Made by a program: the position numbers and the translations under genes
Source of the DNA: Candidatus Latescibacterota bacterium
GTDB lineage: Bacteria > Latescibacterota > UBA2968
Length of the DNA stretch: 64,000 nt
Reading direction: 5' to 3'
Assembly: GCA_022824945.1 (NCBI GenBank)
Contig: JAJDYX010000023.1
Location: 1 to 64,000, forward strand
Part shown: positions 1 to 64,000 of the stretch, piece after piece
How the letters are laid out: each line of letters opens with the position of its first letter
How positions within the stretch are numbered: position 1 is the first letter of the stretch
The notes under the pieces: model-generated
Databases searched by the model: none
What the model saw: the letters and a program-made list of their open reading frames with translations, nothing else
Told to the model about the DNA's origin: nothing

Positions 1-1
1 T

Positions 2-703
2 CAAGCCCCCCACCCTCCCTGGTCCCCCCCTCTGGACGACCTGCAGCGATATGATAAATCTGTATTGGATAGTCCCCCCAGCACGGACCGCGACGCCTGG
101 TTCAAGCACACAGGCTGGAATGCGGACTACGGTGTTGAAGAATTCAGGAAGCGGTACTTTGGGGAAATCTCTCAGTTGGACACCGCATTTGACCGCATAT
201 TGAAAACACTGGAAAAGACTGGACTGGCAAATGATACTGTCGTCATCTTCACATCTGACCATGGCGATATGGCCGGTTGTCATGGCTTGTTCGGAAAAGG
301 CGTCATGTTCGATGAGTCCATTCGCGTGCCCCTGCTCATTCGCGTACCCGGAACAGCACAACGCGCTATTGAAAACCCAGTATCTACAGTAGATCTATTC
401 GCCACGATTCTCCATCTGGCCGATGCTGAAAATCCAGGAGAAACTGAAGGACGCTCTTTGCTCCCCTGCCTGACTGGAGAGCCAGATATCTCAACCGATG
501 TCTTCATCGAACACAAAGATGATTGCATTATCAGGGGCGACGTAAAGCTAATGACAAAGCGAAACGAGAATGACATTACGCATTGCTTTGACCTGGCGAA
601 CGACCCGTATGAACTCAATAATCTGGCTCAGAGCCTGGACGACAAAGCCAGAGACAGCATGCTCCTCGCGCTCAACCAATGGAGAAATCGAACGAGGAGT
701 TGA
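2..703 (+). CDS. Sulfatase family hydrolase, 5'-truncated by window edge
   Basis: Frame is open to base 2 (QAPHPPWSPPLDDLQRYDKSVLDSPP...); sulfatase C-terminal half with VIFTSDHGDMAGCHGLFGKG and P-LIRVPG. Confidence 0.85.
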   Translation, partial: QAPHPPWSPPLDDLQRYDKSVLDSPPSTDRDAWFKHTGWNADYGVEEFRKRYFGEISQLDTAFDRILKTLEKTGLANDTVVIFTSDHGDMAGCHGLFGKGVMFDESIRVPLLIRVPGTAQRAIENPVSTVDLFATILHLADAENPGETEGRSLLPCLTGEPDISTDVFIEHKDDCIIRGDVKLMTKRNENDITHCFDLANDPYELNNLAQSLDDKARDSMLLALNQWRNRTRS

Positions 704-718
704 TTAAAAGGAGATTTA

Positions 719-2020
719 TTGATGAATGTACTTGTTTTGATGAGTGATCATCACAGATTTGATGCGTTGGGGTGCCTGGGGAATCCACTGGCTCATACGC
801 CTAATCTCGATCGTCTGGCCGAAATGAGTGTGCGATTTGACCAGTGTTATACACAGTCGCCTGTGTGTTCGCCAGCGCGGCACAGTTTGGCAACCGGCAA
901 ATATGTCCACGCACATGGCGTCTTTACCAATAACGCAATGCCTTATCCGGGGATGTACACAATTGCACATGCTGTGCAACCCTTGAATTATCGTCGGTTC
1001 CACCTGGGCCATATGCACTGGAAAGATCCCGATGTAGATAATGGCTACGAGCCAGAGATTACACAACAGATGTGGCGCGAGACAATGCCTGAGGATATGC
1101 TGGCCCGATATGATTGGGAAAATGAGGGCGTATTGCGGCGGTCATCTGGCGGACCAAGTCCGCGTAGTCGAGAGCAGTATTGGGGATATCATGTTGCGAC
1201 AGAGTCAATTCGGCAGATTGAAGAGGCCGTCAGTAAAGGGGAGAAATTTCTGTCCTGGACGAGTTTTACAGAGCCTCATCCCCCGTTTTATCCGCCCAAA
1301 GAAATTTATGAAAAGATCGACCAGTCAAAGATCGAATTACCAGAGCAAGCACCTGCTGATGCGCCCTTGCCTCACAGTGATATTTTGAGGAAACGGAAAG
1401 AGTGGGCGCATCTGACACCCGTGGAACTGCGGCAGGTAATTGCAGGATATTATGGGATGATAGAGCTTGTGGATGGGTATTGTGGAATGGTTTTAGATGC
1501 GTTGGATCGGTTGGGTATCAGAGACGAAACGATTGTAATCTGGACAGCAGATCACGGCGACCAGATGTGGGAACACGAGATGTTTTTGAAGTTTAATATG
1601 CGAGAGGCTTCGGCGCATGTGCCGTTGTTGATTTCTGATCCAAGAATACGATCAGGAGTGCGGGATGAACTGGTAGAACACATTGATTTGTTCCCGACGA
1701 TTTGCGATTTGATTGGGGCTGAGGTCCCTGACTCTGTACACGGACGTTCGTTGAAACCGTTGTTAGATGGAGAGCCGCCTCCAGGTGATTGGCGAGACGC
1801 GGTATTCAGCCAGATTGGTGATACTCAGATGGTTCGGACGGAGACGGAAAAATTGAATGTATATCAGGGTGAGGCAGGAGAGTATTTTGATTTGGCGGAG
1901 GATCCAAAGGAGTTTTATAATCGGATTGAGGATGAAAGATATCAAGAACACATAGGCGTGTTGTTTGAACGGGTGAAAGCGTGGGAGCGCGCGTATGAAC
2001 CTGATGACGGTCAGGGATGA
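719..2020 (+). CDS. Sulfatase (type I, FGly motif CSPAR)
   Basis: MSDHHRFDALGCLGNPLAHTPNLDRLA; SPVCSPARHSLATGK; IWTADHGDQMWEH. Confidence 0.92.
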   Translation: MMNVLVLMSDHHRFDALGCLGNPLAHTPNLDRLAEMSVRFDQCYTQSPVCSPARHSLATGKYVHAHGVFTNNAMPYPGMYTIAHAVQPLNYRRFHLGHMHWKDPDVDNGYEPEITQQMWRETMPEDMLARYDWENEGVLRRSSGGPSPRSREQYWGYHVATESIRQIEEAVSKGEKFLSWTSFTEPHPPFYPPKEIYEKIDQSKIELPEQAPADAPLPHSDILRKRKEWAHLTPVELRQVIAGYYGMIELVDGYCGMVLDALDRLGIRDETIVIWTADHGDQMWEHEMFLKFNMREASAHVPLLISDPRIRSGVRDELVEHIDLFPTICDLIGAEVPDSVHGRSLKPLLDGEPPPGDWRDAVFSQIGDTQMVRTETEKLNVYQGEAGEYFDLAEDPKEFYNRIEDERYQEHIGVLFERVKAWERAYEPDDGQG

Positions 2021-3336
2021 TCACATACAAGGCCCTTCACCTCCTGTAGCATCGGATCTTCCGTCTTCTCGGCCATCTGCACGAGTAGCCCTGCTAACCG
2101 CTTCTTCTCACCCGAAATCTGTGGCGCGTCGATGAGATTTTCCATCTCCAGCGGATCGGATTCGTGGTCATACAGGACATTGTGAATCCCTGGCGAAAAC
2201 ACGTAGCGACCATCCCATACGGCACGCCATCCGCCGGGCTGGCTCGCGCCACGGAGTCCCATATATACACAGTCGTTCTCCACGCCTTTTCCCTCCAGAC
2301 ACCAGCCCGCCATACTATCGCCCTGCATCACATCGGGAACCCCCAGTCCCGCCAGATCCAGAATCGTGGGCGTAAGATCCACGCTACTCACCAGCGCGTC
2401 ACACACCTGATTTGGTTTGATGCGATTGGGCCATCGCACGATGAACGGGATGCGAAACGCGGTCGCATAAGGACTTCCCTTGCCTCGAAAGTTGCGCTCA
2501 TCGGATTCGCAGTGACTGCCCAGCTTATCGCCGTGATCACTTACATAGACCACGATTGTATTGTCTGCAATTCCCAACTCCTCCAGACCAGCCATCACAC
2601 GTCCGATCTCCACATCCACTGCCGTTACCTGACCGTAATACATCTGGTAAAGCTCCCGAAGCTCGCGTTCCCGTTCTCCGAACCGTCCTTTCACATCGTC
2701 TGGCAGCTCAAAGGTATCAGGATCGTACATATCCAGATACTTCTGCGGACACTGTTCGGGCTTGTGCGGCGGGCCATATCCCAAATAGTAGAGCCAGGGA
2801 CGGCCAGCGTCGCGATTTCGTTTCGCAAAGTCCAGAGCCATATCCGTATGCCACGTCGGCTCCCAGTCGTAGCCTTCGATCCGCACCCTCTCGCGATTCT
2901 CGTTGTAGTCCCAGACTTCAAAAAACTCGTGCCCCTTCTGGTATCCGTGCCATTCCTGCCATCCCGCTCGCCTGGGACCTGGCGCAATGAATCCACCTCC
3001 TCCTCTGGGCTTGCCCCCATCCAGATGCCATTTTCCAATATAGCCTGTGGCGTATCCAGCGTCCGCAAACAGATCGGCAAACGTGATCAGTTCGGGATCC
3101 AGCAGAATATTGTTCACATCCACGCCGTGGGTATGGCAATACAATCCGGTCTGCATCGTCCCCCGAAATGGGGAACACACAGGGCTGGACGAAGCGCAGC
3201 GCGAGAACCGGATTCCCTCTGACGCAAGGCGGTCGAGATTCGGCGTTTTCACCTGCGAATCACCTGCACAACCCATCACTGTTCCGCGATGCTGGTCCGG
3301 CTGAATCACCAACACATTCGGCTTTTCATTCGACAT
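2011..3336 (-). CDS. Sulfatase (FGly motif CSPFR)
   Basis: MSNEKPNVLVIQPDQHRGTVMGCAGDSQVKTPNLDRLA; SPVCSPFRGTMQTG; VYVSDHGDKLGSH. ORF reaches 3393 but the internal Met at 3336 fits the family N-terminus. Confidence 0.92.
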   Translation of the reverse strand: MSNEKPNVLVIQPDQHRGTVMGCAGDSQVKTPNLDRLASEGIRFSRCASSSPVCSPFRGTMQTGLYCHTHGVDVNNILLDPELITFADLFADAGYATGYIGKWHLDGGKPRGGGGFIAPGPRRAGWQEWHGYQKGHEFFEVWDYNENRERVRIEGYDWEPTWHTDMALDFAKRNRDAGRPWLYYLGYGPPHKPEQCPQKYLDMYDPDTFELPDDVKGRFGERERELRELYQMYYGQVTAVDVEIGRVMAGLEELGIADNTIVVYVSDHGDKLGSHCESDERNFRGKGSPYATAFRIPFIVRWPNRIKPNQVCDALVSSVDLTPTILDLAGLGVPDVMQGDSMAGWCLEGKGVENDCVYMGLRGASQPGGWRAVWDGRYVFSPGIHNVLYDHESDPLEMENLIDAPQISGEKKRLAGLLVQMAEKTEDPMLQEVKGLVCDHP

Positions 3337-3540
3337 TATCGGTCCTCCATCGGTTGCTCCTACAGTACAATTCGTGACTCGACACAATAGCAACTTAGCC
3401 TTTGCGGGTCAAGCCCAGCCAAAGTAGGTCATAGAGCGTTTCCCAACTCTCCCTATCAGATGGTACTTGCACTCCCACCCTGTATGTCGTAGAATCTGAA
3501 TGCCCTTCATTGAGAGACTTCCTCAGAAAGGAGCGTGAAA

Positions 3541-4266
3541 ATGGCTGAGCCATGGAAATATATCCACACAAAGAGGGTATTGAACAAATACGGTTTGCCT
3601 GCCGGAGCCTTTGATCCGGAGGCACCGGGAGAGCAGACATACGACATCTACTGGATGAACATTCGGACGACGCGAGGGACTCCCAGCAGGTCTCACAAAC
3701 CTGAGGCTACACTCAGGATTTCCGCCAAAAATGAAGGCGAAGACCGTCATTTGGGAATTATCTGCTCGGACCTGAAGTTCGATAACACAACAAAAATTAA
3801 TGCACAATGCGAGAACAACGCACTCACATCTCCAAAGACCTGGACGCTAAAGTATTCCAACGGGAGCCGAGCGGGAAAAGGACTGGTTGAATACACCCAG
3901 AAAGGGGAAATCCGAAATAGCCGACTTTTGATGGATGGCAAAGAGCCTGCGCATTCAAAGACGCTTGGGACCTATACCGCCGACTGGTGTCTTTTTGACG
4001 CCGTCCAGCGGTTGGCCGCCAAAAAAGACACGACAAAGCACACATTCGACCTCATAGAAGAGTTCTCAATGATCCGGGAAAATCAGTTCCTGATTTATCG
4101 CGGGACATCGGAGATCACAACAGATCAAAGTGCTGTGACTGCCGATGTGTATTGCCATTACGGGGAATCCGTTATTCCCACCTGTTATTATGTAGATGCG
4201 AATGGGCGATTATTTCTGATGGTAAGTACGCGCAGGACGGTGATCCTCAAGAAGGAGGTGTCATAA
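3541..4266 (+). CDS. Hypothetical protein next to a sulfatase
   Basis: ~242-aa ORF, 3 bp before the downstream sulfatase; GTG start at 3535 also possible; no family recognised. Confidence 0.65.
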   Translation: MAEPWKYIHTKRVLNKYGLPAGAFDPEAPGEQTYDIYWMNIRTTRGTPSRSHKPEATLRISAKNEGEDRHLGIICSDLKFDNTTKINAQCENNALTSPKTWTLKYSNGSRAGKGLVEYTQKGEIRNSRLLMDGKEPAHSKTLGTYTADWCLFDAVQRLAAKKDTTKHTFDLIEEFSMIRENQFLIYRGTSEITTDQSAVTADVYCHYGESVIPTCYYVDANGRLFLMVSTRRTVILKKEVS

Positions 4267-4269
4267 GCG

Positions 4270-5535
4270 ATGGAACAAAGACCGAATATACTTCTGGTTA
4301 CGACCGACCAGCATAGTGCGGAAGCCCTTGGACATCTGGGGTGCAATGACGTGAAGACGCCCAGTATGGACCGCCTTGCAGCAAGGGGGATCAGCTTTGC
4401 AAAATCCTATAGCGCGAATCCAGTCTGCTGTCCGGCGCGGGCGAGCTGGTTTACCGGGCGCCATACACCCGAAAACGGCGTCGTGGCCAATGGTACCAAC
4501 ATGGTTCCGTCGATGCCAGACCTGGGACAATGGCTGAACAAAAATGGTTACAACGCCTACTACAGCGGGAAATGGCATATTCCCGGCAGAGATGTCGCGC
4601 AGAGTTTTCACCATATCTGCCCCGATCCGCGGAATACGGCTGAGACCGGAGACATTGCTTCGACCCGCAGTGCGATCGGTTTTCTCCAGAACTACCAGAA
4701 TAAAGAACCCTTCTTCCTGTCAGTCGGACTCTTGAATCCGCACGATATCTGCTCCTTTGTGCTGACGCATACGATGCACGATGGAAAGATGCCGTTCCCC
4801 GAGATTGACGACCTTCCTCCACTGCCTCCCAATTTTGAGATAGACATGGCGGAACCGGAAAGAGTCAGGAACTCCCGGAATCAGAAACTGGCAGACCGAG
4901 GCGAAGAATCTGGTATGGAAAAGTGGGAAGAGAAACTCTACCGTTACTATATCTGGACCTACTACCGGTACATTGAAAAGGTAGATGGACAGATCGGCTT
5001 GATCATAGACGCGCTCGAGAACTCAGCATTTAAGGACAATACGGTCGTGATCCTTACGTCCGACCACGGAGACGGACACCTTCGACACAAGATGGTCTTT
5101 AAGAGTTTTCTATACGATGAGGCCGCACGGGTGCCCTTTATCATGAGTTGGCCCGGTCACATCTCGGAACAGGTGATGGACCAGGAGCATCTCGTATCGG
5201 GCGTGGATGTTTTTCCGACCGTTTGTGACTATGCCGGGATCTCGCCGCCCCCTATGATGCGCGGATACAGCCTGCGTGCGATTGCTGAAGGGGAAAATCC
5301 AGACTGGCGGGATTTTGTGGTAGCACACGCCACCGGAGGCGGTAAAATGCTCCGCACCAACACACATAAGCTCATTACCTATGAGGGTGATCCAGTAATC
5401 CAACTCTTTGATATGGAAGCGGATCCCTGGGAAACCAGGAATCTGGCAGAAGCGTCCAACTCAAGGGCACTGGCAAGTGAAATGCAGGCATCCCTGACTG
5501 CGTTTGAGAGTGAATTCGAGTTGGCGGAGGTCTGA
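4270..5535 (+). CDS. Sulfatase (FGly motif CCPAR)
   Basis: MEQRPNILLVTTDQHSAEALGHLG; NPVCCPARASWFTGR; ILTSDHGDGH. Confidence 0.93.
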   Translation: MEQRPNILLVTTDQHSAEALGHLGCNDVKTPSMDRLAARGISFAKSYSANPVCCPARASWFTGRHTPENGVVANGTNMVPSMPDLGQWLNKNGYNAYYSGKWHIPGRDVAQSFHHICPDPRNTAETGDIASTRSAIGFLQNYQNKEPFFLSVGLLNPHDICSFVLTHTMHDGKMPFPEIDDLPPLPPNFEIDMAEPERVRNSRNQKLADRGEESGMEKWEEKLYRYYIWTYYRYIEKVDGQIGLIIDALENSAFKDNTVVILTSDHGDGHLRHKMVFKSFLYDEAARVPFIMSWPGHISEQVMDQEHLVSGVDVFPTVCDYAGISPPPMMRGYSLRAIAEGENPDWRDFVVAHATGGGKMLRTNTHKLITYEGDPVIQLFDMEADPWETRNLAEASNSRALASEMQASLTAFESEFELAEV

Positions 5536-5596
5536 TATCTCTTTACTTCCTTTGGTCGTTCAGCCCTTTGAATACATTTCCCTTGACAATTTTCAT

Positions 5597-5642
5597 ATTT
5601 CATTGAAATTGTTATTTGATTCCATTTCATTGTAAAACAATG
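5597..5642. promoter_or_regulatory. Operator-like palindromes upstream of the DUF4160/DUF2442 pair
   Basis: ATTTCA-T-TGAAAT (5597-5609) and CATTGT-AAA-ACAATG (5628-5642); shared ATTTCATTG at 5597 and 5624. Confidence 0.45.
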
Positions 5643-5652
5643 ACATACGTAC

Positions 5653-5889
5653 ATGCCAACTATTTTTTCAAACGGTCCCTACCGATTTTTCTTTTATGCA
5701 GGTGACCGGGATGAACCGATTCATGTTCATGTGGAAAGAGATGATTCTATCGCAAAATTTTGGATAGAACCTATCCGATTACAGAGAAGTAGTGGTTTTC
5801 GCAGCACAGATTTGAGACGTATCAGAAAAATTATTGAGGAAAAACAAGACGATATCGTGGAGTTCTGGAATGAGTATTTCAACGATTGA
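5653..5889 (+). CDS. DUF4160 domain protein (toxin-antitoxin-like module)
   Basis: MPTIFSNGPYRFFFYAGDRDEPIHVHVERDD... is typical of DUF4160. Confidence 0.8.
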   Translation: MPTIFSNGPYRFFFYAGDRDEPIHVHVERDDSIAKFWIEPIRLQRSSGFRSTDLRRIRKIIEEKQDDIVEFWNEYFND

Positions 5890-6172
5890 AATTCAGCCTA
5901 CGCTTGCGGAGCGTATCTCTATCGACGATGAGTCACTAATAATAGACTTAGTTGATGGACGAAGCATAAGCGTCCCTTTAGAATGGTATCCCCGTCTATT
6001 GCATGGCACTCCTCAAGAGCGCAATAATTGGCGACTCATAGGTCGAGGAGAAGGCATCCATTGGCCTGACTTAGATGAGGATATTAGCATCGAAAATGTA
6101 TGGGCTGGCCGACCTTCAGGAGAGAGCCAACGTTCGCTAAAGCGATGGTTAGCAGCGCGGAATAAAGTGTAA
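5870..6172 (+). CDS. DUF2442 domain protein
   Basis: LVDGRSISVPLEWYPRLLHGTPQERNNWRLIGRGEGIHWPDLDEDISIENVWAGR; overlaps the DUF4160 gene by 20 bp. Confidence 0.8.
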   Translation: MSISTIEIQPTLAERISIDDESLIIDLVDGRSISVPLEWYPRLLHGTPQERNNWRLIGRGEGIHWPDLDEDISIENVWAGRPSGESQRSLKRWLAARNKV

Positions 6173-6250
6173 TACTGCTATCATATGGACTCGACCCGTT
6201 TTTTTAGTGGTAAGATACCTCCCTGATTCCATCATTCGAAAAATGTCCCC

Positions 6251-7159
6251 TTGACCCTCACCGCCGTCATCCTCATCCTCATCTCCGCCTTCACGCATGT
6301 AGGCTGGAACCTGTTGTGCAAGCGGGAGCATCCGTCCTCCGCTTTCTTCCTCCTGGTCAACACATTTGGGACTCTGTGCCTCTTTCCCGCACTCATCCTG
6401 TTCGGCTCGGCAATTCCAACATTCCCCACCTCCGTATGGCTCTTACTTGTCACAACAGGTATTTTTCAGACCATCTATATCCTCGGGTTGGCCAACGCCT
6501 ACCAGAGAGGCGACCTGTCCATCCTCTACCCCATCGCCCGGTCCTCTCCGGTCCTCGTGGTCATTATCGTGACACTTTTTTTTGACCGCGCCGACCAGGT
6601 CAGCGCACAGTGCATTTGGGGTATTGCCTTGGTTGCCGTTGGAATGTTTGTCCTGCCCATGAAGCATCTGAGTGATTTCCATATTGACAACTACCTGAAC
6701 TCATCGGTATTGTTTGCCTTAATGGCCGCCTTTGCCACAGCCGGTTATTCAATCATCGACGACGAGGCTTTGCGTCTCCTCAGAGATTCTCCCGCCCTTC
6801 CCATTGCGGGCTGGCAGGTTACGATCCTCTATGCCTTTTTCGAAGGCCTCATTACCTCTCTCTGGCTGGGAATTTGGGTTCTATTTCAAAAACGTGGTCG
6901 CATCCTTATGCGGGAAATCCTGAAAACGAGAGTACCCCGCGCCCTGCTGGCAGGTGCTGGCATGGCTGCCGCTTATACTCTGGTCCTGATCAGCCTGGCC
7001 TTTGTCTCAAACGTCAGCTATGTCGTTACTTTTCGCCAGATCAGCATTCCCCTGGGCACTGTTTTCGGCATCCTCCTTCTCAAAGAACCCGGCTACACAC
7101 CCAAATACCTTGGGGTCGCCGTCATTTTCACGGGGCTTGTTCTCGTCGGAACTGGATAG
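6251..7159 (+). CDS. EamA/DMT family transporter
   Basis: ~10 hydrophobic segments; ANAYQRGDLSILYPIARSSPVLV and LGVAVIFTGLVLVG typical of EamA. Confidence 0.85.
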   Translation: MTLTAVILILISAFTHVGWNLLCKREHPSSAFFLLVNTFGTLCLFPALILFGSAIPTFPTSVWLLLVTTGIFQTIYILGLANAYQRGDLSILYPIARSSPVLVVIIVTLFFDRADQVSAQCIWGIALVAVGMFVLPMKHLSDFHIDNYLNSSVLFALMAAFATAGYSIIDDEALRLLRDSPALPIAGWQVTILYAFFEGLITSLWLGIWVLFQKRGRILMREILKTRVPRALLAGAGMAAAYTLVLISLAFVSNVSYVVTFRQISIPLGTVFGILLLKEPGYTPKYLGVAVIFTGLVLVGTG

Positions 7160-7350
7160 CGGTACCAGCTTGTTTGCAGGATAGTTCGAGCCGGAAATCG
7201 TAACCTGATCTCAGTTTCTTTCTGATTATCGAAAATATCGCCCACTGCCCTAAACGGTAGCGGGCTTTCAATTTTGTACACCACTTTCTTATTCGTGCCC
7301 TCTAATATTATGAAAACGTCGCATAGAATTGAATTTTGGAAGCCTGCCAA

Positions 7351-9027
7351 ATGACTCAACCTGATAATGACACGGTTCTTATTCAGAAATCTGTGCAAGG
7401 TGACCGGCAAGCATTTAGTGAGTTGGTTGACCAGTATGGTTCTCTATTGCTTCAAACAGCTTATCGTTTGACAGGAAACTGGGATGATGCTCGGGATATA
7501 GTTCAGGAGGCATTACTCTATGCACACGCTTCATTGGATAGTCTAAGAGATCCACAGCGTTTTCTTCCCTGGGTTCGAGCCATTATCTATCGAACATATC
7601 AAAGCCATAAGAAAAAGCAGACGCGACGCATAGAATTATTGAATTTCTATATCTCCGCCGAAGGAAATGATCCCTCAATTTCTGCTCACTCCATACTTCC
7701 AGATCAATACCTATATCAGAAAGAACTGGCCTCTCTACTCCATCATTCTCTTCAATCATTAACCGAGCGCAACAGACGCATTGTTGAATTGTTCTATCTT
7801 GAAGATTGGCCGATCAGAAAAATCAGCGACTTCCTTAAACTTTCAACAGATACAATAAAAAACCGACTTCGCAACGCCCGCATTCAAATGAGAAAGGAGA
7901 TATTGGAAATGCAAACACTGAATCCAATGCCCCGACTGAAACCGCAGCGTATCGCCCGTTTCGAAATATCAGGGAGTTTTTCCGGTGATTCTTCTAACCC
8001 GTTTGGGTTAAACAATACCCTGTTGTATCAACGCATACTGGCAGCCTGTCGAAAAACGCCTCTTACGCCATTTGAATTAGCAAAGCGAATTGATGCTGAT
8101 GAAGCTTATGTCATAGACGCTTTGTTATCGTTGCTCGAAATGGAGATTATTGCAGAAGCAGCGCCCAACCATTATGTTGCAAATTTCTTTTTTCCAACCG
8201 TTTCAGATGATCAATTTTTTTTAGACCGATGCCAGCCGTATGTCAAAAAAGTGACTCACGAGTTACAAACGAATCTGACTACTATCAAGAAGGCAATTGC
8301 TGACTGTTCTTTTAATCAATGGGGATTCGGTTGGCATGAAATACACTGGATTGTTCTGTATGAATGGTTGCCTCAGCCTCCAATCCCAGGCCAACCCAAA
8401 CCACTATCTGAAAAAGAAATAAACCGATTTATGGGACCGCTTAGACCCGATGGTGGCCGCTGGTATTTATCGGGCCATGACCTGACTTCCCCTTTCTCGG
8501 AAAGAACAGGCAGTCGTGCTTTCACCGAGTATGATGGCTCAGGAAGACACTATAAAGTGAATTGGCCTGGTTCGGGAAGACTCATGAAAGAGAAGGAATT
8601 TGCGATTGCAGTGAAGTTAGCTACCGGTCCAAAAACTGAAACAGAGATACTGGCGGGCTTGTCCAATGAAATTGGAAGGGAAGTTCTCGCCGAGTGTATG
8701 GATGCGGGCTTTATAACGCGAATTGATGGATGCTACCAACTCGGATTCCCGTTTGTTCGACCCGAGGATGAAAAAAAGATCGCAGATGCCTTACGTCCTG
8801 TATCGGATGCGCTTATTGAAGCTCGAGAGGAATGGCAGGTAGAGGCACCAAATGTAGCGAAGGAATTGGGATTCGACTGGCTTATAGAGAATCAACCAGA
8901 CGCTTTAATGTCAGGAATCGAGGGACTTTGGGGATTGAATCAGCAATTGCAAGCGGAGGGACTTATTCATCCCCCTCCGGATGATAATCCCTGCTGGGCT
9001 ATGTGGGCAAAAGTCTGGAAAGCTTGA
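7351..9027 (+). CDS. ECF-type RNA polymerase sigma factor with long C-terminal extension
   Basis: Sigma2-like FSELVDQYGSLLLQTAYRLTGNWDDARDIVQEALLYA; sigma4-like LTERNRRIVELFYLEDWPIRKISDFLKLSTDTIKNRLRNARIQMRK; ~370-aa extension. Confidence 0.88.
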   Translation: MTQPDNDTVLIQKSVQGDRQAFSELVDQYGSLLLQTAYRLTGNWDDARDIVQEALLYAHASLDSLRDPQRFLPWVRAIIYRTYQSHKKKQTRRIELLNFYISAEGNDPSISAHSILPDQYLYQKELASLLHHSLQSLTERNRRIVELFYLEDWPIRKISDFLKLSTDTIKNRLRNARIQMRKEILEMQTLNPMPRLKPQRIARFEISGSFSGDSSNPFGLNNTLLYQRILAACRKTPLTPFELAKRIDADEAYVIDALLSLLEMEIIAEAAPNHYVANFFFPTVSDDQFFLDRCQPYVKKVTHELQTNLTTIKKAIADCSFNQWGFGWHEIHWIVLYEWLPQPPIPGQPKPLSEKEINRFMGPLRPDGGRWYLSGHDLTSPFSERTGSRAFTEYDGSGRHYKVNWPGSGRLMKEKEFAIAVKLATGPKTETEILAGLSNEIGREVLAECMDAGFITRIDGCYQLGFPFVRPEDEKKIADALRPVSDALIEAREEWQVEAPNVAKELGFDWLIENQPDALMSGIEGLWGLNQQLQAEGLIHPPPDDNPCWAMWAKVWKA

Positions 9028-9042
9028 TAATATAAAATCGTG

Positions 9043-9861
9043 CTACTCACGCTTGTCATCGCGAAACCGAAATGCTTTGCCTCCTACTATCTGATCACTT
9101 GTAACGGTTGGACACCAGTATTTTTCGATATGTTCGAGTGTGAGATCTGTGCCCTGGAAATGACCTCCGTGATCACAGTGATGGGAGTCGGTCAGATCGC
9201 GACACAGCAATGGTTTCTTACCCAGATAGACGAGTTGACGAATACCAAATGGACGACCGAGTACGCAGATGTTCGCAGCAACACCCATCACGATTACGTT
9301 CTCAATGCGTTGAAGCAGATTATATACTTCCTGACCATCATCGCTAATCGCATCCTCCTCTACAATCTCAATCGTCTCAATCTGGCGAATCCAGGGAGCA
9401 ACCCCCTCCTTACAACAAGGCTCTGGGGTATGGCATGAGCACGGTCCTGGATTGGTGATTCCAATCGGTAATGGTGATTCTTCGAGTTGACAAATCTCGC
9501 GGGGTTGGTCCCACCCGTTCCATCTGAATTCAACAGAAGCCTCTACAAAGGGTGCTTCCTGGGCGCGTTTGCGTTGCGGTGTCTCGTCGTAGAATCCCAT
9601 ACAGCCGCTGGGAGCGTGTATGATCAACGCACCTTCTTTTCGAATGCCTGCTATGACTTCATTCATGCGAGGTGCCATTTCAGCGACCCGTTCGGCAGTG
9701 GAAATGCAGTGATGGGTATCCCACATATCACAGATGATAACAGCGGCTTTCGCAGGAACCCACTCTACTGTTTCTATCGCGATTTCGAATGTGTCCGTGC
9801 TATCGTCAGCTTTCGCACGTATGCGTGTATTCAAAGTAAATCCAGCCATAGCTTTCTCCAT
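9043..9861 (-). CDS. Isochorismatase-like cysteine hydrolase
   Basis: AAVIICDMWDTHHC...; IVMGVAANICVLGRPFGIRQ catalytic Cys context. Confidence 0.82.
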   Translation of the reverse strand: MEKAMAGFTLNTRIRAKADDSTDTFEIAIETVEWVPAKAAVIICDMWDTHHCISTAERVAEMAPRMNEVIAGIRKEGALIIHAPSGCMGFYDETPQRKRAQEAPFVEASVEFRWNGWDQPREICQLEESPLPIGITNPGPCSCHTPEPCCKEGVAPWIRQIETIEIVEEDAISDDGQEVYNLLQRIENVIVMGVAANICVLGRPFGIRQLVYLGKKPLLCRDLTDSHHCDHGGHFQGTDLTLEHIEKYWCPTVTSDQIVGGKAFRFRDDKRE

Positions 9862-9991
9862 GAAAAATCACCGATTCTTAGCATTGTAGATCACCATATA
9901 TCACAGTATATTGATGGTATCTGTAAAAAAAGATAAACTCTATAACAAGTAAAGAGTCAAGAAAAAATCCAGTTGGTGATGGAGTTATTTT

Positions 9992-10630
9992 ATGAACAAT
10001 GATATCAAAATTATGTTCATGCGTCACGGACGCTCTCGCGCAGATGATGAGAATGTCATTGAGGGCCGATATGATGCACCTCTTACAGACGTGGGGCGTG
10101 AACAAGCTGAAGTCCGAGCAAAGGAACTAAAGGCAAGAAAGATTAAATTTGACAGGATTATTGCAAGCCCATTAAAGCGTGCCTGCGAGACAGCCCAAAT
10201 TGTAGGTAACATCCTGGGTATAGGTGTTGAGTTTGATGAAGACTGGATGGAAAAGGATAATGGTCCAATTGCAGGTTTACCACATCAGGTCGCCAGAGCC
10301 AGGTATCCATTACCTGCTTTTCACAATCCCTTTCAACCCCATGTTGTAAGTGCAGATGCAGGAGAAAGTGCCTGGGCATTTCACTGTCGAGCCGCACGGG
10401 CGCTGGAGAAAGTAATCAGACTGGGAAGCGGGCGCTATCTGGTGGTCGCACACGGAGGTATTTTAAATGCCGCATTGCGATGCATAGTCGGTACACAGCC
10501 ATCGGTCAGTGGCCAGGGAATTGAGTTTTCATTTGGGGATACAGGATACATTCAAACGCTTTATAAACCAGATCAACATCTTTGGGTGATTCGTGAATTC
10601 GTTAGTGGTTTTCGAGTCGAAAATACATAG
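9992..10630 (+). CDS. Histidine phosphatase family protein
   Basis: IMFMRHGRSRADDENVIEGRYDAPLTDVGREQAE...ASPLKRACETAQ. Confidence 0.9.
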   Translation: MNNDIKIMFMRHGRSRADDENVIEGRYDAPLTDVGREQAEVRAKELKARKIKFDRIIASPLKRACETAQIVGNILGIGVEFDEDWMEKDNGPIAGLPHQVARARYPLPAFHNPFQPHVVSADAGESAWAFHCRAARALEKVIRLGSGRYLVVAHGGILNAALRCIVGTQPSVSGQGIEFSFGDTGYIQTLYKPDQHLWVIREFVSGFRVENT

Positions 10631-10642
10631 TAGAGATTCCAC

Positions 10643-11764
10643 ATGTTGAAACCAGCTTTAGCCTTGTTCCTATGGTTCTTTTGCCTTCCCAGCATCGCAA
10701 TGGCACAAGAAACCAGAGAATCTACCCTACCCAATGACTGGCCCTTATCAACACTTGAAGCGGAGGGGATCGATTCAGCACCTATTGTCCAGGTTGCAAA
10801 CCAGATACGCAGCCAAATTTATGAGAACATCCACAGTTTTCTGATCGTCAGAAATGGCAAGCTGGTATTCGAAGCGTATTACACCGGCACGGATGGTGCG
10901 AGGGGCGAGGTCGCGTTCGGCGAGCAAACCCTGCATGATACACGGTCCGTTTCCAAGAGCATCACATCTACACTAACTGGCATCGCCATTGATCGTGGGT
11001 ATATCGACTCTGTGGATGTGCCGATAGCTCGTTTTTTTCCGGAGCATGCCCACCACCTGACGGAGGAGAAAAGGCGAATTACCCTGAAGCATCTACTGAC
11101 GATGACCGCTGGATTTAGCTGGGATCAATCTGGCGCACATAACTCCGAGCCGGGTTCCCTCAATTCCGAAGCGCAGATGGAGAACGCCAGCGACTTCATA
11201 GCGTATGTGCTTTCCAGAGAGATGTCGGACGAACCAGGTTCACGGTTCAATTACAACAGCGGTTGCTACATCTTGCTCGCTGGCGTAATCAAGCGGGCAT
11301 CGGGTATGCATGTGGACAAATTCGCAGATAGCCACCTCTTTGCTCCGCTCGGAATCAATCATTCTGAATGGTGGTACACCAAAAGTGGTTTGCCCCAAAC
11401 GCATGCTGGCTTGCGACTCAGGCCGCGCGATATGGCCAGGATCGGCCAACTCTATGTAGATAACGGGCGTTTTCAGGGCAGGCAGATTGTATCAGCAGCC
11501 TGGATCAGCGAGTCGGCAAAAGGGCATTACGGCAACAATCGATACGGGTTTGGCTGGTGGCTCGATCATTTTCCATACCGCGGGCGATCAGTTGACGTTC
11601 TTGCTGCCGAAGGAAACGGCGGTCAGTTCATCTTCGCTATCCCAGAGTTGTCTCTGGTCATCGTCTTCACAGGTGGCAACTACGGCTCGTCTGTAGCCAA
11701 TCAGGCGTTCCGGATCGCGATTGATCACGTATTACCTGCGGTCAGCGAGACAGATGGCGAATAG
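10643..11764 (+). CDS. Serine hydrolase, beta-lactamase class C fold, secreted
   Basis: Signal peptide; SVSKSITSTLTGIAIDRG (SxxK); FNYNSGCYILLAGVI. Confidence 0.88.
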   Translation: MLKPALALFLWFFCLPSIAMAQETRESTLPNDWPLSTLEAEGIDSAPIVQVANQIRSQIYENIHSFLIVRNGKLVFEAYYTGTDGARGEVAFGEQTLHDTRSVSKSITSTLTGIAIDRGYIDSVDVPIARFFPEHAHHLTEEKRRITLKHLLTMTAGFSWDQSGAHNSEPGSLNSEAQMENASDFIAYVLSREMSDEPGSRFNYNSGCYILLAGVIKRASGMHVDKFADSHLFAPLGINHSEWWYTKSGLPQTHAGLRLRPRDMARIGQLYVDNGRFQGRQIVSAAWISESAKGHYGNNRYGFGWWLDHFPYRGRSVDVLAAEGNGGQFIFAIPELSLVIVFTGGNYGSSVANQAFRIAIDHVLPAVSETDGE

Positions 11765-11787
11765 AATAACAACTAAAAGGATAAACT

Positions 11788-12621
11788 ATGAGCACTTCAG
11801 AATGGCCAGAGCTAACGTCTGAAACACAGGAGTTTTGGGATCAGAATGCTGCCTTTTGGGATGAGTATATGAGGGAAGGCAACCACTTCCACTATCAACT
11901 TATTCGGCCTGCTGCCGAAAGGCTGCTTGCCATAAAGCCAGGGGAAGTGGTTCTGGATGTTGCTTGTGGGAACGGTAATTTCTCTCGCCGACTTGCCACA
12001 TTAGGTGCAGAAGTTGTAGCAATTGATTTTAGCAAGACATTTGTTACTCAGGCTAAGAAGCGAACGTCCGATCAAGCTGACAGAATCACATATCGAGTTA
12101 TCGATGCAACTGATAGGACCCAATTACTCGGTCTCGGTGAAGGTCATTTTGACGCGGTGGTATGCAACCAGGCTTTTATGGATATGGCTACCCTCCAGCC
12201 TCTATTTGCCGCCCTGAGTTCCATATTGAAATTGCAGGGACGTTTCGTCTTCACATTGGCACATCCTTGTTTTCAATCACCAGGAGCAATCAAAATGGTT
12301 GAGGAAGAAGACTGTGACGGTGAAATTGTGGTTCGTCGCTCAGTCAAAATTTCAACTTATATCACACCCACTACGTATCGTGGCATTGGTATAAAAGGTC
12401 AGCCGGTACCCACACGTTATTTTCACAGACCATTGAGTCAGCTTTTTCAAAGTTGCTTTGACGCTGGGTTTGTGATCGATGGCATAGAAGAACCGGTATT
12501 TGAATCAAAACCCAATGAAAAACGATCACTCTCCTGGACAAATTTTGGCGAAATTCCACCTATTCTTGTCGCAAGAACTCGTCGTATGGATAAAAAAAGA
12601 GGGAGAAATGACTACAGATAG
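11788..12621 (+). CDS. Class I SAM-dependent methyltransferase
   Basis: VVLDVACGNGNFSRRLATLGAEVVAIDFSKTF. Confidence 0.9.
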   Translation: MSTSEWPELTSETQEFWDQNAAFWDEYMREGNHFHYQLIRPAAERLLAIKPGEVVLDVACGNGNFSRRLATLGAEVVAIDFSKTFVTQAKKRTSDQADRITYRVIDATDRTQLLGLGEGHFDAVVCNQAFMDMATLQPLFAALSSILKLQGRFVFTLAHPCFQSPGAIKMVEEEDCDGEIVVRRSVKISTYITPTTYRGIGIKGQPVPTRYFHRPLSQLFQSCFDAGFVIDGIEEPVFESKPNEKRSLSWTNFGEIPPILVARTRRMDKKRGRNDYR

Positions 12622-13168
12622 CCACGGACAGCGAAAGCCGCGCCGATTATACCGGGAGGTAATCTACGAGAGCGCGTGGATGAATCTTTATGCCGATAAG
12701 GTAGAGTTTCCTCAAGGCAGGATAATTGATCGCCATTACTTCCTGGATTTTAAGAAGGAGGCAGTTGCTGTACTCGTTGAAAACGATGATGAACAGATAT
12801 TGATGATCGAATCTTACCGATACATAACCGACTCTATTGAGTGGGAGATTCCAGCAGGAAGGATTGAAAAGGGAGAGTCTGTTCTGGAAGCTGCCAGGCG
12901 CGAAGTCATCGAAGAGACAGGGTATGATTCGAGTAATATGGAAGTAATCTACACTTTTCATCCCTCCAATGGTATTTCAAACCAGGTATTCCACATTGCG
13001 AAGTGTTTGGCAACAGGGTCCCGGGGGGAGTTTGACAGGAATGAAGTGAGAAGTGTGAGATGGTTTACTCGTGATGAAGTCAGTCAACTGATCCAGAAAA
13101 GGAGACTCAGGGATGGACTCTCACTGACCGCCCTTTTGCTCGAATTATCTCCCCAAAAATATCGTTGA
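12608..13168 (+). CDS. NUDIX hydrolase
   Basis: GRIEKGESVLEAARREVIEETGY NUDIX box; ATG at 12608 overlaps the upstream gene by 14 bp. Confidence 0.9.
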   Translation: MTTDSHGQRKPRRLYREVIYESAWMNLYADKVEFPQGRIIDRHYFLDFKKEAVAVLVENDDEQILMIESYRYITDSIEWEIPAGRIEKGESVLEAARREVIEETGYDSSNMEVIYTFHPSNGISNQVFHIAKCLATGSRGEFDRNEVRSVRWFTRDEVSQLIQKRRLRDGLSLTALLLELSPQKYR

Positions 13169-13186
13169 ATTATAATTGGAGAATTC

Positions 13187-14500
13187 ATGCCAGACGTAAC
13201 CATTCAAGATCAGATTGATGCGATAATAGAAAAAGCGATAAATGAGAACCAATTGGTGGGAGCATCAGTGGGTGTTATGCGCCACAATGAGGTCATTTTT
13301 GCGCGGGGATATGGCTATGCAGATTTAGATAACAAAGTTGAAGCTACTGAACATACGGTTTACCAGGTTGGCTCAATAACGAAACAGTTTACGGCCCTCG
13401 CCGTCATGATTCTCGTTGAACAGGACAAGGTGAACTTGAATGATATTATGCTGGACTATCTGCCCAATTATCCCCAAAGAGATCATAAAGTCACGATTGA
13501 TCAGCTTCTCAACCATACATCGGGCATCAAGAGCTATACAGACATCGAGAAATTTTGGGAAATATCTGAATGTGATCTTTCCCGAGAGGAGATAGTTGAT
13601 CTGTTCTCATCAGAACCCGTTGAATTTTCACCCGGTGAAAATTTTCAGTACAATAACTCAGGGTATTACCTCCTGGGCATGATAATCGAAAATGTATCTG
13701 GTATGCGCTATGCTGACTTTCTCAAAGCGCATGTATGGCAACCTTTGGAAATGTTTGACACTCACTATTTGGGAAAAAACAAAAACGTCAAGAATCTTGC
13801 AACAGGTTATGATCATAAGGATAATGAATTTGTTCTGGCACGCCCACTCGGTATGGATAACCCATTCTCTGGCGGCTCATTGGGTTCCAGTGCACTAGAC
13901 CTGCTGAAATGGCAGACTGCACTAAACGAGGATCAACTCATATCACGACAAAGCTACAATAAAATGATTGAGCCTGGCCTTTTGACAGGGGGAAAACATA
14001 CGACATACGGATATGGTTTTTTCATGAGCAATCTCAATGGACATCGCAAAATTGAGCATGGCGGAACCATAAACGGATTTCGTGCCCAATTATCTACTTA
14101 TCCCGACGATGGTCTTACTGTCACTGTATTATGCAATCACAACTCTGCTCCACAAGCACAACTTGAAAGTCAGATTTCTCGTCTAATGCTGGGGATCCCT
14201 GAAATCGTAATTGATGAAATCCATATGTCAGAAGATAACCTCGAAATCTATACGGGAACTTACAAGTGGGGGTCAACTATGGCACCCGTGCCATTCCCAG
14301 TATCAGTTGCAGAAGGTACACTCAGAGTAAGTGGTCGTCCACTTCGAGCCATAGGAAACCACACCTTTGTTTTTTCTACCGATCCGTATTACACGGTGAC
14401 TTTCACAGTTAAAGATGGTAAATCTATAAGCTTTCGAGCTGAGAGAGAGGACCAAATAACGGACGCTCTTCGAGTCGAAGATACAAGGAGCCAACAATGA
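13187..14500 (+). CDS. Serine hydrolase, beta-lactamase class C fold
   Basis: YQVGSITKQFTALAVMILVEQ (SxxK); FQYNNSGYYLLGMIIE. Confidence 0.9.
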   Translation: MPDVTIQDQIDAIIEKAINENQLVGASVGVMRHNEVIFARGYGYADLDNKVEATEHTVYQVGSITKQFTALAVMILVEQDKVNLNDIMLDYLPNYPQRDHKVTIDQLLNHTSGIKSYTDIEKFWEISECDLSREEIVDLFSSEPVEFSPGENFQYNNSGYYLLGMIIENVSGMRYADFLKAHVWQPLEMFDTHYLGKNKNVKNLATGYDHKDNEFVLARPLGMDNPFSGGSLGSSALDLLKWQTALNEDQLISRQSYNKMIEPGLLTGGKHTTYGYGFFMSNLNGHRKIEHGGTINGFRAQLSTYPDDGLTVTVLCNHNSAPQAQLESQISRLMLGIPEIVIDEIHMSEDNLEIYTGTYKWGSTMAPVPFPVSVAEGTLRVSGRPLRAIGNHTFVFSTDPYYTVTFTVKDGKSISFRAEREDQITDALRVEDTRSQQ

Positions 14501-15213
14501 AATATCCAGGTGTAAAAGCACTTACATTCGATGTCGGAGGTACTGTTTTTGATTGGAGAGGGACAATTGAGGCTGAACTCCGCGCCTTGTCAGCCGAAAA
14601 AGGTGTAACGTTCGACATACGGCAGTTCGCCACGGACTGGCGCAGTGGTATGTTTGAGATGCTGGCGCGTGTGAAAACCGGCGAGTTGCCGAGGATGAAC
14701 GCCGATGCGATTCATCGGCTCGTACTTGACGATATTCTCGAAAATCACAACACCATTCATCTTTCCGCGAAGGAAAGGGACGACCTGAATCTGGTGTGGC
14801 ACAGGATGAAGACCTGGCCAGATGCCGTTGGCGCAATACACAAATTGCGAGATCATTATTCAGTCATCGTATTAACTGTATTGAGTTACGCAATTGCAGT
14901 AGATTGCTCGAAGTATAACAACCTCAGTTGGGACGGCATATTATCGTGTGAATTCCTTGAGCGATATAAAACAGACACGCGAGCTTATCAACAGGCTGCT
15001 GAACTCCTCGGTTGCGCACCAGATGAAGTGATGATGGTGGCGGCGCATGCGAACGATCTCAAGGGCGCCAAAGACGCAGGCTTAAAAACCGCATACGTAC
15101 ATCGGGAAGACGATTGGTGGAGGGGGTTTCCGACGGATGAGCCTACCCTACCCCCTGAGACCTTTGATGTAAGCGCATCTGACTTCGATGATCTGGTCGA
15201 AAAACTGACCTGA
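14497..15213 (+). CDS. HAD-type hydrolase (haloacid dehalogenase-like)
   Basis: ALTFDVGGTVFDWRGTIE; MMVAAHANDLKGAKDAGLKTAYVHR. Confidence 0.88.
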   Translation: MKYPGVKALTFDVGGTVFDWRGTIEAELRALSAEKGVTFDIRQFATDWRSGMFEMLARVKTGELPRMNADAIHRLVLDDILENHNTIHLSAKERDDLNLVWHRMKTWPDAVGAIHKLRDHYSVIVLTVLSYAIAVDCSKYNNLSWDGILSCEFLERYKTDTRAYQQAAELLGCAPDEVMMVAAHANDLKGAKDAGLKTAYVHREDDWWRGFPTDEPTLPPETFDVSASDFDDLVEKLT

Positions 15214-15993
15214 GTGATTTCAATGGCACACATCGTCGCGCAACTGGATCCAGCAGATTTCGCCGAACTCGCGAATACTCTGGGTGATATCCCCGAGACG
15301 GTGGTGGAAGTACACCTTCTGAGAAAGAAACTGTGCAAGGCCTTTGTAGCAGGCAGTCCCTCCTCCTTCAGCGCGGCTATCGTCCAGAGTCACTTTGATT
15401 CAGAAGAACCCATGGGATTTGGGACCGAGGCGCGAGCACTGTGGGAATTGCTTCAATTGGTGGAAGGCTGGGATTGTATAAGCGTGAATCGACAATGCGC
15501 CAAACCGCTTGGTGATCTGATAGAAAATTCCAACGGAGTAAAAGTACGCTACTATGACGATGTTTATCATTCGTTGACGAGACCAGTCCAACTGTTCACC
15601 CATGACCATGTCCGCGAATTGACTACGCAGGACCGGTCCTTGATTGCCTCTGCCCCTACCGAAATACAGGGTGGTGGCTACGAGAATATGGAAACAATGC
15701 TCTCAGAGGGAATTGTGGCGGGCGCTATTGATGCGGGGCGATTGGTGTCCATAGCCCATACAAGCGGCGTCACTGATCTTCATGGCGAGATTGGTGTCGG
15801 CACTCTTGAACCCTGGCGCAAAAGAGGCCTGTGTAGTGCCGCTGCCTCGATAGTATCGAATCGGCTTCAGAAACAAGGACGAGTTCCGGTTTGGAGCACG
15901 GGAGAGGACAACTTTGCCTCATTACGAGTTGCGGCAAAACTCGGCTTTCGAGAGATCTCCCGCAGGACCTACGTAATTCCGATCAAGAGTTGA
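15214..15993 (+). CDS. GNAT family N-acetyltransferase
   Basis: IGVGTLEPWRKRGLCSAAASIVSNRLQKQGRVPVWSTGEDNFASLRVAAKLGF. Confidence 0.75.
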   Translation: MISMAHIVAQLDPADFAELANTLGDIPETVVEVHLLRKKLCKAFVAGSPSSFSAAIVQSHFDSEEPMGFGTEARALWELLQLVEGWDCISVNRQCAKPLGDLIENSNGVKVRYYDDVYHSLTRPVQLFTHDHVRELTTQDRSLIASAPTEIQGGGYENMETMLSEGIVAGAIDAGRLVSIAHTSGVTDLHGEIGVGTLEPWRKRGLCSAAASIVSNRLQKQGRVPVWSTGEDNFASLRVAAKLGFREISRRTYVIPIKS

Positions 15994-16069
15994 GCAAACC
16001 AAACCTGGTTTGATGCGATAAAATTTCTGCAAAATTTAGTTCTGGCGTAGCACAAAAGGAGAAAGCCAC

Positions 16070-16702
16070 TTGGAAGAAGCCGCTCATGTTTGGGATCCGC
16101 TCTCCCCCACGGAGGCACAGGAACTATTCTCTGGGCTATCTGCATCCTGGTGGATTTCTGGCGGATGGGCTATTGATCTCTTTGTCGGTCACCAGACACG
16201 TCCTCATGGGGACCTGGACGTTCTGATCCTCAGGGACGATCAACTCATATTCCAGGAACACCTTTCTAATTGGGATCTAAGCGACAGGAGATCGCCAGAG
16301 TTTACAACGTGGTCCAAAGGCGAATTCCTGAATCCACCCATTAATGACATTTGGGGACGCCGCACACCGGAATCCCCCTGGGCGATCCAGCTAATGCTTA
16401 TGGAAACAGACGGGGATTCGTGGGTTTTCCGTCGTGAACCCAAGATCACCGGGCCAATTTCCTCCCTGGGACGGATAACCAAATCCGGAATACCTTATCT
16501 CTCTCCGCAGATTCAGCTTCTCTACAAGGCGAATAATCTACAGATCGATCGGAATAACGCCGACTTCAGGAATACTCTTCCGCTCCTCAATTACAAGGAA
16601 GCTGCATGGCTAAGACGATGTTTGGAACTACGATATCCTGGACACGAGTGGATATCAAAGCTGAGTCAAAGGATGAAAGACCTGAGCAAACCTGAGCCAT
16701 GA
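16070..16702 (+). CDS. Nucleotidyltransferase, aminoglycoside adenylyltransferase-like
   Basis: WWISGGWAIDLFVGHQTRPHGDLDVLILRDD. Confidence 0.78.
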   Translation: MEEAAHVWDPLSPTEAQELFSGLSASWWISGGWAIDLFVGHQTRPHGDLDVLILRDDQLIFQEHLSNWDLSDRRSPEFTTWSKGEFLNPPINDIWGRRTPESPWAIQLMLMETDGDSWVFRREPKITGPISSLGRITKSGIPYLSPQIQLLYKANNLQIDRNNADFRNTLPLLNYKEAAWLRRCLELRYPGHEWISKLSQRMKDLSKPEP

Positions 16703-17700
16703 AAAGGCAGGTTCTGGTTAATAACAATGTCGCTACAGGAAGTATTTCCGATAGAATCCCACTACGCAAAAACTGTCTCCCTTTGATGAGGAATATATGT
16801 AATATGTCTCGGATCAACAAAAAGACTCTTACAGCCTATTTGTCTTGGGCAATTGATAGAGATATTACAGTAGAAAAGTGGACAACGCTCTCAGGTGGAA
16901 TTCATCAAAACCTTCATATTTACACTCGTAGCAATACTGGCAAACAAGAGTATGTCATTCGAGTGATGCCATTCGCCCGAAATAATATGCTCCCATATGA
17001 TATGCAAACAGAATATTTCGCACTCAAAGATCTTGAAAAAGTTGATTTATCAACGCCAAAAGTTTGGGGTCTTGACCTCGAAGGTCAGTTTCTTGGGCAG
17101 GCTGTTTTTGCAATGGAATTCGTAGAAGGAATATCCGTTTTAGATGCGGCATCAGATTCGCCGAAAGAAATTCCGCGTTTATTCACTGAAGCGATCTGGA
17201 AAATGAACCAGATTTCTCCAGATCAAGTTCCAAGTGTAGCTACCAAAGATCCAAATCCTCAAGGAATTTCAAATCCACTTTCCTGGGTTCAAAACCAATT
17301 GCCACTCTCTCAGTTACCACACTTGTTGACAAAGGCATATGATTTTCTTGAAAGACAGAAACCAGAGAAATTACCTCGCAAAGTCTTTGGAAACGGAGAC
17401 GTTGGTCCACAGAATTTTATCTGTCGTCCCGAGAAGATCATAGCCATAATTGATTGGGAATTTGTTGGGTTCAATGATCCACTGAGTGAATTGATGCTAT
17501 TGCACTCTTGGCCTGAAGAGAAACCATTCCTGAAAGAATACCCTATCGATAGGATCTATTGTGAAATTGCGGATATTGATCCTGAAATATTGCATTGGTA
17601 TGAAATGCTATCAAATGTAACCGGATGGATTTACTCGTCCAGGGATGGACAAATGAATCGAGCGAAGGTTTTTGAGTCGCGCTTGGAAGAAGCCTTATAA
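16699..17700 (+). CDS. Phosphotransferase family (APH-like kinase)
   Basis: VFGNGDVGPQNFICRPEKIIAIIDWEFVGFNDPLSELMLL; ATGA overlap with the upstream gene (alternative start 16804). Confidence 0.8.
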   Translation: MKRQVLVNNNVATGSISDRIPLRKNCLPLMRNICNMSRINKKTLTAYLSWAIDRDITVEKWTTLSGGIHQNLHIYTRSNTGKQEYVIRVMPFARNNMLPYDMQTEYFALKDLEKVDLSTPKVWGLDLEGQFLGQAVFAMEFVEGISVLDAASDSPKEIPRLFTEAIWKMNQISPDQVPSVATKDPNPQGISNPLSWVQNQLPLSQLPHLLTKAYDFLERQKPEKLPRKVFGNGDVGPQNFICRPEKIIAIIDWEFVGFNDPLSELMLLHSWPEEKPFLKEYPIDRIYCEIADIDPEILHWYEMLSNVTGWIYSSRDGQMNRAKVFESRLEEAL

Positions 17701-17833
17701 AGAAAATTGAGGGATGGACACGATATGACAAAGTATAGTGACACAGTCATGAGGTTTGCGATGGACGAGGACGCCGAATGGTGCAATCATACGCTTTTAA
17801 CTGCATAGCCGCAACTCTCTTCCCCATTAATGG

Positions 17834-18934
17834 ATGCAAAATACAATGCATGTAACTGATCTCACCCACTCCCAGCTTCAGAGCTACCGAGCCATCTGGG
17901 GAAGTTTTACAGACTTCGGTTGGACTTTTGCAGGTCCAGAAAGAACATTTGGTTTCTATGGGAGACTAAGAGTACATGAAACGGGATCGATTGATCTTCT
18001 CGATCTATGTGTCGCCTGCTCCGGAAAGCATTCAGAGAACGAACCATCCCCTGAGGTTGTAGCACTCAAGGATGCGCTCCGTCGATCTCAATTCAAACAT
18101 GGAGAATGGAAACAATTCCAGATCGATTTCAAATCCAGGACAACTCATCGTGGGACCACAGAGAGTCATCTTGTTCTAACCTGCGGAAACGCAGATGACC
18201 TCAGGGATCTTTACTTTGAACAAATTCGACCAAAACCCGCAGCCTCTGGTAATCCTCTTTTAGAGCAGAACAATTACTATCCTGTGAGTCAGAGAGCAAG
18301 CCCTGCTGAAGCGAAGGAAGTCTCACTGCAAGAACTATCCTCCCTCCTCTCTCAAAATCCTGCAATCGCGATCACTGGCGCAGGCATCTCAACGGGCAGT
18401 GATATTCCGAGCTTTAGGGGAGAGAAAGGATTGGAACGGCATTTCCCGCTGCATGAACCATTTCCAGGTACAGTTGCGAATCTGATGATCGAGAAACCAT
18501 ACAGACTAGCTCAGGTACTCGCGCAGTTCCAGGCTGCGTTCATTCAGGCAGGGCCGAATGCTGCCCACAAGGCACTGGCACATCTCGAAGAGATCGGTAC
18601 AATCCGCCTCATCATCACCGGGAACGATGACAAACTCCATGAACGGGCGGGATCCAGGCGGGTACACCTGAAAAGCCATACGTATTTCGAACCTGACGGA
18701 AAGGGGTGGAATTGGTTAAAAGAAGGAAAAATACTCCTCGCCATTGGCCTGGGCAGAGATGAGCATGGCTTGATCAGTTATTGCCGTGATCAAGGGATTC
18801 TGATTACAGCAATCTCGCCAAATAGGCCCGAATTTCTGCATCGAGAGGATCTATATCTAAAAGGCAAAGCAGAAGACATACTTCCCCTCCTCAAAGATAA
18901 AAACCTCAACTATACGACTGGAGAGTCTGAATGA
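17834..18934 (+). CDS. SIR2-like NAD-binding domain fused to an unassigned N-terminal domain
   Basis: AIAITGAGISTGSDIPSFRGEKGLERHF and LIITGNDDKLHERAGSRRVHL sirtuin-like motifs; ~160-aa N-terminal region unassigned. Confidence 0.72.
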   Translation: MQNTMHVTDLTHSQLQSYRAIWGSFTDFGWTFAGPERTFGFYGRLRVHETGSIDLLDLCVACSGKHSENEPSPEVVALKDALRRSQFKHGEWKQFQIDFKSRTTHRGTTESHLVLTCGNADDLRDLYFEQIRPKPAASGNPLLEQNNYYPVSQRASPAEAKEVSLQELSSLLSQNPAIAITGAGISTGSDIPSFRGEKGLERHFPLHEPFPGTVANLMIEKPYRLAQVLAQFQAAFIQAGPNAAHKALAHLEEIGTIRLIITGNDDKLHERAGSRRVHLKSHTYFEPDGKGWNWLKEGKILLAIGLGRDEHGLISYCRDQGILITAISPNRPEFLHREDLYLKGKAEDILPLLKDKNLNYTTGESE

Positions 18935-19533
18935 ATACATGGCGCGAATTGACATTCCCGACCAATGCCTTGAAGGAAACGGTAATCGTTATCGAGGATA
19001 ATCGTGCGAACATACTCGCCGATCCACTTCGTTGGCTCATCCTCGAAACCCTTGGCGACGGAAAGTCGGTTGCAGAAATTTCGCGAACATTGGAAATCAC
19101 CGATGCCCGAGTGCTATACCACTTGAAAAAGCTGGCAGAAACAGGTGTCGTACAATTGGAGAAAGATGAAACTGGTCCCCATGAATGGCGTTGTTCGCCA
19201 GCAGCGGACAAAATTCGCGTTCGAAAGGACCTCCTGAAGAACAACCAGGTTGTAGAGGCCCTGCCAACTGATGTCGTCAGCCAGTTCAATCAAGCATTTC
19301 ACGAAGCTGCCGAAGGCTTGTACGGTTCGACATTCCAGACATCAGTCAATCACAACCGCGCGCGGCTATCTGAAGAACAGGCATCCGAATTTGGTCGTCG
19401 ATTATTGGCACTTATAGAAGAATACTTTCCGCCCGGAAAAGGAGATCGGTCAGGCATCAAATACGGCTTTTACGGTATCCTCACACCGATTGATCTTCAT
19501 CCTCTTGACGACTCTGAAACTGAAAAGAAGTAA
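18931..19533 (+). CDS. ArsR-like winged HTH transcriptional regulator
   Basis: ILADPLRWLILETLGDGKSVAEISRTLEITDARVLYHLKKLAETGVVQLE; 4-bp overlap with the SIR2-like gene. Confidence 0.82.
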   Translation: MNTWRELTFPTNALKETVIVIEDNRANILADPLRWLILETLGDGKSVAEISRTLEITDARVLYHLKKLAETGVVQLEKDETGPHEWRCSPAADKIRVRKDLLKNNQVVEALPTDVVSQFNQAFHEAAEGLYGSTFQTSVNHNRARLSEEQASEFGRRLLALIEEYFPPGKGDRSGIKYGFYGILTPIDLHPLDDSETEKK

Positions 19534-19539
19534 ATCATT

Positions 19540-20352
19540 ATGGCGAAAACAGATTTGCCGATAATTACGCGAAGCAGATTGGTATCTGACTTATCAAAAC
19601 TGGGAATTGTCCCGGGCGATACCCTGATGCTGCACGCTTCTGTCAAGGCCGTCGGCTGGATCGTCGGCGGACCTGATATGGTGATCCAGGCAATTTTAGA
19701 CGTGATTGGACCTGCAGGCACCTTGATGATGTACATAAAATGTGAGGAACCTCTAAACGAAATTGAAGATTGGCCAGAGGACTGGCAAAAAGCGTACATA
19801 GCAGAATGCTCACCGTTTGATCCCCATCGGACACGCGCCTTCCGCAAATGGAGTATTCTCACTGAGTACCTGCGAACATGGCCCGGCGCATATTGCAGCA
19901 ACCATCCCGAAGCAAGAATTGCGGCAGTTGGCGCAAAAGCGAAGTGGATAACATCAGATCATCCCCTACAATTTGGTTATGGCGCAGGCTCCCCACTCGC
20001 AAAGTTGTGCAAAGTCAGGGGGCGAATACTACTGCTTGGACCGCTTTTTGATAGCCTGACAATTCTACATCACGCAGAGCATATTGCCGACGTGCCCAAC
20101 AAAAAAACCGAGCGTTATCGGTGGCCCATCTTACGTGATGGCAAGTGCGAATGGATAGAATTCGAGCAGTTTGACACTTCTGGTGGCATCGTCGATTGGC
20201 CCGATGGCGACTATTTCCTTCGTATTGTAGAGGAGTATATGACCCAGGCAAGCTATACAACGGGACGAGTTGGAGCCGCAGACTCTTATCTATTCGACGC
20301 CAGGAATCTGACCGATTTCGCTGTTGCCTGGTTAGAAAAACATCTCGGTTAG
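19540..20352 (+). CDS. Aminoglycoside N(3)-acetyltransferase-like protein (AAC(3)/Antibiotic_NAT family)
   Basis: GDTLMLHASVKAVGWIVGGPDMVIQAILDVIGPAGTLMMY; NHPEARIAAVGAKAKWITSDHPLQFGYGAGSPLAKL; GRILLLG. Confidence 0.88.
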   Translation: MAKTDLPIITRSRLVSDLSKLGIVPGDTLMLHASVKAVGWIVGGPDMVIQAILDVIGPAGTLMMYIKCEEPLNEIEDWPEDWQKAYIAECSPFDPHRTRAFRKWSILTEYLRTWPGAYCSNHPEARIAAVGAKAKWITSDHPLQFGYGAGSPLAKLCKVRGRILLLGPLFDSLTILHHAEHIADVPNKKTERYRWPILRDGKCEWIEFEQFDTSGGIVDWPDGDYFLRIVEEYMTQASYTTGRVGAADSYLFDARNLTDFAVAWLEKHLG

Positions 20353-20371
20353 CCGAAGAAATTGCCAGCAC

Positions 20372-21211
20372 TTACAGCCCCGGTGCTTCAATAAAATGCG
20401 TCAACTCACAGATTTTACCGTCCAAACAAATCGGTGGTCGATCTGGATTCATTCCCCAGGGATCGGACATTTGCCGTATCGTCTCTTCATCGGCCTTGGA
20501 CATATAAACACTCGCTTTGCCAATCCGCGGACGATCCGAGAAATTAGCGGAAGATCGGTGGATCAAATCTTGATGCCACACAATCACATCGCCGGGATCA
20601 GTCTCAATACGCACCACATCGTCCTCGGAAAATCCATGCTTAAAGGGATCTATCTCCCTCAAAATCTTGCCCGTATGCTCGTGCTCCAAACGCCCCAGAG
20701 TATGCGATCCAGAAATCAGTTCCATACACCCATTTTCAACATCTGCCGCATCCAGCCCCAGCCAGAAATCAAAAAGCACAGGCACGGGTATATCCTCTGA
20801 ACCATCGAAAGGACTCGCATCCTGGTGCCACGGCACCTCACCGCCACAACGGGGAGGCTTCATAAAGAACCCGCCGCCATTTAGTGGATAAATATCGGGG
20901 CCCAACACTTGCATAGCCAATGCGATAAGCCTGGGGTGTGCAGCAGAATATTGCCACAATACCCGGTCTCGAAACGAAATCTCATTGATCCAATCAAATC
21001 GCAACAGAGGATCGGGATGGTTCTGGTATGCCTCATCCCGCACATCTATAATCGCCCGAATCTTATCGCGGTAAAAATCAATACGGCGCGCAATCTCTCG
21101 CAATCGGTCCTTACAAATCTCAATATCCGAATCGCTCAGGACACCCTTTTCTACAAAATAACCGGTATCGAGCAAAATCTCTCGTTTCGACCTCACACCT
21201 GCATTTGCCAT
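20372..21211 (-). CDS. Phytanoyl-CoA dioxygenase (PhyH) family
   Basis: WHQDASPF...ENGCMELISGSH...VIVWHQDLIHRSSANFSDRPR. Confidence 0.9.
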   Translation of the reverse strand: MANAGVRSKREILLDTGYFVEKGVLSDSDIEICKDRLREIARRIDFYRDKIRAIIDVRDEAYQNHPDPLLRFDWINEISFRDRVLWQYSAAHPRLIALAMQVLGPDIYPLNGGGFFMKPPRCGGEVPWHQDASPFDGSEDIPVPVLFDFWLGLDAADVENGCMELISGSHTLGRLEHEHTGKILREIDPFKHGFSEDDVVRIETDPGDVIVWHQDLIHRSSANFSDRPRIGKASVYMSKADEETIRQMSDPWGMNPDRPPICLDGKICELTHFIEAPGL

Positions 21212-21376
21212 CTTCTGCTCCCTGTACTAAAACGCAATCTCCTCACAGATAATTGCATAATATTTACTTTTTTCAGATATTAAAGGATATGCTCCTCGCT
21301 TCTACTTATCCGCAATTTTCAAATATATCTCTTACAATGGGCAAAGTCGAGTCTAAAGGAACTTCGGCTATCATAA

Positions 21377-21811
21377 ATGCCAGAGTTTGATAGCAAAGCA
21401 CTGCAAGGCAGTTTTCGACTTCCGATTGATCATGAGGGAGACAAAACCGTGAACATACATCGCATCACCGCAATGGTTCCAATAACCGATTTGGATCAAG
21501 CTCTCACCTTCTACTCGCAAGGCTTAGGACTCCAGGTCATCCAGCGTAAAGACGAGTGGGGCCATGCCCTGCTGGAAGGTGAACACGGATGCCAGGTGAT
21601 GATAGACCGATCCATTCGCACGGAATCGAACGCCTCAACCGTCGTTTACTACTATACGTCCGATATTGAAAAGTTAAGAGACCGCGTGATCGCGGCTGGT
21701 TTTGAACCCGACCCTATCCGTGTAACTTTTTACGGCATGACAGAATTTCGAGTTCGCGATCCCGATGGTAATCAGGTCTGGATCGGCGCGCGTGAGGTTT
21801 CCACCACTTGA
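21377..21811 (+). CDS. VOC/glyoxalase family protein
   Basis: VPITDLDQALTFYSQGLGLQVIQ...FRVRDPDGNQVWI; alternative GTG start at 21449 has a better SD. Confidence 0.85.
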   Translation: MPEFDSKALQGSFRLPIDHEGDKTVNIHRITAMVPITDLDQALTFYSQGLGLQVIQRKDEWGHALLEGEHGCQVMIDRSIRTESNASTVVYYYTSDIEKLRDRVIAAGFEPDPIRVTFYGMTEFRVRDPDGNQVWIGAREVSTT

Positions 21812-21815
21812 CATA

Positions 21816-21844
21816 TTGACATAGCATGGGGCCCGTGTTATGAT
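21816..21844 (+). promoter_or_regulatory. Sigma70-like promoter: TTGACA - 17 nt - TATGAT upstream of higB
   Basis: TTGACA 21816-21821, 17-nt spacer, TATGAT 21839-21844; second TTGACA at 21808-21813. Confidence 0.65.
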
Positions 21845-21850
21845 GCGACT

Positions 21851-22144
21851 ATGATTCAATCATTCCGGCGTACCGGCACTGAGGATATTTTCAATGGACG
21901 GGACACACGTGCCGCACGCGGTACTTGTCCATCGTCATTGTGGACTGTAGCCGCACGAAAGCTCGAACAACTGGACTCAGCCGATGAACTGCGCGACCTG
22001 CGCAGTCCACCTGGCAACCATCTCGAGGTCTTGCGGGGCAGGCGGTCTGGGCAACATAGTATTCGGATCAATGATCAATATCGGATTTGCTTTGTGTGGT
22101 CGGATGCTGGTCCCTGGGATGTCGAGATCATTGACTATCACTAA
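21851..22144 (+). CDS. higB: HigB/RelE-type toxin
   Basis: MIQSFRRTGTEDIF...LRGRRSGQHSIRINDQYRICFVW...DVEIIDYH. Confidence 0.9.
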   Translation: MIQSFRRTGTEDIFNGRDTRAARGTCPSSLWTVAARKLEQLDSADELRDLRSPPGNHLEVLRGRRSGQHSIRINDQYRICFVWSDAGPWDVEIIDYH

Positions 22145-22167
22145 TCACTGAATGAAAGGTATCGACC

Positions 22168-22482
22168 ATGGTACGTATTCCAACAAATCGTGTTCCAACT
22201 CATCCGGGTGAGATGCTGCTGGAGGAGTTTCTAAATCCTTTGGGTTTAACGCAACGCGAATTGGCAGAAGCCATTCATGTTTCTTATCAGCGGGTCAACG
22301 AATTGGTGAATGGTCACCGTGGTATGACGCCGAGCACAGCCCTGCGTCTGGCAAAATATTTCGATATGTCACCCGGGTTTTGGATGAATCTCCAACTTCG
22401 CTGGGATCTGTATCAAACGATCCAATCTGAGGCTCAAGCATTAGAGACGATTGAACCACATGACATAGGACTTAAAGTATAA
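22168..22482 (+). CDS. higA: HigA-type antitoxin (XRE HTH)
   Basis: TNRVPTHPGEMLLEEFLNPLGLTQRELAEAIHVSYQRVNELVNGHRGMTPSTALRLAKYFDMSPGFWMNLQ. Confidence 0.93.
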   Translation: MVRIPTNRVPTHPGEMLLEEFLNPLGLTQRELAEAIHVSYQRVNELVNGHRGMTPSTALRLAKYFDMSPGFWMNLQLRWDLYQTIQSEAQALETIEPHDIGLKV

Positions 22483-22533
22483 AGAACAAGGGACCTTCAA
22501 CCTCCCATCCCAGAAAAACTCAGGAGATCATAT

Positions 22534-23385
22534 ATGAGCAACCCATCAACACTATCAAAAATAAATACCAATCGCATGACACCCGACGAAATTCAGCACT
22601 GGGAACGCAATGGATATTTTGTACGCGAAAACGTCTTTTCACATGAAGAAAACGACCACCTGCGACAGGTCGCCGAAGACATTGTCGCTGGAAAACGTAA
22701 AATGCCAATGGCTCACATTGATCGCAATGCCCTTGTCCGGGACGGCAAACACAAACAATCGGGTATCTACGCCATGCACAAGATTCACCACCCCAGTTGC
22801 TACATCCCGGAATTCCTCTCCCGAGTGCGCGATCCACGCCTGACAGACCCGGTTGCCGATATACTCGGTCCAGATATTCTGGGCATCAACAACCTCTTCA
22901 TCTGGAAAGCCCCGAAAATCGGATTGGGATTCCCCTGGCACCAGGACAAATTTTACTTTGGCAGGCGGTTCAAAACAGCGACAACTGTCGGCACCTGGAC
23001 AGCAATTGACCCAGCAGATCGCGAAAACGGCTGCCTCTACGTAATCCCCGGCAGCCACAAACAGGAAATTTCCGAACACGACGACATTGAGGGATCACAG
23101 CAAAACGAATTCAAACTCGCGCGCAATGCCCGCGATGAGGACGGCATTCCCGTGGAAGCGCCCCCTGGAGCGGTCATCTGGTTTCACTCCCACCTGTTGC
23201 ACAAAAGCACAAATAACCACAGCCAGCGATTTAGACGCAGCTATGTATCGCATTACTTAAGCGCGCAAGCAGAATGGATGAATCCGGAAAACGCTGGCAA
23301 AGGACAGCCCATCATGTGGATAAGAGGACAAACCTTCCCCGGTAAAGTTCAAGAGGTTACACGAGAAGTTGTTCCTGCTGAGTAA
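22534..23385 (+). CDS. Phytanoyl-CoA dioxygenase (PhyH) family
   Basis: FPWHQDKFYF...ENGCLYVIPGSHKQ...VIWFHSHLLHKSTNNHSQRFRR. Confidence 0.92.
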   Translation: MSNPSTLSKINTNRMTPDEIQHWERNGYFVRENVFSHEENDHLRQVAEDIVAGKRKMPMAHIDRNALVRDGKHKQSGIYAMHKIHHPSCYIPEFLSRVRDPRLTDPVADILGPDILGINNLFIWKAPKIGLGFPWHQDKFYFGRRFKTATTVGTWTAIDPADRENGCLYVIPGSHKQEISEHDDIEGSQQNEFKLARNARDEDGIPVEAPPGAVIWFHSHLLHKSTNNHSQRFRRSYVSHYLSAQAEWMNPENAGKGQPIMWIRGQTFPGKVQEVTREVVPAE

Positions 23386-23416
23386 AACACTCTGATAACT
23401 ATTCAAAGGTACCCAA

Positions 23417-24784
23417 ATGAACAGACATAAATCTCACCAGGACACCGCCGAACGCGATCAATACGGCGGCTGGACGGGCAAAAAATTTGAGGCAACGGGC
23501 TTTTTCCGCGTAGAAAAAGACGAAAGATGGTGGCTTGTAACGCCCGAGGGGAATGCGTTTCTGAGCTTCGGAATAAACCACCTGCATCCCCATCTGTGGA
23601 AGCAGGACTACAATCGCGAAGCCTGGAAAAAGCTATTGGGCATAGACAATCTGGACAGCCGAGAATTCACACCAGCCCTCAAAACCTGGTTCCTGCAAAC
23701 ATGTCGTCAATACGGCTTCAACACAGTAGGCGTACACACAGAGTTGTCAGCCGTCAATCGCCCACAGCCATCTCTCCCCTATATGCAGTCGATTCACTTT
23801 GTCGATATTCCGCATTGGCAGCAAGAAATACCCGACAGCAATTTTTGGGATGTCTTTTCAGAAGCATTTGCCTCACACTGCGATCAGATGGCAAAGGAGG
23901 TTGCCGCGCCTGTAAAAGATGATCCCTTTCTGCTCGGTTATGCCATGACCGACTGTCCGTTATTTACAGAAGAAGATTGCCGGGAACGCCCCGACGTGAT
24001 TGGCGGCGCACGACGGGAAGCTCGCATCGGCTGGCCACGGCGGCTGCGAAATTTTGGAGCCAATGCACCGGGCAAAAAGGCTTATGTTCAGACCATGCGC
24101 GATATCTATCGCGGGCAAATCAGCGATTTCAACGCCACTTATGGCACGCAATTCGATTCGTTTGACGCGCTCCAAACAGCTGAGAACTGGCGACCACACA
24201 CCGATCTTTCCAATGGAAACGAAACCCGCGACAATATTGAATTCCTCCAAAAAGTCGTCGCAAAATACTACCAGACAACGCGGGACGCAATCCGCCGATA
24301 CGATCCAAACCATCTGTTCGTCGGCGACAAAATCAACGCCAACACAGATGCGCTGGATACCCTCTTGTCCATTACAAGCCAGTTTACCGACATCGTGTTC
24401 TATCAAATGTATGCGCGATACGAGGTGCAAAAACCCGGTTTAGATCGCTGGTACAGGATCGCCGACAAACCGCTGATCAATGGCGATTCTGCTTTCACGA
24501 TGATTACAGACACCATGCCGCGTCCCTACGGTCCTGTGGCCGACAACATTGAACAGCGAGCCGAATGGACCGATGAGTTCTTCCGAAACGCCTTTGCGCG
24601 TCCAGAATTTATCGGCTGGCACTATTGCGGCCTGATCGACGCATCCAACCTGATCGCCCAAAAACAGGACCGCCAGCATTCCGGATTGCTCACCGGCTAC
24701 GGCGAACCATATCCCGAACTCCTGAAAGTCCTCCAGACCTGCACAGCCGAAATGTACGAGGTTGCTATACACAAACTCGGATAA
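23417..24784 (+). CDS. Agarase/beta-galactosidase-like glycoside hydrolase (TIM barrel)
   Basis: GFFRVEKDERWWLVTPEGNAFLSFGINHLHP...YDPNHLFVGDKIN...EFIGWHYCGLIDA. Confidence 0.72.
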   Translation: MNRHKSHQDTAERDQYGGWTGKKFEATGFFRVEKDERWWLVTPEGNAFLSFGINHLHPHLWKQDYNREAWKKLLGIDNLDSREFTPALKTWFLQTCRQYGFNTVGVHTELSAVNRPQPSLPYMQSIHFVDIPHWQQEIPDSNFWDVFSEAFASHCDQMAKEVAAPVKDDPFLLGYAMTDCPLFTEEDCRERPDVIGGARREARIGWPRRLRNFGANAPGKKAYVQTMRDIYRGQISDFNATYGTQFDSFDALQTAENWRPHTDLSNGNETRDNIEFLQKVVAKYYQTTRDAIRRYDPNHLFVGDKINANTDALDTLLSITSQFTDIVFYQMYARYEVQKPGLDRWYRIADKPLINGDSAFTMITDTMPRPYGPVADNIEQRAEWTDEFFRNAFARPEFIGWHYCGLIDASNLIAQKQDRQHSGLLTGYGEPYPELLKVLQTCTAEMYEVAIHKLG

Positions 24785-24793
24785 AGAATCCTG

Positions 24794-25384
24794 ATGACTA
24801 TTGACAACGTCAAAGACTGCCGGAACTTCTACATCAAAGGAAGAGCCGTTGGCCTCACCGAGTTCCTGATGGATGATTATAAGCCGTTCTACCAAACGTG
24901 GAAGGATATCTCAACGCAAAGAAACTTCAATACGATGCACTATTGGGAATCCTACGAGGATTTTCTTGCACTATTCACCAACCCGGACAGACCTCCACAA
25001 CGGTTCAATGCCACTATTGTTCGATTGAAGGATCAAATTTCCGTTGGTCGTATCAGTCTTGCTCCGGCACACCTTGAACCAGATCTGGGCATCTGGATCT
25101 ACAAACCTTTCAGATTTAAGGGATACGGAACAGAAGCCGTGCAACTCTCAGTGGAATTTATCTTCAGAGAATTCGACCTCGAATATATTGTGGCCGGGAT
25201 ATACGAGCACAATCAGACAAGCATCAATCTTTTTACAAAAGCCGGCTTCTTTCGAGTTCCCGAACTCGATGAAGTTGAAGACAACGATTTCGGTGATGGC
25301 AAAATCACGCAACTTGGATTTCGAATAAACAAAGCTCAAGATTCGAGAAAAGCGAAAACGCCAGACGACATAAAGATGCAATAA
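24794..25384 (+). CDS. GNAT family N-acetyltransferase (RimJ/RimL-like)
   Basis: LGIWIYKPFRFKGYGTEAVQLSVEFIFREFDLEYIVAGIYEHNQTSINLFTKAGF. Confidence 0.87.
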   Translation: MTIDNVKDCRNFYIKGRAVGLTEFLMDDYKPFYQTWKDISTQRNFNTMHYWESYEDFLALFTNPDRPPQRFNATIVRLKDQISVGRISLAPAHLEPDLGIWIYKPFRFKGYGTEAVQLSVEFIFREFDLEYIVAGIYEHNQTSINLFTKAGFFRVPELDEVEDNDFGDGKITQLGFRINKAQDSRKAKTPDDIKMQ

Positions 25385-25393
25385 GAGATCGCT

Positions 25394-25868
25394 ATGAACG
25401 GTAGTGGCATCTGCAAAACGTGTGAATTAACGACGCAAAGAAGACTGGGTAAGGCGCCACTTTGGGACTGCATTTACCAGACTGAATACTGGGACGTGGC
25501 GCATGCATATAACACCGCTTTACCTGGATGGCTGGTGTTGGTTCTGAAACGACACATTGAATCGCTTGATGAACTTACTGAGCAGGAAGCCGCTGAATTG
25601 GGGCCCCTGATTCGCCGTGTTTCCTCGTCCCTTAAGAGTGTCATCGGATGCGTGAAAACATACGTGATTCAATTTGCCGAACACGAGGATCACCCGCATG
25701 TTCATTTCCATATTGTAGCCACGAATGGCTAATCAACCAGCCAACCGACGAAGCGCGCAAGTATTTGGCTATTTAGAAGTCACTCCTGAAGAAAGAGTAA
25801 GTGAAGATCAAATGAATGAGATTTGCACAAAAATTAGGAAATATCTACTGTTCAGAGATTCAGTCTGA
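25394..25868 (+). pseudogene. HIT family protein, frameshifted near 25721
   Basis: Frame 1 (25394-25732) ends HPHVHFHIVATNG*; frame +1 from 25722 continues RMANQPANRRSAQVFGYLEVTPEERVSEDQMNEICTKIRKYLL to the stop at 25868. Confidence 0.75.
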
Positions 25869-25891
25869 TTCTTTAGAAAGGAGAAAAACAA

Positions 25892-26116
25892 ATGACCCCA
25901 CTTCTTCAAAAGGCTTTTGAGAGAGCCACAAAACTCCCGCAAGAGGAACAAGATAAATTCGCGCGTTTCCTGCTGACCGAACTCGAGTCGGACCAGCGAT
26001 GGGCTGAGTTGTTTAGCCGCCCTGAGTCCGAGGATTTACTGGAGCGGTGGGCCGATGAGGCCATTGTAGCACACAAAGCAGGACGGACAAAACCTCTTAA
26101 TATAGAAGAATTATAA
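25892..26116 (+). CDS. Addiction-module antitoxin-like protein
   Basis: LQKAFERATKLPQEEQDKFARFLLTELESDQRWAELF...LERWADEA; directly precedes a RelE/ParE-like toxin. Confidence 0.75.
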   Translation: MTPLLQKAFERATKLPQEEQDKFARFLLTELESDQRWAELFSRPESEDLLERWADEAIVAHKAGRTKPLNIEEL

Positions 26117-26118
26117 GC

Positions 26119-26388
26119 GTGCGTTCGTTTACACAGCCGAGCTTCTGGGATGCATATCACCGCCTCCCAGAACATATACAGCGGCAAGCACGCGAATCCT
26201 ATCGGTTCTTCGTGTCAGATTCTCGCCACCCAAGTTTGGATTTCAAGCGCGTGAGTCAGCGTCGCCCGGTGTACTCGGTGCGCGTAAGCATTGACTATCG
26301 TGCCCTCGGCGTACTGGATGGAGACGACATCGTGTGGTTCTGGATTGGTCCACACCATGAATACGATCAACTTCTCAAACGAATATAA
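26119..26388 (+). CDS. RelE/ParE-type toxin
   Basis: FWDAYHRLPEHIQRQARESYRFF...HPSLDFKRV...VYSVRVSIDYRALGVLDGDDIVWFWIGPHHEYDQLL; GTG start. Confidence 0.82.
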   Translation: MRSFTQPSFWDAYHRLPEHIQRQARESYRFFVSDSRHPSLDFKRVSQRRPVYSVRVSIDYRALGVLDGDDIVWFWIGPHHEYDQLLKRI

Positions 26389-26642
26389 TGACCAAATACG
26401 AATTTACCTTAATCCTCAAAGGACAATTCGAACTAACAGAAGAAATTGCAGATGAATTGTTCGAAGCCGGTTGTGACGATGGAACACCAGGGATATGCAA
26501 CGGTGTCTTTTCGATTGATTTTCACCGAGAGGAAGATTCCCTGGAAGCTGCTATTTGTTCAGCCATAGCAAATGTAAAATCGGCAGGTTACGAAGTAGCG
26601 CGCGCGGAAATTGAAACTGAAGCCATGTCGCAGCCTGTATAA
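26388..26642 (+). CDS. Small uncharacterised protein, third gene of the TA operon
   Basis: MTKYEFTLILKGQFELTEEIADELFEAGCDDGTPGICNGVFSIDFHREEDSLEAAICSAI; start overlaps the toxin stop (TAATG). Confidence 0.7.
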   Translation: MTKYEFTLILKGQFELTEEIADELFEAGCDDGTPGICNGVFSIDFHREEDSLEAAICSAIANVKSAGYEVARAEIETEAMSQPV

Positions 26643-26661
26643 AAAAGGAGACATAAGCAAA

Positions 26662-27168
26662 ATGGCAACGCACTACACTTCTATAACGGCTGAGCAGGCC
26701 GCCCTCATCAGGAACGCTCCCCTATTCTTTGTAGCGACAGCCGATCCAAATTTGAAAAATGGACCTGATGGGACAGGTGCTTTAAATTTGTCGCCAAAGG
26801 GTGGAACGCCCTTGCATATTCTCACACCAAATCGCGTTGCTTACCTCGACTATCCCGGCAGTGGGAACGAGACAGCGCGTCATGCGATCTCTGGAGGTCC
26901 TATCACGATCATGGTGTGCTCCTTCGAGGAAGGTGATGCGGGCATTGTTCGGCTCTATGGACATGCGCGGATCGCTGAGCTTGACGACTCACCTCTCTCT
27001 CGCCAGATGCTCGAAGCGCCTGCTCAAGAATTGAAGAAACCTCGACAAGTAATTGAAGTAGATATTGAAAAAACGCAAACGAGTTGTGGCTACGGGGTTC
27101 CAATCATGGCTCTGGTTAGAGAGCGCCGCGTAGCTGATCGCGGACGAAAATACAAGGGGCCGCGATAG
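26662..27168 (+). CDS. Pyridoxamine 5'-phosphate oxidase-like flavin-binding protein
   Basis: PLFFVATADPNLKNGPDGTGALNLSPKGG...VAYLDYPGSGNETARH. Confidence 0.85.
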   Translation: MATHYTSITAEQAALIRNAPLFFVATADPNLKNGPDGTGALNLSPKGGTPLHILTPNRVAYLDYPGSGNETARHAISGGPITIMVCSFEEGDAGIVRLYGHARIAELDDSPLSRQMLEAPAQELKKPRQVIEVDIEKTQTSCGYGVPIMALVRERRVADRGRKYKGPR

Positions 27169-27202
27169 CAGCAAGGATAAATGATAAAAGGAGCATTAGA
27201 GT

Positions 27203-27643
27203 ATGCCGTCAAACTACACGATCGCAAAAATCCTCAAGCAGGTTGCTTATTATCGCGAAATCTGTGATCGAAATCCGGGGCAGTATCTGGGCACAGCCAT
27301 GGAGGTCCAGTCACTGCGCGGTCAACGAATTGACGCGCTTCCAAAACTGGATTATTCAAGCATTAAGACATTGCTTGGTGAACCTGATACCGAGGTCATC
27401 CAGACGATCCAGGAGATCGTAGAAGGTCGTCCAGTCACTGCGCTACAGCCAGATCACATTCCCATAACGATTCTCGAACTCACGGAGATTCGCGGATTGG
27501 GCGCAAAATTGGCGAGACGCGTATTCGACGAACTTGGCGTCGCTGATTTGGCAGGATTGAAGTCGGCAGCAGAAAACGGTAACTTATCTACTGTGAAAGG
27601 CTTTGGTCCCAAAATGATTGAGCAGATCGCGTTACATAAATAA
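27203..27643 (+). CDS. Helix-hairpin-helix protein resembling the N-terminal region of PolX
   Basis: ITILELTEIRGLGAKLARRVFDELGVADLAGLKSAAENGNLSTVKGFGPKMIEQI. Confidence 0.75.
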   Translation: MPSNYTIAKILKQVAYYREICDRNPGQYLGTAMEVQSLRGQRIDALPKLDYSSIKTLLGEPDTEVIQTIQEIVEGRPVTALQPDHIPITILELTEIRGLGAKLARRVFDELGVADLAGLKSAAENGNLSTVKGFGPKMIEQIALHK

Positions 27644-27655
27644 AAGGAGACATCC

Positions 27656-29149
27656 ATGGATTTCAAAGAGGGCCTGATAGACTATGAGGCTTTCGGTGCA
27701 AAGGGCGACGGTGTCACGGATGACATGCCGGCGATCTGCGAGGCACATGCCTACGCCAACGCGCACGGCCTGAGTGTCAGGACAAAGCCGGATGCGACCT
27801 ACCATCTCGGCGGCCAGGCACTGACCGCCGTAATCGCAACCGATACCGACTGGAACACCTCCCGGTTCACAGTTGACGACACACAGGTTGAAGACCACAA
27901 GGCGCATCTCTTTGAGGTACGCTCGCTGTTGGAGCCAGAGAAATTGCAGATTGATCGGCTCACGAGAGACCAGAGACAGGTGGATGCGCGACCAGAGCGC
28001 GACTGTCACGTCCTCGTGGAAAACGCGCACAAGAGGCAGTATATCCGGCGGGGACTCAACCAGAACGACGGCGTTCCCCAGCACGACTGCTTCGTCCTGC
28101 GTCGAGACGGCTCGGTGGAAGCGGACATCGATTGGGAATACGATCAGATCACCCGGGTGGAGGCGCGGCCAATCGACGACCAGACGCTATACTTACGCGG
28201 CGGCGTCTTTACCACATTTGCCAACCGCGAACACCACCCGAAAGGTTACAACTACTGGAATCGGAACATTGTGATCTCCCGATCGAACACAGAAGTCGCG
28301 GGTCTGACCCACTATGTCGTCGGCGAGACAGCCGTGGGCTGTCCCTATTCCGGATTCATTAGCGTGCAACAGTGTGCCCACATCACGCTGCGCAACTGCT
28401 TCGCCACCGGGCACAAAATCTACTCGACTATCGGCGCGGCGGGTAAGCCGGTCAGCATGGGCACCTATGACTACAATGCGAACAATGTCGTGGGATTCAC
28501 AATGATTGGATGTCGGATGAACCACATCACCGACCGCACGCGCTGGGGCGTAATCGGATCTAACTTCTGCAAAGACATCCTGCTCGAGGACTGCCATCTC
28601 TCCAGAATGGACACGCACATGGGCGTTTCTGGCACCTACGTTATCCGTCGCTGCACCCTGGGGCATATGGGACTGAACGCGATTGGCCGAGGCCAGCTAA
28701 CACTTGAGGATTCTACGTTATACGGCAGTAGCCTGGTCTCCTTTCGGCGCGACTATGGCAGCACCTGGGAGGGATCGCTCAAGATCCGCAACTGCCGATG
28801 GATTCCGGCCTGTGGAGACATCTGTCAGCCTCACATGATCAATGTTTCCAACGACGGCACGCACGATTTCGGATATCCCTGCTCTATGCCCGAAGAAGTC
28901 GTTATCGACGGACTATTCGTAGATGATTCCAATACGCCCGAGAATTACCAAGGCATGTACTTCTTCACCAGCCCGGACGACTTCCACGATGGCGTTGAAC
29001 AGGCCTTCGCATCTGAGGAACGTCCTTTCCCATACACCCCCTGCCAGCAAGTAAAGCTCCGGGGTCTGACGACTGCCAGCGGCCTGAGGCCACGACTCTC
29101 GCCCAATGCGACGATGAATGCCCACACGGCCGTGGTTGAGGAGGACTGA
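27656..29149 (+). CDS. Right-handed beta-helix / pectate lyase-like protein
   Basis: DYEAFGAKGDGVTDDMPAICEAHAYAN; beta-helix pattern ILLEDCHLSRMDTHMGVSGTYVIRRCTLGHMGLNAIGRGQLTLEDSTLYG. Confidence 0.75.
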   Translation: MDFKEGLIDYEAFGAKGDGVTDDMPAICEAHAYANAHGLSVRTKPDATYHLGGQALTAVIATDTDWNTSRFTVDDTQVEDHKAHLFEVRSLLEPEKLQIDRLTRDQRQVDARPERDCHVLVENAHKRQYIRRGLNQNDGVPQHDCFVLRRDGSVEADIDWEYDQITRVEARPIDDQTLYLRGGVFTTFANREHHPKGYNYWNRNIVISRSNTEVAGLTHYVVGETAVGCPYSGFISVQQCAHITLRNCFATGHKIYSTIGAAGKPVSMGTYDYNANNVVGFTMIGCRMNHITDRTRWGVIGSNFCKDILLEDCHLSRMDTHMGVSGTYVIRRCTLGHMGLNAIGRGQLTLEDSTLYGSSLVSFRRDYGSTWEGSLKIRNCRWIPACGDICQPHMINVSNDGTHDFGYPCSMPEEVVIDGLFVDDSNTPENYQGMYFFTSPDDFHDGVEQAFASEERPFPYTPCQQVKLRGLTTASGLRPRLSPNATMNAHTAVVEED

Positions 29150-29229
29150 GGAAAGAGGAACTTAAATTGATTATAGGCTTCATAATGCTGACACTATCAA
29201 TAAAATCTCTCAGAATATGGGGTAAACCA

Positions 29230-30081
29230 ATGATATATCGAAGTCTGTTTTTTATCGCTATTTGCGCCACCTATCTGGGCCTGGCGTCCTTGGCTTTTGC
29301 CGGTGCGTGGACCCAAAAAAAAGGTGGCTATTATTTTAAGGTCGGAACCAGCTATTTGAACTCGACAAAAGATATCGACGCGAATGGCGACCAGGTTCAG
29401 AAGGCGAATATGGGAGAACTGATAGACCTCAATTATTCGGCCTACCTGGAATACGGCCTGCAGGACCGGCTAACGCTTGTCTCGTCCGTCCCCTACAAAC
29501 GTCTGAAGGATACCCGCACCCTCAGAGATCTCAATGAGGTTATTACGGGAACGGCACTGGAACGTCGGTGGGGTTTTGGCGACATGGAAATGCGTTTGCG
29601 ATGGCTTTTGACCAACAAGCCCGTGGTTGCATCTATTGCCGTGGGGGGCAAAATTCCGCTGTGGTACGATGACGACCCCAACACGCGGGTTCCCCTGAGT
29701 TCTAAAAAGATGGATGCAGATATTCGGCTACTACTGGGACAATCTCTGTACCCCGCTCCGATTTATATAACTGGAGAGGTGGGATACCGGATCCGTGGCG
29801 GAGCCTCCAGCAATGAAGGATTTTATGCCCTGGAGGCCGGAATTACAGTGGACCGATTCCTGTTCAAAGGGTATCTTTCGGGTATCCGTACCTTTGGAAC
29901 GTGCAACCCGGTTGAAGAGGTAGGACTGATAGGTGACCAGAATATCTTAAAACTCTCCCCTGGAGTGATTTGCCGTTTAACCGATTGGTTGGAACTGAGT
30001 GTGGATATGATTCGTATCGCAGCGGGCTGTAATACCACTGCGGGAAATACGTTTTTGTTTGGAATAGCATTTAAAAGGTGA
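29230..30081 (+). CDS. Putative outer-membrane beta-barrel protein
   Basis: Signal peptide ending AFAG; aromatic alternating strands; start 29230 by signal peptide (ORF extends to 29167). Confidence 0.6.
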   Translation: MIYRSLFFIAICATYLGLASLAFAGAWTQKKGGYYFKVGTSYLNSTKDIDANGDQVQKANMGELIDLNYSAYLEYGLQDRLTLVSSVPYKRLKDTRTLRDLNEVITGTALERRWGFGDMEMRLRWLLTNKPVVASIAVGGKIPLWYDDDPNTRVPLSSKKMDADIRLLLGQSLYPAPIYITGEVGYRIRGGASSNEGFYALEAGITVDRFLFKGYLSGIRTFGTCNPVEEVGLIGDQNILKLSPGVICRLTDWLELSVDMIRIAAGCNTTAGNTFLFGIAFKR

Positions 30082-30107
30082 GCCGGGACCTGATCAAGGA
30101 GGTTAGT

Positions 30108-31202
30108 ATGCCAAAACGAGGTTGGGAAATACCCGAGAGAGAAGCAACGCCAGAAGATGTTTATATAAACCGGCGGAAGTTTATGGTGGCCACAGGAGGT
30201 GCCCTGGGGGCGTTAGCAGGTTGCGGGAGTGAAAAGATCTTTACCCCTGCTGAACGAGCACCCACTACGCCAACTGAAGAGCCTCAGCAACCACCAACTA
30301 CGCCACAGCAACCGCAGCAACCACAACAACCCCAGCAACCGCAGGAGCCACAGCAACCGCAACAACCGCCAGATCCGCCGCAACCACCACAGCCACCACA
30401 GCCGCTTTATCCCGCCGGGCTCAATGAGCAATTCAACGAACTGGACCGGCCTTTAACCGAGGAGTCGGTAGCCGGATCGTACAATAATTTTTATGAATTC
30501 AGCACCAACAAGACTCTGGTAAAGCCTCTGTCGGAAAACTTCATGACAAATCCCTGGACAGTGGTAATCAAGGGAGAGGTCCCACAGGAAAAGACATACG
30601 ATTTTGACGATCTGGTCCGCGCTATTCCGCTGGAGGAACGGCTTTACCGCTTGCGGTGTGTGGAGGCGTGGTCCATGGCGATACCCTGGACCGGTTTTCC
30701 AATGAAGGCACTCTTAGACCTGGTACAACCGCTTTCTACGGCGAAATTCATCAAGATGACAACCTTCCTGGACCCAAATCAGGCTATTGGACAGCTTAAC
30801 ACCCCAAGGTATCCCTGGCCCTATGTTGAAGGGCTGACGATGGAAGAAGCGGCAAATGAACTCGCTTTTATTGCCACAGGGATTTACGGCCACGAAATGC
30901 CCAACCAGCACGGAGCGCCCATCCGCCTGGTCGTACCCTGGAAGTACGGTTTTAAAAGCATCAAATCACTCGTGAGCATAGAGTTTGTCCGCGAGCAACC
31001 GAGGACTTTCTGGAACACACTCGTTCCAAGAGAATACGGCTTCTTTGCCAACGTCAATCCCAAGGTCGCCCATCCCCGGTGGTCTCAGGCCATGGAACGG
31101 TTCATCACCACCGATCCTGCGAACCCCGAAATACGTCCGACCATGCTGTTCAACGGATATGACCAATATGTAATGAATTTATATCCCAATGAGCCGAGGT
31201 AA
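30108..31202 (+). CDS. msrP: MsrP/YedY-like sulfite oxidase-family molybdoenzyme with Tat-like signal and Pro/Gln linker
   Basis: NRRKFMVATGGALGALAGCGS; LYRLRCVEAWSMAIPWTGFPM; YGHEMPNQHGAPIRLVVPWKYGFKSIKSLVSIEF. Confidence 0.85.
   Translation: MPKRGWEIPEREATPEDVYINRRKFMVATGGALGALAGCGSEKIFTPAERAPTTPTEEPQQPPTTPQQPQQPQQPQQPQEPQQPQQPPDPPQPPQPPQPLYPAGLNEQFNELDRPLTEESVAGSYNNFYEFSTNKTLVKPLSENFMTNPWTVVIKGEVPQEKTYDFDDLVRAIPLEERLYRLRCVEAWSMAIPWTGFPMKALLDLVQPLSTAKFIKMTTFLDPNQAIGQLNTPRYPWPYVEGLTMEEAANELAFIATGIYGHEMPNQHGAPIRLVVPWKYGFKSIKSLVSIEFVREQPRTFWNTLVPREYGFFANVNPKVAHPRWSQAMERFITTDPANPEIRPTMLFNGYDQYVMNLYPNEPR
30281..30408 (+). repeat. In-frame PQQ/PQP-coding low-complexity repeat in the msrP-like gene
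   Basis: PQQPPTTPQQPQQPQQPQQPQEPQQPQQPPDPPQPPQPPQP. Confidence 0.9.
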
Positions 31203-31381
31203 TGAAAAGTGCCACAGACACATAGAGCAATCCTCTGAGCAGAACAAAGCATGGTGGCTTCATCCAGACACATACTCTACATCGGGCAAAGAACGGCCTG
31301 ATGGTCTTGTGCACAGACAATAAAGATGCAGATCGAGCGTTTTTTGTCTAATATGTTGGACGCACAGGATAATAAGAGGAC

Positions 31382-33082
31382 ATGGATGTGAACCGTTTAT
31401 CTGGCCCAACAATAGCACTTCTCTTCGTCTTGTTGTTTCACTCGCGAGTCTTTGCAGATGGAAACAATTTGACTTTGCCAATCTTTCTTGGGATTCATAA
31501 ACACGAGAAAGAACTTTTTGACTGGCATCCCAGGTTTACACTGAACGTGCCTTCATTTGATAGTGCCAATGTGCCGTATATCCGCAGCCGTACCAGCGAC
31601 CTGGATGCCACGGCGTTTGTACATACGCTTCAGACTGCGACAGAAGATGCACCAGAAATATCAAAAGCCGATTTTGACGGTGACGGAACAATAAGTTTTG
31701 CCGATTTCATAGCTTTTACGTCCGCCTTTGGATCAGCCCAGGTAGAATACGATATCGACGGGAGTGGCCGGGTTGACTTTTCCGATTTCTTGGCCTTCGC
31801 CGTCGTTTTCGGCAAGAGTAAGCAAGAATGGGTTAAATTAGACTTTCATGATGAATTGCGAACGGCCTATCCAGCATTCGCCAAAACTGTCTTTGCCGCT
31901 GGATGGTATGGGTCTCGGATCGTTTTTGATGCTGATGATCACGCCTACACAATCATAAGAATTAAGTTGCGCGATGAATCAGAAAAAAACGTCCTGCTCT
32001 ATTCGCGTGATCATTGTAAAACCTGGCAAATCTACGAATTACCCGATGCAGATAGATTCCACATCGAACATTCGGGAACACCATCCCCCATTCCGGAAAC
32101 ACCTGCAATTCTGCTGCTTTCAAAACGGGCTGATCATCAGGCGCCCTGGGCGAGCTACTATATCATGCACCTGATCGTACCTCGCAAAACAAAAGGTGGC
32201 CTGAGTCTTGAGGAAAAGATCGCGATTACAAACGCCTGTTTTGGTTTCTCACAGCACTCTGGAGGCGCAGCTTTTGTTGCAACACGAGCGGGAAAAACAC
32301 ACATTGTTTGGGGCGAAGCAACCGAAGGCATTCCTCCAAATATGCCTTCTCCCCCAGAATACTGGTCCGATGTCGTGCTGTCGCCTCTGCAAATTGGCAA
32401 ACTTCCAGGAACTCCCACATATATCACCACTTATGATCGGAACACCAGGACGCTTGGCACACCAGTGTTCATCGCCTATGCACCGCCCGTAAACGATGCA
32501 CACAACGCGCCAGGTATCTGTATCGATAATGAAGGATATCTTCATGTGATTACTGGGGCCCATCATTCTAATTTTTTTTATTCAAAAAGTTTGCAACCGA
32601 ATAATGCTTATGGCGGATGGACCGAACCGCAACCGACACTCACAGCGGGTTATTGGGGAACAAGAACAATTTTTCCCATACCGGAAAAGCAGTGGGGGCG
32701 CCAAACATACCTTTCATTCGTGTGTGACCAAAATAATACACTCCACATCGTCTTCCGTCATTTACAAACAGGATACTATAACCATCATCACAATAACTAC
32801 TATATGGCACTTGCGTACCAACGCAAAGCGGCAAATGGCCCCTGGGAAGATGCCGTGCAACTGATCTTTCCTCCTATACCGCGTTACAGCATTTACTACC
32901 ATAAACTTGCGATTGACAGAGCTGGAAATCTCTATCTGAGCTACAACTATTATAGCACTCAGGAGCTATACGAATCCTATCAGGAAAGATACCGTTACAC
33001 ATCTATGCTCTTCTCGAATGATGGTGGAAACACATGGTCACTTGCCCGAACGCTACATTTTGGGAAAGGAATCAGAAACTGA
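31382..33082 (+). CDS. Secreted protein with tandem EF-hand (dockerin-like) module and BNR/sialidase-like C-terminal region
   Basis: Signal peptide; DFDGDGTISFADFIAFTSAFG...YDIDGSGRVDFSDFLAFAVVFG; SNDGGNTWSLAR Asp-box-like. Confidence 0.7.
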   Translation: MDVNRLSGPTIALLFVLLFHSRVFADGNNLTLPIFLGIHKHEKELFDWHPRFTLNVPSFDSANVPYIRSRTSDLDATAFVHTLQTATEDAPEISKADFDGDGTISFADFIAFTSAFGSAQVEYDIDGSGRVDFSDFLAFAVVFGKSKQEWVKLDFHDELRTAYPAFAKTVFAAGWYGSRIVFDADDHAYTIIRIKLRDESEKNVLLYSRDHCKTWQIYELPDADRFHIEHSGTPSPIPETPAILLLSKRADHQAPWASYYIMHLIVPRKTKGGLSLEEKIAITNACFGFSQHSGGAAFVATRAGKTHIVWGEATEGIPPNMPSPPEYWSDVVLSPLQIGKLPGTPTYITTYDRNTRTLGTPVFIAYAPPVNDAHNAPGICIDNEGYLHVITGAHHSNFFYSKSLQPNNAYGGWTEPQPTLTAGYWGTRTIFPIPEKQWGRQTYLSFVCDQNNTLHIVFRHLQTGYYNHHHNNYYMALAYQRKAANGPWEDAVQLIFPPIPRYSIYYHKLAIDRAGNLYLSYNYYSTQELYESYQERYRYTSMLFSNDGGNTWSLARTLHFGKGIRN

Positions 33083-33152
33083 AGGCGTACGTGACATTCT
33101 TTTTTCTCGAGATCGTCAATTATCACTACAGGAAAGGTATCGATCAGATACA

Positions 33153-33626
33153 ATGGCAACTGTTCACTTACTCTGTGGCCTGCCGGGTTCGGGCAAGACC
33201 ACTTTTGCTCGGGAACTTGAAGAGACTCACAAGGCCATGCGATATACCTATGACGAGTGGATGGTTCAACTCTATGGCAGATCGCCCCCTACCGATCAAT
33301 TTGAAACACTTTTCAACCGCGTCTCCATCCTGATCTGGCGCATTGCCACGCGCAATCTCGCCCTCGGCACAGATGTCATACTCGATAAGGGCTTCTGGCG
33401 CAAAAGAGATCGCGAAAATGTCAGGCAAGCGGCGGCGGCCATAGGAGCGGAATCAAAACTCTATTTCCTCGACGCTCCCATTGACGTACTTCGAAAGCGA
33501 ATTCTAACGCGTTCAAAAAGCGATCAGGATTCACTTTGGATCAACGACCATGCATTTACAGAATTCATCAATCGCTTTGAGCCACCAAGCGATGATGAAG
33601 ATTTTGTGCTTATTAAGACCGGATAG
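33153..33626 (+). CDS. AAA/zeta-toxin-like P-loop kinase
   Basis: MATVHLLCGLPGSGKTTFARELEE; start chosen at 33153 by alignment of the Walker A N-terminus. Confidence 0.82.
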   Translation: MATVHLLCGLPGSGKTTFARELEETHKAMRYTYDEWMVQLYGRSPPTDQFETLFNRVSILIWRIATRNLALGTDVILDKGFWRKRDRENVRQAAAAIGAESKLYFLDAPIDVLRKRILTRSKSDQDSLWINDHAFTEFINRFEPPSDDEDFVLIKTG

Positions 33627-33665
33627 ATTTTCTATATTTAGAGAAGACCTAACGCTCAATAGCCA

Positions 33666-33899
33666 TTAATCATCCAGTCCGTCTTGCTCTGTGGTAGAGA
33701 ACTCCTGCTCAATCTCCCGAAGTTCTTTTTGGATTTCAGGATCAGCGGCCATTTTACTCAATTGAGCGTCTATATCCATTTTACCAGAAATATCAGTTCG
33801 TATCCGGTGGCTTACTCGCTCAATAAGCAACAATTGATCACCTAAAGGCAAACGACGGATGTTTTCTTCTAATTCATTAAGAAGAGATGGCGCAGACAT
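33666..33899 (-). CDS. Orphan antitoxin-like small protein
   Basis: LLNELEENIRRLPLGDQLLLIERVSHRIR resembles addiction-module antitoxin N-termini; no toxin next to it. Confidence 0.5.
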   Translation of the reverse strand: MSAPSLLNELEENIRRLPLGDQLLLIERVSHRIRTDISGKMDIDAQLSKMAADPEIQKELREIEQEFSTTEQDGLDD

Positions 33900-34062
33900 C
33901 TCGTTCCTCCTTGATAGAGTATTCTATTTGGGATAATCGAAAGTACAACAAAGACCTCTTGAAAGTCAAGGGATTCCCCACTATTGCTATCCCTACCCCG
34001 CTGTGCCAACGTGTAATAAGTCCATTTACCCAAACATTCCTTTACCCCAATTGGAATCAGCC

Positions 34063-35286
34063 ATGAAACTCAACCGCGACGAATTTCTGGAAACCGGCTA
34101 CCTCATCGTCAAAGAAGCCGTGCCACGCGACAAACTCGAACGCGTCCGACAGGCGTACGAAACACTCGTCAACCGCCAGCGCGAAAATTGGAAAGCCGAG
34201 CGTGCGGAAAATGATCCACCAGGAGGCGTATGGGAAACGGCGCCGCAGCCCCGCCTGCAACTCTCAAGACAGCCGCTCATCAATCAGATCGACCAGGAGA
34301 CAGCGCCAGCGGTCGAAGTATGGCTCGAGGAAAACATCCACGGAGTCAGCACAGAGCTTCTCGATGTATCGGATGGCGCCGTCACAGAAATGATGATGAT
34401 GTGCAATCCCGTCAGAGATCACGGCCCGGCAAAGTGGCATCGCGATCACCATCCGATCGACACAGCACCTCTTCAGGGCTATATCGACGACATCCTCGAA
34501 GGAGGCCCGCGTTACGTCCAGTGGAACATCTCGCTCTACGACGACAGCGTCCTCTGGGTGATACCGGGCAGCCATCTGCGACTGAACACCCCCGAAGAGA
34601 ACGAACTCATGTTGGCAGACCCCTGCCGCCCGTTGCCCAATGGCGTACAGACCCATCTCGAAGCCGGTGATGGCGTCGTCTATATCCTCCCGATCCTCCA
34701 CTGGGGCAGCAACTACAGCCCCAAAATGCGGCGAACCATCCACGGTGGCTTCTCAACCCACACATCAATTGACGACCTCTCGTTTACCGACCATCTCTCT
34801 TCGCAAGCGCAAGAGGCGTTCGCACGCTGGAACGGCCGCAGCGAAAAGATGGAGCAGCATACGGAAGACGCACTGAGAGCCGTTCTCTCCAGAGATGGCG
34901 CCGCGTATCTCAGCGCTCTGGACAACCTCCATCCGTGGCGGGCCGAAAAAGGGAGAACCCTATCAACAGTATTCCTCTGCAAAGCGGCACTTGCAATTCG
35001 ACTGCGAAAAGATCCCCCGCTTCAGGACATCGCCGAAGACCTCCAACGTCGCCTCCTGGGAACACATCCCATCACGCTCAACTGGGGATCGAAATTCGCT
35101 GATCGATTCACCTCTGATGAAGCCCGCTTGCTCTGGGATCGCTTCAGCCCACTCGAAGCACTGCTCCAATCAGACGAAGAACACTTCGTACCGGGCTTCC
35201 AGTCCATCCCCATGAAGCACTATTTTAATGAAATGCCCGCGGACTATAGCGCAGAGGACTTCATCGCCAGTTGGACAGAACAGTAG
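34063..35286 (+). CDS. Phytanoyl-CoA dioxygenase (PhyH) family
   Basis: MKLNRDEFLETGYLIVKEAV; KWHRDHHPI; WVIPGSHLRLNTPEE; distal His in ILHWGSNYSPKMRRTIHGG. Confidence 0.85.
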   Translation: MKLNRDEFLETGYLIVKEAVPRDKLERVRQAYETLVNRQRENWKAERAENDPPGGVWETAPQPRLQLSRQPLINQIDQETAPAVEVWLEENIHGVSTELLDVSDGAVTEMMMMCNPVRDHGPAKWHRDHHPIDTAPLQGYIDDILEGGPRYVQWNISLYDDSVLWVIPGSHLRLNTPEENELMLADPCRPLPNGVQTHLEAGDGVVYILPILHWGSNYSPKMRRTIHGGFSTHTSIDDLSFTDHLSSQAQEAFARWNGRSEKMEQHTEDALRAVLSRDGAAYLSALDNLHPWRAEKGRTLSTVFLCKAALAIRLRKDPPLQDIAEDLQRRLLGTHPITLNWGSKFADRFTSDEARLLWDRFSPLEALLQSDEEHFVPGFQSIPMKHYFNEMPADYSAEDFIASWTEQ

Positions 35287-35308
35287 TTTTACCTTGCAGG
35301 AGACTTTC

Positions 35309-36298
35309 ATGCCCGTTTATGTCCCCGAAGACGCCAGGCGTATAATGCCCAATCTGTTGCGCGACTTTTCTACCGCAGCATTGCGCAAAGTCGGTTTGCC
35401 CGATGGCGATGCCGCACTGATCGCGCGCTATCTGGTAGAGGTAGATCTGCGCGGAGTCGCCACGCACGGCACGCGACAGTTACGGCGATATGTAGCTGAG
35501 TTTCGTGAAGGGCGTATTAACCCACAGCCCAAAATTGTCCAGATCATGGACGCCCCTTCAATGGCGATTTTTGACGGCGATGGCGGTGCGGGTTACCTCG
35601 TGGCAACGCGGGCGACAGAGGCCATCATTGAAAAGGCAAAAACAAACGGTATTGCCGTTGCGAGCACGCGCAATCACGGCCATGTGGGCAGCGCGGGGAT
35701 ATACGCACGGCTGGCACTAACGCGCGACCTGGCGACCTTTTGCGTGGCAGGAGGTATCGCCTGGACAAAACCGACGCGCCCCGATACAACGGTATGGGAT
35801 GCGATGTCTGCCCCTCCAATGTGTTTTGGCATACCAACGGCAGAAGACCCGCCTTTTGTCCTGGACATGAACGCAAACATGTTGAAAGACCGCAGCAAAC
35901 TCGCCGAAGCATTGCAGGCATTTCCAGATTTTATTTTTAAAAGTTTGGGAATGCGCTTTACATCCTGGTTCCTCGCAGGCATTTTAGCGGGCACAGCAAC
36001 ACCTGAGTCAAGCAAACCAAAATTTTCAAGCGCTACGCGGGGATTTATGATTGTGGCGATTGATGTGGCGCAACTGGGCGATCTGGAGGCTTATAAGAAA
36101 GAGCTTTCTCGCATCTTGCGCGAAAGCCGGTTACTGAAACCCATGCCGGGATTGACAAGCGCCGAAGTCCCCGGCAGTTTGGAATGGCAACGCGAACAAA
36201 CACGCACGCAAAGCGGCATCCCGATGACCGAAGAACATCTCGACAGGTTGCAACATATTGCCACAGAGATCGATGTACCTATACCCTGGGAGTCATAA
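35309..36298 (+). CDS. Malate/L-lactate dehydrogenase family oxidoreductase
   Basis: LVEVDLRGVATHGTRQLRRYVAEFREGRINPQP; VASTRNHGHVGSAGIYARLA. Confidence 0.88.
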   Translation: MPVYVPEDARRIMPNLLRDFSTAALRKVGLPDGDAALIARYLVEVDLRGVATHGTRQLRRYVAEFREGRINPQPKIVQIMDAPSMAIFDGDGGAGYLVATRATEAIIEKAKTNGIAVASTRNHGHVGSAGIYARLALTRDLATFCVAGGIAWTKPTRPDTTVWDAMSAPPMCFGIPTAEDPPFVLDMNANMLKDRSKLAEALQAFPDFIFKSLGMRFTSWFLAGILAGTATPESSKPKFSSATRGFMIVAIDVAQLGDLEAYKKELSRILRESRLLKPMPGLTSAEVPGSLEWQREQTRTQSGIPMTEEHLDRLQHIATEIDVPIPWES

Positions 36299-36481
36299 AT
36301 GGATAACTCAAATTTCATCGAAATACAGCAATTTAGACAGAGCTGGCTATTGGCTGTTGTACTTGTACCTTGCATTTCAGCTTTGATTTATATAGGATTC
36401 ACGGTATTTCAGAACTGGCAAATGTTCTGAAGAACTGGCAAAAACAATAATTTCCAAAGCCTTTACACAAGAGGAGGAAGA

Positions 36482-37825
36482 ATGAGAATTTTAATCCTGA
36501 TGGCACTGATGCTTGTCCCAACGCGGATGATGGCGGCAGAACTAATCGCTGGTCCAATGATAAGCCACACAACGACATCATCGGCGATAATCTGGGTAGA
36601 GACAGACGCGCCAGCGAAGGTCACAGTCGATTACTGGACACAGACGGGCAGAGCAATGATGATCACCCGTGCAGCAGTAGAAACGATGACCTCTGAGAGC
36701 TATCCCCACACGGGCACGGTGACGCTGAACGGACTTGTGCAGAACACGAGGGTTCACTACGCGATTTCGGTAAATGGGAAACGGGTAAGGGCACTTGTCC
36801 CCCAGGTATTCCGCACAATGCCCGCGATGCAGCCGCGGCGGAATGACTCGACCTACGTCGCAGAATTCTCCGTGGGATTTGGATCCTGTCTAAACCCGGG
36901 AACACAGCCCATGCAACCTGCATTTGCAGAAGCCTTGCAACACCGCCCAAACGCATTTCTCTTTATTGGCGACATCAACTACATGCCAGGGCGATCCAGC
37001 CACTACGGCGAGGATCCGGATCCAGTCCGCTATGCAATGGCGGGATATCATCGGGAAGTACGGCATGTACCGGAAATCAGAGCACTGATGGCAACGACGC
37101 CCAGCTATGGGATCTGGGATGACCACGACTATGGTCCCAACAACTCTGATCGCACATTCTCCTATCGGGAGGAGACCTTGGAAATGTATCGCCGGTATTG
37201 GCCGAACTCGGGCGGAGGCACTTCCCAGACAAAGGGGATCTTTCACAAGTTTCGAATCTCCGATGTCGAGTTCTTCATGCTCGACGACCGCTATCATCGA
37301 GACCCGAATGAGGCAGAAGACCGCAAAACCATGTTCGGACAGGGCCAAATCGACTGGCTGAAAGCGTCCCTGAAGGCGAGCACGGCAACGTTTAAAGTAA
37401 TCGCCAACGGAAATAGCATGGTCGTTGACTTCACGGGACGCGGCGAGCGCTGGGACAATTTCGGTACAGAGCGAGATGACTTCCTGAAATGGATGTTCGC
37501 CGAAGGCATCACCGGTGTCGTCTTCATCGCGGGCGATTGGCACGTCGGAACACTCAACCGCCTCTATCGCGAGGGCCAAGACACCTATCCCCTCTTTGAA
37601 TTGCTCAGTTCCAACGCCGCTGTCAGGACAGATCCAATCGTCCAGAGATCCCGCTCGGGCTGGCGCGGAAATCCCCAGAGCATCGCAACAGACTATCCCG
37701 GTTTCAACTTCGGGCTGCTCCGTTTCTCAGGCCCCAAAGGAAACCGCGAGCTAACCATGAAAATCGTCGATGAAGATGGAAACGCACAGATTAAATACGT
37801 ATTGCGGGAAATTGATCTGAGATGA
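36482..37825 (+). CDS. PhoD-like alkaline phosphatase / phosphodiesterase
   Basis: SAIIWVETDAPAKVTVDY; FLFIGDINYMPGRSSHYGEDP; YGIWDDHDYGPNNSDRTF; VVFIAGDWHVGTLNR. Confidence 0.9.
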   Translation: MRILILMALMLVPTRMMAAELIAGPMISHTTTSSAIIWVETDAPAKVTVDYWTQTGRAMMITRAAVETMTSESYPHTGTVTLNGLVQNTRVHYAISVNGKRVRALVPQVFRTMPAMQPRRNDSTYVAEFSVGFGSCLNPGTQPMQPAFAEALQHRPNAFLFIGDINYMPGRSSHYGEDPDPVRYAMAGYHREVRHVPEIRALMATTPSYGIWDDHDYGPNNSDRTFSYREETLEMYRRYWPNSGGGTSQTKGIFHKFRISDVEFFMLDDRYHRDPNEAEDRKTMFGQGQIDWLKASLKASTATFKVIANGNSMVVDFTGRGERWDNFGTERDDFLKWMFAEGITGVVFIAGDWHVGTLNRLYREGQDTYPLFELLSSNAAVRTDPIVQRSRSGWRGNPQSIATDYPGFNFGLLRFSGPKGNRELTMKIVDEDGNAQIKYVLREIDLR

Positions 37826-37855
37826 GTAGCGTGAAATACGCTTGGGGTATCTATT

Positions 37856-38311
37856 ATGAGCTTACGAAATGCAGCCAAGGCTTTGATCCAGAGAGACGAC
37901 CAAATTCTCGTTACCGAGAATATCGACGACAAAGGTCTTTGGTACATTCTACCAGGGGGAGGCATGGAACCCGGAAAAGAGACACTTATAGATGCTCTCA
38001 AGCGGGAATGCCAGGAAGAAATAGGTGCTGACGTCACGGTTGAAGGTTTAAACTTTGTTCGAGAATATATTACTGACAATCACCCTGACTCCCGGACAAA
38101 GGGGATCCATTTAATTGACTTCATCTTCCGATGTTCCGTTGATGAAGGATATAATGCCTCCGAAGCCCCAGAGGGAGATCCGATGCAGGTTGGGGTAAAA
38201 TGGATGGGCATCGGTGAACTCAAGAATCTGAGATTCTATCCCAAGCCCTTACTCGATTATCTTGACGCTGACTCCGGGACTCCTCCCATATACCTGGGAG
38301 ATATTACCTGA
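37856..38311 (+). CDS. NUDIX hydrolase
   Basis: GGMEPGKETLIDALKRECQEEIGAD. Confidence 0.9.
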   Translation: MSLRNAAKALIQRDDQILVTENIDDKGLWYILPGGGMEPGKETLIDALKRECQEEIGADVTVEGLNFVREYITDNHPDSRTKGIHLIDFIFRCSVDEGYNASEAPEGDPMQVGVKWMGIGELKNLRFYPKPLLDYLDADSGTPPIYLGDIT

Positions 38312-38348
38312 CAGAGTCACAGGTGATGATTATCATAGAAGTGAGACC

Positions 38349-38648
38349 ATGACTAAACGCGATTTTCCACCAATCCATCCGGGTGAAATCCTGTTTGAGG
38401 ATTTTCTCAAACCCATGCAGATCAGTCAACATCATTTGGCTCAGGTAATCAGTGTGTCACCGCGTCACATCAATGAAATTGTGCATGGTAAACGCGAGAT
38501 CACGGCAGAAACGGCTTTACGACTGGGGCGTTTTTTCAGGATGGAAGCACAATTCTGGATGAATCTTCAAACGCGGTATGAACTCGAAACGACGCTTGAA
38601 GCCTTAGCTGACAGACTGGATCATGAAGTCCAGATGCACCCGGTCTAG
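38349..38648 (+). CDS. higA: HigA-type XRE antitoxin, no adjacent toxin
   Basis: FPPIHPGEILFEDFLKPMQISQHHLAQVISVSPRHINEIVHGKREITAETALRLGRFFRMEAQFWMNLQ. Confidence 0.9.
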   Translation: MTKRDFPPIHPGEILFEDFLKPMQISQHHLAQVISVSPRHINEIVHGKREITAETALRLGRFFRMEAQFWMNLQTRYELETTLEALADRLDHEVQMHPV

Positions 38649-38671
38649 CGGATGTAACAGGCGAAAAAGAA

Positions 38672-39445
38672 ATGAGCATTGATCAAACCGACATCAATCG
38701 ATTTCAGACCGATGGTCTTGTGACCTTATCGCCGGGATTCTCCCGCGCATTGCTCAATGCTGCGAATGAAGCCATTGACGTAATTGATGACGCTGATTTC
38801 TTTCCCGAAGGGCGAGGGGATGCTTTCGGATGGTATAAAGGCGATGTCCTGCAACCCGAGCTATTGAAACTTGTCTGTGATCCATTTTTTGAAGACGTTT
38901 CCAGGACAATCTTACGTACTGAGGCCGTCGAACTTACGTTGGTATCCCTGCGCGTGACAAAACCCAGGCCCAACGCGCGGGCAGAACTCGAACCAGAACA
39001 CGTTGATTTCAAATGTGGAAATTCTGCTCTCCAGAGTACGCCCGTCCCCATGCCCAGCAGCTTTTTCGTATGGCTAACCGATGTCCAGACTGACAACTGC
39101 CCACTATACTATCGCCCTGGCAGTCACTTACAGGTGATGCGCTACATGGACGATCACCCACACGACAACAACCACGAAATCAAGCAAATACCACCCGATC
39201 TCGAATACGCAGATCCCATTCCTGTCTTTGCTAAACAGGGACAAGCCTCCCTGATCTCAGGCCCAGTCGTCCACGGTGGATCGGTGACACCGGGACATCG
39301 GGACCGCAGGCTTCTGGTGATCGAATTCAGAGCCAAAGGCACCACATTCCCCCTGTATGCTCAATTAGAAGAACAAAGTCAAAGACATCTGCGGGAACTA
39401 AAGAACCATCTGCCATCTGATAAACTCCACCTTCTTCCTGATTAA
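38672..39445 (+). CDS. PhyH-like 2-oxoglutarate/Fe(II) dioxygenase
   Basis: EPEHVDFKCG; CPLYYRPGSHLQ; LISGPVVHGGSVTPGHRDRR. Confidence 0.78.
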   Translation: MSIDQTDINRFQTDGLVTLSPGFSRALLNAANEAIDVIDDADFFPEGRGDAFGWYKGDVLQPELLKLVCDPFFEDVSRTILRTEAVELTLVSLRVTKPRPNARAELEPEHVDFKCGNSALQSTPVPMPSSFFVWLTDVQTDNCPLYYRPGSHLQVMRYMDDHPHDNNHEIKQIPPDLEYADPIPVFAKQGQASLISGPVVHGGSVTPGHRDRRLLVIEFRAKGTTFPLYAQLEEQSQRHLRELKNHLPSDKLHLLPD

Positions 39446-39507
39446 AAATAATATTTGACTTAAAAGAGTATGCATGGAGTTGCCCACCCCAGAAAGGACA
39501 TCTCCCC

Positions 39508-40449
39508 ATGAAAGCCATCTGGGCCATCGCCCCGATCAAAACCGACACCGAACGCGAGCAAGCCGTCGATTTTGTGGCTGACCTTGGCTGCAACATGCTT
39601 ATTACCAATAGTGCCACTCCCGAAATGGTCGCGCGAGCCAATAAACGAGACATCCAGATCATCGCCACTGTCTTCCCCTATTCCGACGACGACTTTGAAA
39701 ATGCCCATCCGCATTGCCTTCAGAAAATGCGCGAATTCGAATACAAAGTTTCGGACGCCATCGTCGGACAATCGCATGGAGAGAGCTACCGCTGGCAATC
39801 ATTCCTCTTACCGAGAACGCTCCTATGTTTCGAGCATCCCGAATCGCAGGCCGAAATCAAGAAGCGGGTTGAGCGCGCACTGGCTATCGCCGACGGGATC
39901 GCCCTCGACGGCTTTGGCTTTGTCAACTACTACGCCTGTTTCTGCGACCGCTGCGAAACCCTCCGTAAAGAAGCGCGCGTGCAAACCCCCGACCTGTCCG
40001 ACATCGAAATCATGGGCAAAGTCTCCACGCAAACACTCATTGACGTTCACCGCCTCCTCTACGACCACGCCAAATCCATAGATCCCAATGCCATCGTCAC
40101 CAACCACGTCTGGCCGCACTTCCTTCCCGACGAGTACATTGGCGCCAAATACAAACTCGACTATTGCACCCAGACCATCTCCTGGTTCTATCCCCCCGAA
40201 TGGCGACTCGAACGCGTTGAAATGGAAGCCGCCGAAATGAAGCGTCTGGAAAACCCGGAGATCAACCGCTTTGTCCCCTTCATCGGCATCCACGACCTGC
40301 CCGGCTTCGTGCGCACGCCCGAACGCCTTGCCAGGGAGATAGAAATCGCCCTGAAATACGGCGGCGGCAATCTCGTCATCTCTCGCTTGAATACTCTACA
40401 AAAGTATCCGGGACTCGCCAGAGCCGTAAGAGAGGCATTCAAGAAATGA
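39508..40449 (+). CDS. TIM-barrel/glycoside hydrolase-like hypothetical protein
   Basis: GIALDGFGFVNYYACFCDRCETLRKE; YDHAKSIDPNAIVTNHVWP. Confidence 0.6.
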   Translation: MKAIWAIAPIKTDTEREQAVDFVADLGCNMLITNSATPEMVARANKRDIQIIATVFPYSDDDFENAHPHCLQKMREFEYKVSDAIVGQSHGESYRWQSFLLPRTLLCFEHPESQAEIKKRVERALAIADGIALDGFGFVNYYACFCDRCETLRKEARVQTPDLSDIEIMGKVSTQTLIDVHRLLYDHAKSIDPNAIVTNHVWPHFLPDEYIGAKYKLDYCTQTISWFYPPEWRLERVEMEAAEMKRLENPEINRFVPFIGIHDLPGFVRTPERLAREIEIALKYGGGNLVISRLNTLQKYPGLARAVREAFKK

Positions 40450-40955
40450 TAATCAGAGAACCTACTAAAAATGACGCCAGGGACCTGGCAGAAGTCCACG
40501 TTCGATCATGGCAGGCAGCGTATAAGGGGCAATTGCCCGACGAAATCCTCGATAATTTGTCTGTTGACCAGAGGGAGCAACAATGGCACCTGACCCTCAA
40601 TAGCCCCTCAAATAAAGTACTTGTAGCTGAAGCAGATCAAAGGATCGTTGCTTTCATCAGCTTCGGTCCCGTACGCGATGAAGGACTGGATAAAAACTCC
40701 GTTGGCGAAGTCTATGCAATCTACGCCCTTGAAGAATTCTGGGACCGCGGCATTGGTCGAAAGCTGATGGAGGCGTCTCTCGCAACCCTTCGCGAGATGA
40801 ATTGCGCAACAGTGAAAATTTGGCTTCTTGAGACCAATCAGAGAGCGATTTCCTTCTATCAAAAATTCGGATTCAGTGCGGATGGTGCGCAAAAAGCAGA
40901 ACCCCTTGCAGGGGTTGAACGTAGGGAAATCCGATACAGCCTGAGTATGGTCTGA
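40446..40955 (+). CDS. GNAT family N-acetyltransferase
   Basis: VYAIYALEEFWDRGIGRKLMEASLATLREMNCATVKIWLLETNQRAISFYQKFGF; ATGA overlap with the upstream gene. Confidence 0.92.
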   Translation: MIIREPTKNDARDLAEVHVRSWQAAYKGQLPDEILDNLSVDQREQQWHLTLNSPSNKVLVAEADQRIVAFISFGPVRDEGLDKNSVGEVYAIYALEEFWDRGIGRKLMEASLATLREMNCATVKIWLLETNQRAISFYQKFGFSADGAQKAEPLAGVERREIRYSLSMV

Positions 40956-40968
40956 AAAAGGAGAAGTC

Positions 40969-41325
40969 GTGCCACAAAAACACAGCACAATACGCGATGG
41001 CAAACGGCTCGTGTGGTACACCGAAAAACTCTGGATACTGTCCAGAGATCTTTCTACATTTGAAATTGACATATCATCAATTAAAGAGTTGGACAAAGAC
41101 TGCTGGTTTGGAGAGAAGAAACCCACATTAAGAGAGATCGCGCGACATTGTGAAAAAATTAACAATGCTTCCCTTAAATATCCTATCATTCTAAATGCAG
41201 ATGGCTCACTCATGGATGGTGGCCATCGCCTGTGCAAAGCGATCCTTCAAGGCCGTAAAACCATAATAGCTGTCCAATTCACATCTATGCCTGAACCAGA
41301 CGAAATTCATGAGTTAGATTCCTGA
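40969..41325 (+). CDS. Small ParB/sulfiredoxin-like domain protein
   Basis: YPIILNADGSLMDGGHRLCKAILQGRKTIIAVQF. Confidence 0.72.
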   Translation: MPQKHSTIRDGKRLVWYTEKLWILSRDLSTFEIDISSIKELDKDCWFGEKKPTLREIARHCEKINNASLKYPIILNADGSLMDGGHRLCKAILQGRKTIIAVQFTSMPEPDEIHELDS

Positions 41326-41364
41326 CAAGGGTCCTGACTCGCTCAAAAAAAGGAGATCATCATA

Positions 41365-42252
41365 ATGGCGATGATTGAGATGAAACAAATTGAGGCACTT
41401 GAGGATGCGACGGATTTATTGCTAAATCCTGAGGCACTCCGACAACAGGCAAAAGAGAACGGGTATCTGTTCTTTCGCCGCTTGCTCGATCCAGAACGCG
41501 TACTCGAAGTTCGGCACCAGATTCTCAATGTCTGCCGGGACCACGGATGGCTGGCGGACGGATCCGAACTGACGGCGGGCATTGCAAAGCCCGATATTAA
41601 GGTCGTCGAGAGCAGAGACCCGCGCTGGCAGGCATTTTATGATGATGTACTGAAAATTCGAGACTTTCACGCACTGGCACTCGAACCCCCTCTAATTCGG
41701 GCATTTGAAGTTCTATTCGGCGAACAGGTACTCCCGCACAGCCGAAACATCTGCCGCCTTGTATTCCCCGATACGGATACCCATTCGACCCCACCGCACC
41801 AGGACAATTACTTCATCGGAGGATCGGACGAGACCTGGACAGCTTGGATCCCCTATGGTGACTGTCCAGAGGAACTCGGTGGACTCGCTGTCGCACGCGG
41901 ATCGCGCCGACGCGGCAAACTGGAGACATCCGAAGGCGTGGGACCAGGTGGCCGTCAGGTTCCCGTAGAAGAGGATACCGTCTGGATCGGCGGCGATTAT
42001 ATGTGCGGTGACGTGATTATTCTGCACAGCCTGACCATTCATCAAGGGCGCGATAACGAGTCGGCAGACCGTCTGCGGATTTCGTCTGATTACCGATATC
42101 AACCGCGAAGTCATCCGGTTCGAGAGGATTCGCTACAGCCGCACATGAATTGGCTGACGTGGGAAGATGTGTACGAGAAGTGGAACGAGAGTGATCCAGT
42201 GAAGTACTACTGGCAGAAATGGGACCTGGATGTTGTTGCGAGGGAGGTCTAA
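41365..42252 (+). CDS. Phytanoyl-CoA dioxygenase (PhyH) family
   Basis: STPPHQDNYFIGG...ELGGLAVARGSRRRG...VIILHSLTIHQGRDNESADRLRIS. Confidence 0.88.
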   Translation: MAMIEMKQIEALEDATDLLLNPEALRQQAKENGYLFFRRLLDPERVLEVRHQILNVCRDHGWLADGSELTAGIAKPDIKVVESRDPRWQAFYDDVLKIRDFHALALEPPLIRAFEVLFGEQVLPHSRNICRLVFPDTDTHSTPPHQDNYFIGGSDETWTAWIPYGDCPEELGGLAVARGSRRRGKLETSEGVGPGGRQVPVEEDTVWIGGDYMCGDVIILHSLTIHQGRDNESADRLRISSDYRYQPRSHPVREDSLQPHMNWLTWEDVYEKWNESDPVKYYWQKWDLDVVAREV

Positions 42253-42270
42253 TGAGGGGGATGAACACCA

Positions 42271-44112
42271 ATGAGTAAGGAGTGGGTATCAGCCCTGGAT
42301 ACAGCCCGTGTGCTGCGGTCGGGTACGTGGTGGGAGAGCCTGTTCCGGTATGCCAGGACAGCCTGTCTGGAGACGGAGGATAATGGCGCTGCCTTGACGT
42401 TTGAATTTACCGGTACAGGAGTGGCACTTGGTCTGGGGCAGCACGCCGTGTCGGCCTACGGAAAACCTTCACTGGGCAAGCTAATTGTGACAGTGGATGA
42501 TGGAAGCCCGCACATCTTGTATCCGGGTAACGAAGCACAAGAGGTGGTACTGGCGAGGGAACTGGCACAGGGAAAACACCGGGTACGCATTGATCATCGT
42601 CAGAACAGGGGCGAGACGGGCTGCCGTATATCTGGATTTCGAGTCCTGGCGGAGCATTCTGGAGAGCTGTCATTTGTACTCAACAGTGAGGAAAATGGCT
42701 TCTTCGTAGATGCACGAGTGGTGGTACGTCAGGGAAATCAAATAGTGCGAAACGCGCTGGTACGGAATTGGCTGTCGGGGGCATGCCGTCTGACTGGCCT
42801 ACCCACAGGAAAGGGATATTCACTGGAATTGGTTGCGTGCGGATGGACATCTCAAAAAATCGAAGGAATCGCGATCCAAAAAGAAAAAGAAACGCGCCTG
42901 CCGCCGGTGTATCTGCACCGAAATTCGGAGACCAGACCACAAGGCTTTCGATTCCCGGTCCTGGGACACCCGGCTATCCGGCAACCCGGAGAATCCTTCC
43001 GGGTAAGGTTGAGAGCCTACGACAGCGCGATTGAGCAAGTGAAGTTGTCGCGTCGGGTTGGGCTGGCTACGATCTCACGTACGGTGGTGTTTGAAGAAGA
43101 TCCGAGCGCGAGATTCTACTACGATCGGGAAGGCACGATAAGTCTGCCCCAAGACATACCACCGGGATTATACGATCTATCGATAAAGGTGTCTGGCTCA
43201 CGGGGAGATTTCACGCGACAATCTCCCAGAAGCGTGTACGTCGTTCGAGACTATCCGAAAGATCCAGTATTTATGACGTTTGGACACCTGGACACACAGG
43301 GACAATATCAGGCAGAATACGAGAGACGGCTGGCGGAGATCGCCAACCTGATCGCACCGGATATGGTCCTGATTAGCAATGCGGTGAACCCGGCATATAT
43401 CTCAGGATCACACCTGGTACTGGAGATGCCCTATGTGATTACATTCGGCAATCATCAATTTTATGGACACGAGAAGTGGTATGGAGATCAGGTGGGAATC
43501 ACCGATTATGGTCCAGACCTATGCATCCTGAATTTCGGGCATCCCTGGCATGTAGATCTATCGCAAGCCGACGCACTTTTGTCCTCACGAGCGCAGGCTA
43601 AGATCAAGATAATCAACGCATTCGAGCACAATGCGCCGGTAGAGACATTTCTGGATAGGCATAAGATAAAGTTGATCCACGACGCGCATGGTCCCGGAGA
43701 AAAGGTGATGACCATTGGAGCCACACCCACGGTACGGGTGGGCAAAAGCAATAGCAACAGTTTTCGGGTGGTGCGTTTTAAAGACGGTCATGTAGCATCG
43801 GCGACCTATCGAGGAGATGCTGTTGCTCCCATTCCTTTTGATCGAGCGGGACCACCACCACTTAGCGTGACATATGATCCGGATAACGACGGGGAACACG
43901 ACAAAGTGACGGCCACAGTGACCAATATACTGGAAGACGCATTTCCCGATTGCCGGGTGACATTTGTGCTACCAGCAGGAACTTACGCAGTGGATGGCGG
44001 CCGTCTGGAAACAATGGTCACCAGCGACAATGGGAAATATACCGTGCTGATTGTACGAATAGATGCGCCTGCGAAAGGGATAACCCGAGCCACAGCCTGG
44101 AAGAAGGAATGA
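42271..44112 (+). CDS. Multidomain protein: N-terminal beta-sandwich, C-terminal calcineurin-like metallophosphatase-related
   Basis: DPVFMTFGHLDTQGQYQAEYERRLAEIANLIAPDMVLISNAVNP...PYVITFGNHQFYGHEKWYG. Confidence 0.6.
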   Translation: MSKEWVSALDTARVLRSGTWWESLFRYARTACLETEDNGAALTFEFTGTGVALGLGQHAVSAYGKPSLGKLIVTVDDGSPHILYPGNEAQEVVLARELAQGKHRVRIDHRQNRGETGCRISGFRVLAEHSGELSFVLNSEENGFFVDARVVVRQGNQIVRNALVRNWLSGACRLTGLPTGKGYSLELVACGWTSQKIEGIAIQKEKETRLPPVYLHRNSETRPQGFRFPVLGHPAIRQPGESFRVRLRAYDSAIEQVKLSRRVGLATISRTVVFEEDPSARFYYDREGTISLPQDIPPGLYDLSIKVSGSRGDFTRQSPRSVYVVRDYPKDPVFMTFGHLDTQGQYQAEYERRLAEIANLIAPDMVLISNAVNPAYISGSHLVLEMPYVITFGNHQFYGHEKWYGDQVGITDYGPDLCILNFGHPWHVDLSQADALLSSRAQAKIKIINAFEHNAPVETFLDRHKIKLIHDAHGPGEKVMTIGATPTVRVGKSNSNSFRVVRFKDGHVASATYRGDAVAPIPFDRAGPPPLSVTYDPDNDGEHDKVTATVTNILEDAFPDCRVTFVLPAGTYAVDGGRLETMVTSDNGKYTVLIVRIDAPAKGITRATAWKKE

Positions 44113-44123
44113 ACCATCACCTG

Positions 44124-44153
44124 TTTGCAATATATCTCAATTTGCGATATATT
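44124..44153. promoter_or_regulatory. Inverted repeat/promoter-like region upstream of the second higBA
   Basis: AATATATC (44129-44136) - 9 nt - GATATATT (44146-44153); overlaps TTTGCA-N18-TATATT. Confidence 0.45.
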
Positions 44154-44162
44154 CTTGTATAG

Positions 44163-44450
44163 ATGCATATTATCTCACGCAAAGCCTTGAGGATATTTTG
44201 GACACAGCATCCCGACAGCGAGGGGCCTCTGAGTCGCTGGTACAAGATCATGCGCCAGACTCAGTTTCATAGTTTCGCGGCATTGCGCCGCACCTTTCCT
44301 TCTGCTGACAAAGTCGGAGAATTCGTCGTGTTCAACATCGCTGGCAATAAGTACCGTCTGATTGCCTCTATTCACTTCAATCGAGGCAAAGTATATATCC
44401 GTCATGTGCTTACGCATCAGGCTTATGACCGTGGAGGATGGATCACATGA
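44163..44450 (+). CDS. higB: HigB-type mRNA interferase toxin
   Basis: MHIISRKALRIFWTQHPDSEGPLSRWYKIMRQTQFHSFAALRRTFPSADKVGEFVVFNIAGNKYRLIASIHF...VYIRHVLTHQAYDRGGW. Confidence 0.92.
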   Translation: MHIISRKALRIFWTQHPDSEGPLSRWYKIMRQTQFHSFAALRRTFPSADKVGEFVVFNIAGNKYRLIASIHFNRGKVYIRHVLTHQAYDRGGWIT

Positions 44451-44845
44451 GTGTTATTACCCCACAGCTTCAGCAATCCTGGACGCGAGTGAGTCCTTTA
44501 CTCGTGATTCAGGACGAGCGGGACTATGATCTGGCACTGGAGCGCCTCAACGACCTGATCGATGAGGTGGGTACTGATGAGCAGCACCCTCTTTATTCTT
44601 TGCTCGATACACTGGGTGCTGTTGTCCACGCCTGGGAAGAACAACACCATCCCATACCCAGGTCAGAGGGTGTGGATTCACTTCGATTCCTCATGGAAGA
44701 ACATGAATTGACTCAATCGGATTTGCCAGAGGTGGGTTCACAAGGGGTGGTTTCGGAAATTCTGGGTGGGAAGCGGAAGCTAAACATCCGTCAAATACGT
44801 GCTTTGTCCAAACGATTCGGTGTCTCACCCTCAGTATTCGTATAG
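44447..44845 (+). CDS. higA: HigA-type antitoxin
   Basis: VDSLRFLMEEHELTQSDLPEVGSQGVVSEILGGKRKLNIRQIRALSKRFGVSPSVFV; ATGA overlap with the toxin. Confidence 0.92.
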   Translation: MSVITPQLQQSWTRVSPLLVIQDERDYDLALERLNDLIDEVGTDEQHPLYSLLDTLGAVVHAWEEQHHPIPRSEGVDSLRFLMEEHELTQSDLPEVGSQGVVSEILGGKRKLNIRQIRALSKRFGVSPSVFV

Positions 44846-44868
44846 GCTCAATCTATAAGGAGATAAAT

Positions 44869-45258
44869 ATGAAAACCAAAGCCGTATTTAAAACTGCCTC
44901 ACCCTATATGCAAGACGCAATGAACCTTCCCGTTGAGAACCTGGAAGAAGCCATCCCTTTTTACGAAATAATCATGGGATTTCAGATCGTATCTCAGCAG
45001 GACGCGTCCTGTAAGTCCGCTATACTCGCAAGAGACGATATCCAGATAGGCCTGGCAGAAAATGGTGGCGACCCGACTCAAGAAGGTTGTTTTTTTGAAG
45101 TAGATGATGTCGAAGTCGCCTTCAAAGAATTGAAGGACAATGGACTAAAAAACGATGACCCCAATTATCGGATTGACCAACACGGCGATAAATCCTTCCG
45201 CATATTCTTCGTCGTCGCACCAGACGGGTTGTGCTATTGCCTTGGTCAGCAGGTATGA
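44869..45258 (+). CDS. VOC/glyoxalase family protein
   Basis: MNLPVENLEEAIPFYEIIMGFQIVSQ...EVDDVEVAFKELKDNG...RIFFVVAPDGLCYCLGQ. Confidence 0.82.
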   Translation: MKTKAVFKTASPYMQDAMNLPVENLEEAIPFYEIIMGFQIVSQQDASCKSAILARDDIQIGLAENGGDPTQEGCFFEVDDVEVAFKELKDNGLKNDDPNYRIDQHGDKSFRIFFVVAPDGLCYCLGQQV

Positions 45259-45264
45259 ACATTA

Positions 45265-46221
45265 ATGGATCATCTAACGTATAAAAAGCCGCGCATCTGC
45301 ATACTGGGTTGTGGGAATATCGGCGCGCTTCATGCGAAAAACTTGCAATGGCGAGCGGCGTTGTATTTTTGCAGTCGTTCGCGGGTAAGCGCGTATAAGT
45401 TCAATCTCAAGTTCAAGGGCGAGGGCATCTTTGACGATCTAAACGCCGTATTGGAAAGCGATGTAGATGCCGTAGTAATCGCTTCCCCGCCAGAGCATCA
45501 CAAAGACCAGATAATCGCACTATTAGAAGCGGGCAAAGCCGTACTCGTCGAAAAACCGATGTGCATTTCACCAGAGGAAATTGTCGAGATCGAGACTGTG
45601 TTGGAACGGGTCGAGAACCCTTTATTGATGATCGCCGAGAACTATTATTACAAACCCTCGCTATCGTACATCAAGCAAATGGTCGCCCAGGGCGATATTG
45701 GCGAAATGCGTTCGGTTTCTGTAAAAAAGCTCACAACGCAGCAGGCGCAAGGTTGGAAAAGTGCTCATGGTGCTTTGTTGGAAGGTGGTATTCATTTTAT
45801 CGCCCTGATTTCAGATCTATTCGATGCGGCGCCCGAACAGATCGAAGCAATATTCCCTGGCTATTCAGGCAGTACACCAGAGCGCGAATCTGTCGTGCGG
45901 ATGGTCTATGCCACAGGCGCAATTGGCGAATTGCATTACTCGTGGCAAACACCCAGTTTGACAAAAGGCATTTTTCAGCATTCTTATATCGAAGGATCAC
46001 ACAGACGCATTGTTTTTGAAAGCAACGGCATCTATATACGCAAACCCCAGAAAGGCTTTCGGATTCTCTGGCCGGGTCTGAAAGATTTGATGGGCTATCG
46101 CGCGATGACGGCCGATTTTTTATCCTGCCTTCAAAACCGCTCGCGTCAGCCATATTCGGATTTTGCACGCGCAAAACGCGATTTAAAAATTGTATTTGAT
46201 GCGTATGTGTGCAGTGGCTAA
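45265..46221 (+). CDS. Gfo/Idh/MocA family oxidoreductase
   Basis: ICILGCGNIGALHAKNLQ; DAVVIASPPEHHKDQIIALLEAGKAVLVEKPMC. Confidence 0.93.
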   Translation: MDHLTYKKPRICILGCGNIGALHAKNLQWRAALYFCSRSRVSAYKFNLKFKGEGIFDDLNAVLESDVDAVVIASPPEHHKDQIIALLEAGKAVLVEKPMCISPEEIVEIETVLERVENPLLMIAENYYYKPSLSYIKQMVAQGDIGEMRSVSVKKLTTQQAQGWKSAHGALLEGGIHFIALISDLFDAAPEQIEAIFPGYSGSTPERESVVRMVYATGAIGELHYSWQTPSLTKGIFQHSYIEGSHRRIVFESNGIYIRKPQKGFRILWPGLKDLMGYRAMTADFLSCLQNRSRQPYSDFARAKRDLKIVFDAYVCSG

Positions 46222-46252
46222 AAAATTGTCATTCTCCAATCGCGAGGTATGG

Positions 46253-49054
46253 ATGAGTGTGAAGCACATATTCTGGCAAATAATCGCTGTTGTATTTATG
46301 ACACCAGTGCTCGCCGAGGAAGTTAAAGAATCACCCGACGAGCCGAAAATCTACGAATTTGAAGAGATTGTCGTAACTGGTTCCCGCATCAAAAGTGCAG
46401 AGAGTCTTTCGCCTGCGCCAGTCGTTGTCCTATCCAGTGACGAAATCAAAGCGCGAGGATTGACATCTATTGGAGATGTGCTACAAACACTAACAGTACA
46501 GTCCAACGCGACCAACACCCAGTCCAACAACGGTGGTGATGGCTCCACCCGGATTAATCTGCGCGGACTCGGCTCTAATCGCACCCTGATATTGGTCAAC
46601 GGACGTCGTTTCGTACCGGGCGGAACAGGCGCAAATTCATCCGTTGATCTCAATGCTATTCCCACTTCAATCATCGAACGCGTCGAAGTACTCAAGGATG
46701 GCGCCTCGGCCGTATATGGATCAGACGCTATTGGGGGCGTGGTCAATATCATCACCCGGTCAGATACGGAAGGGATAGAGATAGATTACTATGAGGGAAT
46801 TTCGGGCGCAGGCGATGGCGAAGTCCGCGACCTCAGCATAACCGCTGGATTGCAGAGCGAAAAAGGCCACATCCTGTTTTCTGCCGGTTACCACAACCGG
46901 AAGCCCGTCTGGACCGGCGACCGCAGTTTCAGCGTATCGGACAAAAACTACGATTGGGGAAAAAACGACGGTACCTATAACAAAAACGGCAGTTCAGCCA
47001 CCCCGGAAGGCCACATCATCGACCGCCTGGGCACCGATGGCAACGAAGCCTGGCAGGCTGTCGTTGCGGCGGCTAGCGAGAACGCCGGTGATTACCACCT
47101 CGATCCACTCACGGGCTGGCGTCCCTTCAATTGGGCGGGGATCTCCTCGGATGGAAGCGGTGATACGTACAATTATCAACCGGAGAATTACCTCTACACT
47201 CCGCAGACACGCTACAGCTCTTTTCTAAGCGGCGCTTACGAATTCACAAAAGATGCGAAAACTTTCTTCGAGGTATCGTACACCAATCGCCAATCCGACC
47301 AAAAGCTGGCTCCGACGCCCCTGTTTACCATCAGCGACGGCATCGTAGTGTCATCTACCAACCGGTACAACGAATTTGGCCGTGATTTTATCGATGTTCG
47401 GCGGCGTTTTCTCGAAGCAGGCAATCGCAACTATCTCCAAGATATTGATACCTATCGCCTGGTCCTGGGATTGAACCATCGGCTCCTGGGCTTTGACGCT
47501 GACCTGTCCTTTTCCTACGGACGCAGCGAGGGCACCAGCGTCAACGAGGGCCGATTTATAATCAGTAATCTTGTTCGGGCATTAGGACCAGACGAGGATT
47601 GTACCGGCGACTGCGTGCCGCTGGATATACTCCACGGGGCAGGCACAATCACCCAGGAGATGTTAGACTACATACAATATACTGGTATCGCCAGAGGCTA
47701 CTCTCAACAGCAAATCCTGCAGTGGAACCTGACCGGAGAGATCGCGCAACTCCCGGCCGGTCCGCTGGTCATGGCCGCAGGTCTATCTTCGCGCTGGGAA
47801 GCGGGAGCCTATCTTCCCGATCCCATAACCGCATCTGGAAATACCACCGGTAGTGACGAAGCCCCCACCGATGGTGCGTACTCGGTCAAGGCTTTGTATG
47901 CAGAAGCCCATTTGCCGCTCTACAAAGCGGGAGAAATTGGCCTCGATTTAATAGCCGCTGGACGCGCTTTCCACTACGATTCATTCGGATCTGGCTCCAC
48001 TTATAAAGCGGGCACTCGTCTCGAATTGCCTCAAGGGCTGGCATTTCGCGCCACATACTCCAATGCTTTTCGCGCCCCCAGCATTGCCGAAATGTTCCTT
48101 GGCAACAGCGATGGATTCCCACTGGTCAGCGATCCCTGTAGTACAGTCGATGAAGCGGGCAATGCCCGAGCGTTGACCGCTCAGCAAATGCGAAATTGCG
48201 CGGCTCAAGGCATCCCATCCGACTTTGAGGATTCGCGGGCACAACTGCGCGCCCAGTTCAGTGGCAGCACAGAACTCGATCCTGAAAAGGCCACAATGCT
48301 CACTGCAGGTCTGGTTTATCAGCCGAACTTTCTGGATGGATTCGATATAACTGTGGATTACTATACCAGCGCGATCGCGAATGAGATCGGCGCGTTACCC
48401 GCCAGCCTCATCTTGAGTAACTGCTATTCGCAGGACACGCCATCCAACTGTGATCAAGTCGTGCGCGACCCAAACACCAGGCTGATTAATTATATATCAT
48501 CACCCAACACCAACGTTGGCGAAACCGAAACCAGCGGCCTGGATATCGGACTCCATTACGCTACTGACTCACCCCTGGGTATTGTCTCGGCGCAAATAGA
48601 GAGCAACCTGCTCGTGAATTACGATCAGATCCTGCCTTCAGCCAACGGTCCAGAGTTAGTCAAAGGCAAGGGCTACTACGACCTGGGCGTGTTCCCAGGC
48701 TGGCGTCACGCCGCTTCAGTTGGCGTAGAGAGTAATAGTTCTTCCATTGGGCTGACCTGGCGATACATCGGCGGATTCGAGGAATGCGAGGATGACGACT
48801 GCAAGGGCAAGTACCGTCCGGATGTGACAGAAATACCACCGAGTCGCAAAGTTAGTCCCAACAGCATCTTTAGTATGCATGGATCATACCAGTTGGGAAC
48901 AACCTTTGGTCACTCCGTACTCACGATTGGAATAAACAACATCCTCAATCAGGCACCAGCAGTGATATACAATGGTTTCCTCGGCACTTCCGATGCCAAT
49001 ACCTACGATTTCCTGGGGAGGTATTTATACATGCGCCTCTCCCATAGTCTGTAG
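46253..49054 (+). CDS. TonB-dependent outer-membrane receptor
   Basis: EEIVVTGSRIKSAESLSPAPVVVLSSDEIKARG; IERVEVLKDGASAVYGSDAIGGVVNIITR; signal peptide from Met at 46253. Confidence 0.93.
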   Translation: MSVKHIFWQIIAVVFMTPVLAEEVKESPDEPKIYEFEEIVVTGSRIKSAESLSPAPVVVLSSDEIKARGLTSIGDVLQTLTVQSNATNTQSNNGGDGSTRINLRGLGSNRTLILVNGRRFVPGGTGANSSVDLNAIPTSIIERVEVLKDGASAVYGSDAIGGVVNIITRSDTEGIEIDYYEGISGAGDGEVRDLSITAGLQSEKGHILFSAGYHNRKPVWTGDRSFSVSDKNYDWGKNDGTYNKNGSSATPEGHIIDRLGTDGNEAWQAVVAAASENAGDYHLDPLTGWRPFNWAGISSDGSGDTYNYQPENYLYTPQTRYSSFLSGAYEFTKDAKTFFEVSYTNRQSDQKLAPTPLFTISDGIVVSSTNRYNEFGRDFIDVRRRFLEAGNRNYLQDIDTYRLVLGLNHRLLGFDADLSFSYGRSEGTSVNEGRFIISNLVRALGPDEDCTGDCVPLDILHGAGTITQEMLDYIQYTGIARGYSQQQILQWNLTGEIAQLPAGPLVMAAGLSSRWEAGAYLPDPITASGNTTGSDEAPTDGAYSVKALYAEAHLPLYKAGEIGLDLIAAGRAFHYDSFGSGSTYKAGTRLELPQGLAFRATYSNAFRAPSIAEMFLGNSDGFPLVSDPCSTVDEAGNARALTAQQMRNCAAQGIPSDFEDSRAQLRAQFSGSTELDPEKATMLTAGLVYQPNFLDGFDITVDYYTSAIANEIGALPASLILSNCYSQDTPSNCDQVVRDPNTRLINYISSPNTNVGETETSGLDIGLHYATDSPLGIVSAQIESNLLVNYDQILPSANGPELVKGKGYYDLGVFPGWRHAASVGVESNSSSIGLTWRYIGGFEECEDDDCKGKYRPDVTEIPPSRKVSPNSIFSMHGSYQLGTTFGHSVLTIGINNILNQAPAVIYNGFLGTSDANTYDFLGRYLYMRLSHSL

Positions 49055-49070
49055 TTATAGTTGCCACTCA

Positions 49071-49089
49071 CCCTGGCACACAACCAGGG
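49071..49089. terminator. Small hairpin 3' of the TonB receptor gene
   Basis: CCCTGG-CACACAA-CCAGGG, 16 nt after the stop; no T-tract, so weak. Confidence 0.25.
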
Positions 49090-49227
49090 CATGCACACCT
49101 TCTATTCGCCTCTTTTAAGTTGACCCCTTTTCCCCTTCCAGCTATATTTCTATAGTTATCGTACCTCCCTCATTCTTTTTTACTTCCTTTCTCTCTCCCT
49201 TTGGAATTCAAAAGTCCTTCCCGCATG

Positions 49228-51669
49228 ATGAATTTTGATCAATTTATCGCGCATGTTCGCCGCGACTATGGGTATGCCGGTCAGGTTGCTCATATAGAAA
49301 CCATACCCGCACAAGAAGCCAGATTCGTCGGTGATGACTACGCGCTACATCCCGCGATCTCAGACGCCTTGAAACAGCAGGACATCGATCTGCTCTATAC
49401 CCATCAGGCCGATGCTCTGGCTGCTCTGAGACGCGGTGAAGGCGTAGTGGTGGTAACGGCAACAGCGAGCGGGAAAACCCTGTGTTATCAAATACCCACG
49501 CTGGAAGCACTGTTATCCGACCCACAGGCGACTGCGCTTTATCTCTTCCCGACCAAAGCACTGGCACAGGACCAGGCACGCGGGCTGGCGCGGTTTGGCG
49601 AATTAAACGAGCAATTGAAATTTTCTCTGGGCACTTACGATGGGGATACACCGTCCAACCAGCGCAAAACACTGCGCGAAGAGGGGCGGGTAATCATGAG
49701 CAATCCCGATATGTTGCATCAGGGCGTGTTGCCCAACCACCCGCGCTGGGCGCGTTTTTTTCAGAATTTGCGCTATGTAGTACTCGACGAAATACACACC
49801 TACCGGGGAGTCTTTGGCTCGCATGTAGCCAATGTATTGCGGCGTCTGATGCGAATTTGCGCGCATTATGGCACGCCTCCGCAATTTGTGTGCTGCTCGG
49901 CGACCATAGCAAATCCCAAAGAACACGCCGAGGCCTTAACCGGCCATCCAATGTCCCTGATTGATCGGGATGGTTCCCCGCGAGGCAGACGCCACTTTGC
50001 ATTCTGGAATCCGCCTTTTTTGGAAGGCACCACGAGTGACCGGCGCAGTTCAAATACCGAAGCGCGTTGGTTGCTCGGCAAACTTATCCACAACAGGGTG
50101 CAAACCATCGCATTTACCAGAGCGCGCACATCTGCAGAAGTGATCTATCGCTATGTGCAAGAGGATTTATCGCTGGTGAACCAGCGGATGGCAGGCGCGA
50201 TTCGGGCTTATCGCGGCGGATATTTGCCCGCAGAACGGCGAGAAATTGAGCGACAATTATTTGAAGGTGAGTTGCTCGGTGTGGTGAGTACCAATGCCCT
50301 GGAATTAGGCATTGATATTGGAGACCTGGATGCCGCGTTAATCGTGGGATACCCGGGCAGTATTTCCAGCATGTGGCAGCAAGCAGGTCGTGCGGGGCGG
50401 CAGGCTGAAGAGTCGCTGGTGGTCTTTGTGGCACACAACGCGCCCATCGATCAATTTTTGATGCGCGACCCGGCTTACTTTTTTGGGCAATCACCCGAAC
50501 ATGCGACCATTGACCCCAACAACCCGCATCTCGTCGTGGGACACCTGCGGTGTGCTTTGCGCGAATTGCCCGTGCGGGGCGAAGAAGGCGAAGTAATGGG
50601 AGAATTTACGGGTGCGCTACTCGAAATCCTATCAGATGAAGGCATGGCGCGCCAGCTCAATGGCCAGTGGTTTTACAGCCAATCGGGATATCCGGCAGCA
50701 GAAGTTGGGCTACGCAATATCAGCGATCCAACCTATACTATTATCGACGAGACAGAAGGCGACCCGCAGGTCATTGGTTCCCTGGATGAAATCAGCGCAT
50801 TTTTTCAGATACATACACACGCTGTATATTTGCACAATGGGCAGACGTACTTTGTCGATCAACTCGACACAGAGCGCAAAATTGCACGGGTAAGTCAAAA
50901 AGCACTGGACTATTATACCCATGCAGTTGACGAGACGAGTATTGTCGTAAATGATACCGAAATATTGGGCGCATGGCGCGTCAGTGACGTGTATTTTGGC
51001 GACGTCTCAGTTTCGTCACTGGTGACGATGTTTAAGAAAGTGAAATTCGAAGACCGCGACAGCATTGGCTGGGAAAATCTCGACTTGCCAGAGCGCAAGC
51101 TCGATACAGCCGCCTGCTGGGTCGTACCGCCCCAGGAAGGACTAAACCAGTGTCGACAACATGGCCGCGTGCCATCTGAGGGACTCAAAGGCATTGCCAA
51201 TGTAATGGGGGAAGTGCTCCCCTTATTTGCAATGTGCGATGTCATGGATATTGGCACAACGGTAGATAGCTCCAACACGGGACGACCAACCGCATTTGTA
51301 TATGATCGACATCCGGGAGGCATTGGTTTTTCGGAAAAAGCTTATGAGATGATCGAAGATATCATAACAGCCTGTTGGATGGTCGTATCGGAATGCGAAT
51401 GTGAAGTGGGATGTCCGTCGTGTGTGGGCGCGCCATTGCCCCCCGGCGACGATGGCAATACGAGAGGAACGATTCCGGACAAAGAAGCCGCCCTCGTCTT
51501 GTTACATGCCATGTTGGAAAAAGAACCTTATGTACCCAAACATCCGCGTCTTGAAATATCCATCACAGGTGATATTGCTACTCACAGCGATAAAAAAATT
51601 CCCGTCCGTCCTCTGTCGGCAAATGTCGAGGCAAAAATTCGCAAAAAAGTAAAGGAGTTCAAGCGGTGA
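49228..51669 (+). CDS. DEAD/DEAH-box helicase with DUF1998-type C-terminus (MrfA/YprA-like)
   Basis: VVTATASGKTLCYQIP; VVLDEIHTYRG; CSATIANP; QQAGRAGRQ; C-terminal CECEVGCPSC. Start uncertain (49201-49228). Confidence 0.9.
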   Translation: MNFDQFIAHVRRDYGYAGQVAHIETIPAQEARFVGDDYALHPAISDALKQQDIDLLYTHQADALAALRRGEGVVVVTATASGKTLCYQIPTLEALLSDPQATALYLFPTKALAQDQARGLARFGELNEQLKFSLGTYDGDTPSNQRKTLREEGRVIMSNPDMLHQGVLPNHPRWARFFQNLRYVVLDEIHTYRGVFGSHVANVLRRLMRICAHYGTPPQFVCCSATIANPKEHAEALTGHPMSLIDRDGSPRGRRHFAFWNPPFLEGTTSDRRSSNTEARWLLGKLIHNRVQTIAFTRARTSAEVIYRYVQEDLSLVNQRMAGAIRAYRGGYLPAERREIERQLFEGELLGVVSTNALELGIDIGDLDAALIVGYPGSISSMWQQAGRAGRQAEESLVVFVAHNAPIDQFLMRDPAYFFGQSPEHATIDPNNPHLVVGHLRCALRELPVRGEEGEVMGEFTGALLEILSDEGMARQLNGQWFYSQSGYPAAEVGLRNISDPTYTIIDETEGDPQVIGSLDEISAFFQIHTHAVYLHNGQTYFVDQLDTERKIARVSQKALDYYTHAVDETSIVVNDTEILGAWRVSDVYFGDVSVSSLVTMFKKVKFEDRDSIGWENLDLPERKLDTAACWVVPPQEGLNQCRQHGRVPSEGLKGIANVMGEVLPLFAMCDVMDIGTTVDSSNTGRPTAFVYDRHPGGIGFSEKAYEMIEDIITACWMVVSECECEVGCPSCVGAPLPPGDDGNTRGTIPDKEAALVLLHAMLEKEPYVPKHPRLEISITGDIATHSDKKIPVRPLSANVEAKIRKKVKEFKR

Positions 51670-51899
51670 CGACTCCCAATCGTGAACGTGTTGGGCTTCT
51701 CGGTGATTAACCCCACCTTGGTACATCGTCCTGGACCAATAGGCAAAGCTATATATCTTGTTCACTGGTGAAAGCAGACCACGTATGGTCTGACCCATAG
51801 GTTTTACCTACACGGGTGGTATGTTTTGTGTAGAACTCCATACCTGATATTAGGATAGTCACACTTTGGCTGTATGTCAACGTTCATATACCCTAAAGC

Positions 51900-51968
51900 T
51901 AAAAAAGGAAGCCCTTCGCCATGCGACCCACCGCTAAAGCTGATGGGTTTTACGGGCTATTTGATAAA
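51900..51968. mobile_element. Possible IS200/IS605-type terminal hairpin remnant
   Basis: Nested imperfect palindrome AAGCCC...ACCCACCGCTAAAGCTGATGGGT...GGGCT (core 51926-51948, outer arms 51911-51914 and 51954-51957). Confidence 0.25.
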
Positions 51969-53015
51969 ATGGAAACGCGATTAAAAAATTATTTGGAAAC
52001 CTGGGTGCCTCGTATCGATGAGGAAATGTATCAGTTCTTGCCAAAAGATAAAGATCCAGTCGATTTTTTATACACCCCTATGCGCGATTATCCCCAGCGC
52101 GGTGGCAAGCGATTCAGGTCAGCATTGGTGCTGCTGGGCATTGAAGCATTTGGCGGTGATCCCAACGTGGGTTTGCGAACGGCTGCTGCTTTTGAGTTAT
52201 TTCAGTCCTTTGCCCTGGTACACGACGATATTGAGGATGCCTCTTTAATGCGGCGCGGAAAACCGTGCTTGCATCTGATACACGGGATTCCACTGAGCAT
52301 TAACGTGGGCGATGCGCTTTATTCCAAAGTGTTTGAAATATTGTACGCAAATCGCGAAATATTAGGGGAAACAACAACGCTCGATTTGCTTTGTGAAATG
52401 ATCCAGGGCGCACAAATAACATTTGAAGGACAGGCATTGGATATCGGTTGGATCGAGGCCGAAGCCATTCCCGATGTAAACGACTTTGTTGACATGCTGC
52501 GGCGCAAAACGGGATGGTATAGCGGTCGCGGACCCTGTACCATGGGCGCGATTATTGCGGGTGCTGGCAATGACATGAAACGGGCGATTGGCGATTTTGG
52601 TGAAGCCATAGCTGTTGCATTTCAAATTCGCGATGACTTGCTCAATATCGTCGTTGAAGATACCGATGCAACATTAGCCCCCACGACGACATCCGGGGGT
52701 TATGGCAAAGAACGCGGCGGGGACATTGCCGAAGGCAAGCGCACCTTGATGGTCATCGATTTGCTCAACCACTGTACGCCAGAGGAAAATCAAAAAGTAC
52801 GCGAAATTCTGGATCGAGATCGAGATGCAACATCGGAAGAAGAAGTCGAGTGGGTGATTGACTTGATGGGAAGATATGGCGCAATTGAAAAAGCGCAACA
52901 GGCTTGCCAGACACGCGCCGAATCTGCCGAAGCGCGCCTCGCCCAGTTGCCCCCGTCGGAATCGAGAGAAGTGCTCAGAGAAATGTGTTCATTTTTGGTG
53001 GAGCGCGTATTTTAG
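51921..53015 (+). CDS. Polyprenyl (geranylgeranyl/farnesyl-type) diphosphate synthase
   Basis: [38 protein letters not shown]; true start may be Met at 51969. Confidence 0.9.
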
Positions 53016-53018
53016 ATC

Positions 53019-53051
53019 GCGGATGATGCGGATTACGCAGATTGCGCGGAT
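53019..53051. repeat. GCGGAT-rich intergenic repeat unit
   Basis: gcggatgatgcggattacgcagattgcgcggat; GCGGAT at 53019, 53028, 53046. Confidence 0.6.
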
Positions 53052-53109
53052 AAACTGTCTGAGAGACGGCCAGTTCCATTATTCGTACATTTATAAAAAG
53101 GAGGCATAC

Positions 53110-53781
53110 ATGAAGTTCTTTATCGATACAGCCAATTTAGACGAAATCCGCGAAGCCCAGGCCATGGGTGTGCTGGATGGCGTGACGACAAATCCTTCTC
53201 TTATGTCGCAGGAAGAGGGAGAATTTGAAGACATCATTCGCGCAATCTGCGGAATTGTAGATGGACCAGTAAGCGCAGAAGTGGTCAGCACCGACACCGA
53301 AGGCATGATCGCCGAAGCGCGCCGAAATGCCGCGATCCACGAACAGGTAGTGGTGAAAATCCCGATTACGCCAGATGGCCTAAAAGCGATCAAAGCGTGT
53401 TCAGATGACGGGATTCGCGTGAATGTAACCCTGTGCTTTTCTGCAAATCAGGCACTGATGGCCGCCAAAGCAGGCGCGACTTATATCAGCCCATTTATTG
53501 GCCGCCTGGATGATTTGGGCCAAGACGGCATGGAATTAATTCAAACAATTCGCCAGATTTACAACAATTACGGATTTGAAACCCAGGTGCTGGCCGCGAG
53601 TTTGCGCTCGCCCAAACACGTCGTCGAATGCGCGCTTGCTGGCGCAGATGTAGCGACCCTTCCGCCCGATGTATTGAGCAAGTTACTCGCACACCCCTTA
53701 ACCGACATCGGTCTGGAACGCTTCCTCAACGACTGGCGTGCCTGGCAAGCCGCAAAAAATAGCGATCCCGTGGTGGTTTAA
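53110..53781 (+). CDS. Transaldolase / fructose-6-phosphate aldolase-like
   Basis: [61 protein letters not shown]. Confidence 0.94.
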
Positions 53782-55205
53782 CCCATTCTTCTTCTCCCCT
53801 GTATAAACATAGCACTCGGTGCTGGCGCGTTGTCACACACTTCGTTAAACGTAGCGGGCAGTGGTTGGTGAATCACTGCCTGGATGCGCGATCTTTGCAA
53901 AGCCACCACATCGGGATGATCCGCGGCGACATTGGTATTCTCATCGGGATCGGCTACAAGGTCAAAGAGTTCCTCATTGTTCACATCATTTAAACTCACC
54001 GTATAATTCCACTGATCATCGCGCACCGATGCCCTGCCCGTGGCTGGTCCGGTTGAAAAAGCAGCCCATCCAATCACAACGTGATCCCGCACGGCATCTA
54101 CCTCTCCTGTCGCCAGCGGCCAGACATCTGTGCCCTCCACTGCCTGGCAGGGAATATCCAGCAAGCCCAACACTGTGGGCAACAAATCGTGCGCCTGCAC
54201 AAAACCCGAAACGCGCTTGCACACATCGGGATGTCGCACCATCCAGTTCAATCGCGTGTTGTACGGATGCAGGCGATCTGGTCCTTTGCCAAATTGCCCA
54301 TGATCCAGTACCTGCGTGCCGTGGTCTGACATCAACATCACAATCGTATCGCTTTTCAAACCCAGATCATCGACCCGATCCAGCAAGTGCCCCACCCAGC
54401 GATCCACCAGCGTGACCTCCCCAAAATAAAGCGCCTTAATCCGATCTCTCTCCGCATCGCTCACCCCATCGCCTTCATTTCCCGCCCCAGGTGTAATAAA
54501 ATCCTTCCCATCCCAATCGGGCATATACCGATCTGCATATTCCCGCGGCGGATCCCAAGGCTCGTGCGGATCAAAAGAATCGATCCACAGGAAAAACGGC
54601 GAATTGCGTGCATTTTCGCTCAACCAATCCGCCGCGCGCCGAAACACACGCGCACAACTGTAATCCTCCTCGCGTTGCCGAAACTTCTGATTGAACATAT
54701 ACTGCATCAACCCCACATGCCGATCCCAGTTGATCGGTTCACGCACATGCGGGCGCAACAAATCTTCTATTGATTCCCGCGTGCCAAACCGCCAGTTGTC
54801 GCTCTCCTGCCCGCGAATAAAATCATACGTCACAAATCCGCGTGTATAATTCATCGTCGGCTTAAACATGTGATACGTATCGGCGACCAACCCGGTCATA
54901 TATCCATTTGCCACCAGAATTTCAGCGAGCGTATCTTGTTCCGGCGGAATTTTGTGCCAACCGGGCGCGTGATGCCAGTGCCCGCGCCGATCAAAATTGT
55001 ACCGCCAGGGAAAGGTGCGCCGCCCCGTAAACAAACCCCGCCGCGTCTGCAATGTCGGCTGGCATTCCCCGAAAGCGCGTTCAAACACCACAGATTCGGC
55101 TGCAAACGCATCCATATTCGGCGTTTCGACAAAACTCAGCTTCTGATTTGGCCCGACAATATCAGCGCGAAATGTATCCAGACAAATACAAATCACATTC
55201 ATCAC
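53778..55205 (-). CDS. Sulfatase-fold hydrolase lacking the formylglycine CxPxR motif
   Basis: [38 protein letters not shown]; nucleophile region [16 protein letters not shown]. Confidence 0.88.
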
Positions 55206-55214
55206 AAACCTCCT

Positions 55215-55424
55215 TTATTTTTCACTAACTACCTCTTCCATCCAGGATCGGTGTTGTGACCAGGTACCTCCCCTCGGATATTTTTCGATCATCCTGAGAA
55301 TCTGATGGTGGTGATGATCATTATCCTCAAACAAATCGCCCAGTGATTTACCCCGCGCACATTTGACAAACCACAAGATGAGAACCAAAAAAATGAGATA
55401 AAGACCTGCACCAAATAGCATCAT
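55215..55424 (-). CDS. Small single-pass membrane protein with His-rich tail
   Basis: MMLFGAGLYLIFLVLILWFVKCARGKSLGDLFEDNDHHHHQILRMIEKYPRGGTWSQHRSWMEEVV; between two co-directional genes. Confidence 0.6.
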   Translation of the reverse strand: MMLFGAGLYLIFLVLILWFVKCARGKSLGDLFEDNDHHHHQILRMIEKYPRGGTWSQHRSWMEEVVSEK

Positions 55425-55438
55425 TGTAAACCTCCTTC

Positions 55439-57406
55439 TCAAAAATACAAACTGTGTCCATGTCCGCGAAACCACAACGCATCGATAATGAACGATACGC
55501 CAGCGCCGGAAAAGTGCCCCACGACAAGACCGATAAAAAAGGGCTTTGCGCCGTTGTAAAGCATCAAACCGCCAAAGCGAATCAAAAGTGTTTTAACCGC
55601 CCAGGCAACAAATAGCGACAACAGGGTCCATCGCACTTGTCCCACAGAAGCAATTGAGAACCCGATGGGATGCAAGCGCCACCAGGCGAACCGATGGCGC
55701 AAATACGTCAGCAACACCGTCACGAGCGCGCCAATGCCCAAAAATGCAAAATGACCAACTTTGAGCGTCTCTGCCGCCTTAATTTTCGCCACAACCGTAT
55801 CATAAGGCACCTGTCCCCCACGGCGAAAGACCCACTCGCCAAAATTGTACGCGCCCGAAGCATACGCCAGCTTGAGTGAAAAATAAAACGACACGATCAG
55901 ACTGATACCCAGTGCCAAACCAACTACGGAGAGATAAACACCTTGAGGAAATCGACGCTCGCTGTGTACGCGTGCGGCATTCGCGCCAAAAGGCATAAAT
56001 GTGGCAATGGGGTCGCACGCCCACCCGTAAGACAACCCCAGCCCCGTCATCGTTGAACCCGTCAAATCTGCCGGTCCAATTAAATGCATCGCATAAGCCT
56101 GCGGCACGAGCGGACCCCGCACAAAAACCAGTCCCCCTTCAATGACAATGCGCGTCAGACCCAGATAAAGCGTAATAACCGCAAAAAGAAGCAGCAAAGC
56201 CACACCGGGGTGGATGCCAATGCGCGTCAACCAGAAAAGAATGTACACAACCCCGAGCGCAATCCCTATCAGCGCTGTGCGATATTTCATAATCTCATCG
56301 CGATCTGAAACGCCATTGTCCTTTCCCAACGCGGTTCGCCACACCCCGCGCAAATGTTCGCGCGCAACCCAAATACCGCCCAGTACAATCGCCACAAACG
56401 CCCCAAACCCCTGCCATCCCAGCGCTGCTGGACTAACCGAATAAACCTCTGATGTACCAATGGTAAACCCCGTGCGATTAAACAGCGCGATCTCAGCCAT
56501 ATTAAACAAGTTGAAGAACCACACACTGAAAATCACATCCACATTGACAAAATACGTAATCCCCACCAGAGGTAGCGAGAAATTTGACGAAATACCCGGC
56601 CAGACCTGTCCGCCCGGAATGCTCAATCGAATAGCGGGAATACTCGGCCAGGCCTCAAAAAAATAACCTGGCACATTCCACGCAATTTTGCCAGCGGCAA
56701 TGGCAAAGCCAATCCAGAACAATCGGCTACGCATAAATTTCGGCAAAATCCGACCATCTTCGGCGCCATCCATCATCGCCAACGGCACATCAACCAGAGG
56801 AAAATTCAGCCGCTCTTTATCTACCCACTGCTTGCGAAATACCGCAATGAGACAAGTGCAAAGCGTCAGTGTTGCGACAATCACCGATCCCCACCAGAAC
56901 AGCGGCATAACCCACACACCCCACGGGATTTTCGCGCCTGGCGGCAACCCCTCAAAAAACCATGCCACTGCGCGTCCACCTCCAGGTACAGCCCAGAGAG
57001 GCACATGGTCGTGTATAAATTCGCCCCAACCATTTTCCGTTGTCGCAAAATAAAAGGGCGAAGCCGACACCGAAATCACATAACCGGTCACCCCATAAGT
57101 GGGCACCGATACCGCCGCCAAAAGCATCGTATAGACCACGCCCAATTCATCGCCCGTCAATCCCCCCTCGCGCTTCACTGTCTTCAAAACCGGGTTCAAA
57201 ACCACAACCACAAAAATGAACAGCGCCGCTAAACCCAGTGGAAAATAATTGGTCGTCAACAGCGTAGATCGCACAATCCACTCGGAAAACGGCGCCAACA
57301 GATTCACCGCAATAACGACCAGCACCCCAACCATCAATGCTTTTGGCGTCATGATATGCCGCTGCCGGCCAACCTCTATTTCTCGGGAAAAGTCTCTCGT
57401 AGCCAC
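55439..57406 (-). CDS. Polytopic membrane protein, DUF6785/DUF6784 (OPT-like) family
   Basis: ~655 aa, many TM segments; LTRIVIEGGLVFVRGPLVPQAYAMHLIGPADLTGSTMTGLGLSYGWACD. Confidence 0.78.
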   Translation of the reverse strand: MATRDFSREIEVGRQRHIMTPKALMVGVLVVIAVNLLAPFSEWIVRSTLLTTNYFPLGLAALFIFVVVVLNPVLKTVKREGGLTGDELGVVYTMLLAAVSVPTYGVTGYVISVSASPFYFATTENGWGEFIHDHVPLWAVPGGGRAVAWFFEGLPPGAKIPWGVWVMPLFWWGSVIVATLTLCTCLIAVFRKQWVDKERLNFPLVDVPLAMMDGAEDGRILPKFMRSRLFWIGFAIAAGKIAWNVPGYFFEAWPSIPAIRLSIPGGQVWPGISSNFSLPLVGITYFVNVDVIFSVWFFNLFNMAEIALFNRTGFTIGTSEVYSVSPAALGWQGFGAFVAIVLGGIWVAREHLRGVWRTALGKDNGVSDRDEIMKYRTALIGIALGVVYILFWLTRIGIHPGVALLLLFAVITLYLGLTRIVIEGGLVFVRGPLVPQAYAMHLIGPADLTGSTMTGLGLSYGWACDPIATFMPFGANAARVHSERRFPQGVYLSVVGLALGISLIVSFYFSLKLAYASGAYNFGEWVFRRGGQVPYDTVVAKIKAAETLKVGHFAFLGIGALVTVLLTYLRHRFAWWRLHPIGFSIASVGQVRWTLLSLFVAWAVKTLLIRFGGLMLYNGAKPFFIGLVVGHFSGAGVSFIIDALWFRGHGHSLYF

Positions 57407-57535
57407 TGGCGCATTTCTCTGGGCGAATTCAATAAAATTGTTTCACTTCAATTTGAAAAAATCTCGAAACTCTTAAGATAAAAACGAGTCTAATTCTTTA
57501 CCTTACTGTTACCCATAGTTATAAAGGAGACAGCC

Positions 57536-58366
57536 ATGACCTCGCGCCTAATTTTTATTCTTGCTGCGTTGTTCACACTCCCGACCAGTGCCGCGGAAAA
57601 ACGCGAAGAAACCGTCGAATACACCCTCGATTTTACTCCTGGCAAAAAACTCTCTGTACACGCCCGCAACGGCGGAATCACGCTTAAAACCTGGGCGCGC
57701 GATCAAGTCTTTGTCCGCGCCGTAAAAAAAGCAGAAGCGAGTAGTGGAGAAGAGGCCGAAGAAATGCTCGAAACCACCGCCATCGAAATTAAAGAAAGGG
57801 ATAGCGGTATCGAGATTCGCACCCGACACCCCGACAACAAGTGGAAAATATTTAAGAACTGGAATATAAGCGTAAACTATACGGTTACAGTCCCCCAAAG
57901 CGTGCGCCTGGACCTCGAGACAGTCAACGGAAGTATTTCTGTCCCCTCGACCACGGGCAATGTGAAAAGCGAAACAGTGAACGGAAGTATCAAAATCAAT
58001 GGCACGCGCGGCACAATCGATGCCGAAACCGTGAATGGCAAAATCAATCTCACTGAGATTATCGGCGGTGTAAATGCCGAAATTGTGAACGGTAGTATTG
58101 AAATCGCAATTGTCGAACAAATACAGGACAACATTCGTGCAGAAGCCGTAAACGGAGGGTTGACACTGTCCCTTCCCTCAGAATTTCAGGGTCACATTCA
58201 GGCAAAAAGTACGATAGGCCATATTGATACAGAATTTCCAATTGAAGTCAAAGGACGCGTTAGCGGACGCATTAGCAAGTCCATCCGTGGCAACCTCAAT
58301 GGCGGAAAGGGCCCGAATATTAGACTCCAAACCCTCAACGGCGGCATCGACATCAAACAGCTATAA
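57536..58366 (+). CDS. DUF4097-type beta-repeat secreted protein
   Basis: Signal peptide; repeated ETVNGSI/AETVNGKI/AEIVNGSI/AEAVNGGL units. Confidence 0.8.
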   Translation: MTSRLIFILAALFTLPTSAAEKREETVEYTLDFTPGKKLSVHARNGGITLKTWARDQVFVRAVKKAEASSGEEAEEMLETTAIEIKERDSGIEIRTRHPDNKWKIFKNWNISVNYTVTVPQSVRLDLETVNGSISVPSTTGNVKSETVNGSIKINGTRGTIDAETVNGKINLTEIIGGVNAEIVNGSIEIAIVEQIQDNIRAEAVNGGLTLSLPSEFQGHIQAKSTIGHIDTEFPIEVKGRVSGRISKSIRGNLNGGKGPNIRLQTLNGGIDIKQL

Positions 58367-58368
58367 AC

Positions 58369-60558
58369 TTACACCATGTGACCCTCCCGAAGCTCTTGCC
58401 CATATACCCGCACTGTTTGTCCATTTGCGAGAGCTATTTTATTAACCCATCCATCGACCAATTCCATCGCGCCTGCTTCGGCATCGGTCTCCCCATCAGA
58501 AACGCGTATCCACCCTTCGCCAGCTTCTGATTGCACAAAATAAATCTCCCTGTCATCGCGCAATGCAACCCGCCCGGCAATCGCAACGCGCCCATTGTCC
58601 CCCACAGCGGGAATGTATTCCACATGTGCCACAGGAGATTCTCCACCCGCTTTCACGGGATATAAAACATAAGACATCAGTGCGGGACCATCCCCCTCCG
58701 CTTTGAAAATTGCCGTTGGAATGGGTTCGCACTGATAGGGTCCCCCCCGGGGAATCCAACCCTGCACGGTCGGTTCTTCCTGTCCACTTACAATCCGCAC
58801 ATCCATCGGCTTTGTCGAAATGGCATAAATGCCCAGATTGCTCTCCCCCCCACTATTCTTTGTCATAACACCGCGCCCATTCGCCAGCACCTCGGCATCA
58901 TCCGCATCCAGATGAAACATCGCTTCATACGTGTGGGACGCCTCATCCGAGGGCCTGAGAATATCCGTCACAATCCAGAACTCGGGTTTCACAAACAAAA
59001 TCGACCGCGTATGCGTAACCGTCTGATCCCGATCAGGTCCATATCCCAAATCGTAACTCGCCGACGCATAATCGCATTTCTCATTTGAAACCCACGTATG
59101 CGGCAGCGGCTCGGACACCACGTATTCCTCCCGCGATTTCCCACGCTGATTCTGCTCCATCCCATCCACCATCACCGTATTGTGCGCGCGGGTTGACAGC
59201 ACATAAGTGCGCCACTGCGACGAATCATAAGGATAATTCCCCGGATCCACCACATGCACACGACCATGTGCGTACAGCATGATATTCAGCTTGTCTTCGT
59301 GCTGATGCCCATAGCCAAACGGGCCACCGTCAAAAAAGAGATAGAGATCATCCGGTTCCCAGCCCGAACGCATGACAAAATGTCCCGCGTAGGGAAAAGC
59401 ACACGACAGGGTTTGCGGCTTTGTTCCTTCCGCGCGCCCAGAACCCGCCCATTGAAAATCCGTCCGTTCTGGAAAAAACCTGAACCCACCCTGCATGTAG
59501 GGCACAATATCCGTCTGACCGCCGTCATTGAGCGCGGGCAAACGCAAATTGGGCATAGCCAGATACAGATTGTAGTGGTACATCCGCTCCAATTTTGCGA
59601 CATAATCTGCCGGCATGGGCAAATCATTTAACCGCGCAATCGCGAGCGCCATCACAAAATTTCGCAAACTCACCTGATGATACCCGCTCGACAACTCAAT
59701 CTGCGCGCCATCGGGATAAACCTGCTCATCCAATTCCTCATAAAGCGACTGCATTGCAATCTCGCGCCAGCTTGCGGCTTCTTTGAACTCGGGAAACAAT
59801 GCCCCAACGTGATATTGCCCATTGGCCTGCATCGTCTGCCAGTTGCCACCGCGCGGCCAAAGCGTGAGATGCCGCGCGTGTTCGACCATACTCTTCACCA
59901 TCAAACACACATCGTCATCTCCAAATGTTTCAGACGAAAGAAAATAGTAAAACGCCGCAGGCCACGTCTGTCCCATCCGAATCCCACATTCAATCGTGCG
60001 CCAGCAATTCGTGCGATCCGTACTCATCTGGGCATCGTCTTTCCAGGTATTGCCATCTTCACCCACTGGCATCAACACATGTTCAATCCAGTGCCGCATC
60101 TGTCGTCTGAACGCCTCGGCATATTTTTCATCACCCGTCTTCCAATACGCCTGCCCCAGCGTGACCCAAAATGGATGGCGCGACAACTGCCACGTCCATT
60201 CTTTGTAATTAATCGGATCCAATTCCCAATTGATCACATCCCCAAACGCCTCTTCCACATCGCAACTCACCAGCGTATTTGCCGCAATGCGGTCGGCCTT
60301 TTCGAGATCAACATCTCTGATCGCACGATCTCCCACGCGCACCAATTCGACCTCTGCATCCCGATCCTGTGGCTCTGACCGATTTCGCCAATCCGAAAAC
60401 CATCGCGGATGTTCCCGCGTGCGAACGTGTCCTGCAAATGCACGCCGCGCACCCGCCCAGTCTCGCGCCTCTACCGCCCTTTTTACAGCCCTCATATCCG
60501 CACGCGACAAATCGAGCGCCTCAAAAAACGCTTCATCACTCAACCGCGGTCCACTCAT
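58369..60558 (-). CDS. Heparinase II/III family protein (alginate lyase-like)
   Basis: YPDGAQIELSSGYHQVSLRNFVMAL; FFDGGPFGYGHQHEDKLNIMLYAHGRVHVVDPGNYPY; start at MSGPR (ORF to 60591). Confidence 0.9.
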   Translation of the reverse strand: MSGPRLSDEAFFEALDLSRADMRAVKRAVEARDWAGARRAFAGHVRTREHPRWFSDWRNRSEPQDRDAEVELVRVGDRAIRDVDLEKADRIAANTLVSCDVEEAFGDVINWELDPINYKEWTWQLSRHPFWVTLGQAYWKTGDEKYAEAFRRQMRHWIEHVLMPVGEDGNTWKDDAQMSTDRTNCWRTIECGIRMGQTWPAAFYYFLSSETFGDDDVCLMVKSMVEHARHLTLWPRGGNWQTMQANGQYHVGALFPEFKEAASWREIAMQSLYEELDEQVYPDGAQIELSSGYHQVSLRNFVMALAIARLNDLPMPADYVAKLERMYHYNLYLAMPNLRLPALNDGGQTDIVPYMQGGFRFFPERTDFQWAGSGRAEGTKPQTLSCAFPYAGHFVMRSGWEPDDLYLFFDGGPFGYGHQHEDKLNIMLYAHGRVHVVDPGNYPYDSSQWRTYVLSTRAHNTVMVDGMEQNQRGKSREEYVVSEPLPHTWVSNEKCDYASASYDLGYGPDRDQTVTHTRSILFVKPEFWIVTDILRPSDEASHTYEAMFHLDADDAEVLANGRGVMTKNSGGESNLGIYAISTKPMDVRIVSGQEEPTVQGWIPRGGPYQCEPIPTAIFKAEGDGPALMSYVLYPVKAGGESPVAHVEYIPAVGDNGRVAIAGRVALRDDREIYFVQSEAGEGWIRVSDGETDAEAGAMELVDGWVNKIALANGQTVRVYGQELREGHMV

Positions 60559-60729
60559 GTCTTCCTCCAGTTCAATCGCTTGCCTCCACAATACTTTGTA
60601 TCCTCTCTTAAAATATCACAATGACACTGGCCTGCCACTGTTTTCTGAGCAGGACAAACCCCCCGCGCTTTTTTTTTGTATTTACAGTGAGACACACCTA
60701 TATTGCGCCGCACATGAAAGGAGACCGTC

Positions 60730-61527
60730 ATGTTTTGCGACACCGAGAAACGACAGTACAGGAAGCTGGGGTTTTGTATCGTCGATGACGCCGTTGATCC
60801 CGATATGCTAAAACCTCTGTTGGAGGCTGCGATTCGCACGAAAAAAAAGGTGCGTTCAGGCGAAGTGGATTTGTACACCCACCGCTCAGAGGACGGAGAA
60901 CCCTGGGCGATTCGCGGGTTGTTTGCCCCCGAAATGAACGAGCCGATTTTCGCCGAATATCTGATGTCAGAACCCATAATGAAATACGCGCGTGCATTCT
61001 TAGGCACACAGCTACAATTGGGAGGCGCACTCATCTTCACAAACCCATATCAAGCGGATTACGGTTTTGGTTGGCACCGAGATTTTGGGAGTAAAGAACG
61101 CGACGGATCGTATCAGGTAGAAATGGAAATTTTGAATCGTCCTCAAAGGGGCTTGGGGTGGCATCTCGCACTGGTGGATGACTATTGCTTGCAAATTGTG
61201 CCCGGCAGTCATAAAAGGTACCGCACCGCCCACGAGCGCAGGTGCTTGTTAGAAAACCGCCACGACGATATCCCGGGACAATATGCCGTGCCTCTCAAAG
61301 CTGGACAAACCGCATTTTGGACTGGCAATCTGATTCACCGCGGCGTAATGAAAAAGGATGTGGAGAGATTGACCCTATCCGGAAACTGGGGTATGTACTC
61401 AAAGAATGGCAAACCCGGTGAGACAGACCCGCGTCTGAAGTGGATGCTCGCGGACAATGTGCGCGGATTTTTGCCAAAAGAGATGCGCCCATTGTACGAC
61501 CGATGGCGTGTCTTGCAAAAGGGATAG
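60730..61527 (+). CDS. Phytanoyl-CoA dioxygenase (PhyH) family
   Basis: YGFGWHRDFGSKERDG; LQIVPGSHKRYR; TAFWTGNLIHRGVMKKDVERLTLSGNW. Confidence 0.88.
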   Translation: MFCDTEKRQYRKLGFCIVDDAVDPDMLKPLLEAAIRTKKKVRSGEVDLYTHRSEDGEPWAIRGLFAPEMNEPIFAEYLMSEPIMKYARAFLGTQLQLGGALIFTNPYQADYGFGWHRDFGSKERDGSYQVEMEILNRPQRGLGWHLALVDDYCLQIVPGSHKRYRTAHERRCLLENRHDDIPGQYAVPLKAGQTAFWTGNLIHRGVMKKDVERLTLSGNWGMYSKNGKPGETDPRLKWMLADNVRGFLPKEMRPLYDRWRVLQKG

Positions 61528-61657
61528 ACGCCATAGTGAGACATCCCTCTCCCGGTCGAGCTTGTAACTTTTTGTTGAGTCTAACGTCTCATCTTCAGGA
61601 CCTGGCAGGAGGAGTTACCTGCCCGCACTTAGACGCGACAAAGCAAGGAGGATTACA

Positions 61658-62722
61658 ATGCAATTTCGACGATATCTTACTATTTTTGGGGTCATGGCTG
61701 CGCTTGTGAGTTGGCACACAAGTCACGCTGAAAAGTCAGCAAAGGGAGATGAAATGAACGGACAGAGCAAGACATACAATCTCAGCGGATTTACCGGTGT
61801 ATATGCCACTGCTGCTGTTGATATCGAACTCACACAGGGCGATGCCTTCAGTGTAGTGGCCTATACTGAGAGTGGTGATTTCAGCGGACTGGAGCTACGG
61901 ATAGAGGATGGCGTACTTATTGCCACACGCCCCGAAGAGATATGGAAGGGTGAGAAAACATCGAGTTGGCGACGGTTCTTCAGTATAGGGTCGGGTAACA
62001 GGAACATATCGATCAAGAGCGTCAACGGACAGCGTGTGATAAAAATAAATGGCGAGCGCGTACCCACCTACACAGTACGCGTTGCTGCTCCAAAAATTGA
62101 CCGCCTCGGTGCTTCTTCCAGCAGCATTGTAACGGCAAAGGAAATCAAAACCCGCGATCTTGCCATCAAAGCGACCTCATCCAGTAACATCAACGCCAAA
62201 GTCGTGGGTGGCGATGTCTCCGTAGATGCGACCAGCAGTGGAGATGTCGTACTGTCCGGAACTTATGATAATTTGGACATCAAAGCGACCAGCAGCGCCG
62301 ATGTAGTCGTATCGGGAACTTGTGAGAAATTAGACATCAAAGCGTCCAGCAGTGCCGATGTGAAGGCGGGCGAACTCACTTCCCAGCAACTCAGCTTGCG
62401 ATCCACCTCCTCCAGTAATATCAACGCAGAAGTCGTGGGTGGCGATGTCTCCGTAGATGCGACCAGCAGTGGAGATGTCGTACTATCCGGAACTTGTGAT
62501 AATTTGGACATCAAAGCGACCAGTGGTGCCAATGTGAAGGCCAGCGATCTCACCTGTCAGAACGGCAATCTGCGGGCTTCCAGTGGTGCCGATATCACCA
62601 CTATGTTGACTGAAACCGTAAACGCCCATGCCAGTTCTGGGGGCGACATCCTGGTGCGCGGCGGCGCAAAACCAGTTAAAGTGAAAGAATCGAGTGGCGG
62701 CGATGTATCGATCCGAAATTGA
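61658..62722 (+). CDS. DUF2807-type (putative auto-adhesin) secreted beta-repeat protein
   Basis: FTGVYATAAVDIELTQGDAFSVVAYTE...; repeated SSNINAKVVGGDVSVDATSSGDVVLSGT. Confidence 0.82.
   Translation: MQFRRYLTIFGVMAALVSWHTSHAEKSAKGDEMNGQSKTYNLSGFTGVYATAAVDIELTQGDAFSVVAYTESGDFSGLELRIEDGVLIATRPEEIWKGEKTSSWRRFFSIGSGNRNISIKSVNGQRVIKINGERVPTYTVRVAAPKIDRLGASSSSIVTAKEIKTRDLAIKATSSSNINAKVVGGDVSVDATSSGDVVLSGTYDNLDIKATSSADVVVSGTCEKLDIKASSSADVKAGELTSQQLSLRSTSSSNINAEVVGGDVSVDATSSGDVVLSGTCDNLDIKATSGANVKASDLTCQNGNLRASSGADITTMLTETVNAHASSGGDILVRGGAKPVKVKESSGGDVSIRN
62180..62292 (+). repeat. 113-bp intragenic direct repeat, copy 1 (copy 2 at 62411-62523)
   Basis: Near-identical by eye, about 5 mismatches; offset 231 bp = 77 codons. 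Confidence 0.9.
62411..62523 (+). repeat. 113-bp intragenic direct repeat, copy 2
   Basis: Matches 62180-62292. Confidence 0.9.
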
Positions 62723-62742
62723 CCACTTAGAAAGGTGAAAAA

Positions 62743-63606
62743 ATGGCCTCTGTAAAAGACATCTACAAATTTGACGAACTGACCTGGCCCGAAGTAAACG
62801 AAGCGGTGGAAATGGGAAAAATTCCGATTATACCAACCGGCGCAGTCGAACAGCACGGGCATCACTTGCCCTTGAAAGTCGATCATCTGTGTGCCAATGC
62901 CGTAGCAACCGAAGGCGCGCGCTTAAAACCGGAATACAGCCTGGTGCTACCGCCCGTGAGTTATGGCTATGTACATCACGTCATGGATTTCCCTGGCTCG
63001 CTGAACATACACTACGAACACTTCATTCAGTACTTGCTGGACATCTGCAAAAGCCTTGCCTATCACGGCTTTAAGAAAATGATACTCGTCAATGGACACG
63101 GTTCCAACCACAACTTAGTCGAAATGGTCGCCCGGCGCACAATCGTAGAAACAGACGCGAGTTGCGCTTTCTGCTCGTGGTGGCAATTGCTCAAGGTCGA
63201 TCCGGACTTTGACAAAGAATGGCGCGAGAGCGTATTTCCCGGCGGATGTTCGCATGCGGGCGAATTGGAAACATCCATGTTGCTCCACTTGTCTCCGGAA
63301 AGCGTGCGCAAGGATAAAATCAAGAGCGAAATTGCCAGGACCAATAAACGGGGATCCAAATTTGTCTGGACTGATCTGTTCAGCAGAGGGCCCGTGGGCA
63401 TAATTGAATGGACGAGTCAATATACGGATTCGGGCGTGATGGGCGAGGCAGAAAAGGCAACAGCCGAAAAGGGCAAAATCGTGTTTGAAGAGGCGAGCAA
63501 AAATCTGGCGCAATTCGTCGAAGAATATTATCATCAAAAGATTGAATCCCCTACGCAAAAGCAGGCACAAGAACCGACATTTCCATTGTCTTTTACGAGT
63601 CATTAA
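62743..63606 (+). CDS. Creatininase family protein
   Basis: PIIPTGAVEQHGHHLPLKVDHLCAN; ILVNGHGSNHNLVEMVAR; GGCSHAGELETSMLL. Confidence 0.93.
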   Translation: MASVKDIYKFDELTWPEVNEAVEMGKIPIIPTGAVEQHGHHLPLKVDHLCANAVATEGARLKPEYSLVLPPVSYGYVHHVMDFPGSLNIHYEHFIQYLLDICKSLAYHGFKKMILVNGHGSNHNLVEMVARRTIVETDASCAFCSWWQLLKVDPDFDKEWRESVFPGGCSHAGELETSMLLHLSPESVRKDKIKSEIARTNKRGSKFVWTDLFSRGPVGIIEWTSQYTDSGVMGEAEKATAEKGKIVFEEASKNLAQFVEEYYHQKIESPTQKQAQEPTFPLSFTSH

Positions 63607-63624
63607 ATCGAACAAGGAGAAAAT

Positions 63625-64000
63625 ATGAAACTCGCGACTTATTCAGTCGGCGGTAGTGAATCCATTGGCGCAGTCGTCGCAAATGACACGATTGTTGTCG
63701 ATCTCGCAGCAGCGGACAGAGCATTAGCCCAATCGGAAAACCGCGAATCACATCCCTTTTTTACGGATATGCTAACCCTTCTCGAAGCCGGAGCAGAGGG
63801 ACGGTCTGCGGCACAACAGGCTGCGGCTGATGCTGAAAAGCGTTTGAACGGCAAACCAGATGGCGAGACCAGCTTTGCCGTCAGCGACGTCAAATTGCGC
63901 GCACCAGTGCCCAATCCGCACAAATTATTCTGCCTGGCGGGGAATTATCAGGATCACATTGAAGAAGGCGGCACGGCCAAGATGCAAATTCAAGACAAGG
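63625..64000 (+). CDS. Fumarylacetoacetate hydrolase family protein, 3'-truncated by window edge
   Basis: MKLATYSVGGSESIGAVVANDTIVVDL...LRAPVPNPHKLFCLAGNYQDHIEEGG; open to window end, absent from the supplied ORF track. Confidence 0.85.
   Translation, partial: MKLATYSVGGSESIGAVVANDTIVVDLAAADRALAQSENRESHPFFTDMLTLLEAGAEGRSAAQQAAADAEKRLNGKPDGETSFAVSDVKLRAPVPNPHKLFCLAGNYQDHIEEGGTAKMQIQDK

Follow-up and report, generated by a model that had tools for sequence, protein, structure and literature searches.

A solitary ECF sigma factor with a tail of two homologous winged-helix modules: a dispersed family and a candidate on-board regulator

How might an ECF sigma factor be controlled when no anti-sigma gene adjoins it and some 370 of its residues lie beyond the sigma domains? 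The question is raised by a gene in the window, the 64,000-nucleotide stretch of Latescibacterota DNA analyzed here, in which a plus-strand open reading frame at 7351..9027 encodes a protein of 558 aa (the ATG lies at 7351, and a TTG stands in frame at 7336). Pfam matches that exceed the cut-offs place sigma-70 region 2 at residues 25-93 (7423..7629; PF04542, E = 4.3e-11) and region 4 at residues 130-182 (7738..7896; PF08281, E = 7.8e-9; PF04545, E = 5.3e-8), within the first ~185 aa where a first-pass annotation had read sigma2 and sigma4 motifs; sigma3 is absent. NCBIfam groups the first 185 aa with ECF factors, SigW-like models scoring highest, and by domain content the product is classed as an ECF sigma factor. 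Its neighbors encode an EamA transporter, a DUF2442 protein, and an isochorismatase-like protein, so the earlier statement that no anti-sigma gene is adjacent was correct.

The rest of the protein had been described as no part of a standard ECF factor, and indeed no Pfam, NCBIfam, or PADLOC model covers the tail as a whole. For residues 190-558, no Pfam or NCBIfam family scores above its curated cut-off, the only matches being sub-threshold winged-helix ones at residues 222-270, and PADLOC models give no defense match to the protein. As predicted from the family alignment and an AlphaFold model, the tail opens with a linker (residues 190-216; 7918..7998, plus strand, as are all parts that follow), which carries the family-conserved P198, R200, G208, and G212 and a predicted strand at 202-207. 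Winged helix 1 (residues 222-279; 8014..8187), as placed by AlphaFold and profile matches, is followed by long helix 1 (284-317; 8200..8301) and by helices at 320-339 with an invariant W333 (8308..8367). A central segment (8428..8568), modeled at lower confidence, holds a conserved R-x-D-G-G (365-369) and strands at 372-403. Beyond it lie winged helix 2 (413-467; 8587..8751), delimited by AlphaFold and module homology, long helix 2 (471-505; 8761..8865), and C-terminal helices (506-558; 8866..9024) with conserved P516, G522, L538, and P541. None of 25 family members shows a clear predicted transmembrane segment, and their tails share no conserved cysteine. A Foldseek search against the PDB returned sigma-factor structures among its best 50 matches and therefore says nothing about the tail.

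Two segments of the tail had been noted as alike, each a winged-helix-like unit, and the self-alignment of the two halves that had been suggested bears out the resemblance. Sub-profiles of residues 217-345 and 408-540, built from 25 family members, align with a probability of 84%, a P value of 7.4e-6, and a score of 37.0, against 10.6 +/- 1.8 (maximum, 16.4) for 200 column-shuffled controls. This homology becomes significant only after relatives are added, the hhalign comparison with four near-identical sequences alone giving a nonsignificant E value of 0.22. AlphaFold gives both modules the same order of helix-helix-helix-strand-strand, a helix of ~34 residues, and then short helices: H224-232/H240-246/H251-263/E267-271/E274-277 followed by H284-317 in module 1, and H414-425/H430-433/H439-452/E455-458/E461-464 followed by H471-505 in module 2. 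With the 25-row alignment, pLDDT is ~75-89 over most of both modules (67 overall; pTM, 0.49), up from 52 in a first model made before relatives were added. Independent support for a winged helix in module 1 comes from matches to the ArsR, MarR, IclR, and Rrf2 families, obtained both with several individual members and with the profile. By alignment and predicted structure, then, the two tail segments are homologous modules, each a winged helix plus a long helix, the fold being strong for module 1 by profile match and assigned to module 2 by its homology to module 1.

Are these winged helices built to read DNA? If they were, the protein would be a fusion of a sigma factor with an operator-binding regulator, adding promoter selectivity or repressing its own gene. 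The winged-helix order of both modules would fit such a role, as would the DNA-binding nature of the families that module 1 matches and a transcribed leader, just downstream of the promoter-like site described below, that looks conserved in one Paenibacillaceae clade. The charges point the other way, however. Winged helix 1 has a net negative helix 3 in every one of the 25 members (mean, -3.2; range, -1 to -6), whereas the sigma4 recognition helix of the same members averages +3.2 (range, +2 to +5), and helices 2 and 3 of module 2 are together negative or neutral in all members but one. Winged helix 1 thus lacks the basic or neutral recognition helix that is usual for DNA-binding winged helices, and although module 1 shares its fold with ArsR and MarR regulators by profile match, the modules here differ in having an acidic recognition helix, in standing in tandem, and in being fused to a sigma factor. 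With such acidic recognition helices, the modules probably contact protein rather than read DNA, and we regard the operator-binding explanation as improbable.

The tail architecture is not peculiar to the window's genome. Two other genomes of the genus hold close orthologues (89-95% identity over the extension), and a third has a partial copy that lies at the end of a contig; a different family of the same Latescibacterota class has a full-length relative (26%). When the full-length profile was run in one Firmicutes family, matching open reading frames extended beyond the sigma domains; the family is the Paenibacillaceae, as the genes beside two matches in one genome (G682) are 98-99% identical to those of Paenibacillus cellulosilyticus. 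Full-length relatives have open reading frames of 530-600 aa with the same order of parts, and the Paenibacillaceae extensions, at 356-372 aa compared with 369 in the window protein, are collinear with it throughout. In a BLASTP comparison of the window extension alone with one of them (L106), 160 aa align at E = 2e-7, and the motif P-x-R-x-D-G-G-R falls within this stretch. With a profile of ten extensions, full-length or nearly full-length members were found in 37 of 250 Paenibacillaceae genomes, as counted by hand from the profile-search rows. A further member, WP_013483710.1, resides on the conjugative plasmid pRUMAL02 of Ruminococcus albus 7 and matches a Paenibacillaceae member with E = 4e-32 and the window protein with E = 1e-4 over 435 aa. 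Extension identity across phyla is low, about 15-26%. In the tree, whose branches are long and whose deep nodes are weakly supported, the Latescibacterota members group together. In intact copies, the extension is under purifying selection comparable to that on the sigma part (dN/dS mostly 0.1-0.45). By these matches, the architecture is that of a family scattered over Latescibacterota, Paenibacillaceae, and Ruminococcus. A four-row profile of the extension alone gave no match above noise in 386 relatives or in 251 genomes of one class (that of G115), and weak Latescibacterota matches to residues 130-170 of module 1 were dropped as noise level. Four Paenibacillaceae ECF factors of 530-555 aa (L111-L114) were rejected as members, their extension being unrelated; they form a different ECF family with its own well-conserved C-terminal extension of ~350 aa.

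Whether such an architecture had already been described was left open in the first-pass annotation. A 2022 review (PMC8999054, Table 2) places under "others" two groups with extensions of unstudied mechanism, ECF262, with its model from R. albus, and ECF264, with its model from Saccharibacillus (Paenibacillaceae). These groups resemble our family in having a regulatory extension and no anti-sigma factor, and the same taxa hold the family, but the Latescibacterota extensions are only about 15-20% identical to the Firmicutes ones. The family is probably ECF262, ECF264, or a relative, the link being one of taxon overlap only, and its Firmicutes part may already carry an ECF group number. Of the characterized extensions reviewed there, SnoaL in ECF41/56, TPR in ECF42, zinc finger plus membrane helices in ECF48/52/53, and the cysteine-rich tail of ECF238, none is matched here. 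ECF41 (SigJ, Ecf41Bli) and ECF56 (SigG1) are the nearest in concept, in that their soluble C-terminal extension has been proposed as a conformational-switch substitute for an anti-sigma factor (PMC8999054), but that extension is SnoaL-like and the window protein has no SnoaL match. ECF42 likewise has a long cytoplasmic extension and no anti-sigma factor, but the window protein has neither a TPR match nor a conserved partner gene. The fused zinc-finger anti-sigma domain and transmembrane helices of ECF48/52/53 are both missing, and the CorE-like ECF238 factors share on-board regulation but have a cysteine-rich tail, whereas no cysteine is conserved in this family. On the sequence features compared, ECF41/56, ECF42, ECF48/52/53, and ECF238 are excluded as the identity of the window protein.

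The gene also appears to carry its own promoter. A promoter-like site, ACACC-N17-CTCTAATA, identified by motif comparison, lies 44-73 bases upstream of the ATG (7278..7307, plus strand) and is a candidate self-recognized ECF promoter. Within the genus, the five genomes with the gene or a remnant of it each have a single ACACC-N16-18-CTCTAATA, and the six genomes without it have none; this motif matches the Firmicutes one only approximately. At the corresponding position, 55-85 bases before the start, Firmicutes members have (C)CCAACC, in some with one letter changed, separated by ~16 bases from CACTAT, CAGTAT, or CTACTT. The pattern nAACC-N17-20-TA is found in seven of eight representative upstream regions, whereas 2000 shuffle sets average 1.2 such regions and never exceed 5; these figures are descriptive, because the pattern was set after the sites had been inspected. 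A stricter regular expression missed several members on account of spacing. CCCAACC-N14-16-RCACTAT stands before the member's own gene in seven of eight genomes searched, and six of these seven have no other match, although such scans cover exact sites and degenerate further targets are possible. Conservation of the promoter motif is evident, ECF factors are usually read as autoregulated, and we infer that family members recognize their own upstream site.

Genome comparison indicates that promoter and gene form one unit. The cassette occupies 7240..9042 (plus strand), between the EamA and isochorismatase-like genes. Two genomes of the genus (G001 and G003; loci L188 and L189) are collinear with the window up to 7162-7164, at the end of the EamA gene, and again from 9043, with no trace of the sigma gene and other small genes in the slot, and a third (G007) shares 7240-9967 as one block. 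At two G682 loci, both flanks are collinear with P. cellulosilyticus KACC 14175 at 80-91%, and about 1.8 kb comprising the sigma gene and promoter region is missing from the latter. Gene and promoter are therefore present or absent as one self-contained unit in both phyla. In G009 (L024) and G039 (L028), a large internal deletion has joined the start of the gene to its end, leaving only the gene ends; these remnants arose independently in two lineages. One further family copy has an internal stop. Such clean presence and absence, together with decayed copies, marks the gene as a dispensable, self-contained unit. No terminal repeats were noticed by eye, no mobility gene was seen, and when neighbors within ~4 kb were clustered for 17 loci of Paenibacillaceae and Latescibacterota, together with those of the window's genus and R. 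albus, the sigma gene itself was the only family shared across the loci. One Paenibacillus copy (L177/L179) lies directly downstream of an apparent tRNA-Ser gene, read by eye, and an apparent terminator, and a sister strain has the same site without the copy. The window also holds closely spaced sulfatase-type genes in a row at 65-5535, and relatives have repeated close copies of them.

What, then, would the tail do? We put at about 60% the probability that the protein is a soluble, solitary, self-regulated ECF sigma factor with an on-board regulator. On this reading, the half with sigma2 and sigma4 would bind RNA polymerase and promoters, including one before its own gene, and direct transcription there. 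The tail of ~370 aa would replace an anti-sigma factor, keeping the sigma half inactive or active, and would flip on a cytoplasmic cue, a ligand, or a protein partner, as the architecture and the missing partners suggest. The winged helices, to judge from their charge, would make contacts with protein and might cover the basic faces with which the sigma domains bind DNA. Because the gene is solitary, has its own promoter-like site, and has no conserved partner genes, the protein probably senses and switches by itself. The first-pass annotation had suggested a built-in sensor or regulator; regulator is the likeliest role, supported by the architecture and the missing partners, and the tail would inhibit or activate sigma and may itself sense the signal.

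An alternative that we also consider unlikely, on a par with operator binding, is that the tail, in the way proposed for ECF42 or ECF115, depends on protein-protein interaction or on controlled proteolysis rather than on ligand sensing of its own. Such a mechanism is proposed for other extended ECF groups (PMC8999054), and the long helices and acidic surface suit protein contacts, but no partner or protease gene is conserved alongside. Less probable still is a more specific version of on-board regulation, in which the twin acidic winged helices would mimic DNA as an anti-sigma device on the promoter-binding faces of sigma2 and sigma4, with the sigma factor's own gene as its main or only direct target; this would be a one-gene, self-amplifying switch that genomes of different phyla gain and lose as a cassette of promoter plus gene. 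That the sigma factor is a selfish or nearly neutral one-gene element, mainly transcribing itself and drifting in and out of genomes, is very unlikely: the promoter-like site, near-unique motif, lack of conserved neighbors, clean presence and absence, and decaying copies would suit it, but intact copies are under purifying selection, neither mobility gene nor terminal repeat was seen, and clean loss of a dispensable regulator would look identical.

On our preferred reading of an on-board regulator, the family is of interest because extended ECF factors transduce signals within one protein and dispense with an anti-sigma factor. It offers a duplicated winged-helix module and, for each member, a predicted self-recognized promoter, and both culturable hosts (Paenibacillus and R. 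albus) and naturally gene-free sister strains exist. With a clear architecture, predicted promoters, such hosts, and gene-free sisters, the idea of the tail as a switch is directly testable. New here, from sequence comparison, are the promoter-like sites of Firmicutes members, the lack of conserved neighbors, the cassette behavior, and the acidic recognition helices.

The window's own genome holds further extended sigma factors. One, a 465-aa ECF factor (L003; G000:C56:79110 onwards), has residues ~186-465 that resemble beta sliding clamps, its C-terminal ~280 aa matching 7ybd_A by phmmer (E = 7e-5) and three more clamps more weakly. Another (L007; G000:C14:80476 region) has an extension with an apparent membrane segment, read by eye, and a third (L009; G000:C56:116961 region) is fused to a 3-keto-disaccharide hydrolase/DUF1080-type domain (PF06439, E = 2e-11).
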